Of a DNA stretch of 59,972 nucleotides, positions 1 through 59,972 are shown piece after piece (the first letter of the stretch is position 1; each line of letters starts with the position of its first letter). Origin of the DNA: a virus; the IMG/VR virus record IMGVR_UViG_3300043219_000134, positions 1 through 59,972 of that record; one strand, written 5' to 3'. The translations under genes and the position numbers were made by a program. The notes below the pieces were generated by a model. It was not told the origin of the DNA and searched no databases. It was given only the letters and a program-made list of their open reading frames with translations.

Positions 1-94
1 TTCTAAGGTAGGCACTATAAAGTCTTTTTGACTTTAAAAAAGTTACAAATTCCTGTTGTTCAGGGGTTAATTTTGATTTTTTATTTTTTAACAC
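1..94 (-). CDS. Partial copy of the 91-aa hypothetical gene (start only)
   Basis: This is the first 31 codons of the same gene that is complete at 59604-59879. Here it runs off the left edge of the window. It begins with a GTG codon (92-94) preceded by GGGAGG. It exists only because the ends of the window overlap and is not a second gene. Confidence 0.85.
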   Translation of the reverse strand, partial: MLKNKKSKLTPEQQEFVTFLKSKRLYSAYLR

Positions 95-187
95 GTAGCG
101 CCTCCCAACGTAGTTTAAGCTTGTTTAACTCTTTGTCCAGTAGTAGACTTGCAGAACTTTCCGACAGTTTAATCGGGGGTTGACCCT
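1..187. repeat. Terminal direct repeat, left copy
   Basis: These 187 bases recur at 59786-59972. The copies differ at three positions (128, 129 and 135 in this copy). Read in the leftward gene that covers them, all three changes are synonymous (Leu TTA/CTA, Glu GAG/GAA, Asp GAC/GAT). This fits a circular or terminally redundant phage genome assembled with a short overlap. Confidence 0.95.
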
Positions 188-707
188 TTTTAGGGAAGAT
201 TACTCTTCCGCAAATGTCCACGATCTCTACAGACCAGCGAACATTATTTAAGAGCATCAAGAGATTCGCCTTGGAGTTGGACTTAGCCGTCAGTATCTCC
301 ATTAGCATAGCTTGCGCCTTAAGTTTTGTAGCTCGATTGGTGTAGCTTAATAAGTTATTATCAAGAAGTTTCCTCTCTCTCTTATTAAGTAGGTCAGGGT
401 AAAGCTCGAACATTGAAGAGTTCGGAATAAAAAGTGCCCCTACTACTTTCATGTTGGCGTAGTCCGTTTGACAAATAGTCACCTTGAACTTGCCTTTCCA
501 CAAAGTAATACATGTTCCTCTGTCCTCTAGGTCTTCAAGCCATCGTTTGAAGTTTCCCTCTTCAAATAGCTTTCTCTCTTCTTTTTTAAATATGTACGGT
601 ACAATTTTTATATTGTACTTCTCTAGTCCCAATTGACCAAAATTAAGACTTTCGGGAGTTGTAGTCCCTTTGTACGGATGTTGGCAATAATTTACTAATC
701 GCTCCAT
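81..707 (-). CDS. Hypothetical protein, 208 aa
   Basis: I do not recognise this protein. It is soluble and fairly basic, with a lysine/arginine-rich C-terminus and no membrane segment or signal peptide. The ATG at 705-707 follows a GGAGGG sequence that can partly pair with TAAACC upstream. A good sigma-70-like promoter (TTGACA, 17 bp, TATTCT) lies 60-90 bases before the start. The 3' end overlaps the next gene of the leftward unit across the window junction (complete at 59604-59879) by 14 bases. The last 107 bases are duplicated at 59866-59972. Confidence 0.8.
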   Translation of the reverse strand: MERLVNYCQHPYKGTTTPESLNFGQLGLEKYNIKIVPYIFKKEERKLFEEGNFKRWLEDLEDRGTCITLWKGKFKVTICQTDYANMKVVGALFIPNSSMFELYPDLLNKRERKLLDNNLLSYTNRATKLKAQAMLMEILTAKSNSKANLLMLLNNVRWSVEIVDICGRVIFPKKGQPPIKLSESSASLLLDKELNKLKLRWEALRVKK

Positions 708-728
708 ATTAAACCCTCCATAGGTTTA

Positions 729-748
729 GTAAATGCCTATGCACTTAC
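729..748 (-). promoter_or_regulatory. AUAG-loop hairpin H1 in leader of 81-707
   Basis: The transcript would fold GTAAGTGC-ATAG-GCATTTAC (8 bp with one G-U). It shares the core GCATAGGC with three other leaders and stands 22 bases before the start codon. A second small fold, TAAACC with GGGTTTA, covers the Shine-Dalgarno itself. Confidence 0.6.
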
Positions 749-769
749 TTTTTTGTTTTCGACTATTAG

Positions 770-798
770 AGAATAATCCCTAACGCTTTGCTTGTCAA
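770..798 (-). promoter_or_regulatory. Sigma-70-like promoter, leftward
   Basis: On the minus strand, TTGACA (793-798) is followed after exactly 17 bases by TATTCT (770-775). Transcription would start near 763, just before hairpin H1 and the gene at 81-707. The -35 box matches the consensus perfectly and the -10 box partly. Confidence 0.65.
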
Positions 799-935
799 CT
801 GTTTTTATATCTTTTTATTAAAAAAGTTTTTATACCTTTTTAATCTGTTTGCTTATCGATTGATATTGATACTATTTATTAAATATTATTCCCTTCGCTA
901 TGTTTTTTTATAGTACTATATTGTAGTACTAGTTT
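799..935. other. AT-rich non-coding stretch with palindromes
   Basis: This is the non-coding part of the gap between the genes at 81-707 and 1131-1505, apart from the small gene at 936-1037. It is very AT-rich. It contains two copies of the palindrome TAGTACTA about 12 bases apart (near 912 and 924), which could be an operator or a hairpin. No tRNA or other gene is visible. Confidence 0.4.
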
Positions 936-1037
936 TTATACTATATTAAATACCATAATCCGACGGGGAGCGTAAGTATTACTTTGTCCCTCAGTTGGAT
1001 TATTTTGGTTTAGGTTCATGTTAGGTTTTTGTTTCAT
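936..1037 (-). CDS. Small hypothetical protein, 33 aa
   Basis: Below the usual length limit, but it starts with ATG behind a good AAAGGA at proper spacing and has an asparagine/glutamine-rich, polar sequence. I recognise no family. Its codons around 961-970 spell CTCCCCGTCGG, one C short of the phage-wide CTCCCCCGTC motif. It lies between the genes at 1131-1505 and 81-707 and upstream of the promoter at 770-798. A regulatory leader peptide is possible, since short ORFs can also arise by chance. Confidence 0.45.
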   Translation of the reverse strand: MKQKPNMNLNQNNPTEGQSNTYAPRRIMVFNIV

Positions 1038-1130
1038 TGGAGTTCCTTTGTCGGATAGGTGGGCTACTAGGCTCGTTTTTCGGCTGTTCACCCGTCATTA
1101 AGACAAGTATTATTATATACTGGGTCTGGG

Positions 1131-1505
1131 CTATTGTATATACTTCTTTTTGCTTTTAGTTATATTCTTTTCAAGTTTCGTTTCACAGAAGGCAATTCGC
1201 TTTTCTATAAATTGCGTGTAGTTATCCGGTCGGTCTGCATCCTTAAGGATTTTAGACAGGCGATAAGTTTCCATTAAATAGAATAAATGACTCCGGTGGT
1301 TAGAGATATACAGGCGCAGTTTCTTATTTTGAACTGAGTCTATCGAGATTAAGAACTTACCCTTGTTTTCAGTACTTTCTTTAATAACTACTGTTTGATC
1401 GGGTTTCCGGTAGTCGGTTACTATCAGGGCTATTTTTCCATTGTTCCGCTGGACTATAACGAGGTGCCAAACACCGTCAACTTTTTTAATGCTATTTAAT
1501 ATCAT
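1131..1505 (-). CDS. Hypothetical protein, 124 aa
   Basis: I place the start at the ATG 1503-1505 because it has AGGAG seven bases upstream and overlaps the previous stop codon as ATGA. An upstream in-frame start would overlap the neighbour much more. The protein is basic with a lysine-rich C-terminus and no membrane segments. No family is recognised. It is translationally coupled to the 88-aa gene before it. Confidence 0.75.
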   Translation of the reverse strand: MILNSIKKVDGVWHLVIVQRNNGKIALIVTDYRKPDQTVVIKESTENKGKFLISIDSVQNKKLRLYISNHRSHLFYLMETYRLSKILKDADRPDNYTQFIEKRIAFCETKLEKNITKSKKKYIQ

Positions 1506-1768
1506 GTTTTGTCTCCTAATTTGAATACGCATTGTTCCCAATTTTGATTCTTTTTTAACCAAGTATAGAGGTCTCTAGGCAAATATTTGCGTATATCAGC
1601 ATATTTCCAACCGTGCCAACCTTCTACAGTTGTTGATAAAAAAGCTGTACCAGTTTTGTCTAAGTTAACATACTTGTACCTTTTCGGTGGTAAATCTGAT
1701 TTTAGGTATTCTTCCAACTTTTTACCAATTTGTATTAACTTCGGTGGTGTATTTTTATCATAGATCAT
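1502..1768 (-). CDS. Hypothetical protein, 88 aa
   Basis: Small soluble protein with an aromatic-rich middle (WHGWKY) and a basic N-terminal half. I do not recognise it. The start has AAAGGA seven bases upstream. It overlaps the small membrane-protein gene upstream and the 124-aa gene downstream by four bases each, so the three are probably translated as a coupled block. Confidence 0.75.
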   Translation of the reverse strand: MIYDKNTPPKLIQIGKKLEEYLKSDLPPKRYKYVNLDKTGTAFLSTTVEGWHGWKYADIRKYLPRDLYTWLKKNQNWEQCVFKLGDKT

Positions 1769-1896
1769 ACTTGAATCCTTTGCACCATATCAGGCGCGAT
1801 ATTGTAGAGTATATAAACTATACATATAATACTTATAGTTACCCCGATAGCTAGGACTAGATTTAATACTATATTTAGCGTGTCCGGTTGTTTCAT
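1765..1896 (-). CDS. Small membrane protein, 43 aa
   Basis: This short gene fills the space between its two neighbours and overlaps both at ATGA junctions, which argues strongly that it is real. The protein has one hydrophobic helix of about 24 residues (roughly 8-31) rich in I, V and L, with a short polar N-terminus and tail. It could be a small inner-membrane effector such as a superinfection-exclusion or lysis-timing protein, but nothing specific supports a role. Its ribosome site is weak, in line with coupling. Confidence 0.65.
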   Translation of the reverse strand: MKQPDTLNIVLNLVLAIGVTISIICIVYILYNIAPDMVQRIQV

Positions 1897-2474
1897 GACT
1901 TTATGTCTTCTAATCGGTGACTAGTCAAGGGGTGAAATCTACCAGAGGTAACATTAAATAGGAGTTCTTCACCGTCTCCGTTTTTGTGACCTACTGCCAC
2001 TACTACATGATTTTCTAATAGTCTTAAGTGACTAATTTTTATGTTGTCTTGTATTTCTATAAAGTTATCAGTACATAAACAATCACCATATGGGTAAAAC
2101 TTAAACGTTGTTAATCTACCCATATTAAAAGCATCGGAGTATATTTTGTTAAAATATAGTTCGGTTCCTAATGATTCAACTTCGGTATAGTCCGTTTTTA
2201 CTTTGAATACATGTATTATGTAATCATTTAAAAAGTTGTGTTCCTCCCCGAAGTATTCATTATAGAATATATTTTGTTTTCTTATTTGTTCGTTAAACTC
2301 TTCTACGGTATCACACTTAATTATTGATTCGTCCCCTTCACAATAACAACGTATTGAAAGATTAATTCTACTAATATTTAATAGATTGTGTCCTGCAAAT
2401 TCCGTTGTTTCATCGGAGTACAATTGTTCAAAATTGTCTTCACTATCTATAAATTTTCTAGTTACTTTTACCAT
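1893..2474 (-). CDS. Hypothetical protein, 193 aa
   Basis: Soluble acidic protein with three cysteines in the N-terminal third to middle (CYCEGDE, IIKC) and a CLC near residue 132. No catalytic signature is recognised. Its ATG overlaps the preceding stop codon by one base and its own stop overlaps the start of the 43-aa membrane protein. It is part of the tightly packed leftward block of small genes that lies first behind the divergent control region, a position typical of early host-takeover genes (inference). Confidence 0.75.
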   Translation of the reverse strand: MVKVTRKFIDSEDNFEQLYSDETTEFAGHNLLNISRINLSIRCYCEGDESIIKCDTVEEFNEQIRKQNIFYNEYFGEEHNFLNDYIIHVFKVKTDYTEVESLGTELYFNKIYSDAFNMGRLTTFKFYPYGDCLCTDNFIEIQDNIKISHLRLLENHVVVAVGHKNGDGEELLFNVTSGRFHPLTSHRLEDIKS

Positions 2475-2689
2475 TACAGTACCCTCACGAAATTAAATTT
2501 ACTTGTTTTATTTCTTTTCTTTTGAATAAAGGCTTTTATTTCCGCTTCTTCACCCATCCATGAACCACGGCTTGCACTAAATTGTCCTACCCATCGTGGT
2601 TGATTATTTCTGATTACATATACAACAAATATTGCTGTCTTGTATGGTCTAGTGTGTTTCTCTTTGTAAGTGTAAAAGAATTGTTCCAT
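2474..2689 (-). CDS. Hypothetical protein, 71 aa
   Basis: Small basic protein with a hydrophobic strand pattern near residues 18-27 and an RGSWMGEE segment. No family is recognised. It has an AAAGGAATC ribosome site. The spacer upstream (2690-2733) holds a strong GC hairpin made partly of a copy of the phage-wide CTCCCCCGT motif. Confidence 0.75.
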   Translation of the reverse strand: MEQFFYTYKEKHTRPYKTAIFVVYVIRNNQPRWVGQFSASRGSWMGEEAEIKAFIQKKRNKTSKFNFVRVL

Positions 2690-2705
2690 TTTTGATTCCT
2701 TTTTA

Positions 2706-2724
2706 GGGGAGGTTCTCCCCCGTT
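2706..2724 (-). terminator. GC-rich hairpin between small genes
   Basis: On the minus strand GGGGGAGAACCTCCCC folds into a short perfect stem followed by TAAAAA, not a U-tract. One arm is the phage-wide motif (C-form at 2715). It could pause transcription or shield an mRNA end, but it lacks the T-run of a normal intrinsic terminator. Confidence 0.4.
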
Positions 2725-2733
2725 TGATTTAGA

Positions 2734-3255
2734 TTAGTTTTGACCTTTAAGGTCGGCTATTAAAAAGCATAAGTCTCCATAATTTATTTGTATGTAGTCT
2801 TGAAGGCTAGGGGCTTGAATTGTTGTTATTATGAATAAGTGTCCCCCGTTAGGATACCACCAGCCGTCACTTTTGACCTTTGGTTCATACACATATAAAG
2901 TAACGTCATTATCGTCATCTATTGCTACGTAGGAGTATTTTTCTGCTTGGTCAACGGTTATCTTTTCGATAAGTATATCCTTAATTTGTTGCAGTTCGGT
3001 TTTTGGTGTAACTTGCCCGTATTCATCAAAGGTTAATATCATTGAAAGAGCTATAACTTTTATCTGTGATAGGGTTTTAAAGTCGTGGGTTGTCTCGCCT
3101 AATGCATCGCCATTGATATCGAATACACGGATTGTAATACAATTCGATTCAAGTTTATTCTCTAAGTACATGACCATAACAGTGTAATCTTTGTTAAGTA
3201 CATAACCCTTTCTTGTAGTTCCGTTTAGACCTTCTGTTTCATACATTTTTTTCAT
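2734..3255 (-). CDS. Hypothetical protein, 173 aa
   Basis: Soluble acidic protein with predicted beta-rich stretches and no recognised motif. It starts with ATG behind AAAGGAAACAAT, and hairpin H2 lies immediately upstream of that ribosome site. Its stop is followed by the GC hairpin at 2706-2724. Confidence 0.75.
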   Translation of the reverse strand: MKKMYETEGLNGTTRKGYVLNKDYTVMVMYLENKLESNCITIRVFDINGDALGETTHDFKTLSQIKVIALSMILTFDEYGQVTPKTELQQIKDILIEKITVDQAEKYSYVAIDDDNDVTLYVYEPKVKSDGWWYPNGGHLFIITTIQAPSLQDYIQINYGDLCFLIADLKGQN

Positions 3256-3268
3256 ATTGTTTCCTTTA

Positions 3269-3284
3269 GGTGTCTATACACCTA
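3269..3284 (-). promoter_or_regulatory. AUAG-loop hairpin H2 before 2734-3255
   Basis: The transcript folds AGGTGT-ATAG-ACACCT, a perfect 6-bp stem directly followed by the AAAGGA ribosome site. The core is GTATAGAC, the U-A variant of the family whose other members read GCATAGGC. Confidence 0.6.
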
Positions 3285-3328
3285 TTTTTTGATTCTTGAC
3301 GGGGGAGACTAGTCTCTTGACCCTTGAT

Positions 3329-3375
3329 TGCTACATGGTGGAATTGCACCACCATTTAATCCTCTAGGATATAGC
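3329..3375 (-). ncRNA. Mini-tRNA-like element E1
   Basis: The transcript reads 5' strand GCTATAT, a 15-nt linker, T-arm GGTGG-TGCAATT-CCACC, then 3' strand ATGTAGC and A. The seven terminal pairs form with one G-U. The loop departs from TTCRANN. It begins one base after the stop codon of the gene at 3377-3649. D and anticodon arms are absent, so it cannot be a decoding tRNA. Confidence 0.5.
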
Positions 3376-3376
3376 C

Positions 3377-3649
3377 TTAATCTTTTCTAAGTTTTATATA
3401 TTGTTTGATGGCTTTTTTTTGTTCTTTTAAAGTCTTATCATGTACCTGTAAATATATTAAGACCGCCTCAGTACTATCAATTAAACCCTTGCCGAATGCA
3501 ATACCATAAATGTATATTGTAGGGTAGTCTTTAAGGTCAAACTTTTTACAACCTCCGATACCAACCATTTCTATTTGTAGACTACTATCAATTAACATTT
3601 CCATAAAAGTATCATACTTTGTCACTAATTTTTTGTCATATATTATCAT
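3377..3649 (-). CDS. Hypothetical protein, 90 aa
   Basis: Small basic protein with no recognised motif and no clear membrane helix. The ATG follows AGAGGTAACA. The gene ends one base before mini-tRNA-like element E1. It belongs to the leftward block of small unknown genes. Confidence 0.75.
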   Translation of the reverse strand: MIIYDKKLVTKYDTFMEMLIDSSLQIEMVGIGGCKKFDLKDYPTIYIYGIAFGKGLIDSTEAVLIYLQVHDKTLKEQKKAIKQYIKLRKD

Positions 3650-3667
3650 TGTTACCTCTCTTTTTTA

Positions 3668-4177
3668 TTACCCTAATTGATAACTACTTGCAAAGTAGAC
3701 ACTATCACCGCTGTCATTGTATTTTACTAAGTTACTACTGAAATAACTTGTGCCTTCTGCACCGTCCCAAAAACGTGTTTCAGACTCCCTATACCCATCT
3801 AGTTTCATGAAGTTTCCTAAGTAGTAGACTTGACCGGAGACTCTAAAGAATGAGTAGCTAGAGTCTAATTCATCGGGTTCAAGAAAGTCATAATCTTTCT
3901 TTTCTTTGTCGGTTAGGTCGTAGCCTGATATGATTTCTTTAGGCTTGTAATCTGATACTATTACTAAGGCATTGTCGGCAAGTCCAGTTACGAATCTTTT
4001 TAGACTATGCATGTAAATTAGACAATAGGTGTCTGATTCGGCAAGGTCTACGAATGAGCACTTTAAGGCTTTACATTGTCGCTGTATTTTTAATAGGTCT
4101 CTACCCGTGAATTTAAAAGAACTCATTCTTTTTGCTATTAAGTCGGTCATTACTTCTTTTACTTGTTGCTCTAACAT
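3668..4177 (-). CDS. Hypothetical protein, 169 aa
   Basis: Soluble protein with a basic N-terminal third and an acidic, tyrosine/serine-rich C-terminal half. No family is recognised. Its ATG shares a base with the stop of the 53-aa gene upstream, so it is probably coupled. Confidence 0.75.
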   Translation of the reverse strand: MLEQQVKEVMTDLIAKRMSSFKFTGRDLLKIQRQCKALKCSFVDLAESDTYCLIYMHSLKRFVTGLADNALVIVSDYKPKEIISGYDLTDKEKKDYDFLEPDELDSSYSFFRVSGQVYYLGNFMKLDGYRESETRFWDGAEGTSYFSSNLVKYNDSGDSVYFASSYQLG

Positions 4178-4338
4178 TATTTTGTTCCTCCTAGAACGGT
4201 GTATACTTCGGTCTTTCTGTCTGCTTGGTCAGTGAATAGATTCTCGATGAATGAGTCAAACTTGTCGGTCTCTTCGATAACAGGCTCTTTTGTTTCTCTT
4301 TGTTCTTTCCAGAATTGTTTAATTAGTTTTGATTTCAT
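4177..4338 (-). CDS. Hypothetical protein, 53 aa
   Basis: I choose the ATG at 4336-4338, which has AAGGGAAC upstream; a longer version would begin inside the leader. The protein is short, charged and probably helical (KQFWKEQRETKEP). The leader contains a small CAATG/CATTG hairpin. Upstream lies mini-tRNA-like element E2. Confidence 0.65.
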   Translation of the reverse strand: MKSKLIKQFWKEQRETKEPVIEETDKFDSFIENLFTDQADRKTEVYTVLGGTK

Positions 4339-4390
4339 TTTTGTTCCCTTCGAGCTTGCCACAATGGACATTGATGTTGCACTCTTTCCT

Positions 4391-4432
4391 GTCTGCAATA
4401 GGGAGTCGAACCCTATACATAAACCATGCAGA
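4391..4432 (-). ncRNA. Mini-tRNA-like element E2
   Basis: The transcript folds TCTGCA, a 10-nt linker, ATAGGG-TTCGACT-CCCTAT, then TGCAGA. That is twelve stacked pairs, the length of an acceptor plus T-stem, capped by a canonical TTCGANN T-loop. It starts one base after the stop codon of the gene at 4434-4931. It is the best-paired example of the set. Confidence 0.6.
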
Positions 4433-4433
4433 T

Positions 4434-4931
4434 TTAGTCAATATTATTGTATTTGGCGGTCTTGTTACTTATTACTACCCTTCGTGTAATTGGTACTATT
4501 TCAACCTCTTCTATTGAAGTTTCGGGAACTATCTCTATTGATTGAATGCATACATAATCAATGTCTGATTTCATGGATTTATACAGGGTTATGTTTTCAC
4601 CACCAAAGTCTAATACATTAAGGTAGCAACGTTCTAATTCAAGGGACATTGTATCAAAGTCTAGTGACTTAATAGTCCGTAGTTTGTGGCTTAATGTGTC
4701 TGTAGTTAATAGTAGTTTTTGTCCTACCTTGTAGCCTTTTACTTCTATGTATCGTCTGGATATTAAGGCAAGTCTAGAGTCGTATAACTCTTCTTGTTTG
4801 TAATTGCCTAAGTCACATAATGCTTCAAGTGATTTCATAGAGCAATAGTTTGCCATGGAATGTAATAGGTCAGTGTCTGTGATAGTAGGGATTGAGTTGA
4901 TTAGTTTCTTAGTAAATCTGTATGTAGTCAT
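4434..4931 (-). CDS. Hypothetical protein, 165 aa, first gene of leftward unit
   Basis: This is the first gene left of the divergent control region. The protein is soluble and mixed alpha/beta with no recognised motif. The ATG at 4929-4931 has AAAAGGAAG upstream. Its stop is immediately followed by E2. Position suggests an early function (inference). Confidence 0.75.
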   Translation of the reverse strand: MTTYRFTKKLINSIPTITDTDLLHSMANYCSMKSLEALCDLGNYKQEELYDSRLALISRRYIEVKGYKVGQKLLLTTDTLSHKLRTIKSLDFDTMSLELERCYLNVLDFGGENITLYKSMKSDIDYVCIQSIEIVPETSIEEVEIVPITRRVVISNKTAKYNNID

Positions 4932-5540
4932 ATTGTACTTCCTTTTGTTAGCTGGTTAGTTTGTATTTGTTTAGGCTAACTCCTAACAGTACAGGCAGTA
5001 TGGGATTGTGTCTAGTATTATTTTAGGGAATTGGTGAAGTTTATTTTATTTGTGCTGTTTTCTATAGATATAAGGATATTTCTATAGTTTCTATAGGGTC
5101 TGTATTTAGGGGTGTTAGGTATAACTAATATATATATATGTTATTTTAATTATTTAATATGTTATTATAAAGTATATGCAGAAAAGCATATATAGATTGA
5201 AATATAGGTGAGTATTGGGGAAGAGAGGGGTACGAGAGGAGACGAGTCAAAGTAACATATTAAACCGAAATATGGCCAAATATGGCCATTTAGACACCCC
5301 AAATAACTATAGAAAAGGGTAGAAAGACATAGAAAGTTCTATAGACCCAGGGTTTTGACCCCCCAATGGGGGTTTTGGGTTCGGGAGGTAGAGAGACCCG
5401 TAAATCTCAATAATACAAAAAAATATATATATAAAATCAAACCAACATTCCATCCGTCACTGTGCGATTGCAAAAGCAATCCCCCTGTGGTATACTCTCT
5501 ATATAAAGAAAAACTAAAAGAAACTAAAAGGATCCAAAAT
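4932..5540. promoter_or_regulatory. Divergent control region, possible replication origin
   Basis: About 600 bases without genes between the leftward and rightward units. It holds repeats of TTTCTATAG (three near 5058-5098) and reverse-oriented CTATAG(A) copies near 5308 and 5338, a tandem ATATGGCCA pair (near 5269-5287), very AT-rich runs (5120-5175) and a GC hairpin CCCCC-AAT-GGGGG followed by TTTT (5360-5376). A TATAAT box reads leftward near 5164-5169. Such iterons beside AT-rich DNA are usual for origins and promoters, but neither role is proven here. Confidence 0.5.
5468..5496 (+). promoter_or_regulatory. Rightward promoter for virion genes
   Basis: TTGCAA (5468-5473), 17 bases, then TATACT (5491-5496), with TGTGG just before the -10 box. 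It lies about 45 bases upstream of the first rightward gene. A similar pair (TTGCTT, 17, TATACT) occurs at 20277-20305. Confidence 0.55.
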
Positions 5541-6062
5541 ATGAACGAAGACCAAAAGACAGCCCAGCGTATGAGACGCCAAACCCTAAAGGACCAAGAA
5601 ACCCGAGATTTCACCCAAGATCCATCCAGCGCCCCGTCCAACTACTTGCCCCCATCGGTAATCAACTCCATATCCTCGGTCAAACAAGCCAAGACTACCT
5701 TCGACAAATTAATCTCGCGAGAACTAATAGACATGATCGCCAATGGAGACACCCAAACTATAAAACTCAAGGCGATGGACATGTACCACAAACTATCCTC
5801 ATCTGCCCAGATGCTAATTAAACACGGCAACAACGTAGCCGCTATCGAAGCGCCAACTGGCGATACCGGAGCGACCATAAACGTAAACTTCTCCTCCCAC
5901 CTACAAAATGACGAGCCAGAGGAAACCCTCAAAATAGCCTCCAGAGACCTAGTCGCGGAAAAGAACGACAAACTATTCGCCGAATCCTTCTCCAAAAAGG
6001 ACTCCTTCTCCCCCGTCAGGAATGACGTCGAGGATGCAGAATTTGAGGTGATAAATGGATAA
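5541..6062 (+). CDS. Terminase small subunit candidate, 173 aa
   Basis: First gene of the rightward unit and two genes before the large terminase, the usual place of a small terminase subunit. The protein has a charged N-terminus, a helical middle (about 55-110) and an acidic C-terminus. The helix-turn-helix is not obvious, so the call rests mainly on position and size. I start at the ATG 5541 behind AAAAGGATC. One phage-wide motif (C-form, 6008) is encoded as S-P-V-R. Confidence 0.45.
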   Translation: MNEDQKTAQRMRRQTLKDQETRDFTQDPSSAPSNYLPPSVINSISSVKQAKTTFDKLISRELIDMIANGDTQTIKLKAMDMYHKLSSSAQMLIKHGNNVAAIEAPTGDTGATINVNFSSHLQNDEPEETLKIASRDLVAEKNDKLFAESFSKKDSFSPVRNDVEDAEFEVING

Positions 6063-6198
6063 GAGAGAAATACTACCAAGAGAAACTATAGAGGCTTTAA
6101 TAAAAGAGAACACAAGATACTTAGAATCAGAGACAAGATTTGTTTTGAGAGAACTTAAAGTCTTAGCTGCTCAAAGGAGCACAGATGACAAATTATAA
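6055..6198 (+). CDS. Small hypothetical protein, 47 aa
   Basis: Short charged, probably all-helical protein wedged between the small- and large-terminase genes, overlapping both (8 and 14 bases). The ATG has GAGGTG upstream. No family is recognised. The coupling on both sides supports real translation. Confidence 0.6.
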   Translation: MDKREILPRETIEALIKENTRYLESETRFVLRELKVLAAQRSTDDKL

Positions 6199-8041
6199 AT
6201 TTACTAATTTTAACGAGCAAGAGAAACGGCTCTTTATAGCTGGCGGACTTGATCGAGATGATCCACGAACCTGCTGCATGATAGATATGAACGGAGACCC
6301 GATCAGGGTAATAAAGAAACCTCCAATTATACCGATGGAGATCATCCATCATCCGGATGCTCCAGCTTTTAAAGCAGAGAAAGATTCCGGTTTAATTTTC
6401 CAACAACTGATAAAAGAACTTAAGTCAAAACATACTGACTGGTCAAACCCCGAGTTCAAATCGTTGATGCAGCAAGCAGGTAAGGTTAACCTTTGGTTCT
6501 ACCTTAAATATATAGCGAGTCATTCTGGCCCCTATGGAGACGTGACTGATCATCTACATCGTGACCTGTGCAATTTTAGACAGAGTCAGCTCAAGCCCGG
6601 CGCTAGAGGAGCCGTTTTTATTCCCCGTTCTCATTATAAATCAACCGTGTTTACACATGGTGCGAATGGATGGGAACTACTAAGGAACCCCGACCTAAGA
6701 ATTGGACTAGGGTCAAATATTATTGATCGTTCGCAGGAGTTCATGAGAATGACTCAGGCACAATTTGATGATAACGAGATGATTGAGTTTCTTTACCCAG
6801 AGTACTGTCCAGAGAAATCCCTCAAGACGGGGAAGACGGTAGCCAAGCGGTGGAATAGCCGAGAGATGGTTATGCCGAATAGAAGTCGAAATATGCCTGA
6901 ACCCTCAATTAAGCCGATTGCAGTCGGTGGATCAACGGCCGGGAATCACTTTGATTTATTAGCCCTTGATGATATAATAGGAGATAAGCAATTAGATGCA
7001 GACCACATGTCAGGAACAGAAATGCAAAAGATCACCAACTGGTTTAAAAGTAGTTCTAGAACTTTACTTACTGATCCCGCTACTGGTCGGATCACTCTTG
7101 CTGCTACTAGATACGCCATCGACGATACTTATGAAGATCTCATGCTTGATTGCTGTGGTCAATTTGGGAATTGGGACGAAATTGATTATCCGATTAAAAG
7201 GAATGGTGAATGGGACATCTTTTATAAGATGGCGATTGAACGGAATGAAATTGTCTTTCCAGAGGCGATTACTCGGAACATGCTCGATAAGCTAAGGGTT
7301 GATGACTGGTGGACTTATGTGACACAGTATTTAAATAATCCTCACATAGCTGGGGCGTCAGAATGGACAGACTTTGACGTGAAAAAGTTTACTATGGACT
7401 ATGATGACAATTCGGGATATAGGATCTGGCTGAATGGCGAAGAGAAACCGCTCTATGTCGAGGATATGGATTTGCAGATTGGTATTGATCCTGCCGCCTC
7501 GGACCGAAAGGCCCGGGCTACGACTTCAAGGAGTGCAATATCAGTTCTCGCGAGAGACTCGCGTAACAGGATATTTCTTCTAGATGTACAAGCAGGTTAT
7601 TGGGGACCCAGTAAGCTATTTGATAATATGTTCCGTATCCATAAGAAATTCCGAAGGCATAACCCATCGACTCACCTTGAGCAAATGGGTGCATTCAAAC
7701 TACTTGGACCACTCCTTCGAGAGGAACAAGAAAAAAGAAATTACTACCTAAATCTGCGCGCAGTTACTAAGGGCACGGACAAAGACAATACAATACGGGC
7801 AAATATAGAACCGATACTAAATGACGGAAGACTATACGTAATAGAGAATAATTATAACCTACTAATACAAGAGGTTAAAACATTCCCTAATGGAAAGCTA
7901 AAAGACATCCTCGATTCAGTGACACTTGCTTACCAAGCATCACGAACTCCCCCGTCAGAGTTAGAACTAAGTGAAAGATATACTCGAAAGAAAGAAAGCG
8001 CTTGGAGAAGCAAAGGCAAAAACGCACTTACAGGATATTAA
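6185..8041 (+). CDS. terL: Terminase large subunit
   Basis: The DNA-packaging motor. At 618 aa it has the expected length. An ATPase domain carries a variant Walker A (PRSHYKST, about 147-154) and a Walker B (LLALDD, about 258-263). The C-terminal nuclease domain begins with the acidic motif IGIDPAASD (about 432-440). The ATG follows AAAGGAGCACAG. A phage-wide motif (C-form, 7947) is encoded near the C-terminus as TPPSE. The family assignment rests on motif order, size and the portal gene that follows. Confidence 0.92.
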   Translation: MTNYKFTNFNEQEKRLFIAGGLDRDDPRTCCMIDMNGDPIRVIKKPPIIPMEIIHHPDAPAFKAEKDSGLIFQQLIKELKSKHTDWSNPEFKSLMQQAGKVNLWFYLKYIASHSGPYGDVTDHLHRDLCNFRQSQLKPGARGAVFIPRSHYKSTVFTHGANGWELLRNPDLRIGLGSNIIDRSQEFMRMTQAQFDDNEMIEFLYPEYCPEKSLKTGKTVAKRWNSREMVMPNRSRNMPEPSIKPIAVGGSTAGNHFDLLALDDIIGDKQLDADHMSGTEMQKITNWFKSSSRTLLTDPATGRITLAATRYAIDDTYEDLMLDCCGQFGNWDEIDYPIKRNGEWDIFYKMAIERNEIVFPEAITRNMLDKLRVDDWWTYVTQYLNNPHIAGASEWTDFDVKKFTMDYDDNSGYRIWLNGEEKPLYVEDMDLQIGIDPAASDRKARATTSRSAISVLARDSRNRIFLLDVQAGYWGPSKLFDNMFRIHKKFRRHNPSTHLEQMGAFKLLGPLLREEQEKRNYYLNLRAVTKGTDKDNTIRANIEPILNDGRLYVIENNYNLLIQEVKTFPNGKLKDILDSVTLAYQASRTPPSELELSERYTRKKESAWRSKGKNALTGY

Positions 8042-8042
8042 A

Positions 8043-8429
8043 ATGGAAGAAAGACCAATAAATTATATGACTTATGAGAGTACACTTGATAATCCAGTGG
8101 CAGCTAATGACTCTATTGAAAGATTTAAAAAGTACCTATATGGTGGTATGGGATTTTTATTTGAGGAAAGTGAGACAAACACTTTTAAAGAGAAAGTATT
8201 AATGGTAGATTTCAACCAGCATATGTTTACAGTTATTAATAAAGATTCTAGAGATCATATTAGAAGAATACCAACTGATATAGTAGGTTACAAGATAGAA
8301 TCAGCTTATTTTAAATATAGAAAAGAAATAAAACAAATACTATTAGTAGAGTCAGAAAAGAAATGGGCAAAGAAAAGAGAAGCTAAATTAAAAGCAAAAG
8401 AAGCAAACCTTAAAGGAGTTACCCAATGA
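8043..8429 (+). CDS. Hypothetical protein, 128 aa
   Basis: I start at the ATG 8043 (AGGATATTAAA upstream). The protein is charged, with a lysine-rich helical C-terminus (KKWAKKREAKLKAKE). It and the next gene are visibly richer in A and T than the terminase and portal genes around them, as expected for small cargo genes inserted in a late operon. No function is recognised. Confidence 0.7.
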   Translation: MEERPINYMTYESTLDNPVAANDSIERFKKYLYGGMGFLFEESETNTFKEKVLMVDFNQHMFTVINKDSRDHIRRIPTDIVGYKIESAYFKYRKEIKQILLVESEKKWAKKREAKLKAKEANLKGVTQ

Positions 8430-8647
8430 AAAAATATCCATTAGGATTAAGACTCAAGCAAATCTTTACTATGAGATTAAAAGTTGAAAAAGCTTGTTTT
8501 GAAATATTAACAAACTATAGATTCGCTAAAAAATATGAACCCTTACCAATTGAAAAAAGATTGAAAAACTTAAAAGAAACACTTATATTAGTACAAGAAT
8601 CTATAAACGAATTAGAACAGGAGACCCATAATGGCAGACGAAGATAA
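8426..8647 (+). CDS. Hypothetical protein, 73 aa
   Basis: Small basic helical protein, starting behind AAAGGAGTTACCCA and overlapping the previous gene by four bases and the portal gene by 17. It is AT-rich like its upstream neighbour. No family is recognised. Confidence 0.7.
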   Translation: MKKYPLGLRLKQIFTMRLKVEKACFEILTNYRFAKKYEPLPIEKRLKNLKETLILVQESINELEQETHNGRRR

Positions 8648-10604
8648 TATCTTTGATATTATAGTAGATGAAGCACCGGAGGACGTTAGGTCGTCTAATC
8701 TGGCGGTTTTTAATGACGAGGAACAGCAGACGGCGTTCCTTGATTATATTATTGAAGAACAGTCATTAGCCGAAGATGAGCGGCAGATAAGAGAGCAGAA
8801 ATGGAAAACTTTTAGACGACAGTCTAAAGCTTTACCTGAAAATGCAACAAAGAACTTTCCTTGGAAGGGAGCGTCAAATGTAAGCCCTCCTTTAATGATG
8901 TCGATTATTCATACGATAACGAGTAAGTTGGTTGCATCATTTGCGGATAAGAAACCACTTTGGAAAGTTGAGCCGAGAGATGAAGCCTTTAAGGATCATG
9001 CCTCAGCCCTAACTAAGTATATGAACTTATTGGCGATTTCGAGAAATCATTTGAATATTACGGATAAGAAACGATCAGTCTTTTACGACCTAGCTCGTCT
9101 CGGAGATCAGGTGATTCATTTACCGTGGATCTTTAAACAACAGAAATTCCGAGCAGATACAGTAGAGGGTACAGAAGAGGAAGTAGTAAAAGTACTACAA
9201 GATAGTCCCGGTTTTATTCCATTAAGGATTGAAGACTTTTTTATTAGGGGACACTTTACTAATATACAAGATGCACCTTGGGTGAGTAGACGAAATAGAT
9301 TCTATTATCACGAGCTTACACAGAAAGCGGCACAGGGTATATTTCAGAATGTTGACCTATTAACTTTAGAGAGTACAGCACCGACGGACGACAATAAGAT
9401 AGCGGATCAGGCTAACTTAGGTATTCAAATTACAGACAGCAACGTTAAAGAAAGTAGCGTCTTTGATATCTACGAAGCCTATTGCTTCTGGGACATCGAT
9501 GGTGACGGGGTAATGGAAGATATAATCGTAACGTATGAACCAACTACACGGACGATCCTAAGAACTGAGTATAATAAATTAGGTTTAAGACCGTTCGAGA
9601 ATATATCATACATAAAAATGCCACACTCCTTTTATTCATTAGGCGTAGGTGATATTACATCGGGTATGCAACAAGAAGCAGAAACACTTCATAACATGGA
9701 TATAGATGCGAGACATCTAGGAATGATGCAAATGAAAGTAGCTCGAAGGGGGAGCGGATTAGATGAAAATTCGGAGTACTATCCGGGAAAAACTATTATC
9801 GTTGATGACCTTAATGACTTCTCGACGTTTAAATTTGACGACATCTCGGAAGGAGCTTTTAGAGCAGAACAGAGAGCTTCATCTTACGCGAGAGAAGCTT
9901 CTGGCGCCACTGCACAGATGGCAGGTCAGGATGAGTCAGCGGGAAATAGATTGGGAGCGTCTGGAACAATGTTCCTCGCACAACAAGCAAATACTATCCT
10001 TGACTCAGTCAGAGATAACATTTCTGAAGCGTTTAGTAGAATTGGGTTCTTAGTTATTACACAGTTAGTAGCCAACTCAGAACGAGTAGACTATAGTATG
10101 GTTTCTGAATATGAGGCAGGTCTTCTTAAGGAGATCTTTGCACTTGATATTCATACACTACCGACTACGTTTAAGTTGGATGTACGAACTACAGAGATGC
10201 AAGAGACAGAAGATGCTAAACGAGAAGGCTTAATGTCAGTATGGCAAATCTATAGTCAATTTGGTCAGGAGATGATTCAGGTTGCAGGTATGTTAGGCCA
10301 AGGCGGAATGCCAGAAGGTATGACTGATGCGGTTGCATCTTACTATGTCGGAAAAGTTAAGATGATGAAAGAGATGCTAGAGCATTTTCAGATTGATGAC
10401 GTTAATGACTTTGTACCTTATATTAGGAACTTGGAGATGATGTTAGAGAATCTTGATAGACAAAAAGACGATCAATTAGGAGTTGACCCAGATGGAAACC
10501 CAACAGGATCTAATTCTTTTGGCGGACAACCAGCAGGACAAGTGGGACAAGCCGCAGGACAAACAGCTAGCCCAGTTTCTACAGGTAACGCAGGGGCAGT
10601 TTAA
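8631..10604 (+). CDS. Portal protein
   Basis: A 657-aa protein directly after the terminase, the size and place of a podovirus portal that forms the dodecameric DNA gate. The N-terminal region contains FPWKGASNVSPP, a signature I associate with this portal type. The C-terminus is glycine/glutamine/alanine-rich and looks flexible. The start has AGGAGACCC. A near-match of the phage motif (GAAGGGGGAG) sits at 9745. Confidence 0.85.
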   Translation: MADEDNIFDIIVDEAPEDVRSSNLAVFNDEEQQTAFLDYIIEEQSLAEDERQIREQKWKTFRRQSKALPENATKNFPWKGASNVSPPLMMSIIHTITSKLVASFADKKPLWKVEPRDEAFKDHASALTKYMNLLAISRNHLNITDKKRSVFYDLARLGDQVIHLPWIFKQQKFRADTVEGTEEEVVKVLQDSPGFIPLRIEDFFIRGHFTNIQDAPWVSRRNRFYYHELTQKAAQGIFQNVDLLTLESTAPTDDNKIADQANLGIQITDSNVKESSVFDIYEAYCFWDIDGDGVMEDIIVTYEPTTRTILRTEYNKLGLRPFENISYIKMPHSFYSLGVGDITSGMQQEAETLHNMDIDARHLGMMQMKVARRGSGLDENSEYYPGKTIIVDDLNDFSTFKFDDISEGAFRAEQRASSYAREASGATAQMAGQDESAGNRLGASGTMFLAQQANTILDSVRDNISEAFSRIGFLVITQLVANSERVDYSMVSEYEAGLLKEIFALDIHTLPTTFKLDVRTTEMQETEDAKREGLMSVWQIYSQFGQEMIQVAGMLGQGGMPEGMTDAVASYYVGKVKMMKEMLEHFQIDDVNDFVPYIRNLEMMLENLDRQKDDQLGVDPDGNPTGSNSFGGQPAGQVGQAAGQTASPVSTGNAGAV

Positions 10605-10800
10605 TGACGTTAGGGAGTACTTGTTAGAGTCTCCCCAAACGGTTAAAGTTCTAAAGAGAATTACATCAATATATGATGAGAAACAATTAAATAAACTTAA
10701 AACAAGTAAAGAAAGTATTGATATCTATCGCTCTCAAGGAGCGTTGGATATCCTTAAAAAGATAAATGATATGATAGAAAATATTAAAGGAAATTACTAA
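10492..10800 (+). CDS. Hypothetical protein overlapping the portal end, 102 aa
   Basis: This frame overlaps the 3' end of the portal gene by 113 bases, starting at an ATG with AGGAG nine bases upstream. The overlapped N-terminus is glutamine/aspartate-rich and the unique C-terminal part is helical and basic. It ends on the start codon of the next gene. The start is uncertain; a later non-ATG start is possible. Confidence 0.55.
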   Translation: METQQDLILLADNQQDKWDKPQDKQLAQFLQVTQGQFNDVREYLLESPQTVKVLKRITSIYDEKQLNKLKTSKESIDIYRSQGALDILKKINDMIENIKGNY

Positions 10801-11678
10801 TGGAAACACTAACAACAGAAGAAATTATTGTTGATCCAATAATCGACGGGGGAAATCTAGCACCGGATACTCATATTCAGCCAGATCTATTTCAGATTGA
10901 GGACGAGGAAAATACACCGTCGACTGACGACTTGACTGCTCAGATTGCTGCACAAGCTGCCGAACTGGAGAAACTTAAACTAGGATCAGACCTAAGCGCA
11001 GGTATGACTCAAGGATTTGATACTTTGGCTAGACAACTACAGAGTCAGAATGCGCCAAATTACGATCACCTTCCGGGACTTCCGGCAGTTATTAATACAC
11101 CCCAGACGCAGTTTAACTTGCCAGATCGGGAATCTTTTGAGCGAGAGTTCTTAACTAATCCTTATGACTCACTGCAAAAGTTTTTGGCTCCGGTAGTAGG
11201 AAATCAGCAACAAGTTGTGAATACTCAAATGGCCGAGATGAATAAGATGATCTCAAAGAATAATACTTATATGAACGATACTAACAAGGATATACTGAAT
11301 AAGTATGGAGATGAAGTTGGGGTTTATGCAAGTCGACTACAGGGTAATGATCCTTGGGGAGAAGCAGTTAAGCAAGTTAGATCTAATCACTTTGCGGATA
11401 TAATGGCGGATCAGACTAAATCTATTGAAGAAAAGATGTACGAAAAAGCTAAGGCAGACTTACTAGCAGAAAGTACAGCAGCAGATTCAACTCTAGCCTC
11501 CCCCGTCGGAAGTACTAATTTAGGACAGGCAACTATACCTACTGTTAAGAAGGTAAGTATAACTAAGACACAGATGGATAAGGTGAAAAAATTAACCGCG
11601 TTGAAGTTTGGTCCGGATTCAGGTTCTGAAACAGAGCTTATGATGTATAACTACTTGAAAGAAAGAAACGAGATTTAG
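10800..11678 (+). CDS. Scaffolding protein candidate, 292 aa
   Basis: Acidic, glutamine-rich, coiled-coil-like protein between portal and major capsid genes, the normal place for a scaffold that shapes the procapsid. Residues about 45-70 are alanine/leucine/glutamate-rich, and the C-terminus is basic and helical (about 250-290), as scaffold capsid-binding tails often are. Start codon overlaps the previous stop. Two phage motifs fall in it (10845 variant and 11498). Confidence 0.65.
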   Translation: METLTTEEIIVDPIIDGGNLAPDTHIQPDLFQIEDEENTPSTDDLTAQIAAQAAELEKLKLGSDLSAGMTQGFDTLARQLQSQNAPNYDHLPGLPAVINTPQTQFNLPDRESFEREFLTNPYDSLQKFLAPVVGNQQQVVNTQMAEMNKMISKNNTYMNDTNKDILNKYGDEVGVYASRLQGNDPWGEAVKQVRSNHFADIMADQTKSIEEKMYEKAKADLLAESTAADSTLASPVGSTNLGQATIPTVKKVSITKTQMDKVKKLTALKFGPDSGSETELMMYNYLKERNEI

Positions 11679-11688
11679 GAGAAATAAG

Positions 11689-11967
11689 ATGAAACAATAT
11701 ATTGGAATTAAAAAGATAAATGCAAAACCAATGAATAGACTAGACTATAATGTTTTTAGAGGTTGGGAATTACCTGCTGATGAAGATGGAACTGATGAAG
11801 GCTATTTAGTAGAATATATAAATGGTGGTAAAGCAAATACAGATTCTTATGGTGGTTATGTATCATGGAGTCCTAAAGATGTTTTTGAGAACGCTTATTA
11901 TGGTTTGAGTTTCATAAACTCATTTAATGTAATTGAAAAAATAACAGAACTATTCGGAGAGAAATAA
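11689..11967 (+). CDS. Hypothetical protein, 92 aa
   Basis: Small soluble protein with a good AGGAGAAATAAG ribosome site. It is AT-richer than its neighbours, like the inserted genes at 8043-8647. It overlaps the next gene by one base. No family is recognised. Confidence 0.7.
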   Translation: MKQYIGIKKINAKPMNRLDYNVFRGWELPADEDGTDEGYLVEYINGGKANTDSYGGYVSWSPKDVFENAYYGLSFINSFNVIEKITELFGEK

Positions 11968-12587
11968 TGGCAGATAAGAAAATAATTATAGGTAGAAAAT
12001 ACATTGACCTTGACACAAGCTATGAAAATGTGTTAGAATGGGCTGAGGAAGGTCATACGATGGTCTTTCTTAGTAAACCCGAGCTTTTTATGGAATTAAC
12101 CCCTGAACAGGTTAAGGCGCTTCCTCAGAGAGTGAAGACGTCCTATCGATTAGCATTGGCTGATTTTAAGACACAGACTAAGTCTTTTACTGACCCTGAA
12201 CTAGAGTTCTTGAGCGCTTCTGTAGAATACGGAAGTCCTACGGAACAACTTAATGTGGATCAGACTGGGGTGAAAGGTAAAAAGATTAAGTGGGTTAGAC
12301 CTGAACAGATCAAAGATTATGGTCGAAGAGGTTGGAGCGTAGTTAAGACCGATATGGATTCTCAGAGAGGATTACGTGACGGTAACTATCATATGGTAGG
12401 AAAGAAAGAGTTGATACTGTTGGAGATTCCTATTAAGAGATACAACGAAAATGCAGCGAAGCGTAATGAACGTGGAGCACAAATGTTAGAAGCAAATGCG
12501 GAAGAAATGAAACGATCAGCTAGAGAAATGAATGCGATTGGATCATTTGAAACTTCGGAAGAAGATATCAACATTCCGTTAGATTAA
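11967..12587 (+). CDS. Putative head-associated protein, 206 aa
   Basis: Unrecognised protein between scaffold and capsid genes. The C-terminal third is a charged helix rich in E, A, K and R (about 160-195). Position suggests a head or head-completion role. The gene is followed by a perfect 8-bp hairpin at 12604-12621. Confidence 0.6.
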   Translation: MADKKIIIGRKYIDLDTSYENVLEWAEEGHTMVFLSKPELFMELTPEQVKALPQRVKTSYRLALADFKTQTKSFTDPELEFLSASVEYGSPTEQLNVDQTGVKGKKIKWVRPEQIKDYGRRGWSVVKTDMDSQRGLRDGNYHMVGKKELILLEIPIKRYNENAAKRNERGAQMLEANAEEMKRSAREMNAIGSFETSEEDINIPLD

Positions 12588-12603
12588 TTAATATAAATAA
12601 AGC

Positions 12604-12621
12604 AGCTCTCCTCGGAGGGCT
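12604..12621 (+). terminator. Hairpin upstream of capsid genes
   Basis: AGCTCTCC-TC-GGAGGGCT forms an 8-bp stem (one T-G pair) followed by ATTCTTGTT, a weak U-rich tail. It may attenuate or process the transcript between the upstream head genes and the highly expressed decoration/capsid pair. Confidence 0.45.
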
Positions 12622-12648
12622 ATTCTTGTTAATACTAAGGAGAATTAA

Positions 12649-13125
12649 ATGACTGGAACATTTCAGATCAAAAAACAAAACGACGGGGGAGTACAGGAGC
12701 TTAGAGAATACAACACTAAAGATGTTCTATTAGTAGGCGATCCGGTAGCCCTTGACACAGATGGAACTGTTATAGCATACGGTACAGGCGATGAAATTTT
12801 AGGAGTTAATGACTCTCAAATGGCTGCACCAGAGTTCTATAGCCAAACAGATTTAGACGATATTGCGACTACTGCTGTTAAAGTTCTTATTAGCCCTATT
12901 AAAGAGGGAGAGTCAGAGGTAGAGGTTGTACCTTCAGTAGCAATTACTGCAGTAGCAACTATTGAAGCAGTAATAGGTCATAAATTAGACTTTGTTGCAA
13001 ACGAACTAGTTTTGGGTACACCCGGAACAGATGCTCAAGTAGTAGACTATATGGTTTACACTGCAAAAGATGGTACATTAACTATCAATCCGATTGTTAT
13101 ATTCCTAGATGCAGTATTCGGATAA
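12649..13125 (+). CDS. Head decoration protein candidate, 158 aa
   Basis: Valine/alanine/aspartate-rich beta protein directly upstream of the major capsid gene, the common place for decoration or stabilisation proteins. The segment LLVGDPVALDTDGTVI resembles the small beta-barrel capsid decoration type. No cysteine and no membrane segment. Ribosome site AAGGAGAATTAA. A phage motif (G-form, 12682) is encoded as N-D-G-G-V. Confidence 0.6.
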   Translation: MTGTFQIKKQNDGGVQELREYNTKDVLLVGDPVALDTDGTVIAYGTGDEILGVNDSQMAAPEFYSQTDLDDIATTAVKVLISPIKEGESEVEVVPSVAITAVATIEAVIGHKLDFVANELVLGTPGTDAQVVDYMVYTAKDGTLTINPIVIFLDAVFG

Positions 13126-13144
13126 GATAAGGAGAAATTAGAAT

Positions 13145-14104
13145 ATGTCAATGCAAATGACTTCAAGAAGTATGAAGAACCAATATTCAAAAGAGATTGA
13201 TAAGATTTGGTTTGAAGAATACATGGGACAACCATCAGAGTGGGACAAAGTCGCACATGTTGGAAACTTCCCTCAAGGAAATAGACTTACAGAATCTGAC
13301 ATGACTGGCTTTGGTTTACTAAAAGCTATGAATGAAGGTGGAACTGTAACTTACGATGTACCTGCTGAAAGAGACGGGATTACTAGACGGCTACAAAAAG
13401 CTGGTCTTGGTTTTCAAGTTACTATGGAAGCATGGAAAGATTCTCTACATGGAGATATCAGAAAAATGCCAGCAGCTCTTGCTAAGGCAGCGAACCACTA
13501 TAAGGAACTCGTATTCTGGGATAACTTCAATCGTGGACACGACTATCACAAGTCAATGGAAGGCGGATTCGTATTCGGTGACCATGACCTAATTAAACCT
13601 TTAAGAGGTGTTACTTCAGTTAGTAATATTGCAGGAACTCCTGCGGTACTTTCTGAGACATCTTTAGCAGCAGCTCAAGATCACTACTATGATCTAATTG
13701 ATGAAACTGGTATGCCAGCGAATGCATTTTATAAAGGTAATAAACTAATTATATCACCTAAGAACAGACACGTATTAAATAGACTTCAAACTACTGAGTT
13801 TGGTTCTACACTTGCTTCTGCTGCTAATGCAGGGTTACAAGATACAACTGGTCAGGTTCTTAAGAATACAGTTGCTTCTGGAGCCTACATGGGTTCTTAC
13901 GAAGGAATGGTTTCTAACTGGTTGACTGACGAGGACTCTTGGTTCTTAATCGATGCCAAAAATCATGACATGAGATGGTTATGGAAAGAAACTGCATCTC
14001 TTAGAAACAGTGATGACTTTGATACTGACTCAACTCGGTACAAAACAACAATGAGATTTTCTACATTTACTAATAAATGGAGAGGACTATACAAAGGAAA
14101 CTAA
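13145..14104 (+). CDS. Major capsid protein
   Basis: A 319-aa protein after the decoration candidate with AAGGAG upstream. The order terminase, portal, scaffold, capsid and the length fit a HK97-fold capsid protein. Residues 52-73 (DMTGFGLLKAMNEGG then VTYDVP) are echoed in the small protein at 31412-31840. The C-terminal region (RWLWKETASLRNS, STRYKTTMRFS) fits a capsid axial domain. Mass data would settle it. Confidence 0.8.
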   Translation: MSMQMTSRSMKNQYSKEIDKIWFEEYMGQPSEWDKVAHVGNFPQGNRLTESDMTGFGLLKAMNEGGTVTYDVPAERDGITRRLQKAGLGFQVTMEAWKDSLHGDIRKMPAALAKAANHYKELVFWDNFNRGHDYHKSMEGGFVFGDHDLIKPLRGVTSVSNIAGTPAVLSETSLAAAQDHYYDLIDETGMPANAFYKGNKLIISPKNRHVLNRLQTTEFGSTLASAANAGLQDTTGQVLKNTVASGAYMGSYEGMVSNWLTDEDSWFLIDAKNHDMRWLWKETASLRNSDDFDTDSTRYKTTMRFSTFTNKWRGLYKGN

Positions 14105-14105
14105 A

Positions 14106-14498
14106 ATGAACTTTGATCCAACGTTAATTTACGACGTGGATAATAATACCGAAGGGAATACTATCTATATGCCAGAGTACCAAGCAGTGTCTATCGCTGC
14201 TCCCGGTGCTACAGAACCGGCTGAGGCAGTATTCCCTTTTTTTGATCCTGAAACTGAAACGCCACAACTTGCCTTCGGCTGGAGATACCCAGTTGGTACA
14301 AAAGGTGGCTACTCTGGACAAGATTGGCGAGAATGTGCCTGTTGCAACAGAGATTACGGGTCTGATAGCTATCAGATCATTAATGGATTAGCGTATTGTA
14401 TACCACATGGCTGTTTACAGCAGAAACTGGCACAACTAGAAGAAGGTGGACCTCTATTCGAGGATTCAACTATTCCAGACGATGCCATAAATTTATAA
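14106..14498 (+). CDS. Cysteine-containing structural protein candidate, 130 aa
   Basis: Follows the capsid gene by one base. The middle has CACCNRDYG and later YCIPHGC, a spacing that could bind zinc. The N-terminal half is acidic and proline-rich. It may be a head-completion or connector protein; I recognise no family. Confidence 0.6.
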   Translation: MNFDPTLIYDVDNNTEGNTIYMPEYQAVSIAAPGATEPAEAVFPFFDPETETPQLAFGWRYPVGTKGGYSGQDWRECACCNRDYGSDSYQIINGLAYCIPHGCLQQKLAQLEEGGPLFEDSTIPDDAINL

Positions 14499-14510
14499 TA
14501 GGAGTTAAAA

Positions 14511-15500
14511 ATGACTTTAGATGAAGGCGTTTTAACATTATACGAAACATTGGGAGAACCAACTGATTTCAGACCAACTGGGGCTGACTGGGAGACTTTA
14601 GATAATACAAGTAAGGGCTACTCTCGCTGTACTAAACTACTAAATAGTGGTCAGACAGCTTGTGCCAACTTTAAGTCTGGTCGAGGAAATCAAGTAAGGT
14701 TTAGCAACCTAATAGCAACAACTAATGTTACAATAAAAGAGATAAATACTACCTTCGGGATAGATAATAATGATGACTATAGGATATATATTAATAAGGC
14801 GGACTTACCAAATCCGGGTATTACTGAAACTAATACTTCGGGTAGATTTGAGGACTCCTTTTTAACTATTGACGAGATAGTCTATAACGTAGACTGGGAC
14901 GAATATGATTCAGTCTTAGATAGATGGTACATAGTACTTACTGTACCTAGAGATACAGATAGTTTAGTACGAGACGTAAAGATTAGTAAGAACTCATTTA
15001 TGTTTTTACCTACGACTCATCCTTGGGTTGGTGAAAACTTTAGGGCACCTAGTGTACTCTCATATGGAGTAGCTAAGGGTAACTTAACTTATGTACTAAA
15101 AATAAATAATATCAGTGATGAAGAAGAATTAGTTCGCTCCACTATTGGAGAAGACTTTCTATTTACGAGCACTGAGTTTGAGACACCTACAAGTTATATA
15201 CTTTTAGGTAAAACAATAAAGTTTGATACAATACCAGATGATGGGACAAGATTTGCTATAGATTACTATAGAACACCAAGTCGAATTTCAGACGGAGGAG
15301 AGAACTTCGAGATACCTGAACAATTTCACTATGGAATTATAATGTGGGCAACTTGGCAAGGCTTACTCTCGTTGCATGAACTTGAGACGAGTAACTTCTT
15401 TAAGTCGAATTGGTATAACTTTATGCAATCAACTAAGAATGACAACGATTACAAATGGGAACGAACCGATGAAGGTTCCGGCTCAATAAGGAGTAAATAA
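14511..15500 (+). CDS. Head-tail adaptor candidate, 329 aa
   Basis: Sits between the capsid and tail genes. The C-terminus (IPEQFHYGIIMWATWQG, about 277-293) resembles the helical portion of podovirus adaptor/tail-tube-A-like proteins, and residues about 60-270 look beta-rich. Ribosome site AGGAGTTAAAA. The function is inferred from order and this C-terminal pattern. Confidence 0.5.
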   Translation: MTLDEGVLTLYETLGEPTDFRPTGADWETLDNTSKGYSRCTKLLNSGQTACANFKSGRGNQVRFSNLIATTNVTIKEINTTFGIDNNDDYRIYINKADLPNPGITETNTSGRFEDSFLTIDEIVYNVDWDEYDSVLDRWYIVLTVPRDTDSLVRDVKISKNSFMFLPTTHPWVGENFRAPSVLSYGVAKGNLTYVLKINNISDEEELVRSTIGEDFLFTSTEFETPTSYILLGKTIKFDTIPDDGTRFAIDYYRTPSRISDGGENFEIPEQFHYGIIMWATWQGLLSLHELETSNFFKSNWYNFMQSTKNDNDYKWERTDEGSGSIRSK

Positions 15501-16261
15501 TGTCAACATGGAATAACGTATACAAACAGAATCCTCCTGATGATAACAATCCCGGTTATGGGGCAGCTTCCATTCGGGATCTAAAAACAAATATAGAAGG
15601 TTTACTAGTAGCGGAGCACAAGTTTCCTTTAACTACAAATCTTGCTACTCAGGGTCAGCATAAAGCTGGATCTGCAATAGTGGATTTACCTGACGCAACA
15701 ATAGATGACCGAGTTGATAATAACCAGATTGGTCGTTTAAGAGGTTATACTGACGGAGATGATAAAACAACTCTACAGGTACTTAATGGTGACCTAAGTT
15801 ATGTAAACATTTTCGGTATAAATCAAGTATCTAACGTTGGTAATGAAACTATATCTGGAGTAAAGACTTTTAATTCTGCACCTCTAGTTACACAAGTTGT
15901 AGACGACGGATCAGATGATGATACAATAGCTAATGTAGGGTATGTAAAAACTAAAACATCAACTACATCTATTGAACCGACGGTAGATAATGTCGGACCA
16001 GATAATTTAATAGAACTTAAAACTTTTGATGACGAGTTAATAAATACAATGCCGATTCAGGCTGTTGACTCTGGGAACTTAGAAGAGTTTTTACTTTCTG
16101 TTAAGACAGAACTATTTAATGTACGATCGGCTTTACTAGATGTAGCTCCGATGAGTCCTTATGGACAAGATCTTAGTGATGATGGTAGTCCAACTTTTGC
16201 AGGAGTAACTGTAAATGGTACACTAAGTGCTACTAGAGTAGAAGGCGCTGTTTGGGGGTAG
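15500..16261 (+). CDS. Tail fibre or spike component, 253 aa
   Basis: The N-terminus resembles a virion-anchoring module. A segment ISGVKTFNSAP is typical of phage fibre shafts, and the C-terminus SDDGSPTFAGVTVNGTL is also a fibre repeat type. Start overlaps the previous stop. It is likely part of the adsorption apparatus with the next fibre genes. Confidence 0.65.
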   Translation: MSTWNNVYKQNPPDDNNPGYGAASIRDLKTNIEGLLVAEHKFPLTTNLATQGQHKAGSAIVDLPDATIDDRVDNNQIGRLRGYTDGDDKTTLQVLNGDLSYVNIFGINQVSNVGNETISGVKTFNSAPLVTQVVDDGSDDDTIANVGYVKTKTSTTSIEPTVDNVGPDNLIELKTFDDELINTMPIQAVDSGNLEEFLLSVKTELFNVRSALLDVAPMSPYGQDLSDDGSPTFAGVTVNGTLSATRVEGAVWG

Positions 16262-16264
16262 GAT

Positions 16265-16783
16265 ATGGCGATAAAGAAAGACGATTTAATATTAGCCTCA
16301 GACGTTGTAGAACTTCAAGTAAGCACAGATAGTTTTGATAACTATGTGCCCAGAGCACCGGGTGGTAATGAGGAGACTCAGACACATTATATTACAATTG
16401 GTCCTAGTCAAAAGGCTACAATAAAGTTTAAAACAGATAATTTGGATGGTAGCGGGAATTCAATACAGATTTATTCAAAAAGACAGAATGAAGAAACTTA
16501 CACTCTATTAGGTGATTTTTCCTTTTCAACTTTTACAACAACTGTACACTACATAGATTTGTTACATGAATTCCTTGAGTTCAAACTAGTTGTTACTACT
16601 AGTGCAGGGCTTTTTGTAGATAATAATACTTATGTAGATTTTATACGAAGTGTCCTTCCAGACATAGCGTTAGCCAATGAACCTATTAGAGTTCTAAATG
16701 GAACATACTCAGAGTGGCTACCTAGATTTATAACTCAGATTACAGTAGCCCTATATAATACAGGGAGGGTAGGTTATGAGTAA
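16265..16783 (+). CDS. Putative tail protein, 172 aa
   Basis: Beta-rich protein between two fibre genes; no recognised family. It may be a carbohydrate-binding or fibre-connector module given its threonine/serine-rich strands. It overlaps the large fibre gene by eight bases. Confidence 0.6.
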   Translation: MAIKKDDLILASDVVELQVSTDSFDNYVPRAPGGNEETQTHYITIGPSQKATIKFKTDNLDGSGNSIQIYSKRQNEETYTLLGDFSFSTFTTTVHYIDLLHEFLEFKLVVTTSAGLFVDNNTYVDFIRSVLPDIALANEPIRVLNGTYSEWLPRFITQITVALYNTGRVGYE

Positions 16784-19031
16784 CGATAAAACAACTGGAG
16801 TTGCATTAACCCAGCAGGGAAGATCGGCAGGTATCGGAGTTGAAAGACAAGATGCCGCCTTATTCCCTTTTGAGGCGTTTAGCTTTGACAACCCAAATGA
16901 AGTAGTCTCCCCCGTCCTGAGTTTAAGTGAACCTTGGGTTCTAGATGTAGGCGAGATTAGTACTAGTCAAATAACAAACTTTGGTGATGATGTAAGAACT
17001 GAGGCAGAGACTGAATTTCTTCAAGAGCAGATTGATGCTATAGAAGTTCTAGTTGACGACGGTTATACAAGTTGGTTCTATGAGGGTGTTCCTACACTTT
17101 TTAATGAGCCAGCAGTTAACTGGACAGATGATCCTACTAAGGATACTCATATAGGTGATACCTACTATGATATGCTTAATGGAAAAACATATAAGTTTGT
17201 GGAGGATACTGGAGTTTACGCTTGGGTTGAATTTGTTGATGCAGGTGTTACAGCAGCTTTACAAGCAGCATCCGAAGCACAAGATACAGCTGATGGAAAA
17301 AGGCGAGTATTCACTATTGAACCTAATGTTCCTTACGATATAGGAGACTTATGGTCTAGAGATGATGGTTCAGGACAAGCAGTATGGGTTGCTATAGTAT
17401 CTAAAACTGATGCGCAATTTTACGATTTAGCGGACTGGTCTGAGACTACCGATGCAACAAATGATGAAGCTTTAAATACTTTTGTATCAGATACCTATGA
17501 AGTATTTGTTGAATCAGTTGAAGAAGCTTTTAAAGAGACTCTTAATGGACGAGACTTCTTAAGTTATCATCTAGAGAAGATAGCTAAGGATCTACAGAAT
17601 ACAGATGCAGATCATGAGTTTAGTATGAGTCAAATTACAGTTGGTCAAGGTCAATTAGATATTAGAGTTGGCGCTGTTCCAGAAGGTTTTCAGAGTGTAA
17701 GTGAAGCTTGGATTTTTTTAGATGCTACTGTTGGAGATACTTCGGTATTAATAGGTACAGTATCAGAAGGGCTTGTTACTTTAAATGATTCTGTTTATGA
17801 TCCTACTGAAGGATTAGAGGCAACAGCTTCAGCTGTGACTACTTTAGAATCAACAGTAAATGATCCTCTAGGTGGTGTAGTAGCTAATGCTAGTCAAATA
17901 ACAGATATAAATACAACTTTGGATGATCCTATCACAGGTTACAGTGCCTTATCTTCAGCAGTTTCATCTTTAGATACAACAGTATATGATCCAATTGGTG
18001 GTGTGGTGGCTTCGGCTTCAGCTATAACTACAATTGAAACAACTGTTTATGATCCTATAGAAGGTACTGAGGCTACATACGAAGCTTATAGTATTTTAAA
18101 TACTCAGGTTCAAGATCCTGTTACAGGACTTGGAGAGGCACATGTTCAAATAGGTGTCAATGGCACCACAATAGATGGACATAATTCAGCCTTTATTAAT
18201 TTAGGGATAGATCCTGAAGGATCTTCTGTAGATATAGAAGCAGATAAGATTACTTTAGGTAGTTCAGCTAATTTAGATGATGTCTTAATAGATACTGGAA
18301 CAGAGGTTCAAATTTTAGGTACGCTTAAAGTTGGTACTAAGACGGATAATGGTAACTTTAAAGTTAAATCTGATGGTTCTGTAAAATGTACAGACATAGA
18401 AGCTATTGGTGGAACTTTTTCAGGTAATATCATAGCTTCAGGGACAATAACTGGTGGGACAATAAGTGGTGCTACTATAAGTGGTGGTTCTGTTAATGGG
18501 GCAGCTATTAATGCTTCTTACGTAACTGCTGGTGATATATATGCTGAAAAGGTAGTAGTAAATGATAGGGCAGATATACGTTTATCTTCCAGTAATGTAA
18601 GTTTAACTTGGGGTGTGACTCTTTTTGCACAACCTAGAGTAATTCAAGCAACAGTTCTACTAGGTAGTGGCGATAGCATACGTACAACTACATCATATTT
18701 ATCAGATAATCATATAGAAGCTGGGTCATATATAGAAGCTGGGTCATACATATCAGCGTCGAAAGGACATAGACTAATATCAAAAGGGCTAGGTACTAAT
18801 CCTTCTAATGGTGATATATTCGATGCTATTAATACTATTTGTGATGGGAGTGTCGCTGTTAAAGTAGCTGCATGGTTTGATAATGATGACGGTGGAGTAT
18901 ACGCAGGCATCGTTTCGTTAGATGTAGCAGGTCCTATTGGTGTTGCAAGATTTACGAGCACACTTGGTTTTAGTACATTTGGGCGTAATGATCCAAGCAC
19001 ATTGAGTGACTGGCGTGAATTGTACGCTTAG
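16776..19031 (+). CDS. Large tail fibre protein, 751 aa
   Basis: The N-terminal 250 residues resemble the stalk region of tip/host-specificity proteins (YTSWFYEGVP, THIGDTYYD). Residues about 340-465 hold five related repeats with TTV(Y/N)DP..G, then a glycine/threonine/isoleucine beta region (GTITGGTISGATISGG), then a receptor-binding-like C-terminus. It has one phage motif (16907). Likely receptor recognition on the virion tail. Confidence 0.75.
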   Translation: MSNDKTTGVALTQQGRSAGIGVERQDAALFPFEAFSFDNPNEVVSPVLSLSEPWVLDVGEISTSQITNFGDDVRTEAETEFLQEQIDAIEVLVDDGYTSWFYEGVPTLFNEPAVNWTDDPTKDTHIGDTYYDMLNGKTYKFVEDTGVYAWVEFVDAGVTAALQAASEAQDTADGKRRVFTIEPNVPYDIGDLWSRDDGSGQAVWVAIVSKTDAQFYDLADWSETTDATNDEALNTFVSDTYEVFVESVEEAFKETLNGRDFLSYHLEKIAKDLQNTDADHEFSMSQITVGQGQLDIRVGAVPEGFQSVSEAWIFLDATVGDTSVLIGTVSEGLVTLNDSVYDPTEGLEATASAVTTLESTVNDPLGGVVANASQITDINTTLDDPITGYSALSSAVSSLDTTVYDPIGGVVASASAITTIETTVYDPIEGTEATYEAYSILNTQVQDPVTGLGEAHVQIGVNGTTIDGHNSAFINLGIDPEGSSVDIEADKITLGSSANLDDVLIDTGTEVQILGTLKVGTKTDNGNFKVKSDGSVKCTDIEAIGGTFSGNIIASGTITGGTISGATISGGSVNGAAINASYVTAGDIYAEKVVVNDRADIRLSSSNVSLTWGVTLFAQPRVIQATVLLGSGDSIRTTTSYLSDNHIEAGSYIEAGSYISASKGHRLISKGLGTNPSNGDIFDAINTICDGSVAVKVAAWFDNDDGGVYAGIVSLDVAGPIGVARFTSTLGFSTFGRNDPSTLSDWRELYA

Positions 19032-19051
19032 TTAATAATTAAGGAGAAAAT

Positions 19052-19432
19052 ATGTATAATACAATGAAACCGTTATTTGCGTCTAATAGAGGCTTTTACT
19101 CGGATACAACACTCGGTACAACACTTGTAGGAGACCCTACAGTATTTCCCGACAATATATCGTTCATAACTTGGACGATCTTTATTCCTAATGGAATTAA
19201 GGCAAAACTTCAGGCGTCAACTTTTAGCCCGGACAAACTGACTACTCCAATCGACAATCTCGATGAGTACTGGGTTGACTGGGACTTAGAAGGAACACCG
19301 ATTCAAGATGGCAACGGATTCGTATCTGGCCCAATTACGGTTCAGGGAAACCTGCCCGTAGTCTCAGGTCTTCGTATAGTTCGTGAAACTGGCTCGGCTA
19401 CTCTAGTACATCTAGGGTTAAGGGGGCAGTAA
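19052..19432 (+). CDS. Putative tail-associated protein, 126 aa
   Basis: Beta-rich small protein between two fibre genes with AAGGAGAAAAT upstream. No family recognised. Context suggests a fibre tip, adhesin or chaperone. Confidence 0.6.
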   Translation: MYNTMKPLFASNRGFYSDTTLGTTLVGDPTVFPDNISFITWTIFIPNGIKAKLQASTFSPDKLTTPIDNLDEYWVDWDLEGTPIQDGNGFVSGPITVQGNLPVVSGLRIVRETGSATLVHLGLRGQ

Positions 19433-20274
19433 TGAACAATGGAATATGGAATAAAGAAAGAGGTCCAATAGGAGTAACCGGAGATACCGGACCAATCGGT
19501 CCAGATGGTCCTGTCTTCGATGGAAGTACTCCACTAGATGAATTGACTGTAAACGGTTTAACTGAATTAAACTCCGGTACAGCTAATACTACACTTGCAT
19601 TAACATCAAGCGATGCTTCTTGTTCTTTAATAATGTCTGATGATACTACAACATTAGTATCTACATTAGTAAAGACAGGTAATGCCTTATCAATAAACGG
19701 TAGTGGTGGTAATGTTTTAATAAAGTCTTTCACTGACAACGGAGACCTCCTACAAGTTGGGTCAAATACAAATAGTTCAGCTAGTCTTGGTAGAGTTGCA
19801 CTTTATGGAACTAACTTTAATGCGTATTTATCACATTATGCATATAAAGGTTCAGAAACTAATTACTCCATTAGAATGGAATCTGATGGGGATCTAAGAC
19901 TAAATGCTATAACAGGTAAAGCTGTTTCAATTACTAATAATAACTCAATTGTAGCAACATTCTCAGGTACAGATATTAGTTTATTAAAGCCTGTTACTAT
20001 AAGTGATTTCTTATCAGTAGACTATTCTTCTGTAGGAGGTACAGTAGCCCAGTTCATAAATAATGATAGTAATGGTTACGGTATCCTAGTAAAATTACCA
20101 AATAATACAACAGGTGGTCAATATATTTTAGAGGCCAGAGTAGGATCTTCTACAACTAGATTTAAAGTAGCGGCAGATGGTAACGTTTTTATGCCCGGAC
20201 TCCCTACAAGTAATCCTAACTCAGCTGGAGCATTATGGAATAGTTCTGGTACAGTTATGATAAGTGCAGGGTAG
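19432..20274 (+). CDS. Tail fibre with short collagen-like segment, 280 aa
   Basis: Residues about 11-26 form Gly-X-Y triplets (GPIGVTGDTGPIGPDGP), followed by a fibre domain rich in serine, threonine and asparagine. Collagen-like stalks are common in phage fibres. Start overlaps the previous stop and has AAGGGGGC upstream. Confidence 0.7.
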   Translation: MNNGIWNKERGPIGVTGDTGPIGPDGPVFDGSTPLDELTVNGLTELNSGTANTTLALTSSDASCSLIMSDDTTTLVSTLVKTGNALSINGSGGNVLIKSFTDNGDLLQVGSNTNSSASLGRVALYGTNFNAYLSHYAYKGSETNYSIRMESDGDLRLNAITGKAVSITNNNSIVATFSGTDISLLKPVTISDFLSVDYSSVGGTVAQFINNDSNGYGILVKLPNNTTGGQYILEARVGSSTTRFKVAADGNVFMPGLPTSNPNSAGALWNSSGTVMISAG

Positions 20275-20276
20275 AG

Positions 20277-20305
20277 TTGCTTTTTTAAGTTAAAAAGGGT
20301 ATACT
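20277..20305 (+). promoter_or_regulatory. Internal rightward promoter before lysis genes
   Basis: TTGCTT, 17 bases, TATACT just after the stop of the fibre gene and about 28 bases before the 54-aa gene. It matches the architecture of the promoter at 5468-5496 and could reinforce expression of lysis genes. Confidence 0.5.
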
Positions 20306-20332
20306 AGAATTAATTAATATAGGAGAAATATA

Positions 20333-20497
20333 ATGAAAATAACATGTGATGAAGCCGGAAAGAAGGCGATAGATTCTTTATGCGATGTTACGCTTAAGGC
20401 TGGCGGAGTAAGTAATTTAACTTTCGTAATAGAAGTATTACAATCCGCAACAGTTGAAGAAACAGTAAAAGTTAAAGAATCAGATATTAAAGAATAA
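20333..20497 (+). CDS. Small hypothetical protein, 54 aa
   Basis: Short gene with a strong AGGAGAAATATA site directly behind the promoter at 20277. The protein is soluble with a charged C-terminus rich in K, E and V. No family recognised. A phage motif (AACGGGGGAG) follows the stop at 20504. Confidence 0.65.
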   Translation: MKITCDEAGKKAIDSLCDVTLKAGGVSNLTFVIEVLQSATVEETVKVKESDIKE

Positions 20498-20549
20498 TAA
20501 TGAAACGGGGGAGAGTGGATCTTTTCCTCGACTAGCATAGGGGTACTGA

Positions 20550-20804
20550 ATGGATTCAGAGATTAGGACAGACGTAGAGATTTTGAAGAAACAAATATTT
20601 GGCAACGGCGTAAAAGGCGCTTTGACTCGAATTGAAAATCTTGAAGAGCAAATTGATAAATTGGAGATTTACATGGAGAAGTCATTTAGTGATAAGATTC
20701 AAATGGTTTTAGAAAAAATTGAAGAACGACGAAAGTTTAATGTGGGACAAGCCTTGGTTATTATAGGGCTGGTTGCTAATATCGCTGTCGGTCTGATGAG
20801 TTAG
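20550..20804 (+). CDS. XhlA-like small membrane protein, 84 aa
   Basis: N-terminal coiled coil (about 5-60) followed by one C-terminal membrane helix (about 66-83). This is the layout of XhlA-type haemolysin/holin-associated proteins, which act at the membrane during lysis. It has AGGGG upstream. The peptidase-like and holin-like genes are nearby. Confidence 0.55.
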   Translation: MDSEIRTDVEILKKQIFGNGVKGALTRIENLEEQIDKLEIYMEKSFSDKIQMVLEKIEERRKFNVGQALVIIGLVANIAVGLMS

Positions 20805-20813
20805 GAGAAAGAT

Positions 20814-21668
20814 ATGGAATATATGAACGACATAAATGGTGTCGAAACAGATAAAGATATTGGTCTTGCTATATCAATGGGTATCTTGCCCGGATATACT
20901 AAGGTCACTAAATACGGGATCAATCCAGTAGTTACTACTCTAAGTGACCCAGAGACTATGTGGGAAGCTGGCGGAACATACATTTATGATGCTTGGGGAA
21001 CAGCCCCGATTATGTATATGAGTTCTAGCTCGACTTCGGACGTAGGACAAAATATAAGAATAATAGGTTTAGACATTAACGGGTATGAAGTTACGCAGTT
21101 TGCAATAACAACTGGACAAACTAATGTAATACTAGATACTCCACTTTGGCGTGTCTATAAGATGACTAATCTTTCTGCTGAAGGTCTGAGTACTGTAGGT
21201 ACAACCTATGTTCATACGGATATTGCTCCTACAACTGGAGTTCCTTTAGCGGCCAATAATAGAGCTATAATTGTTGAAGGTAAGAATAGTACATTAATGA
21301 CTATGACTACTATACCTAGAGGTAAGGTAGGCTTTCTCATGAGAGCTGAAGCTGGTGTTCAACTAGATGGAAATAATGCGGCAGCCTTGGCTGAGTTTGC
21401 ACATCTTCATTTTGACTTGAGACCATTAGGACTAAACTTTATTACCCAGAAGGCTGTAACATGTATAGTCGGCGGTAATACAACGTATAGTGATACAAGA
21501 GTTTTTCCAGATGCAATAACAGAACTTGCAGATCTAAAGATGACAGTCGATGAAGTTTCGGCTGCAATGGGTCTTTGGGGAGCATTCGAGCTTATGCTAG
21601 TAGACGAGAAATACTTTACACTAGCCTTCCTTGAGAGTATAAACCAACCATTCCCAAGGGACGAATAA
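20814..21668 (+). CDS. Putative virion structural protein, 284 aa
   Basis: Beta-rich protein with a motif near residues 40-57 (TTLSDPETMWEAGGTY) that I associate with structural proteins of marine podoviruses and myoviruses. Probably a tail or baseplate-like decoration. AGGAGAAAG upstream. No enzymatic motif. Confidence 0.6.
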   Translation: MEYMNDINGVETDKDIGLAISMGILPGYTKVTKYGINPVVTTLSDPETMWEAGGTYIYDAWGTAPIMYMSSSSTSDVGQNIRIIGLDINGYEVTQFAITTGQTNVILDTPLWRVYKMTNLSAEGLSTVGTTYVHTDIAPTTGVPLAANNRAIIVEGKNSTLMTMTTIPRGKVGFLMRAEAGVQLDGNNAAALAEFAHLHFDLRPLGLNFITQKAVTCIVGGNTTYSDTRVFPDAITELADLKMTVDEVSAAMGLWGAFELMLVDEKYFTLAFLESINQPFPRDE

Positions 21669-21673
21669 ATATT

Positions 21674-21693
21674 CGGGGGATAAATCTCCCCCG
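21674..21693. other. Inverted-repeat hairpin incorporating the phage motif
   Basis: CGGGGGA-taaatc-TCCCCCG in the 38-bp gap before 21707. The right arm is a C-form copy of the phage-wide motif (21686) and the left arm a truncated G-form. No T-run follows on either strand, so it is not a standard terminator. Confidence 0.5.
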
Positions 21694-21706
21694 TCGGAGT
21701 TAAAAT

Positions 21707-22192
21707 ATGACAAAAAATTATATACCGCAACAAACCTCTAAGTGGTTTCCACGGCAGATACAGCGTTACGGATGTTATTTTCTATCTATTCTATGGGGTG
21801 CTACAAAATACCTCGATAAGTCTTTGAAACCAAGTGAGGTTTTACAGATTTTCGAAGAGGCTATAGAGAAAGAATATATGACATTTTCATGCTACGTTAA
21901 GAACCCTGCTAAAGTAGGAACACTTGGTTTAGAAATACTGGGATCAAATGATAGATTTTACTATGTCGGATCAGAGAGAGATGGCAAGCTAGATATATAC
22001 AATGATACACTATCTGATAGTATAAATCATACTGTTGACAATATAGAGATAATGTGGGAAGATAAGAAGGGTTCTCTTAGGAACGGATCACATTTTGTGA
22101 CACAAGACTATAATCCAGATACAAGACTTATACCGACTGGTAAGATATTCGGTCACAGATACTTTAAAATAGGAGAACCCAATGTTAAATAA
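21707..22192 (+). CDS. DUF261-like putative cysteine peptidase or endolysin, 161 aa
   Basis: The motif RYGCYFLSILW (about 20-30) with a later GSHFVTQDYN (about 127-136) resembles papain-like/C39-type folds and the DUF261 proteins known from spirochaete and phage genomes. It could be a peptidoglycan peptidase, supported by the holin-like gene overlapping its end. C23 and H129 are the candidate catalytic residues. Function is inferred. Confidence 0.5.
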   Translation: MTKNYIPQQTSKWFPRQIQRYGCYFLSILWGATKYLDKSLKPSEVLQIFEEAIEKEYMTFSCYVKNPAKVGTLGLEILGSNDRFYYVGSERDGKLDIYNDTLSDSINHTVDNIEIMWEDKKGSLRNGSHFVTQDYNPDTRLIPTGKIFGHRYFKIGEPNVK

Positions 22193-22394
22193 AGGAAACG
22201 GTTTTTTCAGTGATGCAGATGGAAACCTATCAATGGCTAGACTAACTACATTTGTATGTATGTTAGGAGGAGCTTACAATACAGCTTTCATACCTTTTTC
22301 AGATAATGCAGATGTATGTGTAACAGCAGCTTTAGCATTATTTACAATAGCAGTAGGTGGGAAGGCTATCACTAAAGTAACGGAGAGGAAATAA
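22182..22394 (+). CDS. Holin candidate, 70 aa
   Basis: Small protein with two hydrophobic segments (about 21-38 and 45-60) and a charged C-terminus (KAITKVTERK), the layout of class II holins. It overlaps the putative endolysin by 11 bases, with AGGAGAACCC as ribosome site. Confidence 0.6.
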   Translation: MLNKGNGFFSDADGNLSMARLTTFVCMLGGAYNTAFIPFSDNADVCVTAALALFTIAVGGKAITKVTERK

Positions 22395-22395
22395 T

Positions 22396-24450
22396 ATGCC
22401 TAATACAAATATACCGATTCGACCTCTTAATAAGGGTATGATTCGGAACTTGCCTTCACAGGCACTACCTAAAGGAGCAGTATTAGATTCTGGTAACTTT
22501 AATGTAACCACTAATGGTCTAAAGGCTAGAGGTGGTTTTTCACCGTTAATACAACCTCCTGAATTGGTAAGTCCACTAATCAATGAACAATTTGATTACG
22601 TTTTGGGAGATGTTCAGAATACATTTCTATTCCAACAGAATGACGGTCAGACGGAGTTACTTACATCAACTAATGAAGCCCTATATAAGGTTAAGAAGGA
22701 CGATGATATTTATGAGAGAATCTCATTCGGAGGTACACTAGATGCAGTGACTGTTTCTACGATAAATACCGACGAGATCGAGATTACACAACTAATAGGT
22801 GGAGCACCTCCAGAAGGAACTGCCTATGTAGACATGGGAAACTCTATTACAGAGCCTCTACGTCTAGGTGACTATATTAGATATGGTTCAGAATATGGAA
22901 TTATACAAGAACTAAGCGCAGATGCCACCTACTATAGAATACGTATAACTGTGGATAATCACCTACTATGGGACGGAGCTGGACCAGTTACTTTGGACTC
23001 AGAGTTGAACTTTAAAGTAGGGGATCAGTACAAGCTAGACCATGCCCAAGTTAATGGAATTGATACTAATAGTATTGTATTTACTGCTAATAGGGGATTA
23101 AGTCTAGCTGTATACGACGTATCTGGAATACTTACGCCCTATTTAATGGATAGTACTTCTAGTGTAGAGGAACAGTTTGATATAATAGTTACTGACGCGA
23201 AAGTTTCACGATGGTACAAAAACCGACTTTGGATAGCTAACACAATCGAAGACGGGGGAGTACATCGTCAAAGAGTTCGATGGAGTGATGCAACGACCTA
23301 TTTAAATCTAGCTTCGGCAAAACGATTTAGACCGGAAAACTATGTAGACTTAAATGACTCAATGGGCGAAGTATTAGCTATTTATCCAATGGGTGAACAA
23401 CTAATAGTTTATTGCAGTGATGCAGTCTATTATGGACGAGCGAGTCATTACAATAATTTACCTTATTTATTCAATAAAATTAATACACCTAACATAGGTC
23501 TTGTCGGTCAGAGTGCAGTTACACCTTGGATCGATGGACATTACTTTGTTGGGCAAGATGATATTTACTTTCTAAATGCTGCATCTAGTATGCAACCAAT
23601 AGGGAGTACAATTTTAAGTTTGACTTTGGATGTTTGCTTTAATAAGGCAGGGATTGACGTTAGACCAGATCCGGCAAATGACCGGATTGTTTTCCTGTTT
23701 CCAGAGGATACAGGAGAGAGCGATTTAAATAAGAGAAATGCCGCAGCAAAACTATATACATTTAACTATAAGACTGGTGCATGGAGCTATCTAGAAGCGT
23801 CATACGACGACACACCTACAGGAAAGGACTACAAGTACTACTTTGGGTCTATAAGCTCTTCTATGCTCTATTCTGGGCACACAGACTGGCAAGACGAGAT
23901 AGACTTGGAACCAGTTGGTTTAGATCAACCAGCGACGACTTATACTTGGGACAGGTGGAAGATAACTACTTCAACTTGGAACGGACTAAAGGATGGGCAA
24001 CTATCGGATCATACATTCCTATTTGGACTTGTATTCAGAGATCCTACCCTACCTGATGTATTAACTACAGACCTATATGTGGAGTTAAAGAACTCTGGCG
24101 CAGATGTCTTAGGTTATCAGGGCGTACTCTCCCCCGTCAGAAAGATATTCGTAAGTGCAGATTATGACTTCGATATACCGGATGACAATAAGCAGATAAA
24201 TAGATTCTCTATTAAACTGGAGAAGCACGTTATAGATAATACTTTATTTAACGCTTGGGTCTCAAACGATAGGGGTTATTCTTATAAGCCTATAGATCAG
24301 ATAATGATTCTTTCAGGTAAGGATGAGGGTAAAGTAAACTTTAGATCAAAGGGTTCGACATTTAGATTTAAGATAGAGTCGGACAATTTAAAAATAAATA
24401 CAATAAACGAATTCGTAATTAGATTATCGAAACGTGGTAAGGAGATATAA
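22396..24450 (+). CDS. Tail nozzle / tail tubular B-like protein, 684 aa
   Basis: Large beta-rich protein whose N-terminus (PLNKGMIRNLPSQALPKGA) has the layout of podovirus tail hub proteins such as T7 gp12 or P22 gp10-type propellers. It precedes the internal virion proteins, as in those phages. Phage motifs at 23251 and 24129 are encoded within it. Confidence 0.65.
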   Translation: MPNTNIPIRPLNKGMIRNLPSQALPKGAVLDSGNFNVTTNGLKARGGFSPLIQPPELVSPLINEQFDYVLGDVQNTFLFQQNDGQTELLTSTNEALYKVKKDDDIYERISFGGTLDAVTVSTINTDEIEITQLIGGAPPEGTAYVDMGNSITEPLRLGDYIRYGSEYGIIQELSADATYYRIRITVDNHLLWDGAGPVTLDSELNFKVGDQYKLDHAQVNGIDTNSIVFTANRGLSLAVYDVSGILTPYLMDSTSSVEEQFDIIVTDAKVSRWYKNRLWIANTIEDGGVHRQRVRWSDATTYLNLASAKRFRPENYVDLNDSMGEVLAIYPMGEQLIVYCSDAVYYGRASHYNNLPYLFNKINTPNIGLVGQSAVTPWIDGHYFVGQDDIYFLNAASSMQPIGSTILSLTLDVCFNKAGIDVRPDPANDRIVFLFPEDTGESDLNKRNAAAKLYTFNYKTGAWSYLEASYDDTPTGKDYKYYFGSISSSMLYSGHTDWQDEIDLEPVGLDQPATTYTWDRWKITTSTWNGLKDGQLSDHTFLFGLVFRDPTLPDVLTTDLYVELKNSGADVLGYQGVLSPVRKIFVSADYDFDIPDDNKQINRFSIKLEKHVIDNTLFNAWVSNDRGYSYKPIDQIMILSGKDEGKVNFRSKGSTFRFKIESDNLKINTINEFVIRLSKRGKEI

Positions 24451-24451
24451 A

Positions 24452-25429
24452 ATGGCAGATTCAACAGCTGGAGCAGGATTATCAGCAGGTGGAGACATAG
24501 CTGGAATACTTTCGGCATTAATGCAAATTATTGGGACACCGGAAAATAAACTTGGTGATCCTAGTGATGTTACAAATATAAATCAGGCGCAGACAGACCA
24601 GATGATTCAGCAATTGACTCAGATATTGGGTCAGTCTCAAGCGCAGACAGATCAATTTGCACAAGGTGCAGGAGCAGGTTTTGGTCAATTAGGCCAACAA
24701 GGTCAGACAGCTTTTAATCAAGGTGGTCAAGCATTTGGTCAAGGTCTTGGACAAGCACAGGGAGCAGCTAATAGATTAGGTAGTCTTCAAGGACAACTTG
24801 CGAATATGCCCGGATTTGATCCGAGTGGTGCAACAGATATCTTTCAACAGAATATACCAATCTTTCAGGACTTGGCTAATCAAGCTAGATCAGAGGCATT
24901 AAGTTCATTTGAACGACCAGCGGCAACACAAGCGTTGTTTCAGTCAGATCAGAATGTTCAAGGAGCAGCAAATCAATTTGCAGGTCTAGGTGCAGCGACT
25001 AGTGGGGCAGCAGCCTCAGCAGCAGCTCAGGGAGCAATAGCTCCACTATTAGCCTTAGACCAGCAGAGAGCAGCCTTAGGTACACAAGCATTTCAGAGTA
25101 CATTTAATCCACTACTTCAACAGGGACAGCAACTTGCGTCTCAGGAGAACCAATTTGGGTTCAATGCAGGCATTAATCAGTTACTACAACTTATTGGTGC
25201 AGCTCAAAGTCAAGGTCAATTGGGACTAGGTACAGCACAAGCTGGAGCAGGTCAACAGGCTCTTGGACAACAAGGTCAGATAGCAGGTGCAGGTGGATTA
25301 GCAGGATTAAGCTCTCTATATGCAGGATTACAAGGTGGAGCACTAAGTGGATTGGCAGGTTTAAGTCAACCAGAGTTCTTTGCACCAGCAATACAACCAG
25401 CTACCGGAATACAGGCGTGGTTACAATAA
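24452..25429 (+). CDS. Glutamine/glycine/alanine-rich internal virion protein, 325 aa
   Basis: I start at the ATG 24452 behind AAGGAGATATAAA. Low-complexity Q-, G- and A-rich sequence, with repeated GQ, AQG and QQG steps, of the kind seen in ejected internal (core) proteins of podoviruses. First of three consecutive candidates before the end of the rightward unit. Confidence 0.6.
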   Translation: MADSTAGAGLSAGGDIAGILSALMQIIGTPENKLGDPSDVTNINQAQTDQMIQQLTQILGQSQAQTDQFAQGAGAGFGQLGQQGQTAFNQGGQAFGQGLGQAQGAANRLGSLQGQLANMPGFDPSGATDIFQQNIPIFQDLANQARSEALSSFERPAATQALFQSDQNVQGAANQFAGLGAATSGAAASAAAQGAIAPLLALDQQRAALGTQAFQSTFNPLLQQGQQLASQENQFGFNAGINQLLQLIGAAQSQGQLGLGTAQAGAGQQALGQQGQIAGAGGLAGLSSLYAGLQGGALSGLAGLSQPEFFAPAIQPATGIQAWLQ

Positions 25430-25439
25430 GGGGAAAATA

Positions 25440-26426
25440 ATGGCGATATCATCACCACAAATAGTACAACCAACTAATACGGGCAGCAATGCCCTTATGC
25501 AGTTGGCTCAGATACTAGGTCAATCAGGACAATTTAAACAAAGTCAGGCATTAGATAGAGATAAATTAGCACAGCAACAAAGTCAGTTTGATATTAGTAA
25601 TAACTTGGCTAGAGAAGCAGATATCTTAAAACGAGAACAAGATGCTAAAGATCAGATTACTAAAGTTGCTCAAGCAAAATATGATAGATACTTAGATATA
25701 CCTTCAAGCAACCTTTTTCAGAATGAAGCAGCTATGGCTGACTTCTTGCAAGCTGGTATAGACGTAGGACAGTTTACAGCAGATTCAACCTTTGATGAGA
25801 TCAGAGCAGTATTATCTGATACTAAGGGTGAAACTATAGATATAAGGAAGGCTAATTTAGCGGATGATAGGTTTGCTTGGGACAAGTGGAAATGGAAGCA
25901 AGATTTTGATCTTAAACTTAACGATGCTAGTGTATCTCCAGCGGATAAAATGTTCTTAGCTCAGATGGGACGTATACAAGAAGTATTAATGAATACTCCT
26001 GCAGAAGATCGTGGAAAGATAATCCTTACTAATAAGTGGGACGAGATAGCAGACAACTTTAATGAGACAATAGCGGCAAAGAATAATTGGGAACCAATAA
26101 ATATTTCAGCAGAAGATGTTGGTGACTTTAAGTTTTGGACACCTAGATTTACATCAGAAATATCTGTAGGTACTCAAAAGGTTGTACCAAAACCTGTTCT
26201 TAGTCCGGGATTAAAAGAGCAAACTATAGAACTAGCTCTAGGCGGTGACAAAGATGCTCAGGCTAAACTAGAAGCCGCTGGTATAAATATTGATGCACAA
26301 GTTTTAGAAAGACAAAATAGAAACAAAGATAGACTAGACGAATTTGAAATTTTAAACAATAAACTAGTACCTAATACCCCAGCTCAACTTGATTTTAATC
26401 CATATTCAGCTGGTTTATCATTTTAA
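25440..26426 (+). CDS. Internal virion protein candidate, 328 aa
   Basis: Starts at ATG 25440 with AAGGGGAAAATA upstream. The N-terminal 80 residues are glutamine-rich and helical, and the rest is charged and helical. Size and order match the middle internal core protein of T7-like ejectosomes. Confidence 0.6.
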   Translation: MAISSPQIVQPTNTGSNALMQLAQILGQSGQFKQSQALDRDKLAQQQSQFDISNNLAREADILKREQDAKDQITKVAQAKYDRYLDIPSSNLFQNEAAMADFLQAGIDVGQFTADSTFDEIRAVLSDTKGETIDIRKANLADDRFAWDKWKWKQDFDLKLNDASVSPADKMFLAQMGRIQEVLMNTPAEDRGKIILTNKWDEIADNFNETIAAKNNWEPINISAEDVGDFKFWTPRFTSEISVGTQKVVPKPVLSPGLKEQTIELALGGDKDAQAKLEAAGINIDAQVLERQNRNKDRLDEFEILNNKLVPNTPAQLDFNPYSAGLSF

Positions 26427-26438
26427 AAGGAGCCTAAC

Positions 26439-29400
26439 ATGGCAGATGAAAATACAATACCAATTAGCTTTAATGCTAAGTTAGACTATGCTGGTGAAAA
26501 TGAAAATAGATTTAATGAACGTATTACAACTATGGTCAATTCAGGGTATGATACCTCAATCTTAGATTGGGAGTATCCCCTTTATGAAGCTAATCAGACA
26601 CCAACTTTCATTACTTCACCAGAAGATAATCCAATATTAAAAGAAATGATTATGGCTAGAGAGTTTATGGTGAATCCAAACGTAAAGGATGATCCTTTAT
26701 TTCAGGATGCCTATGATGTATTCTCTAAACGTGGCATAAAAGATGCCGCTGTTAATGCAACCTTTGCTAGTGCTATGGCACATAAACTAGGTGACGTAAT
26801 TGACGGTAATCAAAACTCGTATAGTCTAGATAAACTAGATCATGACTCACAGAAGGCTTATGCATGGGCTAGAGCAACACAGGCACAGTATGAGCCAGAA
26901 GTATTTAGACAGTCTAAGACGGGGGAGTTTTTACAGACTTCCGCTGGACTTTTAATAGACGTTGTATCACTTAATCAGTTAGTAGCTGGAGATATGAAAA
27001 CCGTAGCTAAAGCTATACAAACTAAAAACTCTGCTCAAGCTAACTCCGTTTTCGGAAAGGCAGTAGTGGAGCACTTAATTAAGTCTGTGGGTACAAAACA
27101 ATTACCTAAAAGACTAGCAACAGGTGCGAAAGTTCTTACTACAGCGGCCGAAGATATCTTCGTCGGATTAGGAATTGCAACTAGAGATTTAATGATAGAG
27201 GATAGACCGGAAGGTCAAGCCTTTAAAGAGATAGCGATGGAGTTCGGTAAGGATTTCGGAGTAGGTTTAGGTCTAGATATGGCAATTAATACACTAATGA
27301 ACGTGGCTTTCCCTGCCGCTAAGATAGGCGGAAAAATCTTTTTCGACTGGGCAGGTAGAGGTAAGAATGTAGTTAAGAACGGGGATATTAATATTACTAA
27401 AATAGTCGAGGATGTTACATCGGCTCTTAGAGGTGAATTAGACCCAAATAATATAACGGATCTTAAAGCTAGAGGATTTGGAGAGACTGCTGAAAACCTA
27501 GAAGCGGCTCAAAGAAGAATCAAAGCAATTAATACATCTAAAGGCTTAGGTCAGAATGAACTAGCTTTGGCTCAAGCAACAGGTATGAAACTAAATATGG
27601 ACATCACCGAAATTGACGGAGGATTCAAGATAGTTAAGCATGCCGGAACTAAAACGAAGACTAAAACATTTACACATATCAAGGATGTATTCAAAGAATT
27701 AGATAACGACCTAATGAAAGGTCTTGTAAGAAACCCTAAAGACATTCATGAGATAGCATCAACAATGAATGACTTAAGAGTAACTCAAAGATTTCACGGT
27801 CCGGTTACATCTGACAAAGTAAAACTAAACTTGGGTGAGTTTACTCAATCAGTTATGCCAAAGACAGGAGCATTTAATGCTCGTTCTAAAAATGAGGCTT
27901 TACGTTATGTAAAGAATGCAATAAATGAACTAGGCGAAGGGGCACAAAAGTCTTTAGATGGTCTAAAGGTAGAACTTAAAGATGACTTCTTTAAGAACTT
28001 ACCAAACACTAACTCGGATGAACTCTTCCTCCCCCGTCAGATTGGATCAGCAATGGAGCAAAGTCAGTACTTAAAGTACATTGGCGATTTCATTACTAAT
28101 CATGGGACTGCAATTAATAAGGAAGGTCTAGAGGGGATTATAAAAACTCTTGGGGATACCGTTGGTAAATGGTCTCTTAGAGATCCTGAATGGGTAGCAA
28201 AGCAGGCTGCTACAAAAAGTATAAAGATACAACAAGAAGACGGAATCTTTTATGCTATAGACGAACTCGGAACTAGATCCTTTGAATCAGAAGACCTACT
28301 AGGTAATTATATTTACTCCAAGACTATAACAGATGATGAATATGCTAACTTTTTAGCTAAGAGTAAACACTATACTGTAGTACCAGATGAAAAGGCAGGT
28401 CTAATAAGGGTTCTAAATCCTTTTAAGGATACAGTAGCTATAGGATCTTCTATTGAAGATATCATGGCTAAAAATCCTTTACTAAGACCTAAATATCCTT
28501 TGGAGACTGGTCCAAGAATAGCCTTTATTACTGATAATACTAGAGATGTAGTACTTACAGGAGATTTTATTGAGAGTTCTGCGTCAGGTATACAAAAATA
28601 CATGGACAAATATGCAGATATGAAAATTACTGCGGACATATTAGATCATAAAAAATCTAAGAAGTACGTAAATGAAGCAGGGAAACGAGTGTCAGTGAAC
28701 GTTAAAAAAAGATCATGGCTTGTCGAGTCCCCTTCTACAGGAATGAAACCAAAAATATTCAAATCTGAAAAAGAGCTTAAGAAATTTCTAAACACTATAA
28801 ATACACCTGAGAAAACCTTGATGCACGTTGGTGCCCAGAAAGGTGTTGCAATAACTGCTACTCCAAATGGTTACATAGTAACTAAAGCTGGTCTTCCAGA
28901 TCAAGTACTGAAAAGCTATAATGATACTTTAGAATATATACGTAAACTACCTAATCAGGCAGAAATGCCAGAGGCTTTAAAAAGATCACAAGTTTATACC
29001 GATCAAGCGGAAGCAGCTTTTGGTGGTGAGTTTAAAAATATAGATTCTAAGAACTTTTCAACAGATCAAAATAAAGCAGAACTAGCTAAAGCCTTTGAGG
29101 AGCAAGATAGAAATTTCTTCTCCAAAGGTAAATCTAAAATAGGCAAAGGCTTATCCAATATATATGCATATGTACGTGATTCTAGATCTAAAATATTTTC
29201 AATCACTAAGGGTAGACCAGACCTGATCCCTTTGAATGGTAAATACAATAACATTGTAGAACTTACTAAAAAGGTTCAAACGATTCAGGCAACTACTCAT
29301 AACTCTTTAAATCAATTAGGTAAATTAGTACCGGAGACTAGACGTAAAGAATTAGGAACCCTCTTAAGCAAAGAGTTACCCGAAACTGAATGGGCAACCC

Positions 29401-31139
29401 AATTTAAAAAGCTGACGGGGGAGGATCTAACCTCTAAAGATACCGAGTTTTTGCATGGTATGCGTAAAATATTCGATGATGCTGGAACCGTAAATGGGTT
29501 TACTGGACAAATAGATCAAATACAAAATTATTTCTCTAGGTTACAAACATTGGATATGATGGATATTTTAAACCCTGATTCTAGTACACTGAGTCTAGTT
29601 AAGAAAGCGTTAGGACGAGAGTTACTTCCGGCAGAGACTAAGTTTTTTGGTAAAATGAGAACAATAGACTTGGCTGGATATGCTATTCAGAGAGACCCAT
29701 TAAGTATTGCTAAGAGATACATAGATGATACATTAAGGTCTAACTATATAGAACCAGCTGTTGAAGATATGGTGGATTTCGCAACTAAGAACTTAACAGA
29801 AGAGGCAGATAAAATAGACTTGGAACATGTTATGTCCGTGGCTAGAAATGCTCGTGGACTAAACGATGACCCAATAGTAGAAATCATTAAGAATATCAAT
29901 GACGAGATTACAATATTATTTGATAAGAATGTCCGTAAGGGTATTAAAGGTAGTATTGAGAAAGGTAAGTTTGCATATAAACCAAAAGCTTTCCTTAATG
30001 GGGAACTAGAAGAATTAACCACAGAAGCTATAGCTAAAATGTCTGATGAAGAGAAGACTCTATTCGTAGATTCAATAGCGAAACAAGGACTACGTAAGAA
30101 CCCAGTAAATAATATAATGGGTATGGTTACTCTAAGCACTCAGGGTTTTAAACCTTGGCTACCTATAAGGAACTCTTTTCAACCCGAGACACATCTTGCC
30201 CCTATCTTCGGATTTGAGTCAGTTTGGGATGCAAAAAGAGACGTAGCAAACTTGAATGCTGATGGTTGGGAATATCTTCATAGACGAGGTATAACTCAGG
30301 CTAAGACACCACAAGCTATGGTTGGGATTACAGGTTCGGAAGGTTTTGTTAAGAAACTGAATGAACGTGGTCTGAAAGCATACAAGCGATCAGATGATTT
30401 CGACAGGGCTGTCGGATTTATGACAGTGCGTAATAAGATTGCGGAATCAATGCGTGTCTCCGAAGCTTGGGGAGATCAGGCTGGTGATTTCTTTATAGAG
30501 AATACTAAGCTTTATGCCGCTGAACCAGCGATTAGAGACAGAGTCCTTAAAGAAGTATACGCCGGAAATCTAGAGGAAGCGACAGTAGTCTATTCAAATT
30601 GGATTAACTCGATGGCGTTCCTTGACTATCAAGCGGTAGCTAGACCAACTGCATTTAACTCTTTCCTTGGAAAGATGTTTGGTCAGATGGGAACATTTGC
30701 GACACAAACTCTATCTTCTAGACAGTATTTTATGTCTAGGCTTAGTAAGACCGATAAAGCACTATATGCAGGTAGGGCAGTTCTTGGTGGATTTGCACTA
30801 AACAGTGCCTTCTCAGCCATAACTGGCACAGAAGTAAACAACTTTTCAACTTTTAAGTCAATGATGTTCACAGGTGGACCACTCGTAGAGACAGGAATTG
30901 CGATTAGAGACATAGCTTCTGGACGAGACTTCAAGTTTAACCGTGGTAGAAATGCCATAACTGGTCAAGTAGCGTCTCTATTTACTCCATATAGTACAGC
31001 TAGAAATATTATTCAAGGTGCTGGAAAATTAGCCGAAGGCGAGATTGTTCCGGGTATCTTACAAATGATAAATGCACCCGGTAAGGGTAAAGTAGATTCC
31101 TCCACTAGAACAATTGGAGACTATCTAAGTAGATTTTAA
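26439..31139 (+). CDS. Giant internal virion / DNA ejection protein, 1566 aa
   Basis: The largest gene and the last of the rightward unit. It is mostly charged alpha-helical, with a hydrophobic patch near the C-terminus (about 1440-1460, AGRAVLGGFALNSAFSA) that could enter the host membrane. Equivalent place and size to T7 gp16, which forms a DNA-translocating channel through the envelope. I see no lytic transglycosylase motif. Phage motifs at 26918, 28029 and 29414 lie inside it. Confidence 0.7.
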   Translation: MADENTIPISFNAKLDYAGENENRFNERITTMVNSGYDTSILDWEYPLYEANQTPTFITSPEDNPILKEMIMAREFMVNPNVKDDPLFQDAYDVFSKRGIKDAAVNATFASAMAHKLGDVIDGNQNSYSLDKLDHDSQKAYAWARATQAQYEPEVFRQSKTGEFLQTSAGLLIDVVSLNQLVAGDMKTVAKAIQTKNSAQANSVFGKAVVEHLIKSVGTKQLPKRLATGAKVLTTAAEDIFVGLGIATRDLMIEDRPEGQAFKEIAMEFGKDFGVGLGLDMAINTLMNVAFPAAKIGGKIFFDWAGRGKNVVKNGDINITKIVEDVTSALRGELDPNNITDLKARGFGETAENLEAAQRRIKAINTSKGLGQNELALAQATGMKLNMDITEIDGGFKIVKHAGTKTKTKTFTHIKDVFKELDNDLMKGLVRNPKDIHEIASTMNDLRVTQRFHGPVTSDKVKLNLGEFTQSVMPKTGAFNARSKNEALRYVKNAINELGEGAQKSLDGLKVELKDDFFKNLPNTNSDELFLPRQIGSAMEQSQYLKYIGDFITNHGTAINKEGLEGIIKTLGDTVGKWSLRDPEWVAKQAATKSIKIQQEDGIFYAIDELGTRSFESEDLLGNYIYSKTITDDEYANFLAKSKHYTVVPDEKAGLIRVLNPFKDTVAIGSSIEDIMAKNPLLRPKYPLETGPRIAFITDNTRDVVLTGDFIESSASGIQKYMDKYADMKITADILDHKKSKKYVNEAGKRVSVNVKKRSWLVESPSTGMKPKIFKSEKELKKFLNTINTPEKTLMHVGAQKGVAITATPNGYIVTKAGLPDQVLKSYNDTLEYIRKLPNQAEMPEALKRSQVYTDQAEAAFGGEFKNIDSKNFSTDQNKAELAKAFEEQDRNFFSKGKSKIGKGLSNIYAYVRDSRSKIFSITKGRPDLIPLNGKYNNIVELTKKVQTIQATTHNSLNQLGKLVPETRRKELGTLLSKELPETEWATQFKKLTGEDLTSKDTEFLHGMRKIFDDAGTVNGFTGQIDQIQNYFSRLQTLDMMDILNPDSSTLSLVKKALGRELLPAETKFFGKMRTIDLAGYAIQRDPLSIAKRYIDDTLRSNYIEPAVEDMVDFATKNLTEEADKIDLEHVMSVARNARGLNDDPIVEIIKNINDEITILFDKNVRKGIKGSIEKGKFAYKPKAFLNGELEELTTEAIAKMSDEEKTLFVDSIAKQGLRKNPVNNIMGMVTLSTQGFKPWLPIRNSFQPETHLAPIFGFESVWDAKRDVANLNADGWEYLHRRGITQAKTPQAMVGITGSEGFVKKLNERGLKAYKRSDDFDRAVGFMTVRNKIAESMRVSEAWGDQAGDFFIENTKLYAAEPAIRDRVLKEVYAGNLEEATVVYSNWINSMAFLDYQAVARPTAFNSFLGKMFGQMGTFATQTLSSRQYFMSRLSKTDKALYAGRAVLGGFALNSAFSAITGTEVNNFSTFKSMMFTGGPLVETGIAIRDIASGRDFKFNRGRNAITGQVASLFTPYSTARNIIQGAGKLAEGEIVPGILQMINAPGKGKVDSSTRTIGDYLSRF

Positions 31140-31161
31140 ATAAAAAAGAGCAAAAAAAAAG

Positions 31162-31192
31162 ACCCACTCCAGATTACCGGAATGGGTTTTTT
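31162..31192 (+). terminator. Intrinsic terminator of the rightward unit
   Basis: ACCCACTCC, an 8-base loop, GGAATGGGT (one mismatch), then TTTTTT. It lies 22 bases past the stop of the last virion gene. The A-run before the stem makes it partly bidirectional. Confidence 0.85.
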
Positions 31193-31199
31193 ATTTGGG

Positions 31200-31363
31200 T
31201 AAAAAAAAAGGAACCTTAATTGGTTCCTTTTGTGTTAATTTATTTTCCGTCTAGCAATAACTAATCTAGCTATTAACGTTTGATCTCCCCCGTCTTTCAT
31301 TAGAAAAGGAAGCAAGATTCATTCCGATACAAAACCGTTTGGCACCTTACCTCGTTCGCTGAT
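31200..31363 (-). ncRNA. Candidate small RNA, ~160 nt
   Basis: A near-consensus promoter at 31370-31398 points left into a stretch with no gene, ending at the terminator 31207-31230 with a long U-run. The RNA would contain one phage-wide motif (GACGGGGGAG, site 31285). An 18-codon ORF with poor ribosome site is inside. The leftward unit has already ended at 31412, so this promoter has no downstream gene to serve. Confidence 0.55.
31207..31230. terminator. Bidirectional intrinsic terminator
   Basis: AAAGGAACC-ttaatt-GGTTCCTTT is a perfect 9-bp stem with a T-run on both strands. It backs up the rightward terminator and, read leftward, would end the short RNA that starts near 31363. Confidence 0.85.
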
Positions 31364-31369
31364 TTATAT

Positions 31370-31398
31370 ATAATACTCTATTTGTAAAAAAGTGTCAA
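31370..31398 (-). promoter_or_regulatory. Strong sigma-70-like promoter for small RNA
   Basis: TTGACA (31393-31398), exactly 17 bases, TATTAT (31370-31375). All six -35 bases and five of six -10 bases match the consensus. Predicted start near 31363. Confidence 0.75.
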
Positions 31399-31411
31399 GC
31401 CCTACTGAGTC

Positions 31412-31840
31412 CTATTGGATTTCATCTTCGGAGTTCCCTCTAAGTTCTCTAGAGATTTCCTCTTGTACCCAACCAGTAATACTATGATTCAGTTGCTCTC
31501 TATTACAAGTAGTCAGATTTACATAAGTATCACTAGGTCTCTTAGGCATTCTTATAGTTAAGAACCCATGCTCTACTCTCTTTATTGTATGGTTATAATC
31601 ACGAGTCTCATGGGTAAAACTTGATCCAATCTGTAATCTATCAAGAATATCCATCAATTCTTCGTATTTACGAAAAGCTCTCTCAGGGTCTCTAGGATCT
31701 GTATCTGTACTTGAAGGTACACTATAAGATATTGTAGTTCCCTCAGCCATTGGGACTACTAGACCAAATCCGGTCATATCTTGGCTCATTCCTATATTTC
31801 TTGATGTAACTTGTTGTGCTACTGGTGCATCATATTCCAT
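31412..31840 (-). CDS. Small protein with capsid-like motif, 142 aa
   Basis: Residues 19-43 (SQDMTGFGLVVP, MAEGTTISYSVP) closely mimic residues 51-73 of the major capsid protein (DMTGFGLLKAMNEGG, VTYDVP), and a TSR tripeptide precedes both. The remaining ~95 residues do not match the capsid protein. It could be a capsid-assembly factor or a recombinant fragment. It is the last gene of the leftward unit. Ribosome site AAGGAGATATAAATA. Confidence 0.7.
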   Translation of the reverse strand: MEYDAPVAQQVTSRNIGMSQDMTGFGLVVPMAEGTTISYSVPSSTDTDPRDPERAFRKYEELMDILDRLQIGSSFTHETRDYNHTIKRVEHGFLTIRMPKRPSDTYVNLTTCNREQLNHSITGWVQEEISRELRGNSEDEIQ

Positions 31841-31980
31841 TATTTATATCTCCTTGTTGGATTAAAAACGGGTACTCGTTTAGTCTCTCCACAGAAGAGA
31901 CACTCATATTTATGACTCCAATTCTTACCCTTAAAAGTCTTCTTAATTGTCATTTCATTTATACACTTAGGACATTCCAT
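31840..31980 (-). CDS. Zinc-ribbon microprotein, 46 aa
   Basis: Very short gene with TTGGAGGAAGAC upstream, overlapping both neighbours by one base. CPKC at residues 3-6 and CLFC at 27-30 form a classical four-cysteine zinc ribbon. Such proteins bind nucleic acid or other proteins. No specific family. Confidence 0.65.
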   Translation of the reverse strand: MECPKCINEMTIKKTFKGKNWSHKYECLFCGETKRVPVFNPTRRYK

Positions 31981-32138
31981 TAGTCTTCCTCCAATAACTC
32001 GGCTAAGTTCTCAAAGACTGATATATCTTCATGAGGATACTTAGGGTCAGTTTCTATTTGCACTAAGTTGCAAGAATCAGTCGAGTCGCAAAACTCTAGA
32101 GTGCAATGTTTGCATATCTCAGGGTCAAACTTAATCAT
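31980..32138 (-). CDS. Cysteine-rich microprotein, 52 aa
   Basis: Cysteines at about 9, 12, 17 and 23 (CKHC, then C, C) could bind one metal ion. The C-terminus is acidic. The phage motif GACGGGGGAG immediately precedes the ATG and provides its ribosome site. It overlaps the co-chaperonin gene by eight bases. Confidence 0.6.
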   Translation of the reverse strand: MIKFDPEICKHCTLEFCDSTDSCNLVQIETDPKYPHEDISVFENLAELLEED

Positions 32139-32460
32139 CTTCTCCCCCGTCAGAGTCATAGAAGAAACATTCGATGTTTGATTCTTTAATAACTACATAT
32201 TGTTCATCTTCGATTTCCATATTGACTTCTAGTACCTCGTCAAATAGAACTCTAACTCCTACTTTACAGGCGTCCTTATTGGATATGTCGTTTCCGATTG
32301 CTACTATTATGCCCATATTATCTATGGAGCCTTTAGCCGGATCGTTTACCATCCAGATTAATCCGCTCTTAGTTTGCGTAGGTCTATCTAATTTTTTAAT
32401 AAAAACTCTATTTCCATTAGGCTGGATCAAGTTTGCTATTGAAGGTTTTTTCTTGCTCAT
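32131..32460 (-). CDS. GroES-like co-chaperonin
   Basis: The pattern IQPNGNRVFIKKLDRP (about 12-27), then GIIVAIG, VGVRVLF and DEQYVVIKESNIECFF matches the Cpn10 beta-barrel from end to end; length 109 aa is about normal. It would cap host GroEL and help fold phage proteins, as T4 gp31 does for the capsid protein. I start at the internal ATG 32458-32460, with GAAGGAACGAA upstream. Mobile-loop residues (about 28-45) are only loosely conserved. Confidence 0.8.
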   Translation of the reverse strand: MSKKKPSIANLIQPNGNRVFIKKLDRPTQTKSGLIWMVNDPAKGSIDNMGIIVAIGNDISNKDACKVGVRVLFDEVLEVNMEIEDEQYVVIKESNIECFFYDSDGGEDD

Positions 32461-32662
32461 TTCGTTCCTTCTCATAAAGGTAAAACAGACTACTATTTAG
32501 CGCTTCCGTTAAGAAAGGTTTAATAGTATCCGTTAGACACTCTTCACCATTAAGATATATATCATATATATAAGGCTTTAGGTCTTCCGTCTCTGCAATT
32601 TCAACTACAAACGGCAATGTAACCTGAATAGGTATATCAATTGTCTGTATAGCTTCGTCCAT
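32417..32662 (-). CDS. Hypothetical protein, 81 aa
   Basis: Small acidic protein whose 3' end overlaps the co-chaperonin gene by 44 bases in another frame. AAGGAGTAATAGA stands before the ATG. No family recognised. Confidence 0.6.
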   Translation of the reverse strand: MDEAIQTIDIPIQVTLPFVVEIAETEDLKPYIYDIYLNGEECLTDTIKPFLTEALNSSLFYLYEKERNEQEKTFNSKLDPA

Positions 32663-32666
32663 TCTA

Positions 32667-33167
32667 TTACTCCTTATGTCCGACGGGGGAGACTGAACCC
32701 TCTGGGGTTACATTCTTTAACTCTCCGTCAGTCTCTCTTGTATCGCCTGAACCTTTAACTAGGTTTTTCTGCATTCTCTTAGATAACTTCTCAATGTTTT
32801 GAAAGGGAACCTCGCCAAATTGCAGTCCGTGAATTGTACACCAAGCTGACATGTACCATAAGATATCACCAAGTTCTTTACTCGCTAGGAATAGTGCCTC
32901 AGATTGTTTCTCAGGTGTATCGTAATCGCCTCGGATCATTCTCTTATGAAAGGAGAAGAACTCGCCCATCTCTTCTGCTAGTCCAAACATGATCTCCGAT
33001 AATCTATTATCTTTAGGAGTTACATTCGACTTTTCTGCCAACATTTGATATAGGTCGAAGTCTTGAAACGGAACTGGTGCGTTATTGTCTGCCTCAACTT
33101 CCGTTAAAGGCTTTCCGTCAAGCCCTACTATTGGTATTGATTTAATTAGTTCTGGTTTATCGCTCAT
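32667..33167 (-). CDS. MazG-like nucleotide pyrophosphohydrolase
   Basis: Contains LAEEMGEFF (about 67-75) and KELGDILWYMSAWC (about 97-110), the E-E-x-x-E and E-x-x-D metal-binding pattern of all-alpha NTP pyrophosphatases. It may trim nucleotides or (p)ppGpp-like alarmones during infection. C-terminal tail after about 140 is variable and carries a phage motif (32682). Confidence 0.8.
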   Translation of the reverse strand: MSDKPELIKSIPIVGLDGKPLTEVEADNNAPVPFQDFDLYQMLAEKSNVTPKDNRLSEIMFGLAEEMGEFFSFHKRMIRGDYDTPEKQSEALFLASKELGDILWYMSAWCTIHGLQFGEVPFQNIEKLSKRMQKNLVKGSGDTRETDGELKNVTPEGSVSPVGHKE

Positions 33168-33391
33168 TTTGATTCCTTCTCTTTATAGTTCATATCTACC
33201 ATTATATTTTCCAGTTCTTCTATTGGAATAAGTCCATATTCAGTATCTATATAATTCTGCCCTTCAACTAAAGGGTACATTTTGATACCTTCTTGCTGAA
33301 CTAAAATATCGACAGCTTCCATATAGAGTTCTTTAGCTTTAGGAGTTATTTTCATAGATCCTTTGCATAATGTTAATAGTCTCTCTAACAT
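33164..33391 (-). CDS. Hypothetical protein, 75 aa
   Basis: Small protein overlapping both neighbours. Two starts are possible: the ATG at 33389-33391 overlapping the previous stop, or an ATG at 33353-33355 with a better AAAGGATC site, which would give 63 aa. No family recognised. Confidence 0.6.
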   Translation of the reverse strand: MLERLLTLCKGSMKITPKAKELYMEAVDILVQQEGIKMYPLVEGQNYIDTEYGLIPIEELENIMVDMNYKEKESK

Positions 33392-33693
33392 TTTCCGTCC
33401 TCGTCTTTAAATAGTTTTGAAGAGAAATTATCGTGTAGCCATTCAAAGTCGGCTTCGACTGCCATTTCTCTCCACTGCTTTAATACTTTGGGTCGTTCTT
33501 CTAGCGCCATTTGACTGAACCATCGACCGATCTGTTTGTATTCTTTTAGGTATTCTTTAGATTGTTCCTCTTCATCATCGAAGTATCTGAACCCAAATGA
33601 ATCTGCTTCAAGGGGAAAATGCACATGACTTTCCGTCAATTCAAGCTCCCCCGTCAGAGTTGGATTATTTAATTCTTCTACATAATCTCCCAT
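33385..33693 (-). CDS. Hypothetical acidic protein, 102 aa
   Basis: Very acidic protein (many D/E) with tryptophans in the C-terminal half. Acidic phage proteins of this size are often DNA mimics or inhibitors, but there is no specific evidence. AGAGGAACAG upstream. A phage motif (33646) is in its 5' part. Confidence 0.6.
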   Translation of the reverse strand: MGDYVEELNNPTLTGELELTESHVHFPLEADSFGFRYFDDEEEQSKEYLKEYKQIGRWFSQMALEERPKVLKQWREMAVEADFEWLHDNFSSKLFKDEDGKC

Positions 33694-34284
33694 TTATTTC
33701 TGTTCCTCTTGTTCGATATCGAACATCTTTAGGTACTCGTCTTGTTGGATTACGAATGTTACGCGATTACCCGATAGGGTTGTGGCTTTTATTACGAAAC
33801 AGAGGGCGAAGTCGTCAATGATGATTCTCATTGTAAGTAGTCCTTTGTTAGTAATCATGTGCCCTGATACGTCTTTTAATCCGAATAAGTCTAGTCCTAT
33901 TATATCGTTGTGTTCTATAAGGATAGAGTGCAGTTTCTCTTGTCGCCTTTTGAAGTAAGCTCTAACTGTCGCTACAGGGATATCCATACGGTCGGATATT
34001 TCCTTGTAGTTTCTTGGTAGGGCTACATCAGAGTGCTTTCTGAGCCAATCTGCCACTATACTTGTATGCTTCTTTTTGAAGCCTCGTCTACCCCTTGTAA
34101 AGACGTATCCGTTTTTCTTCATAACCGAGTGAAACGTGCCTGAGTTGATACCTAAAGATATAGAGGCTCTTACTATAGATTTCTCTTCTTCGTAAGCCTC
34201 AATTAAATCTTCAATGGATAAACCCTTTTCACGTAGGACGTCTCTACTTGGTAAGTTATTCTTTTTTCTATGTTTTTCTACCAT
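33694..34284 (-). CDS. Helix-turn-helix DNA-binding protein, 196 aa
   Basis: Two candidate helix-turn-helix units: about 25-57 (IEAYEEEKSIVRASISLGI) and about 90-115 (YKEISDRMDIPVATVRAYF). Between them is a basic patch (RGRRGFKKK). The C-terminal 80 residues form a beta-rich domain. Probably a transcription regulator or site-specific DNA-binding protein. It is one candidate reader for the dispersed GACGGGGGAG motif, which is inference only. Confidence 0.6.
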   Translation of the reverse strand: MVEKHRKKNNLPSRDVLREKGLSIEDLIEAYEEEKSIVRASISLGINSGTFHSVMKKNGYVFTRGRRGFKKKHTSIVADWLRKHSDVALPRNYKEISDRMDIPVATVRAYFKRRQEKLHSILIEHNDIIGLDLFGLKDVSGHMITNKGLLTMRIIIDDFALCFVIKATTLSGNRVTFVIQQDEYLKMFDIEQEEQK

Positions 34285-35738
34285 TATGACCCCCCTACTA
34301 ATTCGTAGGTTTCACCAACAGCAGTTGAATAATCCATTTGGGCAATATTACCCTTCTTGACTATAATTTCGTCAGTACTTATCAGTTGTTGTAAGCACTC
34401 GTTAACACTCTTGGCATTTATTTTCTTGCTAGACATTTTCCTCAGTAGCTTCGACCTAGTTATTGGGTCTCCATTGTTTTTATTTGTAAATGTCTTTAAG
34501 GCTTGTTTTACTTTATTTACTGTAGTGAAGAAAACACTTTCTCCTACTGTATCCATAGCCTTGGCTGAACTTAATAGGGTTTTTGCGATGATCTTTTCGG
34601 CTAATATATAGTCAGCCTTAGTTATCGTATGCTCCATTCCCGGCGCATGATTGTATCGCTGTGCACATAGGATAGTTGATAACTTTAGAGTAATTACATC
34701 TTGCCTATGACTAAGACTTCTATCGTCTGGGTTTTCTTCTTGCTCGTCGTCCCACTTGTAGTACCAGTTTTCGTAGTACTTATAGGCTAGTTCACTGAGG
34801 TCGTACTCTCCTCTAGCTCTCATTGCAAGCCAAGCAAGTCGTATTTTTAGGTCTGTAGCCGTCGGTACTCCGAATAGTTTCATAGGTTTAGGAAACCTTC
34901 TTGTAGGTCTAGAACAGTAAACTGTAGTAAGTCTAGACATGAAACCACCACCAAAGGCAGATTCTGGTATCGAATCTTTTAGACCATCTGGTGTTACGCC
35001 ACCGAGGAAGGTTGCATATATATTAGTAAGAATATTCATTCCACGACTTCTAGTCGCTTCTGAGTCCTTACTCTTGCAGTCATACATGTCTGTTAGCTTT
35101 TCAACTATTCCCGAAGAGTAGCTTGCTTTGCTAAGAAAGGTTGCTAATTCGTTTATACATGCAAATATTTTACCATCTGACTCCACGGTAATAGAGTTTC
35201 CCACATCGTCTAGGACTGTCTTCTTCTGATTTTCCATAACCATATATAAAGAGGCTTCACTTGTCTTACCGAGTAAGCAAGGTGTCCTCTTTTGAAACTG
35301 GATAGCTTCATTAGGTATATAGTCCACGTAGTCCTGTACTATGTCTTGTGTTTTCATTATAGCTGTAGACTTCTTTACTCGACCAGCTGGACCGACTAAT
35401 AGGGTATAAAAGTTCGCGAACATCTGTCCACTTCCCCATGCCATCCAAGCATCTCTTCCTAACATAGTACTTAAGGCAGTTATACCAGACCAGAGCCAAT
35501 AGGACGAGGGAGAGGCGTAACCCCTATGAGCTAAACAAAAATCATGTAAAAAGCCATCCTTGGGAATAAGATCATCCCAGTCTTCGTTTTTCCATGTCTT
35601 AGTGTAGTTCTCTTTTCCCCATATCTCCATATCTTCCGGTAATGGTTGAACAGGATTACTCTCGAAATCCAGCTCCATTAAACTTTCTACTGTAATGTTA
35701 GCATAATCCAAGTCTTCTAACTTTGAACTAGTACTCAT
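34284..35738 (-). CDS. DUF3987-like replicative helicase/primase-type ATPase
   Basis: 484 aa with Walker A LLVGPAGRVKKST (about 113-125). The upstream region resembles DUF3987/D5-type ATPases (WLWSGITALSTMLGRDAW). It probably unwinds DNA at the phage fork. No separate primase catalytic domain is visible. Its leader contains ATTTAAAAAAGT and a TATAAT box. Start is supported by position, although the ribosome site is weak (GTGAGAAT). Confidence 0.65.
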   Translation of the reverse strand: MSTSSKLEDLDYANITVESLMELDFESNPVQPLPEDMEIWGKENYTKTWKNEDWDDLIPKDGFLHDFCLAHRGYASPSSYWLWSGITALSTMLGRDAWMAWGSGQMFANFYTLLVGPAGRVKKSTAIMKTQDIVQDYVDYIPNEAIQFQKRTPCLLGKTSEASLYMVMENQKKTVLDDVGNSITVESDGKIFACINELATFLSKASYSSGIVEKLTDMYDCKSKDSEATRSRGMNILTNIYATFLGGVTPDGLKDSIPESAFGGGFMSRLTTVYCSRPTRRFPKPMKLFGVPTATDLKIRLAWLAMRARGEYDLSELAYKYYENWYYKWDDEQEENPDDRSLSHRQDVITLKLSTILCAQRYNHAPGMEHTITKADYILAEKIIAKTLLSSAKAMDTVGESVFFTTVNKVKQALKTFTNKNNGDPITRSKLLRKMSSKKINAKSVNECLQQLISTDEIIVKKGNIAQMDYSTAVGETYELVGGS

Positions 35739-35830
35739 TGCGTATTCTCACTTTTTTAAATAGTATTGTATGCGTTTGTGCGTATTCTATAGTAACATTA
35801 TATTAGTTCATAGTAACATATAACTAGTTC

Positions 35831-36004
35831 TTAATCAATAGGGTACTTAGTTTTCTTAAACTTATGGTAATTTTTGCACCCAACTGCGCTAGAGCGTTCG
35901 AATATCTTATACCCAAATATCTTACACAGAAACTCTCTAAAACCATACTTCTTCTTACAATTCTTACATTGTCCACAAGTCCTTTTAAGTCGCCTCTTTC
36001 TCAT
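35831..36004 (-). CDS. Cysteine-rich basic microprotein, 57 aa
   Basis: Overlaps the previous stop as TAATG. Very basic, with CGQCKNC (about 10-16) and further cysteines near 27 and 43, consistent with a small zinc-binding nucleic-acid protein. The interval to the helicase gene (35739-35830) contains AT-rich repeats of ATGTTACTAT. Confidence 0.55.
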   Translation of the reverse strand: MRKRRLKRTCGQCKNCKKKYGFREFLCKIFGYKIFERSSAVGCKNYHKFKKTKYPID

Positions 36005-36231
36005 TATTCACTCCATTTAATTAGATTCAATCCGTAAAGTATAATCCTAGCATCCTCTTTTTCTTGTGTTATACAAATAGGGTCAGACCAGTGCTGTTTA
36101 TCCTCACCAGCAAACCCTCTAGTAGTATCTATTAACTCATAGAACCCATCTTCATAAAAGGATATATACTGATTACTTAATCCTTTCTTAAAAGCCTCAA
36201 CTGAGTCAGTTTCGTTTTCAAACATATTCAT
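36004..36231 (-). CDS. Hypothetical protein, 75 aa
   Basis: Acidic small protein with GGAG before the ATG, coupled to the genes on both sides. No family recognised. Confidence 0.65.
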   Translation of the reverse strand: MNMFENETDSVEAFKKGLSNQYISFYEDGFYELIDTTRGFAGEDKQHWSDPICITQEKEDARIILYGLNLIKWSE

Positions 36232-36234
36232 AGT

Positions 36235-36480
36235 TTACTCCATTGGAAGAGTCAGATTAAGACTAACTCCCCCGTTTTCATTTGGGGTTACAATTCGACC
36301 CCTACTAGAAACAGTAGAAACAGGTATAAACGACCGTTCACCGTCGAGTGCTGTTCCGATATATACCTCTCCGTCTGGTTTAAGTTCATACGATCCATCC
36401 TTCTGTCTCAAAAAGGGTTGATTACCTGCAAAAGTTCCATCACAAGAATGGAGCTTAAACTCTTGGAGCCTAATCGGCAT
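36235..36480 (-). CDS. Hypothetical protein, 81 aa
   Basis: Starts at the ATG 36478-36480 inside the end of the previous gene, with AGGTGG upstream; a longer version begins at 36504. Beta-rich, with a C-terminal segment (GGVSLNLTL) that encodes a phage motif variant (36267). No family recognised. Confidence 0.6.
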   Translation of the reverse strand: MPIRLQEFKLHSCDGTFAGNQPFLRQKDGSYELKPDGEVYIGTALDGERSFIPVSTVSSRGRIVTPNENGGVSLNLTLPME

Positions 36481-36643
36481 TATTAGATATTCCACCTGTT
36501 TCATCCTTTAGTATTGTCTTACATCGTCCACAACGTTTGAACTTCTTATTTCTAATAGAATACAGAACACCACAGCACATAACTGCATATTCGGCTATCC
36601 CGTAGTTATTCTTTTTATTCTGTTCTTTTGTTTCATGTGTCAT
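36470..36643 (-). CDS. Zinc-ribbon protein, 57 aa
   Basis: The ATG at 36641-36643 has AAAGGAACAA. Contains a CC pair near residue 22 and CGRC near 37-40, a four-cysteine ribbon. Basic central segment (RNKKFKRCGRC). Probably a small nucleic-acid-binding protein. Confidence 0.6.
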   Translation of the reverse strand: MTHETKEQNKKNNYGIAEYAVMCCGVLYSIRNKKFKRCGRCKTILKDETGGISNNAD

Positions 36644-36765
36644 AAATTGTTCCTTTATTATTAACTTCAAACGGGGGAGAGGCGGTTGATACTTAGATCT
36701 CAACGAGTACTCCCGAAGGAATCTCTCGATCTGACTTTCTCATTTTGCAGTCTCCCCCGTCAGGG

Positions 36766-39531
36766 TTAATGTTTGGATTTACCTACCACTTTGAAGGTCT
36801 TTGGATCGAATGAACCAAGTTCCCCAAGGGAGTAGCCAATTTCAGGGTCTATCTTAAACTCTCGTACGATACCCTTAATAGTTACGGGTCTAGTCATTTC
36901 TTCGGACACGATTTTATAAACTGCTTCCAGTTCCTCTATTGGAACTTCATAGTTTAATTCGTCGTATACGTAGAGGACTAGTTCGGCTTTGAGATTAAGC
37001 TTTCGTAATCGTTTATGTATCCGTATCATAGCCCTGTTTACGATATCTGCGGCTGTGCCTTGAATTGGCGTGTTCATAGCCTCTTTTCGTATGTCTCTCT
37101 CGTTCCCATAAAGGTAACGTCTTCGACCAGAGATATAAGTTTCTACATATCTTTTATCATTTGCTTGTTCAACTATTTCATCTACCCATTCTCGATACTG
37201 AGGATGTGCCTCCATATAAGAGGATCGTGCCTCTTTTATATCTTTCAGTAGTAGTTTAGTCTCGGGATACTTAGATATAATGTTTCCATGTATCACTGAG
37301 TCTCCACCTCCATAAGAGGAGGCAAACTGATAGATTTTTGCGGCTTTCCTAAAAAGCTTGAATCTGGGATCATCCGGTTCGAGTCCGAACAACGCCTTAG
37401 TATTCTCGTCATGCAAATCTAGACCGTCATTGATAATTGATAAAAGGTGACGATCTTTTGTAACGTAGGCTAGAACAACATTCTCTATACCTTTGTAATC
37501 ACAGGAGAGGAATACATGTCCATCTTTCGGCGTAAATATGTTACGCAACATAGGGCAGTTTTCTTTTGAAGGGAACGTAAAGAGGTTAGGTTTGGAGGAC
37601 GAAAATCTTCCAGTACTAGTACCAGTAACTTTAATATTACTATGCACTCGTCCGTCTGCTCTGGTTTCCCAAAAGTAGTATGAACTTTTTAATTTATTTA
37701 TTGAGGCGAACTCATTGTAAGACTTAATTATTTGTAACATCTTTTCAATTTGCTCGACTTCTTCTCTAAAGTGTTTCTTCTTTCCGGTGCTTTCGTCAGC
37801 ATCCCATGCTTTAAGACCCTTGATAGAGTTAATCCTCTTAATCAGGGCAATCGAATAGGTCTCTCTGAATGCATCGTCAAGTTGCTTTTTATTCGACTCT
37901 TTGGTAGTTTTACATTTAAAGTTGCGTAATACATACGGGGGAGAATAAGATTCCACCTCCATAATACCAGCAATTTTTAACCAGTCCTTTGTCTCCTTGG
38001 ACTTTACCTTACCTTCTTGCTCTCGGGTTGTCTTGTGCCATTGACCAGTTTTGCATTTACGGCATTTAGTGAAGAGACCTAACTTAAGGTTTGGATTTAA
38101 GCTAACCTCTCTACTATCGTCCTGTGTAAATAGTTTCTTCGTACCGCAGATGGGGCATTCTCCCCCGTATTGAGTCCACGGTTCATATTTCCACGCATTA
38201 GGTAATTGTTTCTTTGCCTTAGACGAGGATTCACCTAGCCATACTCTGAGCATGTCGTCCTGAGAAGTTAGAGATAACTCTGGAGGAACCTTAGAGATTT
38301 CTCTAAAGTCTTTCTCTGCCTTTATCGCTGACTCTTTTAGCCACTTTTGTAGCTCAACTAGTCTCTTCTTGTCTATATGTAGTCCCACTTGGGACATTCG
38401 TACAACTATCTCGGTAAGGTCTTTTTGCTCCTGATAAAGATCCATTAGACCCTTATCGGCACATTCTTTTAACATAGCTTCATACATTGGTACAAGTGCT
38501 ACACAGTCTCGTGCATTGTATCGGCGCATCTTTTCCTGATCGGTATAATAAATATGCTCTTTCTTAGTTATGAAAGAGTCTTTCCAATAGGGTAGTTTAC
38601 CATAAAAACTATTGATAAACCCGATATCATGTTTTAACTCTGGATTGATAGTATGGTGAAGTAACATTGTGTCACCCTCGAAGGCTCGATGTTTTATATC
38701 AAATCCGTTAAAAGAATTGTTTAGTACTGGTATATCATAATTCGGTCCATTTTGCCATATGATACCTTTGCAGTAGTCGAATAGCTTTTGGACAGCTATC
38801 TTTACTCGCATCATGCCGTCGAAGTTAAAGGCAGATTCTCCCCCGTATTTCTTAAAGGGTATAACTATTGCTTCCGATTCTGACCAAGCTAATCCTAGCA
38901 CTACAGCCTCAGAACGATTCAAGTTGAGTCCTGTACCTTCAATGTCACCATAAAGGACTACTTGTTCTTCTATCGCCCAATCTACAAACTTTTCTACCTC
39001 TTCTACGGTAGGGTCTAACTGGAAATTCTCCTTGGGTCTCTCCCAACCTTCATCCGCTATAAAAACGGACTTACGCATATCATTCTGAAACATACAACAT
39101 CTAGTTGCATCACCTGAACCTATTTTTGACCACCTCTTACTATTAAGGAGTCTTTGATCGTAGGTAGGAATGACCCAATATTTCTTGCCGTTTCTAGTCC
39201 AGTCCATTACTGAACCTCTATACTTTTCGATTTTACTTTCTCCAAGTATAGTCTTCATGATATTTTCACCCAATAGTACAATTACTTTGGGCTGTATTAT
39301 AGCTATTTTTTCATCTAATAATTTAAAATTAAAATCTAAGTTCCCATCCTGAAAGTCAGCCTCGTCATTCCAAAACTGTTGAAAGACCATATTTGACCAA
39401 CTTATCTTTGCACTCGAAATTGACCAGAACATAAACCTAGAGTCTTGATCTTTAAAACCACGACCCTGCATTATATCTGCGTCGGAGGGATAATCACCTA
39501 GAACTAGAATATCTCGTTGTGATAATTCCAT
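36766..39531 (-). CDS. DNA polymerase family A with UDG-like N-terminus
   Basis: 921 aa. Residues about 1-155 resemble a uracil-DNA-glycosylase fold (VLGDYPSDAD, KVIVLLGEN, VIPTYDQRLL), with degenerate active-site residues. About 190-350 is a DnaQ-like 3'-5' exonuclease (GDIEGTGL, NGPNYDIP, YNARDCVAL). About 640-900 is the polymerase: TGRFSSSKPN, motif A FLSCDYKGIE (D678), motif B RKAAKIYQFASSYGG, motif C YVYDELNYE. Between them is a four-cysteine zinc ribbon (C459, C462, C490, C493). Leader contains ATTTAAAAAAGT then AAAGGAAC. Confidence 0.93.
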   Translation of the reverse strand: MELSQRDILVLGDYPSDADIMQGRGFKDQDSRFMFWSISSAKISWSNMVFQQFWNDEADFQDGNLDFNFKLLDEKIAIIQPKVIVLLGENIMKTILGESKIEKYRGSVMDWTRNGKKYWVIPTYDQRLLNSKRWSKIGSGDATRCCMFQNDMRKSVFIADEGWERPKENFQLDPTVEEVEKFVDWAIEEQVVLYGDIEGTGLNLNRSEAVVLGLAWSESEAIVIPFKKYGGESAFNFDGMMRVKIAVQKLFDYCKGIIWQNGPNYDIPVLNNSFNGFDIKHRAFEGDTMLLHHTINPELKHDIGFINSFYGKLPYWKDSFITKKEHIYYTDQEKMRRYNARDCVALVPMYEAMLKECADKGLMDLYQEQKDLTEIVVRMSQVGLHIDKKRLVELQKWLKESAIKAEKDFREISKVPPELSLTSQDDMLRVWLGESSSKAKKQLPNAWKYEPWTQYGGECPICGTKKLFTQDDSREVSLNPNLKLGLFTKCRKCKTGQWHKTTREQEGKVKSKETKDWLKIAGIMEVESYSPPYVLRNFKCKTTKESNKKQLDDAFRETYSIALIKRINSIKGLKAWDADESTGKKKHFREEVEQIEKMLQIIKSYNEFASINKLKSSYYFWETRADGRVHSNIKVTGTSTGRFSSSKPNLFTFPSKENCPMLRNIFTPKDGHVFLSCDYKGIENVVLAYVTKDRHLLSIINDGLDLHDENTKALFGLEPDDPRFKLFRKAAKIYQFASSYGGGDSVIHGNIISKYPETKLLLKDIKEARSSYMEAHPQYREWVDEIVEQANDKRYVETYISGRRRYLYGNERDIRKEAMNTPIQGTAADIVNRAMIRIHKRLRKLNLKAELVLYVYDELNYEVPIEELEAVYKIVSEEMTRPVTIKGIVREFKIDPEIGYSLGELGSFDPKTFKVVGKSKH

Positions 39532-39653
39532 ACATGTTCCTTTACTTTTTTAAATATTTTATTTTATACTACTTCTTTAAAAGAATAGCCACAGGAAGCC
39601 CAGATATACTGTCTATGTCAAAACTACTCTTATTTAAGTTATCTAAGTTAATC

Positions 39654-39860
39654 CTAATAAATCTTTAACAGTCTAGAAAGTTTACCTAATAGGTGCAAAC
39701 TTAAAGCCGTTAATCCTAAGATAGACAGGAGATCACTTGGGGAAGCTAAAATCCATGTCATTGTTGCTGTTCCCATAGCCAAAACTTTGTAAGATATTGA
39801 ACCCCAATTTATTATTGGTCTAGTTATTTTAAGTATGCTCTTTGGTATTTCTATTTCCAT
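39654..39860 (-). CDS. Small membrane protein, 68 aa
   Basis: Two likely membrane segments (about 23-39 and 44-60) and a basic C-terminus. Holin-like in layout but far from the lysis cluster. AAGGAATAG upstream. Role unknown. Confidence 0.6.
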   Translation of the reverse strand: MEIEIPKSILKITRPIINWGSISYKVLAMGTATMTWILASPSDLLSILGLTALSLHLLGKLSRLLKIY

Positions 39861-39870
39861 ATCTATTCCT

Positions 39871-39887
39871 TACCCCTTATCGGGGTA
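39871..39887 (-). terminator. Hairpin overlapping a stop codon
   Basis: TACCCC-GATAA-GGGGTA on the transcript. The stem begins in the last codons of the 56-aa gene, holds its stop TAA in the loop, and ends next to the AAGGA of the next gene. It may couple or tune translation. No T-run. Confidence 0.35.
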
Positions 39888-40047
39888 CATTGGGAGATCG
39901 AATTACACTCCCTACTGTAAGTAATTTATTAAGCTTGCCCGAACAATTATCATCTGGACAGTCTTCTTCCTTTTCCATATCTGCAATAGACCTTCGTTGG
40001 TTGGCTTTTAGTTTACAGATTGGACACTCATATAAATATATCGGCAT
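39877..40047 (-). CDS. FmdB-like zinc-ribbon protein, 56 aa
   Basis: The N-terminus MPIYLYECPICK with a later CPDDNC matches the FmdB-type zinc ribbon pattern (MP-x-YEY-x-CxxC). It has GTAGGAGGTTAG upstream. Probably a nucleic-acid or protein-binding accessory of the replication block. Confidence 0.7.
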   Translation of the reverse strand: MPIYLYECPICKLKANQRRSIADMEKEEDCPDDNCSGKLNKLLTVGSVIRSPNVPR

Positions 40048-40055
40048 CTAACCTC

Positions 40056-40283
40056 CTACAAGTTGTTTAATTCCGTTAAGGTATCTATAACCTCGTCTCG
40101 TGTTTCTAGTTCGGCTATTTGAGTAAAAGTCTTGTTATTAAGGATACACATAATTGTGTAACTACAATTATCCGATTCCGCTTCGTTAATGGCTACATAA
40201 GTATCCGCTGGTTCGTCAAACTCTATAGCCTTTTCTAGTTCTTCTTCATCTTCGTAGATTTCACAATTTTCTACTATTGTCAC
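40056..40283 (-). CDS. Acidic paralog pair member A, 75 aa
   Basis: GTG start behind GGGAGGACAAA. Strongly acidic, with the pattern CEIY and a C-terminal helix (EVIDTLTELNNL). The next upstream gene encodes a protein of the same layout, so they are a tandem duplication. Function unknown. Confidence 0.6.
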   Translation of the reverse strand: MTIVENCEIYEDEEELEKAIEFDEPADTYVAINEAESDNCSYTIMCILNNKTFTQIAELETRDEVIDTLTELNNL

Positions 40284-40294
40284 TTTGTCCTCCC

Positions 40295-40534
40295 TTATAG
40301 GTAATTTAAAGCTGTTGTTACCTCTACAGCGTCTTCATATGTTATACAAGTAGCTATAGGACTAAAATAAAGAACGTCGTCGTGATCTATTTTGTTTATA
40401 CTATATGTATCATCACCGTCCTCATTTTGACCAATGTAAACTATTACATAGTTTTCAACTATTTTACTAGCCACTAAGCTCTGTATAAAATCGTCTGTAC
40501 CACGATAAAACTCGCAACCGTCTTTTATTTCCAT
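40295..40534 (-). CDS. Acidic paralog pair member B, 79 aa
   Basis: ATG behind AGGGGGGAGCT. Acidic and similar in order to the neighbour downstream: CEFY near the N-terminus, central beta strands, C-terminal DAVEVTTALNYL. Function unknown. Confidence 0.6.
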   Translation of the reverse strand: MEIKDGCEFYRGTDDFIQSLVASKIVENYVIVYIGQNEDGDDTYSINKIDHDDVLYFSPIATCITYEDAVEVTTALNYL

Positions 40535-40543
40535 AGCTCCCCC

Positions 40544-41017
40544 CTATTTTAATAAGTATACAATTAAGGCGGAACTACCTATTCCGATAGCACCGCCTAT
40601 AAATAAATTATTGAATGCCCTAGACTCTAGTTTAATTATCGTTAGGGCTTGCTCGTTTTTAATAGTATTGTCGGTTTTAGCTCCGAGAGTTAATTTTTTG
40701 TTCAGGGCTTCCAACCTTGTATTATCTCGTATAAAACCTTCCTTAGCCTCACGCTCTAAGATTATTTCTACTTCCAGTATTGGAATTGTTTTCTGATCTG
40801 CCCTCATGGACTGTATAATCCAGACGGGGGAGACGTACAATAACTGTGGCGGTATGTCGCTACTCTTTACTAGGGTTATTCTCCCAATCGAACTTAGATT
40901 TATCGTCGGTAACAGTGATATCTCGCTCTGGCTTATCGACTCCGTAAAAGCTGTTGATATCGTCAGCGAGATCAATAGGAGACATAAGGCTAGTCTCTTC
41001 CTTAATTTTTGTAACAT
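40544..41017 (-). CDS. Secreted/membrane protein overlapping its neighbour, 157 aa
   Basis: N-terminal signal-like helix (about 9-27, LALCLLLISLTISTAFTES) and a C-terminal membrane segment (about 138-157). Its 5' part lies in another frame within the gene at 40860-41225 (158-base overlap). Long frame-shifted overlaps between two envelope genes are typical of spanin pairs. Starts at the ATG 41015-41017 with GAGGAG upstream. Phage motif at 40823. Confidence 0.55.
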   Translation of the reverse strand: MLQKLRKRLALCLLLISLTISTAFTESISQSEISLLPTINLSSIGRITLVKSSDIPPQLLYVSPVWIIQSMRADQKTIPILEVEIILEREAKEGFIRDNTRLEALNKKLTLGAKTDNTIKNEQALTIIKLESRAFNNLFIGGAIGIGSSALIVYLLK

Positions 41018-41225
41018 TGTTTTCAAACTCCTCGTCCTGTGTATGCTCTACTTCTAGAATCTCGTACTCTACTTCTAGAGTTTCGGCTTCTTCCTCTGGA
41101 CTGAGGGTTAAGTCTGGGCTGAACCCTTCTGGGTTGTAATCAACCTTTCTCCCCCGTCCGAATAATAAATATAGAGAACCAAAAAGTCCTCCCGTTAATA
41201 ATAATATAATAATAAATTGTGTCAT
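40860..41225 (-). CDS. Membrane-anchored acidic protein, 121 aa
   Basis: N-terminal membrane helix (about 4-22), then a very acidic soluble part (about 45-90). It could be the inner-membrane partner of the overlapping 157-aa protein. GAGGATAAAGA upstream. Confidence 0.6.
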   Translation of the reverse strand: MTQFIIILLLTGGLFGSLYLLFGRGRKVDYNPEGFSPDLTLSPEEEAETLEVEYEILEVEHTQDEEFENNVTKIKEETSLMSPIDLADDINSFYGVDKPERDITVTDDKSKFDWENNPSKE

Positions 41226-42193
41226 TCTTTATCCTCCAACGCTCTTAACCCCATAATACTAGGGTTTGCTAACTGATTTACCCATGATGGGTATCCTTCA
41301 CCTAGTGTAGAGGATAACTCCAGAGTCATAGTGGGTTCTTGTGGTGTTGGGTTAACTTTTTCTGGACTACATATCATTGTTGTAGCCTTATCTGTAAAGT
41401 ATTTAGATTGGCATTCCCTAGCTTCTTCAATAGTATCGAAGCTTTTTATAATTCTACCTGTAGTCTCACAAATTTCTTTTGCTTCTAAAAGACCTAGTCC
41501 TGTGGCTTCTCTTATCGCTTTAATAAGGGGTATTTTACCATTTTCCTGATAATTAACAAATAGTAGGTCAAACTTTTCTTCTTCTTTCTTAGTTTCAATT
41601 TTAGTTGCAGATTCCGGTTCAGACATTACCGTTCCGGCTGTACTTTGAATTAGGGCTAGCTTTTGTATATGTTTTTCTTCCGAGAAGGAAAATACTTTTA
41701 GGATATCTTCTACTGATGGAACGTCCCAAAACCAAGGATGGTAAAAAGAGTATTCTCCGGTAGACACTTTACAAGTAGATACTAATCTTTTATCGCCTGT
41801 CCCTTTATAGTAAAGTGTTCCTCGTACTTCATTAGATAGCATTCCAGCTGGTCTATGCTCATTCCGTCTGGGAGAACTTGTAGATAGTCTACGAAGGATT
41901 ACTCCTACGGGTACGTCCTTGTCCTCTTTTTTATTAGTAGAGTCGTCTCCAATATCATTAGATACTCGATGATAGTCTCTGTGTTGAAGACGGAATGTTT
42001 TTGCATTAGCCATTTTTAGAAAGATGTTTGATAGGTAGCCGTTGTGACAATCTACGTTAACCTGTTGACTAACTTTATGAACCGCTTTTTGATCTGGGGT
42101 GAGTTCTTTTACCCAAGGGAACGAGTTCATGAAGTCTGTAGAGATTTTATGTAGATACTCTGCAAGTTCCCTGTACTGCTCTGTTTCTCTCAT
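41222..42193 (-). CDS. Protein with internal ribosomal L7/L12 C-terminal-like domain, 323 aa
   Basis: Residues about 206-272 (KIPLIKAIREATGLGLLEAKE, then TIEEARECQSKYF) carry the signature of the bacterial ribosomal stalk protein L7/L12 C-terminal domain, which contacts translation GTPases. Around it are unrelated segments: an unknown N-terminal 200 residues and a C-terminal disordered 50. It may recruit or divert translation factors (inference). Start overlaps the previous stop. Confidence 0.65.
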   Translation of the reverse strand: MRETEQYRELAEYLHKISTDFMNSFPWVKELTPDQKAVHKVSQQVNVDCHNGYLSNIFLKMANAKTFRLQHRDYHRVSNDIGDDSTNKKEDKDVPVGVILRRLSTSSPRRNEHRPAGMLSNEVRGTLYYKGTGDKRLVSTCKVSTGEYSFYHPWFWDVPSVEDILKVFSFSEEKHIQKLALIQSTAGTVMSEPESATKIETKKEEEKFDLLFVNYQENGKIPLIKAIREATGLGLLEAKEICETTGRIIKSFDTIEEARECQSKYFTDKATTMICSPEKVNPTPQEPTMTLELSSTLGEGYPSWVNQLANPSIMGLRALEDKE

Positions 42194-42897
42194 GAGGCAA
42201 CTCCCTCGATAGTTATGTCTGGGTTCATGTTACCAGAGATAAACTTTTTATATTGCATATTGTCACTGTTTTCTGTAGCGAGACCATTTTCCGATACTGC
42301 GATCATATTCTCAAACTCTTCTAAGGTAGCTACCTTGAAGGCTGACGCAAAGTTTCGTAGTAAGGCTTCGTCGTTTAAGATTGTCCCGACAAATATTGTT
42401 ATTTCATTCTCAGTAGGTAAGCTTATGTCCTGATTATACTTCTCGAAAGAGGTATCCTTAGTCATTTTTGAACCACTAATTATTTGTAGGTTCGACTTTT
42501 CTGAGATGATTCCGATTGTTCCGTTTTTACGTTTTATTATAGTAGCTTTGGGTAAGTCTATTCGACATGTTAAGCCGACTTCTTTTGAGTTAAGATTTCT
42601 TCCGATAAAGATAGAGAAAATCCTATTCATAGCCTGACCTGAACCTTCCCAACCACCACCAATTACGTCTTTAGATATTGCCTTCGCTAAGGCTAAATCT
42701 GTCGCTGTTGGCTTGCTTACGCTTTCCGATGGTACTATCCCTTCAATAGTTAGTACTTTCTTTGAATAGTTGAAGATGTTTTTTGCTAGTCCACCGAACT
42801 TTTCTTTAAAAGTTGCAGACTTGATTTCATTTAACTTGTCCGAAGCGTTACTTTTAAGACTCGCTAAATACTCTCTGATATTATTCTTTACTACCAT
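42190..42897 (-). CDS. Hypothetical protein, 235 aa
   Basis: I start at the ATG 42895-42897 with AGGGGGATAT upstream, because the terminator 42914-42943 lies just before it. Mixed alpha/beta soluble protein between the L7/L12-domain gene and the ssDNA-binding candidate. No recognised motif. Confidence 0.65.
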   Translation of the reverse strand: MVVKNNIREYLASLKSNASDKLNEIKSATFKEKFGGLAKNIFNYSKKVLTIEGIVPSESVSKPTATDLALAKAISKDVIGGGWEGSGQAMNRIFSIFIGRNLNSKEVGLTCRIDLPKATIIKRKNGTIGIISEKSNLQIISGSKMTKDTSFEKYNQDISLPTENEITIFVGTILNDEALLRNFASAFKVATLEEFENMIAVSENGLATENSDNMQYKKFISGNMNPDITIEGVAS

Positions 42898-42913
42898 ATA
42901 TCCCCCTAGATAT

Positions 42914-42943
42914 AAAAAAGGGAACCAATCGATATTGGCTCCC
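42914..42943 (-). terminator. Intrinsic terminator downstream of ssDNA-binding gene
   Basis: Minus strand GGGAGCCAAT-ATCG-ATTGGTTCCC (10 bp, one G-U) followed by six T. A classical intrinsic terminator inside the leftward unit that should reduce read-through from replication genes into 42190-42897. Confidence 0.8.
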
Positions 42944-42973
42944 CCTGTTAGTATAGTTAATGTTTGTATTCGA

Positions 42974-43465
42974 TTATGCTTTTTTAAACTTGTCAATAAC
43001 TTGTTCATTATCACCTGTTCCAACGTAAGTAATTTTTCCGTTGTCGTCAGTTGATTTTTCAGTCTTTTCTTTCCACTGTACTCTAGCTTCAATATTTGCT
43101 CCGACTGTTAAGTCCCAGAACTCCTGAGTAGCTATTCCACCAGCCGATACCGTACTGTAGTCTGGATGGCTCTGTACATCTGATCCAAGGATAAACTCTT
43201 GAACCATCATTGCCATGTAGTCGGCTGACTTTTGCTTATCATCTTTCATAGGAAAGTAGAAAGTTTTAAACATCACTTCACCTAGTGGTGCTTGATCTCC
43301 CTTTAATACGGCTGTATCCTCAATTCTTAATTGAAGACTAACACCGGGTCTATCGTTCTTAGACATGATACTCTCTGCTTTCTTAACTGAAAATAGGTAT
43401 TGACCATTGTCATAATGTGGCTTCTCCACATTCATAATTGCATTAACGTCCATTACTTCGCTCAT
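42974..43465 (-). CDS. DUF669-like ssDNA-binding protein candidate, 163 aa
   Basis: Starts at ATG 43463-43465 behind AAAAGGAATTATT. The N-terminal layout (GQYLFSVKKAESIMSKNDRPGVSL) resembles DUF669-type phage ssDNA-binding proteins, which sit with Sak4-like ATPases and Cas4-like nucleases, as here. The leader has a C(UUCG)G hairpin, a TAGTAG palindrome and ATTTAAAAAAGT. Confidence 0.6.
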   Translation of the reverse strand: MSEVMDVNAIMNVEKPHYDNGQYLFSVKKAESIMSKNDRPGVSLQLRIEDTAVLKGDQAPLGEVMFKTFYFPMKDDKQKSADYMAMMVQEFILGSDVQSHPDYSTVSAGGIATQEFWDLTVGANIEARVQWKEKTEKSTDDNGKITYVGTGDNEQVIDKFKKA

Positions 43466-43537
43466 AATAATTCCTTTTACTTTTTTAAATATATTTAAAC
43501 TACTAAGTAGTTTGCTTTGATTTGATTTATTCATTCT

Positions 43538-43556
43538 AGCAGAACTCGACCCGAAG
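43538..43556 (-). promoter_or_regulatory. UUCG hairpin in leader of the ssDNA-binding gene
   Basis: TTGACC-TTCG-GGTCGA on the transcript: 6 bp closed by the very stable C(UUCG)G tetraloop. It could stabilise the mRNA or be a processing site. Confidence 0.5.
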
Positions 43557-43569
43557 GTCAAGACCCTAG

Positions 43570-43836
43570 TTAAAATACATTTAGCATTTCTGTGTAAACT
43601 CTCCCATAAGTACTCCCTTTACTATCTTTTAATTTGTAAAAAGTTTCACCTTGGATACAAAAATTACCATTCGTGCCTAGACTATTAAAATACAAACCAA
43701 GGTTTTTACTTGGTTTAAGAATACTATTTACGACTATAAAAAGCTCATTCTCTATTAAAATATAGATACTGCTTTCAAGCTCTTTTAAATCTACTAATAA
43801 GTTATTTATTATTAATCTTTCAATATCTTTTATCAT
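43570..43836 (-). CDS. Hypothetical protein, 88 aa
   Basis: Beta-rich small protein with no recognised motif. The ATG is preceded by GGGGGTTAAAG, which is a near-copy of the phage motif. Lies between the ATPase and ssDNA-binding genes, so a recombination role is possible. Confidence 0.6.
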   Translation of the reverse strand: MIKDIERLIINNLLVDLKELESSIYILIENELFIVVNSILKPSKNLGLYFNSLGTNGNFCIQGETFYKLKDSKGSTYGRVYTEMLNVF

Positions 43837-43876
43837 CTTTAACCCCCGTTTAAGTATCTTAATTAGACACTATGTC

Positions 43877-44644
43877 TTATTTAATGTTTTTGTATGAGAT
43901 ATTCTCCGTTAAGTGTTTAACCCCTACCCTAGTTTTGGCGTTAAATGGGTAAGTGTCTACAGTTTCAACTAGATACTGAGTCTTACCCATAATGGTTTTA
44001 ACCACAAAATGGTATGTTTCATCAAACTCGTGTGGTAGTACGTTTTTATATCCACCTTGGATATTTACACCACCCACTTGACCACCTCTTAATTCGTCCA
44101 TGTCAACTTTTTCACCAGCAGTAACGATCACATTATACTTTAAGTCTTTAAGCTTAGAGCCTATTTCCTCTTGTTGATTACCTAATATCGCCCAGACGTC
44201 AAAGTCCGGCTTGTCCTTCATGGGGTCTTTACCATTCATAAATCTGAGTATACCGTACTTTAAAAATCGGTTCAGGTTAGTCATATCGTCAATGGCAATG
44301 GTCTCTATTTTAGATAGAGCTTCTCCCTCTGCAAAAAGTCCTCGTTTATATTTGGCATCATCAAGTATTTGTATGATAGTTTTATACACATTAGGATTTA
44401 CCTCGTTTCCTCGTTCGTCCTTAGATGTATGTTCCAGTGAAATCACTTGCACGTTCTCATTATTCTGTAGTGTTTTCAATCCTTTATTAGTGTCTAAGAC
44501 TAAGACGTTTGGAAATGTTCCAATAAATCTAGTCTTACCTGCACCAGCTTTCCCATAGACAAGACATTTGACATAGTCACCTGTCAGTTCTTTAGGAGTG
44601 CTTAATAGTCCTGCATAGTTAAAAGTTATGTTACTTGTTAACAT
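43877..44644 (-). CDS. Sak4/RecA-like recombination ATPase
   Basis: 255 aa with Walker A GKAGAGKTRF (31-40) and Walker B IETIAIDDMT. Compact RecA-fold ATPases of this type anneal or exchange strands in phages, often with an ssDNA-binding protein and a Cas4-like nuclease as neighbours, which is the case here. Start overlaps the nuclease gene end by seven bases. Confidence 0.75.
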   Translation of the reverse strand: MLTSNITFNYAGLLSTPKELTGDYVKCLVYGKAGAGKTRFIGTFPNVLVLDTNKGLKTLQNNENVQVISLEHTSKDERGNEVNPNVYKTIIQILDDAKYKRGLFAEGEALSKIETIAIDDMTNLNRFLKYGILRFMNGKDPMKDKPDFDVWAILGNQQEEIGSKLKDLKYNVIVTAGEKVDMDELRGGQVGGVNIQGGYKNVLPHEFDETYHFVVKTIMGKTQYLVETVDTYPFNAKTRVGVKHLTENISYKNIK

Positions 44645-45585
44645 TGTTCACTTCCCTTTTTTAAATTGTTTTTGTTCTCTTCCATTAAGGCAGATATATA
44701 ATTATTTTCAACCCATTCGTCTTTATCAAAACCATAATCTTCCGGTTTGATTCCTTCAACAAGTCGCTTGTCGCATATAGAAGAATAGGGACAACCCCAA
44801 ACAGAACACGCTCCCTTTCTAGCTGGAAAAAGATACTCGGAGGGTAGTTTTCCCTCTCGATATAGCGCGTATCTGCTTGTTAAGTCTTCTATGTCCGACA
44901 TTAAACCTATTTCCCATGTTTGACTTCTCTCGTCGTCAATAAGCACGGGAATGCTACGTTCGCATTGATGGACAGAACTTCGTGAATATAAACAATCGGT
45001 GATCCAACCTTTAAAGTTGTCACCGTACAATGGTTCTATTATCTTCGTATAACCAGTAGGTTGATCGCTCTTGGCTGTCTTGTCAAACATCCTTTGCAGA
45101 CCGACACCTGTAGTCTTGGTGTCAAAAATGTAAACATTTTCAGTTTCCATCTCTCTAAAAATCCTATCTGGTCTAATACGATACTCTATACCATTAGAAA
45201 GAACACCAATATGTTCCTGTTCGTTCTCTACTACTTCGAATGTTTCCTTATCAGAAACCCCGAATCGTGAGTACCACGCTGTCAATGATGCTACCGCTTT
45301 GTTTCTATCGTTTTGGTAGTCAAGGAGTTTGTAATACTTATCACGACTTTCGTCAATCCTCTGTAGTGTAACGCCTAATAGTGTATCCTTGTCCCAGTCC
45401 TTGTAGAACTGACTGAACGCTTCGTGAACGGCAGAACCATAAATAAGGGCTTTTCCTAGCGTTCGTTCCTTTAATCCTAGAACATACTTTAAGAACCATT
45501 TCCGAGGGCATCCCCTAAACGTGTCATAAAAATGACCACCGCCTAGACCTTCCCTCATTGAATGGGCTTTAGCTGGTGTTACCAC
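44638..45585 (-). CDS. Cas4/AddB-like PD-(D/E)XK exonuclease
   Basis: 315 aa. YDTFRGCPRKWFLKY (about 20-34), GSAVHEAF (50-57), RIRPDRIF and FDTKTT outline the nuclease core. Cysteines at residue 26 and in CSVWGC then ICDK near the C-terminus could hold an Fe-S cluster, as in Cas4/AddB nucleases. Starts with GTG behind AGGAGG. Probably makes single-stranded ends for recombination. Confidence 0.75.
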   Translation of the reverse strand: MVTPAKAHSMREGLGGGHFYDTFRGCPRKWFLKYVLGLKERTLGKALIYGSAVHEAFSQFYKDWDKDTLLGVTLQRIDESRDKYYKLLDYQNDRNKAVASLTAWYSRFGVSDKETFEVVENEQEHIGVLSNGIEYRIRPDRIFREMETENVYIFDTKTTGVGLQRMFDKTAKSDQPTGYTKIIEPLYGDNFKGWITDCLYSRSSVHQCERSIPVLIDDERSQTWEIGLMSDIEDLTSRYALYREGKLPSEYLFPARKGACSVWGCPYSSICDKRLVEGIKPEDYGFDKDEWVENNYISALMEENKNNLKKGSEQC

Positions 45586-46030
45586 CTTCGCTAACCTCCT
45601 CTGGTGCTACTTTAAAGTAGAACCGATTAAGTACCGCCCAACGTATATTATAGAACTCATTTTGACCCTCTCGAGCCAACTTAGTCTCCGATAAGGAAAA
45701 GAATTGTCTTTCGACAACCCAGTCTCCCCCGTCAGATTCTATAATATACAGGTAGTACCCCCCTCTCTTCCGAGAAAGTGGAGTCACGCCATGCTTTGAC
45801 ACATCAACGAAAAACAAAAATTTATTTTCATTAGTTATCCTTAGCAGACGAGCGTGGGATACAATGTCTTTTGGATTAAACTTGTCCAAATGTATCCCTT
45901 TTAGTTTTATATTATGATAGTCTTTACCACATTTAAAGCGTAGTATCGTACTAAAAAATCTTTCTCTTGAAGTCCATCTATGGTCGTCTCTAGACGGAGG
46001 TCTTCTCCCTGTCCTAGTCTTTATGCACAT
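45569..46030 (-). CDS. Hypothetical protein, 153 aa
   Basis: Basic N-terminus (RTGRRPPSRDDHRW) then a beta-rich, aromatic domain. Overlaps both neighbours (17 bases each). A phage motif at 45724 is encoded as ESDGGDW. No family recognised. Confidence 0.65.
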   Translation of the reverse strand: MCIKTRTGRRPPSRDDHRWTSRERFFSTILRFKCGKDYHNIKLKGIHLDKFNPKDIVSHARLLRITNENKFLFFVDVSKHGVTPLSRKRGGYYLYIIESDGGDWVVERQFFSLSETKLAREGQNEFYNIRWAVLNRFYFKVAPEEVSEGGNTS

Positions 46031-46847
46031 ATTCCGCCTCCATCAGACTTAGTATTTCATCACCATCAGTGTATTTGTTCGCCGTACAAAGTGCTCTTAG
46101 CCCGCTGACTAGAGTCTTAACTTCCTCGGGATCTATTGCCTTTTCCAGTAAGGTATCCTTATCCAGTACCTTCCAAATACGAACCCATCGGCTACCGTCA
46201 TTCACACACAGTCTGTTATGTCTAATCTCAACCCTATTTACATAGCCTGTTCTCTCGATCAAAAAGTACCCATGTTCAGCCTGATCTTTTGAATCTTTGA
46301 TTAGAGCCTTTTTTGCTTCATCATAGGATACATCCAAATATTTAGGGTCGTCTGTACTAACCCATTCGGCTTGTAGGGTATTAACCAAGTCTCCTCGCTC
46401 TGGTTTAATAGATAGCTTTTTTGAGATAGCCTCTATCTTTCTCATAAAACTCTCAATATACTTCATTTGAGCTTCTTCGTCAACCCCAGTAAAATCTATA
46501 GGGTCACTTAAATAGTCATGTTCCGGCTCAGGAGGAACAGTGCTATAGGGTACATATTCTACATTATGATAGTCACTGTATTCAAGTAAATCTGATTCAC
46601 CGTTAAACCCTTTTTGGTAAACCACTTGACCCGCTTTAGACATTCGTACACCAAACCCCGAATAACCATTAATTTCTCTCGCAACCGCTGAATCATTCCA
46701 ATGCTCACTGTATTCAAAAGATAGGAATCCTTCTCTAGAGTACATCTCTCTAAGCTCGGTTTCGTTATGAATACAGTAGCGTTCACTATCTAAATATCTG
46801 TAGACACGATCTTCGGTAATATTTATTATGTCTATTCTCGTTGCCAT
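46014..46847 (-). CDS. Hypothetical protein, 277 aa
   Basis: Acidic soluble protein with a central helical region (about 125-180) between beta-rich ends. GGAGAATAG upstream. No motif recognised. Confidence 0.65.
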   Translation of the reverse strand: MATRIDIINITEDRVYRYLDSERYCIHNETELREMYSREGFLSFEYSEHWNDSAVAREINGYSGFGVRMSKAGQVVYQKGFNGESDLLEYSDYHNVEYVPYSTVPPEPEHDYLSDPIDFTGVDEEAQMKYIESFMRKIEAISKKLSIKPERGDLVNTLQAEWVSTDDPKYLDVSYDEAKKALIKDSKDQAEHGYFLIERTGYVNRVEIRHNRLCVNDGSRWVRIWKVLDKDTLLEKAIDPEEVKTLVSGLRALCTANKYTDGDEILSLMEAEYVHKD

Positions 46848-47234
46848 CTATTCTCCTTCTTCAACCTCTGTTGAATGCTTGACGGGGGAGTGCCAGTCTA
46901 AAAAGCCCTCAATTGCATACCCGAGCATACTAAGTATAATTATCCCGTTAAAGACCATTATAATTGTATTTCCTATATACTCATATACAGGGTGGGTATT
47001 ATGTAACACCAAAAGTATTACAGCTGAGACTAATCCGAATAGACATTGTCTCCGTCCTATTTTTATGTCCGTCTCTTCTGGAAGAGTAAGACCATCTGTT
47101 TCTGTTGTTTCTTCCGACACTTCGGAATACAACGCTTCGTTCATTGATTTATTTGTTTGAGCTATTTCATGTTTGGAGATATGTGTCACTAATGGTATCA
47201 TCAGTATTAGTAAACTCCAAGCTATAAATATCAT
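46848..47234 (-). CDS. Membrane protein, 128 aa
   Basis: Three hydrophobic helices (about 1-18, 63-79 and 86-108) separated by an acidic loop. GGAGCTAGAT upstream. Possibly an inner-membrane host-exclusion or lysis accessory. No family. Confidence 0.6.
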   Translation of the reverse strand: MIFIAWSLLILMIPLVTHISKHEIAQTNKSMNEALYSEVSEETTETDGLTLPEETDIKIGRRQCLFGLVSAVILLVLHNTHPVYEYIGNTIIMVFNGIIILSMLGYAIEGFLDWHSPVKHSTEVEEGE

Positions 47235-47236
47235 AT

Positions 47237-47698
47237 CTAGCTCCTTTTTGGCATAGGCTTGATTACACAGCTTACGTCGAACGCTTCGAGGTCACGTTTA
47301 ATTTCGTTCATCTCGTCTAATGTTCCCTGTGCAACTCGTGTATAGCCTTGTTTAAAAATCAGATTAGCTTCCCTCTCTGAGAAGTTCATCACGTATTCAA
47401 AGTACGCTGTCGGGTCTGGTTCTCTACAATCTTGAACCGGACACACATGTACTATCAATCTATGTGCATCTTCATTAACTAATTCTCCCCCGTCAGACTT
47501 TATGAATCTAGGTTTTAAATTGTACTTACCTTTCTCCCAAGTCTTAGTTATCCGGTTGGGTTTAGCTTTTAATTTCGCTAATTTAGTCATTTTATTAAGA
47601 TATCTAGAGACTTCTCTCGGAGTACCTTTTATAGAGGTAATATCTAAATTAAGGAGGCTCGCTCTCTTCTCTAGTTTTGCTTTTGTTCTTTTGTTCAT
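47237..47698 (-). CDS. Hypothetical protein, 153 aa
   Basis: Basic N-terminal third (lysine/arginine-rich, helical) and a mixed C-terminal domain with two cysteines (CPVQDC, about 86-91). AGGGGGACAG upstream. A phage motif at 47485. No family recognised. Confidence 0.65.
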   Translation of the reverse strand: MNKRTKAKLEKRASLLNLDITSIKGTPREVSRYLNKMTKLAKLKAKPNRITKTWEKGKYNLKPRFIKSDGGELVNEDAHRLIVHVCPVQDCREPDPTAYFEYVMNFSEREANLIFKQGYTRVAQGTLDEMNEIKRDLEAFDVSCVIKPMPKRS

Positions 47699-47706
47699 CT
47701 GTCCCC

Positions 47707-48132
47707 CTAAGCCGTTTTGCTATAGGTTCTAGATAGAACCAGCTTTAATCTATAATCTGCCATTGGTTTAGCACCAAATGACAACTTTTTGTCTGCATAA
47801 GAACTAATTTTATGACGTAGCAATATCTCGTTTATTACACTCCGTCTAGTATCTATGTCTTTAATTTTTTGTATTATGACATTTCTTTTAGTTCTTTCAA
47901 GTACTGCCACAATAATTCCAGCCAAAGTCTTTTCGTATTCTTTAGCTTTTTCTGCATTGTACAGTTTAATTTCATTTCTCCTAACAGAAGCTTTATCTGC
48001 CCTAGCAAGCTTTTCAGTACTTGAACAGGGTTTAGGTGCTGTATAGCATTTTTTAGCTCTGTCTCTTCTTCTGTTCTCTTTATGGGCTTGATTCCATAAT
48101 TTCGTCATCAGCATTTTTAGATTTTTTGTCAT
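47707..48132 (-). CDS. Very basic hypothetical protein, 141 aa
   Basis: Strongly basic along its length (KENRRRDRAKK, KRNVIIQKIKDI), consistent with nucleic-acid binding. AAAGGAACTATTTA before the ATG. Its 5' end overlaps the preceding gene by 53 bases. Confidence 0.6.
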   Translation of the reverse strand: MTKNLKMLMTKLWNQAHKENRRRDRAKKCYTAPKPCSSTEKLARADKASVRRNEIKLYNAEKAKEYEKTLAGIIVAVLERTKRNVIIQKIKDIDTRRSVINEILLRHKISSYADKKLSFGAKPMADYRLKLVLSRTYSKTA

Positions 48133-48328
48133 TAAATAGTTCCTTTAAAGACTTAACTTGTCGTTCAAGTTTCTTTATTTTGTAGACGTTAAAAAACTCA
48201 AATAGGAACAGTAACATTGTGGTAGAAGTAAATAGATACCCATAGTCGGGTATCTTTGTATTATAGATAACTTCTGTCAGTTCACGTATAGTATACATAA
48301 ACTGGTTCATTAATAGAGGAAACGTCAT
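48080..48328 (-). CDS. Membrane protein with coiled coil, 82 aa
   Basis: Hydrophobic helix about 29-48, then a charged coiled-coil C-terminus (KIKKLERQVKSLKELF). Layout of a small i-spanin-like or scaffold protein. Overlaps both neighbours. Confidence 0.6.
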   Translation of the reverse strand: MTFPLLMNQFMYTIRELTEVIYNTKIPDYGYLFTSTTMLLFLFEFFNVYKIKKLERQVKSLKELFNDKKSKNADDEIMESSP

Positions 48329-48558
48329 GGCACTCCTTTGAAGATTATCGTAATCTCCGTATATAGCTCCTCAGAGCTTAGTTTCAGAACTTCCTTTGAA
48401 TAAAGCCCCTGTGAGGCTAGATACAATAAATAGTACTGAATGTAAGAATCGTCTAAAAGATCATAGTACTTGAATAGAAACGAGGGACAATCCTCAACGT
48501 TCAAACCGAAAATAATTTCTTTGCCCCATTCACTTAATACATCTTTAAAATCCGCCAT
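48325..48558 (-). CDS. Hypothetical protein, 77 aa
   Basis: Helical, aromatic-rich small protein (YYDLLDDSYIQYYLLYL). It is soluble or peripheral. Overlaps the next gene by four bases. No family. Confidence 0.6.
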   Translation of the reverse strand: MADFKDVLSEWGKEIIFGLNVEDCPSFLFKYYDLLDDSYIQYYLLYLASQGLYSKEVLKLSSEELYTEITIIFKGVP

Positions 48559-48561
48559 TAC

Positions 48562-49041
48562 CTAGTAACAAGCCTTTACAAACTTTTTAGCTTTCTCTAC
48601 AACTTTATCACAGTCGTCATCGTCTTCTAAGTCCGGTTCTTCTTTTTCAAACCAGTTAAGGAAACTGTACATTGCCTTAGCCTGTTTAGAATTGTCAAAC
48701 TTACCATATTCATTACCAACTGAATAGTGGTTCTTACCGGAACTATGACTATTTTTGTGTCCCTTTTTATCGGAACCCTTTACTTCAACTAATTTGAAAG
48801 TTTTACCACATGAACATTTAACTGTTCCATGTGTGCCGAAGTCTGCTCTAGCGAAAAGTTGTGGGAATGGTATGTTCTTTACCATTGCGTAAACGCCCTT
48901 TTCAGCGATAGAAACCAGTTGCCCTTCGACACCTTTTGAATCTTTTTTGTCTTTATAAAATGTACCTGTCTTACCTAAGTTAGATACATAACCTTTGTAG
49001 TCAAATCTGTCTTTATTATTTGAGTGTTCTCTCTTCTTCAC
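48562..49041 (-). CDS. Hypothetical protein with CxC motif, 159 aa
   Basis: GTG start with AAAAGGAAAAGACA. Basic N-terminus, CSCG near residue 76, then a histidine/serine-rich stretch and an acidic C-terminus ending in a cysteine. Perhaps a metal-binding protein. Overlaps the previous gene by 26 bases. Confidence 0.6.
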   Translation of the reverse strand: MKKREHSNNKDRFDYKGYVSNLGKTGTFYKDKKDSKGVEGQLVSIAEKGVYAMVKNIPFPQLFARADFGTHGTVKCSCGKTFKLVEVKGSDKKGHKNSHSSGKNHYSVGNEYGKFDNSKQAKAMYSFLNWFEKEEPDLEDDDDCDKVVEKAKKFVKACY

Positions 49042-50620
49042 TGTCTTTTCCTTTTAGGACAGTTCCGGTGTCTAACACAGCCATAAGCGACGCTAATTGT
49101 GCAGAGTCGTCTTTTGGTATTGATACGATTAACATGTTGTCAACGTTTTCCTGATAAACTTTCGTTGTAACTCTTAGAAGTCCCGATACGGAACCTTGCA
49201 TAGCTATAACGTCATTGTGAATGGAAATACGTTCCCCATTTTCAAAGTTAAAACTTAACCATCTATAGTCAGTCTTTACATTGTCGAGGTCGATTGGGGA
49301 TGCGAAGAACGCCATTTGTTGATTCAGATGATTCCAAACCAGTATAGTAACGTATTCTTGCTCTCTTGTTAAATTTCTGATTGCTGTATCATAACCAACA
49401 GGCTTTGAAAAACTACCCGAACGTTTGTCCGTTAATAGTTTATCAGCAACTTTTTCAACGTCTTTCACGTCTTTAAGTTTTACTGTTGGTGATGCAGTTA
49501 TTCCATCAGGAAGATCGAGGGAGATGTATCTATATCCCCTTCTTATTTTTTTGGCTTTACCATCATGACCCGTTCCGTCTATAAGGATTGTATTAACGTT
49601 TTTTCCACCTTGTAGACCGACAAAAGTTCCGGTAAGATTTAATTTCTTTTCACTCTTTTTATTCCAGCAGTGAACTGTTCTCGAATGCATATGCATCAAA
49701 GTTGGCATCATCTTATCGAACTTCTTATATAGCTCCATAAGGGTGTTTGCTCTCCTCAGACGAGCATCTGTTAAACGCTTGTCATACTCTTGGCGAGCTA
49801 CCACTACTTCTTCTGGTGTCATTTTCGAGGTGTCAGGTCTTTCAATGTCAGTAAACGGTATCTCTCTAGAATTACCATTATCATCAAAACCAAGGTTAGC
49901 GTGTAATTCAATTTTACCACCAGCAGGGTGTTCAACTGAACCATGCGACTTTAACCATCCTCTGTCTATGAAGGTTTCTACAAACCACGGCACTTCACCC
50001 TTACCCCAAGGTAATGGACTTTTTTCTTCAACTTTAGGTTCTACTTTAGACGTTGTTGTCCCGTCGCTACTATCTTTATCCGGTAAGTCAGTGGGGTTGG
50101 AACCCTCCGACTCGGTAGCCGACTCAGTCTCAGACGGATCACTGGATATGACCTCTGTCTTTTCATTCTCTCGTTCCTTAGTTGAATCTTCCGCCAGCTT
50201 ATTCTTGAAGGTATTATACTTTTCCATACCCTCTTCATAATTGCTGTCTCTTGCTTCTGCTTCAATTGCTTTTTTGCCTTTTTTCTCTTCCTGTGAATCT
50301 GTATCACATGGAGCCGGAGTCGCGGTCACAAGGGGGATGTTTTCACAACCTTTTCCCTCACAAGGCGAACTCTTTGCTCCATCTAATACCTCAGACGACT
50401 TTTCGTCTTTTGCTGTATCTACAGCCGGAGGAGTTTCGTTTTCGATTACCATTACTGGTATCTCTTTTTTCGCTTTTACTTTGTCAGAAGCCTTTTTAGA
50501 CTCGATAAGAAGGTAATGCGCATCTATTCTCTCTTGCAAGAGTCTAGCCTCATTTGTCTTACCTGCTTTTTTAAGTCGTTTGACTTCTTTTTTACTTGAT
50601 CTAACTTCTTGTTGTTTCAT
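49016..50620 (-). CDS. Large hypothetical protein with disordered N-terminus, 534 aa
   Basis: Residues about 1-200 are low-complexity, rich in K, E, S, T and P, and look disordered. The rest (about 205-520) is a folded mixed domain with no recognised motif. The ribosome site AAGGAACT follows hairpin H3. Possibly a virion or large scaffold-like protein, but it sits in the early/middle unit. Confidence 0.6.
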   Translation of the reverse strand: MKQQEVRSSKKEVKRLKKAGKTNEARLLQERIDAHYLLIESKKASDKVKAKKEIPVMVIENETPPAVDTAKDEKSSEVLDGAKSSPCEGKGCENIPLVTATPAPCDTDSQEEKKGKKAIEAEARDSNYEEGMEKYNTFKNKLAEDSTKERENEKTEVISSDPSETESATESEGSNPTDLPDKDSSDGTTTSKVEPKVEEKSPLPWGKGEVPWFVETFIDRGWLKSHGSVEHPAGGKIELHANLGFDDNGNSREIPFTDIERPDTSKMTPEEVVVARQEYDKRLTDARLRRANTLMELYKKFDKMMPTLMHMHSRTVHCWNKKSEKKLNLTGTFVGLQGGKNVNTILIDGTGHDGKAKKIRRGYRYISLDLPDGITASPTVKLKDVKDVEKVADKLLTDKRSGSFSKPVGYDTAIRNLTREQEYVTILVWNHLNQQMAFFASPIDLDNVKTDYRWLSFNFENGERISIHNDVIAMQGSVSGLLRVTTKVYQENVDNMLIVSIPKDDSAQLASLMAVLDTGTVLKGKDSEEERTLK

Positions 50621-50631
50621 TTTAGTTCCTT

Positions 50632-50645
50632 ACTGTCTATACAGT
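50632..50645 (-). promoter_or_regulatory. AUAG-loop hairpin H3 before 49016-50620
   Basis: Transcript ACTGT-ATAG-ACAGT (5 bp), followed directly by AAGGAAC. The UAG in the loop is also the stop codon of the gene at 50637-50951. Core GTATAGAC. Confidence 0.55.
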
Positions 50646-50951
50646 TATTTTTAATTGATCTTTAACCAACACAGGGTCGCCATTTTTTAAAGTCTTATTT
50701 CTATACGTAACTTTAAAACCTTTTCTTCTCAGTAGTTCTGCATCTGCATCACTTAACCCTCTTACATAGAACTCGGTCTGTCCGAATCTTTTGGAGTTTT
50801 TTCTGATTTTCTTATTGAGCTTTCTTAAATCCTTACTCAATTGTCCCACTTCGGCATACTGTTTAACTTCCTCTCTAGAAACGAAGTCAGGTTCTTTACA
50901 ACCGTAGTCTAATACTACTTTTTTGTTACCGATAGGTATTTCAAATCTCAT
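50637..50951 (-). CDS. Hypothetical basic protein, 104 aa
   Basis: Basic, mixed alpha/beta, with RGLSDADAELLRRKGF (about 64-79), a helix pattern typical of small binding domains. AAAGGACTAAAAA upstream; leader has a GTAGC...GCTAC hairpin. No family. Confidence 0.6.
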   Translation of the reverse strand: MRFEIPIGNKKVVLDYGCKEPDFVSREEVKQYAEVGQLSKDLRKLNKKIRKNSKRFGQTEFYVRGLSDADAELLRRKGFKVTYRNKTLKNGDPVLVKDQLKITV

Positions 50952-50954
50952 TTT

Positions 50955-52100
50955 TTAGTCCTTTAGTAGCACTTCGCTACCTAGTAAGTATGCATCCTTA
51001 GTGATTCTGAACACCTCAATTTCAGTTACATACTTGTTTATCTTCTGTATCATAGTGCTGTCATTCAGCGTATATGAACCCCAAATCCACTTCTCTTGTT
51101 TTCGCTTGTACCGGAATCTAAACTCCTCGAAAACATAGACTTTATCCGATATACTGCCGTATTGTCTTACTCTATACGTTTCAGTCGGCATCACCTCAAC
51201 GAACCCGTATCCTAAAATGTGGGGATAATCCATATCCGAAAGATAAGCCGTCGCTTTAACCTTTCTTAGACTCTCCATTAGATTAAAGGAACTATCATTT
51301 CTGATAAAAAGCTCCCTAGAGTCTTTGACCTCTTCTCGTAAGAGATCGATCTTTAGAAGACGTTCATCTATTAAAAAGATTAGTTCTTCTATCTTATTGA
51401 ATGCATATCTTAACCCGATCGTTATATCTTTTCTCTTAAAAGGGCTTCCAGTCTCACTAAGATTTTTGCGCATTCCTTTTAGCTCACTAAGAGCTACAGC
51501 CGTATTCTCTCCGATACTTAAAGTATTCACTATAGTTCCGACGATACCTATTTGATAGTCGAAGTCATAGTTTTTAAATCCTGTATTCAAGGCATCATAG
51601 TAAACTCTTAAAGTAAAACTAATATTAGATAGGCTCATACTCATTAGCATGTGTTCACTTAACCTAAAAATTGTTTGCTTCAAATAGTTTGCTTCATCAC
51701 TCTTGACGGGGGAGAATAAGCTTGTTAAATTATATAATAACTTCAACTCCGATACCATTTCTAAAAAGAACTGGGGAGTCATAGGCGAAATATGTTTAAT
51801 TTGGGAGTAAAATCTATCCTCGAAATACTTAACGCCCATATTAAATGAGAGTTTATTTATTGTGCCCTTATCATACAAGTGAATTGCTTCAATTATATGG
51901 TCTTGAACTATTATGTCGGTCTGTTTCCAATCATCCTTGTAGAAGGAGGGTAAAACGATATCGTTATTGAAACAGCCAGTAAGAACCAATAAGAATAAGG
52001 ATATAAAAAGTACGCCCAAGCTTGTTAACGAAGTCTTTAGTAGGTATTTACTTCTTGTCTTTTTGTTCAGGAGTGGATTTGTCTTTTTTGTTTTTATCAT
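50955..52100 (-). CDS. Predicted lipoprotein, 381 aa
   Basis: Basic N-terminus, hydrophobic helix (about 25-41) and lipobox LVLTGC (about 38-43), so it is probably exported, lipidated and held in an envelope membrane. The mature part is helical with no recognised motif. ATG behind GGGGGAGATCAA. Overlaps the next gene by 53 bases. Could be an outer-membrane blocker or part of a lysis device. Confidence 0.65.
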   Translation of the reverse strand: MIKTKKTNPLLNKKTRSKYLLKTSLTSLGVLFISLFLLVLTGCFNNDIVLPSFYKDDWKQTDIIVQDHIIEAIHLYDKGTINKLSFNMGVKYFEDRFYSQIKHISPMTPQFFLEMVSELKLLYNLTSLFSPVKSDEANYLKQTIFRLSEHMLMSMSLSNISFTLRVYYDALNTGFKNYDFDYQIGIVGTIVNTLSIGENTAVALSELKGMRKNLSETGSPFKRKDITIGLRYAFNKIEELIFLIDERLLKIDLLREEVKDSRELFIRNDSSFNLMESLRKVKATAYLSDMDYPHILGYGFVEVMPTETYRVRQYGSISDKVYVFEEFRFRYKRKQEKWIWGSYTLNDSTMIQKINKYVTEIEVFRITKDAYLLGSEVLLKD

Positions 52101-53121
52101 TTGATCTCCCCCTAGTATTATTCTTCGGCGGTGTACTTACGGACGGTTTAGCTTTAGGCTTTACCTTTGACTTATTAACGTCAGTCTCCCCCGTCGAGTT
52201 GGGAGACTTTTTGGTCTTTTTAGGCGCCTTAGCCGTCATTATATATTTTAGAATCTTCTTTAAGACACCACCAGCCAGAGCTTTATTGGTATCCTGTATT
52301 GAAGTTTCTTCTATAATGTCGCCCGGTTTTTGAGTAAGCTCCTTAGCCTTTAGAGCTTCAAGTTTAAGAGTCCGTCTAATGTCCTTTTTTCTCTTGATAT
52401 CATCGATAAAAAGTGAAAAGGTCATAGGCTCTTTAGGATTGATCGGTGCTGGCTCAGTTACCGGAGTATTATTTAAAGGTTTTTTCTTGTCCTCAACTAT
52501 TGGAGTAGTCTCTGGTTTTTTGTTAGTCTCTTTAGTAGAAGGTTTTTTAGGTTCTTCTTTTTTAACTGACGTTAAAGGTATGGTTTTTGTAGTTTTCGGC
52601 TTTCGGTTAAGTACTGCTTTTTGTATATTATAGAGTATAAAACAGATTATTAAACCGAAGGTAAGTAATTTACCGAATAGTGTAATTTTATCTATAGTAG
52701 ACTCTAATTTAGCGTACTTAATAACGTCAGCTTCACTAGCGACCATTGACTCGTAGAGTTGCATCTCGTATCCGGCTATTACAGATTCAAAGTGTTTAAT
52801 AGTTGCTTTGTCCTGTTTGGTTACTCGAGCGTGCTCTTTAGTTATATTTGTGTAGGCTGTTCTCTCAGTATCGATAAGATACTTTAATTCTTCATTCATT
52901 TCTTTAAAGAAGACAGCTCTTTTTTCTGATTGTTCCGCGTCTTTTTCGGAGTACCCTGAAATCTTTGCATAATGGTTTTTCATACTAATTTCATGGGTAA
53001 GTTGTTCCTTCAAGATATTATTCTCTATTGACGTAATATCCATCATAGAGAATACTTGCGCATGACTAGCCCAAGTGATACTTAGAGCTAATAAAATAAT
53101 GTACATAAATTTCTTCATCAT
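52048..53121 (-). CDS. Secreted and membrane-anchored coiled-coil protein, 357 aa
   Basis: Signal peptide (about 1-21), periplasmic coiled coil (about 30-140), membrane helix (about 147-165), then a long lysine/proline-rich tail, the sort of tail that binds peptidoglycan or polyanions. Hairpin H4 precedes its AAAGGAC site. With the overlapping lipoprotein it could span the envelope. Confidence 0.6.
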   Translation of the reverse strand: MMKKFMYIILLALSITWASHAQVFSMMDITSIENNILKEQLTHEISMKNHYAKISGYSEKDAEQSEKRAVFFKEMNEELKYLIDTERTAYTNITKEHARVTKQDKATIKHFESVIAGYEMQLYESMVASEADVIKYAKLESTIDKITLFGKLLTFGLIICFILYNIQKAVLNRKPKTTKTIPLTSVKKEEPKKPSTKETNKKPETTPIVEDKKKPLNNTPVTEPAPINPKEPMTFSLFIDDIKRKKDIRRTLKLEALKAKELTQKPGDIIEETSIQDTNKALAGGVLKKILKYIMTAKAPKKTKKSPNSTGETDVNKSKVKPKAKPSVSTPPKNNTRGRSNDKNKKDKSTPEQKDKK

Positions 53122-53131
53122 ATTGTCCTTT

Positions 53132-53147
53132 AGTAGCCTATGCTACT
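53132..53147 (-). promoter_or_regulatory. AUAG-loop hairpin H4 before 52048-53121
   Basis: AGTAGC-ATAG-GCTACT, 6 bp, followed directly by AAAGGA. Core GCATAGGC. Confidence 0.65.
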
Positions 53148-53170
53148 CGTTGCGTAATCTCTCTAGATTA

Positions 53171-53662
53171 CTAATCTTTATAGTACTCGAGGCGTTCACC
53201 AAACTTGAACTTATCTAACTCGTCGTCAGTCAGTTCGGTCATGAGTGAACCTTCAATACGTTCCATAGAAGTATTTAGTAGAACATATCTAACACCTTTT
53301 GAAGCGTCAAACTTCATTTCTATGTAGATACCTACTTGGTCGTTGTTGTCAGACATTCGATACATCTTGTGCGGTACAAAACATGAGCCTTGTGGCTTAA
53401 CATTGTCCATTTCTACGAAGATGTAATCTACCATTACTGGTATATCAGAATACATGGTTGTTACCGCGAATCTCATATCATCTGTTAATACGGCATTGAT
53501 CTCTTTTCCGTGACCACCTATAACAACTTGAAGGAACGCTTGATTCTGTTCACACAGATTTAACGCTCCCTTGTCGTCTTCTAGATACTTATACAGTAAA
53601 CTTACTGCATAATCGTCTTTGATGGTGATTTTCACCTTTTGTACTGTTTCTTCTTTGCTCAT
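53171..53662 (-). CDS. Hypothetical protein, 163 aa
   Basis: Acidic beta-rich protein with no recognised motif. Strong AGGAGGCTC ribosome site. Upstream (53663-53883) is an unusual array of RNA folds including elements E3, E4 and hairpin H5, so expression is probably controlled at the RNA level. Confidence 0.7.
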   Translation of the reverse strand: MSKEETVQKVKITIKDDYAVSLLYKYLEDDKGALNLCEQNQAFLQVVIGGHGKEINAVLTDDMRFAVTTMYSDIPVMVDYIFVEMDNVKPQGSCFVPHKMYRMSDNNDQVGIYIEMKFDASKGVRYVLLNTSMERIEGSLMTELTDDELDKFKFGERLEYYKD

Positions 53663-53686
53663 TCTTGAGCCTCCTAAATAATTGGA

Positions 53687-53708
53687 TTTAGTCGCCTATG
53701 CAACTAAA
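53687..53708 (-). promoter_or_regulatory. AUAG-loop hairpin H5 before 53171-53662
   Basis: TTTAGTTGC-ATAG-GCGACTAAA, 9 bp with one U-G, 25 bases before the start codon. Core GCATAGGC. Confidence 0.65.
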
Positions 53709-53742
53709 GAAAGAGAGCCTGTCGTCGAAAACTGCTCTCTAA

Positions 53743-53788
53743 ACTACTAGTGGGGACTCGAACCCCATGTACTCCACCGTTCTAGTAG
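53743..53788 (-). ncRNA. Mini-tRNA-like element E3
   Basis: CTACTAG, 14-nt linker, TGGGG-TTCGAGT-CCCCA, CTAGTAG: all seven terminal pairs and all five T-stem pairs form, with a canonical T-loop. D and anticodon arms are absent. Confidence 0.65.
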
Positions 53789-53839
53789 TAGTGATTACCT
53801 TTTCACGTTTGTATTCATCCGAGGGAGGTATACCCTCTA

Positions 53840-53882
53840 TGGGAAAAGGCGGAATCGAACCGCCGATTAAAAACCTTATTCC
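53840..53882 (-). ncRNA. Mini-tRNA-like element E4
   Basis: T-arm GGCGG-TTCGATT-CCGCC followed by TTTTCCC-A. The 5' partner (GGAATAA, 5 of 7 pairs) is imperfect. It starts one base after the stop of the L7/L12-domain gene. The T-arm itself is certain; the terminal helix is weak. Confidence 0.45.
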
Positions 53883-53883
53883 G

Positions 53884-54306
53884 TTAAATCTTTTTTACGA
53901 GTGTAATTAAAAAAGTTGAGCTACCAAACCATTGTTCCTCAAAATTCCTTGCTTCTTTTTCTGTAGCAAAGGTTTTTATTGTTGAAGGGACTGCTTCAAC
54001 AAGATCTTTTGCTTCTTTAAGACCAAGACCAGTTGCTCCACGAATAACTTTAAGTGTAGGAATTATCATTCCATCAGTGAACTTTACAAATCTCACAGCC
54101 CACTCTTCTCTAAAAGTTGGGTTGTCTACTGCGGGTAAGTCTTCCTCTTTAATTACTTTACGAGTTAACGTAATGTCGTACTCTGAACTAAGTAGTTCTG
54201 CGTATTTTAAGGTGCTTTTTAAAGATACACAAAATGTAGCTATAGAGTCCAGTTCAGTTCTGTCTCTAAGTTTTACTAATTCATCTTTTATTTCGTTTGT
54301 TGTCAT
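53884..54306 (-). CDS. Ribosomal L7/L12 C-terminal-like protein, 140 aa
   Basis: Residues about 65-137 include PTLKVIRGATGLGLKEAKDLV (in two parts, about 73-93), the hallmark sequence of the L7/L12 C-terminal domain, with a following segment (KEARNFEEQWFG) in the right place. The N-terminal 65 residues are not the L12 stalk-dimer domain. It could bind or decoy translation factors. Followed by E4. Overlaps the next upstream gene by four bases. Confidence 0.75.
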   Translation of the reverse strand: MTTNEIKDELVKLRDRTELDSIATFCVSLKSTLKYAELLSSEYDITLTRKVIKEEDLPAVDNPTFREEWAVRFVKFTDGMIIPTLKVIRGATGLGLKEAKDLVEAVPSTIKTFATEKEARNFEEQWFGSSTFLITLVKKI

Positions 54307-54803
54307 TTTCGCTCCTCGAAAAAGCCCTTCTCTAAGGACTTGTATTCAGCTAAAATGTACTTTTCAGCAGTACCCAATGCCCGGACTCGATAAGCCCACG
54401 CAACTGTCTCCCCAAGCTGTTTCCTAGTCAGCCTAGTTGCTTTGTCAGCTTGTATAAGAGATAGTATATATATAGGCTCGAATTGGTAATACTTACTTAG
54501 CATTATTACATAACGCATAGTCTCGTCGGTTATTAGTATTTCCCCATAGATAGGATCGTGTATTATTGTATCTACGTAGGGTTTTTTCATTATAGGCACA
54601 GGTGTAAAGATTGTACCTATCCGTTTATCTTCATACTTAGTCTTAAGTACGTCATAGTAAGGGTCATTTAGGACTCGACCCTTGTCTAAATCCCAAGCCA
54701 ATACCGCAATTGAATAGTACTCCTTAGTAATTCTATTCTCTGGATATGGACTTGCCGATAGTAGTAAAAAGACTATACCTAAAAAGGTCAATACTCGTTT
54801 CAT
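54303..54803 (-). CDS. Secreted hypothetical protein, 166 aa
   Basis: I start at ATG 54801-54803 (GGAGGGACT upstream, ATGA overlap with the previous gene). Residues about 1-18 form a signal peptide. The mature part has proline-rich strands and a charged helical C-terminus. The segment around ALGTAEKYILAEYK could suggest a lytic transglycosylase-type fold, but catalytic residues are not clear. Confidence 0.6.
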   Translation of the reverse strand: MKRVLTFLGIVFLLLSASPYPENRITKEYYSIAVLAWDLDKGRVLNDPYYDVLKTKYEDKRIGTIFTPVPIMKKPYVDTIIHDPIYGEILITDETMRYVIMLSKYYQFEPIYILSLIQADKATRLTRKQLGETVAWAYRVRALGTAEKYILAEYKSLEKGFFEERK

Positions 54804-54967
54804 AGTCCCTCCGTTATCACTACGAGCATCAGTAAGATTACGTAAACCTCTCCAAGAATAAAAAAACATCTAATCATTGGATCATTGGTTTCGACAAAGG
54901 ATACTATAGCCAAAACAGTGAAGGCTGCCCCACATAACATTATGAAAATAAATAAAGCTATTAACAT
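54800..54967 (-). CDS. Small membrane protein, 55 aa
   Basis: Two membrane helices (about 2-24 and 34-51) and a short polar loop. AAAGGAGTAAAT upstream, just behind hairpin H6. Overlaps the next gene as ATGA. Role unknown. Confidence 0.65.
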   Translation of the reverse strand: MLIALFIFIMLCGAAFTVLAIVSFVETNDPMIRCFFILGEVYVILLMLVVITEGL

Positions 54968-54977
54968 ATTTACTCCT

Positions 54978-54995
54978 TTGATGCCTATGCACCAA
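54978..54995 (-). promoter_or_regulatory. AUAG-loop hairpin H6 before 54800-54967
   Basis: TTGGTGC-ATAG-GCATCAA, 7 bp with one G-U, directly followed by AGGAG. Core GCATAGGC. Confidence 0.6.
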
Positions 54996-54999
54996 GTAA

Positions 55000-55062
55000 A
55001 GCTAGTCGAGGGACTCGAACCCTGCAAGCAAACACCATATAAGCTCTCAACCAGAAACTAAC
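55000..55062 (-). ncRNA. tRNA-like element E5, longer form
   Basis: GTTAGTT pairs with GACTAGC (7 pairs, two G-U). Between them are a 31-nt segment starting TCTGGTTGAGAGC (D-arm-like) and a T-arm CAGGG-TTCGAGT-CCCTC with one mismatch. At 63 nt it is intermediate between the mini elements and a full tRNA. A perfect hairpin GTGGGA-GATA-TCCCAC precedes it at 55063-55080. Confidence 0.45.
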
Positions 55063-55146
55063 TGTGGGATATCTCCCACATAGATAGTAGTAAAAACAGT
55101 GACTTTTCGTCTAAGGTAGCCACCACCTGATTTTTATTTAGTACAT

Positions 55147-55467
55147 CTAAGATATACTGTGCCAAGACCTAATAAAGTTTAAGTCTCGCCTGTTTATCGA
55201 TACACGTTGATGGGGTTCAACCCCACTAGGCACGATTTCGCTACCCTCCGTAAAGCCTAAGCCCTTACTTAATAGGTACAGATGAATATAATATGATCTT
55301 ATCGATTTTATTATATATTCCTTACTCGTCGTCGGACTCCTTGCCCGATAGAGAATCACGGTGCAAACCTCGGTTTGTGTTCCATGACGTATTACCTCTT
55401 CTTCCAGGGATGTGTTGCAAGACACAATCAGAAAAGATATTAAAAGAGTTATTAGTAGTTTTAGCAT
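55147..55467 (-). CDS. Predicted small lipoprotein, 106 aa
   Basis: Signal peptide with lipobox LIVSC (about 13-17), so probably lipidated. ATG behind AAAGGAGGTAGTT. The C-terminal third is coded over a strong GTGGGGTTGAACCCCAT hairpin, so the reading frame may be constrained by RNA structure. Could be an o-spanin-like or exclusion lipoprotein. Confidence 0.6.
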   Translation of the reverse strand: MLKLLITLLISFLIVSCNTSLEEEVIRHGTQTEVCTVILYRARSPTTSKEYIIKSIRSYYIHLYLLSKGLGFTEGSEIVPSGVEPHQRVSINRRDLNFIRSWHSIS

Positions 55468-55481
55468 AACTACCTCCTTTA

Positions 55482-55526
55482 TGGAGAAAATGGGAATCGA
55501 ACCCAAACTTATGTACCAACTTCTCT
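55482..55526 (-). ncRNA. Mini-tRNA-like element E6
   Basis: AGAGAAG, 13-nt linker, TTGGG-TTCGATT-CCCAT, TTTCTCC-A. Six of seven terminal pairs and four of five T-stem pairs form. The 5' strand and linker are the last codons and stop of the gene at 55509-55715. Confidence 0.5.
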
Positions 55527-55715
55527 AAATGCAAACTTAAGCAATTCTATAGATACTACGTAACCTTCATAACCTTCTGCGCTTATATATACAGTAGTAG
55601 TTTCTTCAATGCTTATTATTTTGTCTATACTCATTTTAGTCCCTTTAGGAACATCTTCTCGTCTTGCTCTAGACGAGTCTGGTTCTAATACCATGTCATA
55701 TTTTGCTTCAAACAT
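55509..55715 (-). CDS. Hypothetical protein, 68 aa
   Basis: Small beta-rich protein; no family recognised. AAAGGAGTAAATA upstream. Its stop codon lies inside element E6. Confidence 0.65.
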   Translation of the reverse strand: MFEAKYDMVLEPDSSRARREDVPKGTKMSIDKIISIEETTTVYISAEGYEGYVVSIELLKFAFREVGT

Positions 55716-55729
55716 TATTTACTCCTTTA

Positions 55730-55775
55730 TTAGTCAAGGGGGAGTCGAACCCCCACTAGATCACCAGATTAACTT
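55730..55775 (-). ncRNA. Mini-tRNA-like element E7
   Basis: AAGTTAA, 14-nt linker TCTGGTGATCTAGT, GGGGG-TTCGACT-CCCCC, TTGACTA-A. Six of seven terminal pairs and a perfect T-stem form. The stop codon of the gene at 55774-56094 overlaps the 5' strand. Confidence 0.55.
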
Positions 55776-56094
55776 AAGTATAGAACTCAATACCTTCTGG
55801 AAGGTCTAAGCCCATTGCTTTACCAGTTGCAATGATAACTTTGAACAACTCGTTCAAATCATCCGTTGCAAACTCTTCGGTTAGCTCCGGTGTAAGAAGT
55901 GCCTTCGGTGCGAATCTAAAAGCAAGGTTTCTCACTTCTTTTTCGTTCTGAAACTTCACCTCGATAGGTGCATTGTCCCCTAACTGAACTGTAACAATTG
56001 CACTGCAAGCGTTGTTACTTAAAACTTTCTTTGCAGGGATTGATGAATTACCACCACCAATTGGCTCTCTTGTATTTAATACTCTAATTTCCAT
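55774..56094 (-). CDS. Hypothetical protein, 106 aa
   Basis: Soluble acidic protein with a glycine-rich N-terminal loop (REPIGGGNSS) and a helical C-terminus. GGAGACAAA upstream. No family recognised. Confidence 0.65.
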   Translation of the reverse strand: MEIRVLNTREPIGGGNSSIPAKKVLSNNACSAIVTVQLGDNAPIEVKFQNEKEVRNLAFRFAPKALLTPELTEEFATDDLNELFKVIIATGKAMGLDLPEGIEFYT

Positions 56095-56102
56095 TTTGTC
56101 TC

Positions 56103-56600
56103 CTATGACGGGTTATTTAATATTCTTGAAGGGTTAAATCCCTTTAAGTGCTGTACTGCTACTGGGATACCATCGGGTCTAGTAATGGCATGCCAGATTT
56201 TTCTAAACAAGATGTAATCTTCTTCCGAGAGCATCCTATTTGTTGTTAATTCATGTAACCTTTTAAGGTACAGTCCTCGACGGATCATATTTTCTTTTAA
56301 CGGGCATGAACCATGCTCCTGATATCTCTTATCGTATGTAACTAGTTTATCTAGTACATACTCGTTGCCTTTTTCCCTGTCTTGCCGTAGTAGACCAATT
56401 TCAGTTATGGCATGACCAGCACTACTGTATATACCAAAGAGCCAATCTATTGACCAGTAGTTTAAAAAGCCTGTCTTATAGATTTTAAGCTCCTCTGCAT
56501 TAGAGAGCCTTTTCTCGTTGGTTACATTTATACGGACTTTCCAATCCTCAGAAGGGGCGCAAGTATATCCGTAAGTAAATCTATTTTTACCGGGTTGCAT
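56103..56600 (-). CDS. Hypothetical protein, 165 aa
   Basis: Soluble, aromatic-rich and basic, with predicted helices in the second half. AAAGGAGTAAAT upstream. No motif recognised. Confidence 0.65.
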   Translation of the reverse strand: MQPGKNRFTYGYTCAPSEDWKVRINVTNEKRLSNAEELKIYKTGFLNYWSIDWLFGIYSSAGHAITEIGLLRQDREKGNEYVLDKLVTYDKRYQEHGSCPLKENMIRRGLYLKRLHELTTNRMLSEEDYILFRKIWHAITRPDGIPVAVQHLKGFNPSRILNNPS

Positions 56601-56602
56601 AT

Positions 56603-57151
56603 TTACTCCTTTCTCATTCGGGCAATCTCGATGTCGATTACGGAAGCTAGTTCCGTTTCGGAATTAGTAAGTATCGTAAAGGACTTACTACGGGATCGGT
56701 CTTCGTCCTGATCGTTATGGAAGGTGTAAAAGTTACCCTCTGGATAGATCACTAAGACCGGACATTTCCAACGGGGGAGATCCATTGCATCGACTATGTG
56801 CATTTTCTCTTTAAAACCAGACATTTCTAGGTGGGTCTGTAATAGGCGCACCATTGCATTATGAAAGTGCAGATTGATAATGTCTGCTCCGGCATAATAA
56901 ATATTGATGGTCTTTTTTTCCGAGATATTAAGTTCTTTTACTACTTGGACTAATTCTTCTTCGGTAGCATTCTCGACACGCTCTTTAAGACGGAACTTCT
57001 CTAAGTCATCTTCATCTTTTTGTTTTTTGTCAAAGCTTTTTTTAAGCATCGACATTACCCAACCTATAATAAATATTACTAACCCCCAGAATAATGCAAC
57101 GTAGAAATGACTTCCTAGTGACCATTCATGGACTTTTAATAAAATTTCCAT
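56603..57151 (-). CDS. Membrane-anchored hypothetical protein, 182 aa
   Basis: N-terminal membrane helix (about 17-35), a charged coiled-coil linker (about 40-75), then a cytoplasmic mixed domain (about 78-182). AAAGGAGAAC upstream; hairpin H7 precedes it. A phage motif variant (AACGGGGGAG) at 56770. No family. Confidence 0.65.
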   Translation of the reverse strand: MEILLKVHEWSLGSHFYVALFWGLVIFIIGWVMSMLKKSFDKKQKDEDDLEKFRLKERVENATEEELVQVVKELNISEKKTINIYYAGADIINLHFHNAMVRLLQTHLEMSGFKEKMHIVDAMDLPRWKCPVLVIYPEGNFYTFHNDQDEDRSRSKSFTILTNSETELASVIDIEIARMRKE

Positions 57152-57174
57152 AAGTTCTCCTTTTATTTTTTATT

Positions 57175-57190
57175 TCCTGTCTATACAGGA
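57175..57190 (-). promoter_or_regulatory. AUAG-loop hairpin H7 before 56603-57151
   Basis: TCCTGT-ATAG-ACAGGA, 6 bp. Core GTATAGAC. The ribosome site lies about 12 bases further, unlike the other members. Confidence 0.55.
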
Positions 57191-57192
57191 TA

Positions 57193-57240
57193 AAGCAACA
57201 AGGGGAGTCGAACCCCTCCAATACCTTTTTGCTAACTGCT
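57193..57240 (-). ncRNA. Mini-tRNA-like element E8
   Basis: AGCAGTT, 16-nt linker, AGGGG-TTCGACT-CCCCT, TGTTGCT-T. Six of seven terminal pairs (two G-U) and a perfect T-stem. An alternative 5' strand AGCAAAA is closer. Overlaps the stop of the gene at 57232-57489. Confidence 0.5.
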
Positions 57241-57489
57241 CTCACTAGCTTGATTTGCTTTTAGTTTTTCTAATCTCTCTTCTAAATCAGCTATTTCGTT
57301 CTGTATTAATTCTGACTCAGTAAATCTCTTCTGTGCATCATACCGCATGGAACCACCTGTTTCACCCATTTCCTGTACTACTAAATGGGTTGCCCCGTTT
57401 TCTTTAGCAGATTTAAGAAAGGTTATAATTTCATCTATAGGGTTTTGACAACTACCTGTAAATATATTTACAGTCTTACTAAAATTCAT
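57232..57489 (-). CDS. Hypothetical protein, 85 aa
   Basis: Starts at ATG 57487-57489 behind AAAAGGAGACAAT. Small mixed domain then a C-terminal coiled coil (EIADLEERLEKLKAN). It is the first gene after the large non-coding tract. No family. Confidence 0.65.
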   Translation of the reverse strand: MNFSKTVNIFTGSCQNPIDEIITFLKSAKENGATHLVVQEMGETGGSMRYDAQKRFTESELIQNEIADLEERLEKLKANQASESS

Positions 57490-57539
57490 ATTGTCTCCTT
57501 TTATTCTTAAAGCAACGGGGCAGTTTGACCCACCCAAGA

Positions 57540-58768
57540 AACTCTTTTGTCTCTCTGAACATCCCCGAAGGGACTTCGCGTCACTATTTATTTAGAAGTA
57601 TTTTTGTTAATTTTATTTAGCTTCGTGCTTAAGTAATAGTGCTCGCTTATGGTATGGCGCTTTCATCGGGGTCTAAGTGGGGAATCATTCCTGATTTCCA
57701 TATCGCCAAGGTTGCTAATCCCTGTTGTGCGCCTTTCTATATTTGACCTTCAACTACTATTACTCCCCTTCCTTTACGACAGGTGTATTTTAATAAACAA
57801 TACTTTTGTCTTCGGCATGGGGCACATGACCAGATTTCTTACCGTCTGGCTTGGTCGAGTCACTTCTGACTCGTAACACATTGGTAGGTTGAGAAAGTCC
57901 TCGAGATTACTTATCGCCCATAAGGACTATAAATTGGTAATCTTTTTAACTCAACAGTAGTTTCAAGCATTCTGGAATTGTCTGTTCCTAGAATAACTAT
58001 CATGCAAATAGACTATCTTAAAGCAGTAATATGTTCTTTTCCACCGACTCTCACGGCTACCCACTTCGTCTACAAGCGACCTTTTTGTCCACGGGGTATT
58101 ACCCCGATTCGTGTTTGGGTTTCCTAGTCCCTCAACCGCGCAAGCCTTACTCTCACACTCTTTGCGGTTTCTACCTGCCAGTTAATATTTCAATGATCTA
58201 AACCACCTACTACTAAATATCTGACTCTGTCCATGCGACTGTAGAATATATCTCAATTCCATCTCGCCCCGTCTTGGACTTAATTATTTATTGGGCTATA
58301 TCTCGTCCCGTAGTGTTCACTGATTATACTGGTTGAACTCCCAGATTTAGACTTGTGTAATATAAGCCTGAAAGGGTTAACTTGGCTTTGAACCATAATC
58401 TATAACTGCACTATAAATAGGGTCATATTTCCGTGACTGAATTTGTCTAGTTCAGGCGTGTCTATAAATAGTGTCGGTTACAATTAAATTAACCTTAAGA
58501 GTGTACCGGATGCTTTGATACTAAGTCGCCGATTACTCTCGCCTTTAAATAAATACCCCACTCTATTAGGATAAGTTTGTTAATTAACTAGTCAGCAGAA
58601 GGGGTATCAATCCCAAAATAGACCTGTACGAGATACGATCGGGTTTGACCCTAGTGACACCCCCTTGGACTCACTCGCTCTCTTGGACTCTTTATTATTT
58701 ACCCATGATAACCACCTCCCATTCTTTGTTCTACAACAATGTGTTGTGCAAGTAACCTCTATTAGATA
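57540..58768 (-). ncRNA. Candidate giant structured non-coding RNA, ~1.2 kb
   Basis: No gene with good features is present between 57490 and 58910, an extreme gap in a genome that otherwise leaves few bases unused. A strong leftward promoter starts it. On the minus strand there are many folds: CGAGTCA-GAAG-TGACTCG (57856-57873), CGGGG-TAATA-CCCCG (58092-58106), GTCCC-TTCG-GGGAT with a C(UUCG)G loop (57561-57574) and an 11-bp helix between 58655-58666 and 58599-58609 enclosing further hairpins. Such phage RNAs (GOLLD, ROOL) are known; identity with them is not claimed. Confidence 0.55.
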
Positions 58769-58774
58769 CTTACA

Positions 58775-58803
58775 ACTTTAACATGGGGTTAAAAGGTTGT
58801 CAA
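58775..58803 (-). promoter_or_regulatory. Strong promoter of the large non-coding tract
   Basis: TTGACA (58798-58803), 17 bases, TAAAGT (58775-58780) preceded by TG (extended -10 type). Predicted start near 58768, reading into the gene-free tract. Confidence 0.65.
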
Positions 58804-58835
58804 GGACTTTTTTTAAAAGTTCAATGGTTTTGCTA

Positions 58836-58866
58836 TTTAACAGGATACTATTTGCAACCTGTTAAA
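58836..58866 (-). other. 9-bp hairpin downstream of 58911-59285
   Basis: TTTAACAGG, 13-base loop, CCTGTTAAA, perfect. It lies between the end of the upstream gene and the promoter at 58775-58803. No T-run follows, so it may insulate or process rather than terminate. Confidence 0.4.
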
Positions 58867-58910
58867 GTCCAATAGAGTATTTAACAACTCTACTTAGGTA
58901 TTCTATAGGG

Positions 58911-59285
58911 TTAACTTAAACCTGTCAACTCTTTTTGTATTTTATTTTGCATTTCTTTTTTCCAGATTATTCTGTAAGACATTTTATAGTTCTCATTTAA
59001 GAACTTATAGAAAGATGGCTTACAAATAGTCTGTTCTGTGAATGTTCCTGTGTATTGCTCCGCACAATATTCATTTATGAAGCGTACCAGAGCTTTTAAC
59101 TGAGAGTAACCATTACTATAATATATATTTGCTACAATAACTAATCGAAATCTATCATGTTTATATACATATGCCTCAGTTATATTTTTATCCTGCCTAG
59201 CTAAGACTAATTTTATTATACCTTTACCATCCAGAGTGTCAGTAATAGCATAACGATTCATAGTATGTTTAATTTTCTCAATCAT
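58911..59285 (-). CDS. Hypothetical protein, 124 aa
   Basis: Basic soluble protein with a lysine-rich C-terminus; no recognised motif. GGAGGTAAAATT before the ATG; overlaps the previous gene by four bases. Confidence 0.7.
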   Translation of the reverse strand: MIEKIKHTMNRYAITDTLDGKGIIKLVLARQDKNITEAYVYKHDRFRLVIVANIYYSNGYSQLKALVRFINEYCAEQYTGTFTEQTICKPSFYKFLNENYKMSYRIIWKKEMQNKIQKELTGLS

Positions 59286-59623
59286 AATTTTACCTCCGGT
59301 AATTCTAGTCTAAAGAAGTTTAATAGCTTATTACAAGACTTTTTCCAGTCTCGTTGATTGAGCCGTAGCTTCTTATTTGGTTCTAGTGTATTAAAATGCT
59401 GTCCTGAGTGCTTCTTCTCCTCGGGTAGTAGATTCCTACAGATTACGTTTAACGAGCCGTCACGGTTACGTATAGAGACGGAAAAGAGTTTAAAAGTCTT
59501 TTCTCCCCGTTCGTTATCAGTACCAGTAAAATCAAACTCAACATTAAATAGGTTTGACTTATAGTGGTTATCTGTTAGCCTTACAAGGGCTATTCGATCT
59601 ATATTAAGGCTTTGCTTTTTCAT
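59282..59623 (-). CDS. Hypothetical protein, 113 aa
   Basis: I start at ATG 59621-59623 with AAGGATTCAAC upstream; an earlier in-frame start would overlap the neighbour more. Basic, beta-rich first half and helical C-terminus. Overlaps the previous gene by 20 bases. Confidence 0.65.
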   Translation of the reverse strand: MKKQSLNIDRIALVRLTDNHYKSNLFNVEFDFTGTDNERGEKTFKLFSVSIRNRDGSLNVICRNLLPEEKKHSGQHFNTLEPNKKLRLNQRDWKKSCNKLLNFFRLELPEVKL

Positions 59624-59879
59624 GTTGAATCCTTCGCCATTCATTACAGACTTTATTCCAGATTGAAAAATCAATGTCGGACTCCCCCCAGTCAATTTGA
59701 TCTACCCAACTAGATACATCGCGGTATGATTCAAAGACCTCTTTTAAACAGGTAGCTTCAAAAAAGACACCATCAGGTTTAAAACTTCTAAGGTAGGCAC
59801 TATAAAGTCTTTTTGACTTTAAAAAAGTTACAAATTCCTGTTGTTCAGGGGTTAATTTTGATTTTTTATTTTTTAACAC
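59604..59879 (-). CDS. Hypothetical protein, 91 aa
   Basis: Starts with GTG behind GGGAGGCGCTAC. Soluble, tryptophan-rich C-terminal half (SSWVDQIDWGESDID, NEWRR). Once the window ends are joined it directly follows the gene at 81-707 with a 14-base overlap. No family. Confidence 0.7.
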   Translation of the reverse strand: MLKNKKSKLTPEQQEFVTFLKSKRLYSAYLRSFKPDGVFFEATCLKEVFESYRDVSSWVDQIDWGESDIDFSIWNKVCNEWRRIQHEKAKP

Positions 59880-59972
59880 GTAGCGCCTCCCAACGTAGTT
59901 TAAGCTTGTTTAGTTCTTTATCCAGTAGTAGACTTGCAGAACTTTCCGACAGTTTAATCGGGGGTTGACCCT
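59786..59972. repeat. Terminal direct repeat, right copy
   Basis: Right-hand copy of the repeat at 1-187, with three synonymous differences. Joining the two copies makes the gene at 59604-59879 directly follow the gene at 81-707 with a 14-base overlap, as elsewhere in this operon. This supports a circular map of about 59,785 bp. Confidence 0.95.
59866..59972 (-). CDS. Partial copy of the 208-aa gene (C-terminus only)
   Basis: The last 35 codons and stop of the gene that is complete at 81-707, cut by the window edge. It carries the three synonymous differences described for the terminal repeat. Confidence 0.85.
   Translation of the reverse strand, partial: GQPPIKLSESSASLLLDKELNKLKLRWEALRVKK

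What the first reader, a model, noticed from the sequence alone, without database searches (positions are those of the whole stretch)
57490..58910. A ~1.4 kb gene-free tract with its own promoter may encode a giant structured RNA
In a genome packed with overlapping genes, 1.4 kb without a plausible ORF is striking. A TTGACA-N17-TAAAGT promoter with extended -10 feature reads into it from 58803. The minus strand holds stable folds including a C(UUCG)G tetraloop, two perfect GC hairpins, a long-range 11-bp helix and repeated TTGGACT and CTATTTATAG words. Large phage RNAs of this class (GOLLD, ROOL) are known and often lie near tRNA genes; here tRNA-like elements lie just downstream.
Basis: partly seen in the sequence, partly recalled or inferred. 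Interest (0 to 1): 0.88.

Follow-up and report, generated by a model that had tools for sequence, protein, structure and literature searches.

The report
New giant structured phage RNA
A 60-kb environmental phage genome carries, where a protein gene would be expected, a roughly 1.2-kb RNA gene whose fold is preserved in a related phage although its letters have changed; it matches no known RNA family, so it is probably a new class of giant phage RNA.

Summary
The finding holds. The tract at 57,538-58,910 is the longest ORF-poor run in the phage. A related phage contig (L004, terminase 92% aa) has the same tract at the same place. The shared core is 67% identical in nucleotides (83% in its 3' part); six flanking early genes are 47-63% identical. 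18 of 24 indels would break a reading frame. The consensus fold of the two sequences is far better than column-shuffled controls (z -7.2, minus strand) and has 32 base pairs changed on both sides, against 10.7 +/- 3.7 in shuffles. Two tandem TTGACA-N17 promoters, 124-125 bp apart, precede it in both phages. Length varies (about 1.18 kb here, 0.76 kb in L004) through peripheral insertions. Rfam (4,227 families, GOLLD and ROOL included) gives no credible match; only these two sequences were found. The RNA ends at a tRNA-like cloverleaf. This phage also carries six 40-47-nt tRNA-like elements without an anticodon arm, most set between a stop codon and the next gene. I infer that they are processing signals, one of which sets the giant RNA's 3' end. 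Expression, oligomerisation and function are untested. The GOLLD/ROOL comparison holds by analogy only; membership is not supported.

The parts
58900..58928 (-). Promoter P1, TTGACA-N17-TAGAAT
   Evidence: 11 of 12 matches; TTGACA-N17-TAAATT at the same place in L004, 3094-3066
58836..58866 (-). Inverted repeat TTTAACAGG-N13-CCTGTTAAA between the promoters (hairpin in the P1 transcript, or operator)
   Evidence: L004 has TTTAACAAG...CTTGTTAAA: a G-C pair replaced by A-T on both arms
58775..58803 (-). Promoter P2, TTGACA-N17-TAAAGT, extended -10
   Evidence: TTGACA-N17-TAACTT in L004 at 2970-2942, so P1-P2 spacing is 125 bp here and 124 bp in L004
57586..58768 (-). Giant RNA gene, about 1.18 kb from P2 (about 1.3 kb from P1); ends inferred from the promoters and from the cloverleaf
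58460..58768 (-). Window-specific 5' extension (about 310 nt), not found in L004; no unusual fold stability on its own (z 0.35)
57579..58460 (-). Core shared with L004 (67% nucleotide identity over 777 aligned positions)
57635..57761 (-). 3' domain closed by a long-range helix (AAUAGUAGUU / AGCACUAUU) with compensatory changes; about 83% identity
57641..57676 (-). 36-nt invariant block UUAGACCCCGAUGAAAGCGCCAUACCAUAAGCGAGC
   Evidence: an 18-nt part of it is found in IMG/VR only in L004's contig
57587..57618 (-). Conserved A-rich 3' tail AAATAAAATTAACAAAAATACTTCTAAATAAA
57511..57585 (-). 75-nt four-armed cloverleaf (acceptor AGUGACG/CGUUGCU) directly after the RNA; holds the C(UUCG)G loop
   Evidence: predicted -27.4 kcal/mol; L004 has a tRNA-like element with T-arm at the same place, starting at 2172
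57232..57489 (-). Small gene (ATG at 57489; frame open up to 57537) between the cloverleaf and the next tRNA-like element; absent from L004
57194..57233 (-). Mini tRNA-like element: acceptor AGCAA/UUGCU, GGU bridge, T-arm AGGGG-UUCGACU-CCCCU

Best explanation
The tract is a phage gene for a large structured non-coding RNA of a class not in Rfam. Shown by sequence comparison: same position and strand in two related phages, conserved tandem sigma-70-type promoters, no coding constraint, and a multi-helix fold held by compensatory changes, with peripheral insertions that change its length from about 0.76 to 1.18 kb. Inferred: a bacterial sigma-70-type RNA polymerase transcribes it from P1/P2 as the head of a longer minus-strand transcript; since no ordinary terminator follows, its 3' end is set by cleavage (RNase P-like) at the 5' side of the tRNA-like cloverleaf that abuts it, and the same kind of signal separates several downstream genes. 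Inferred by analogy with GOLLD and ROOL, and least certain: the mature RNA acts as an RNA scaffold or multimer during infection rather than as an mRNA, leader or antisense RNA.
For: Longest ORF-poor run in the window. Homologous tract in L004, 67% nt identity against 47-63% for six flanking early genes; 18 of 24 indels not multiples of 3. Consensus fold -104.7 against -57.3 +/- 6.8 kcal/mol in 100 column shuffles, none as low; 32 pairs changed on both sides against 10.7 +/- 3.7, maximum 20. Minus strand folds better than plus (z -7.2 and -5.4). In the 3' domain, sliding the partner strand by 1-3 columns drops pairing from 100% to 32-40% and doubly changed pairs from 6 to 0. Tandem promoters at 124-125 bp spacing in both phages. 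The terminator-like hits on the minus strand after the core are only the hairpins of the tRNA-like elements. A cloverleaf or T-arm element stands at the 3' border in both phages.
Against: Only two sequences are available, so each helix rests on few changes and pseudoknots could not be resolved. The alignment is weak in columns 1-140 and 420-520 (40-55% identity). The window-specific 5' 310 nt shows no unusual stability, and the single-sequence z-score of the window core is modest (-1.7; L004 -3.6). No expression data. The RNase P step has no direct test, and one mini element (55,484-55,525) overlaps the end of its upstream coding sequence by 17 nt, where cleavage would remove the stop codon.
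Confidence: 0.85

Rival explanations
1. It is a divergent GOLLD or ROOL RNA that the Rfam models miss.
For: Size (about 0.8-1.2 kb), phage location and nearness to tRNA or tRNA-like genes fit the descriptions of both classes (PMC12286853). GOLLD also has a more conserved 3' than 5' region, as here.
Against: No match for either at E <= 10 in record-level search and none in a permissive Rfam scan of the tract alone in either phage.
Confidence: 0.08
2. It is a long structured 5' leader or regulatory region of the downstream operon rather than a separate RNA.
For: It lies upstream of small genes on the same strand, with promoters at its head and no ordinary terminator at its end.
Against: A leader of 0.8-1.2 kb with this many conserved helices would be extraordinary. 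The first downstream gene differs between the two phages, so no gene is regularly coupled to it. A tRNA-like element separates RNA and gene in both.
Confidence: 0.07
3. It is DNA structure or filler: a replication or packaging region, or a decayed gene.
For: Phage genomes often have one large non-coding region; inverted repeats also serve in DNA (general knowledge).
Against: The fold is better on the minus than on the plus strand, conserved single-stranded blocks lie between helices, and promoters read into it. A decayed gene would not be better conserved than its neighbours.
Confidence: 0.04
4. It is a self-splicing intron or mobile element.
For: Large structured RNA with long-range helices.
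Against: No Rfam match to group I or II introns. The flanking genes are complete on both sides and homologous to those of L004, so no gene is interrupted.
Confidence: 0.02

Closest known systems
GOLLD RNA (Rfam RF02032)
   Same: Giant structured RNA of phages and prophages, often near tRNA genes; 3' region more conserved than 5' region (PMC12286853)
   Different: No match to the covariance model at E <= 10; here the RNA abuts a tRNA-like cloverleaf rather than lying in an island of ordinary tRNA genes
ROOL RNA (Rfam RF03087)
   Same: Large phage RNA near tRNA islands, complex fold, no associated protein known (PMC12286853)
   Different: No match to the covariance model at E <= 10 (no positive control rang)
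OLE RNA and other large ornate bacterial RNAs (raiA, HEARO)
   Same: Long multi-domain RNA with conserved blocks
   Different: No Rfam match; OLE is a cellular RNA mostly of Bacillota (PMC12054373), not a phage gene
tRNA punctuation of mitochondrial polycistronic transcripts
   Same: tRNA-shaped elements sit between genes, mostly starting within 2 nt of the upstream stop codon
   Different: Here the elements lack an anticodon arm and lie in a phage; processing has not been shown

Membership tests
GOLLD | Match to the Rfam covariance model RF02032 (gathering 150 bits) | tested here: not met
   No match at E <= 10 in the window or in L004's contig; none in permissive scans of the tract
GOLLD | Phage-borne, several hundred nt, near tRNA genes | tested here: met
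   Phage genome; about 1.18 and 0.76 kb; tRNA-Cys 1.5 kb downstream in L004 and tRNA-like elements adjacent in both
GOLLD | Forms a 14-mer RNA cage; expression rises during lysis | not testable with these tools
   Needs transcribed RNA and infection data
ROOL | Match to the Rfam covariance model RF03087 (gathering 99.1 bits) | tested here: not met
   No match at E <= 10; caveat: no control genome rang, so the sensitivity of the search was not demonstrated
ROOL | Forms an octameric RNA cage | not testable with these tools
   Needs transcribed RNA and cryo-EM or mass photometry
Large structured non-coding RNA (general kind) | Conserved secondary structure with compensatory changes and no coding constraint | tested here: met
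   32 doubly changed pairs against 10.7 +/- 3.7; z -7.2; 18 of 24 gaps not multiples of 3
Large structured non-coding RNA (general kind) | Stable transcript in cells | not testable with these tools
   No RNA-seq of this uncultured phage is at hand
Group I / group II intron | Conserved catalytic core, interrupting a gene | tested here: not met
   No Rfam match; flanking genes complete and collinear with L004
Canonical tRNA (the downstream elements) | Recognised by tRNA models, with anticodon arm | tested here: not met
   ARAGORN finds none in the window and Rfam none at gathering; L004 has one true tRNA-Cys

The most novel reading that the evidence does not exclude
A third family of giant phage RNAs, unrelated to GOLLD and ROOL, in a phage that separates its genes and frees this RNA with anticodon-less tRNA-like elements, a phage counterpart of mitochondrial tRNA punctuation; the mature RNA assembles into an RNA-only particle or binds a host machine.
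Probability: 0.3. Interest if true: 0.92.

Novelty: new variant of a known kind. Interest (0 to 1): 0.76.

Why it matters
Giant structured phage RNAs are few (GOLLD, ROOL), and both were recently shown to form RNA-only cages of unknown function (PMC12286853). A further, independent class would suggest that such RNAs arose more than once in phages. Its nearness to tRNA-like genes, which GOLLD and ROOL share, gives a testable link: whether tRNA-type processing makes the mature ends. The mini tRNA-like elements between phage genes are themselves unusual and easy to test.

Tried and rejected
Protein-coding explanation: rejected (no conserved frame). Rfam families by gathering score and by permissive scan: nothing credible; the preQ1-II, SNORD and tmRNA hits are weak, and the tmRNA ones match only the T-arm of the tRNA-like elements. 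More homologues were sought by terminase and flanking-protein searches in IMG/VR, by two DNA patterns in IMG/VR, by terminase and one pattern in 84,980 genomes, by blastn against 50,697 phage records, by nhmmer and by a covariance model of the 3' domain over fetched loci: only L004. The closest annotated phage, vir526 (terminase 35%), has no such region. Default RNAalifold covariation weights on two sequences over-fit, so a reduced weight and column-shuffled controls were used. A longer reading of the element at 57,212 (acceptor AAAGCAA) was set aside because the short form fits the common spacing. A positive control for the ROOL search failed to ring, and the accession tried for a GOLLD control is not held.

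Full report
What the window is. The window is a virus record of 59,972 bases whose ends overlap by 187 bp (184 of 187 identical), so it looks complete. The plus strand of about 5.3-31 kb carries terminase, portal and structural genes; the rest is mostly minus-strand small genes and replication genes. No phage in the 50,697-record collection is close in DNA. The closest by protein is vir526, with terminase and portal about 35% identical. Three IMG/VR contigs are close relatives by terminase: L002 (99%), L004 (92%) and L003 (88%). Only L004 reaches the tract.

The observation. The tract is the longest stretch in the window without an ORF of 80 aa or more (1,373 bp, 57,538-58,910). The runner-up is filled with packed small ORFs. 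Both exist in L004 with 124 bp spacing, and a conserved inverted repeat lies between them. TTGACA-N16-18-TANNNT occurs 7 times in the window against 3.0 expected, so a single such site means little; the conserved pair does.

Conservation. In L004 the same place between homologous genes holds a homologous tract. Over 777 aligned positions the core is 67% identical, 83% in the 3' part. Six flanking early genes are 31-61% identical in protein and 47-63% in DNA. Of 24 gaps, 18 are not multiples of three, and the ORFs of the two tracts do not correspond. Conserved blocks include 36 invariant nt (57,641-57,676) and an A-rich tail (57,587-57,618).

Structure. With a modest covariation weight, the consensus fold of the two cores is -104.7 kcal/mol; 100 column shuffles that keep local conservation and gaps give -57.3 +/- 6.8, lowest -76.5. 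The fold has 152 pairs: 103 unchanged, 16 changed on one side, 32 changed on both sides and 1 broken. Shuffles give 10.7 +/- 3.7 doubly changed pairs, at most 20. The minus strand scores better than the plus strand (z -7.2 against -5.4). In the 3' domain all 66 cells pair, against 32-40% when the partner strand is slid by 1-3 columns. Examples: UGGAA/UUCUA becomes CAAGG/CCUUG at 58,261/58,242; the long-range helix at 57,761/57,635 changes at three pairs; the hairpin at 57,699/57,681 swaps two pairs around an unchanged loop. Invariant complementary blocks such as UCGCUUGU (58,079) with AUAAGCGA (57,643), and GGUAG (58,175) with CUACC (57,883), suggest long-range contacts or pseudoknots, but they do not vary and so prove nothing. 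Length differences sit in peripheral regions, for instance the 22-nt extension of the AACCG/CGGUU hairpin, which could itself form a stem. The window also has an extra 5' part of about 310 nt with no special stability.

The 3' border and the tRNA-like elements. Right after the conserved tail the window has a 75-nt sequence predicted to fold as a four-armed cloverleaf (57,585-57,511, -27.4 kcal/mol); L004 has an acceptor stem, a hairpin and a T-arm there. A scan for T-arms with full stems and a TTCRANN loop finds five in the window, all on the minus strand, against 0.05 expected. A fuller descriptor (acceptor stem, GG bridge, T-arm) finds six such elements of 40-47 nt plus one probable chance hit, against about 0.18 per shuffled genome and 7 in 1.2 Mb of other loci. 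Five of them aligned share a GG column and the T-loop. Of the five that follow a gene, four start within 2 nt of its stop codon; four of the six end shortly before a ribosome-binding site. The L004 counterpart of the element at 55,501 is a true tRNA-Cys. These elements keep the acceptor/T-arm half that RNase P recognises (established knowledge; RNase P also acts on tRNA-like structures and on some intergenic RNAs, PMC11143913) and lack the decoding half. I infer that they punctuate transcripts and that the cloverleaf at 57,585 sets the giant RNA's 3' end. This is not shown. The element at 55,501 overlaps the upstream coding end by 17 nt, which counts against a simple version.

What it is not. 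Rfam has no credible match for the tract in either phage, by gathering score or permissively, and neither GOLLD nor ROOL matches at E <= 10. No positive control for ROOL rang, so this negative is of limited strength. An intron is unlikely given the lack of a core match and the complete flanking genes.

How it most likely works. Shown by comparison: a conserved, structured, non-coding gene with two promoters. Inferred: transcription by a bacterial sigma-70-type polymerase, 3' processing at the cloverleaf, and a role of the folded RNA itself. By analogy with GOLLD and ROOL, which form RNA-only cages (PMC12286853), a scaffold or multimer is my first guess for function, at about 0.35; a protein- or ribosome-binding RNA is the main alternative. 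My confidence that this is a genuine structured RNA gene is about 0.93; that tRNA-type cleavage makes its 3' end, about 0.5.

Noticed in passing
4392-4432, 53743-53789, 53842-53882, 55484-55525, 55732-55774, 57194-57233 (all -): Six 40-47-nt tRNA-like elements with acceptor stem, GG bridge and T-arm but no anticodon arm, mostly placed between a stop codon and the next gene; the first is identical in L002 (4114). Far above chance.
   Followed up: partly
L004 608-690 (-) and window 55484-55525 (-): A true tRNA-Cys in one phage corresponds in position to an anticodon-less mini element in the other, suggesting that such elements derive from or replace tRNA genes.
   Followed up: partly
53884-54306 (-) and 41222-42193 (-): Two phage proteins carry the C-terminal domain of ribosomal protein L7/L12 (Pfam PF00542, E 9e-12 and 2.5e-10).
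   Followed up: no
36766-39531 (-): Family A DNA polymerase with an N-terminal uracil-DNA glycosylase-like domain.
   Followed up: no
32131-32475 (-): Phage-encoded GroES-like co-chaperonin (Pfam Cpn10); the distant relative vir526 also has one.
   Followed up: no
58719-58697 (-): In the window-specific 5' part, a near-perfect Shine-Dalgarno GGAGGTGGT, the only copy in the window, precedes a three-codon ORF ATG GGT AAA TAA.
   Followed up: no
57194-57510 (-): Relative to L004 the window has an extra small gene plus a tRNA-like element between the giant RNA's cloverleaf and the next gene, as if a gene-plus-element cassette had been inserted.
   Followed up: no
1-187 and 59786-59972: Terminal repeat of 187 bp, 184 identical: the record is probably a complete genome.
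   Followed up: yes
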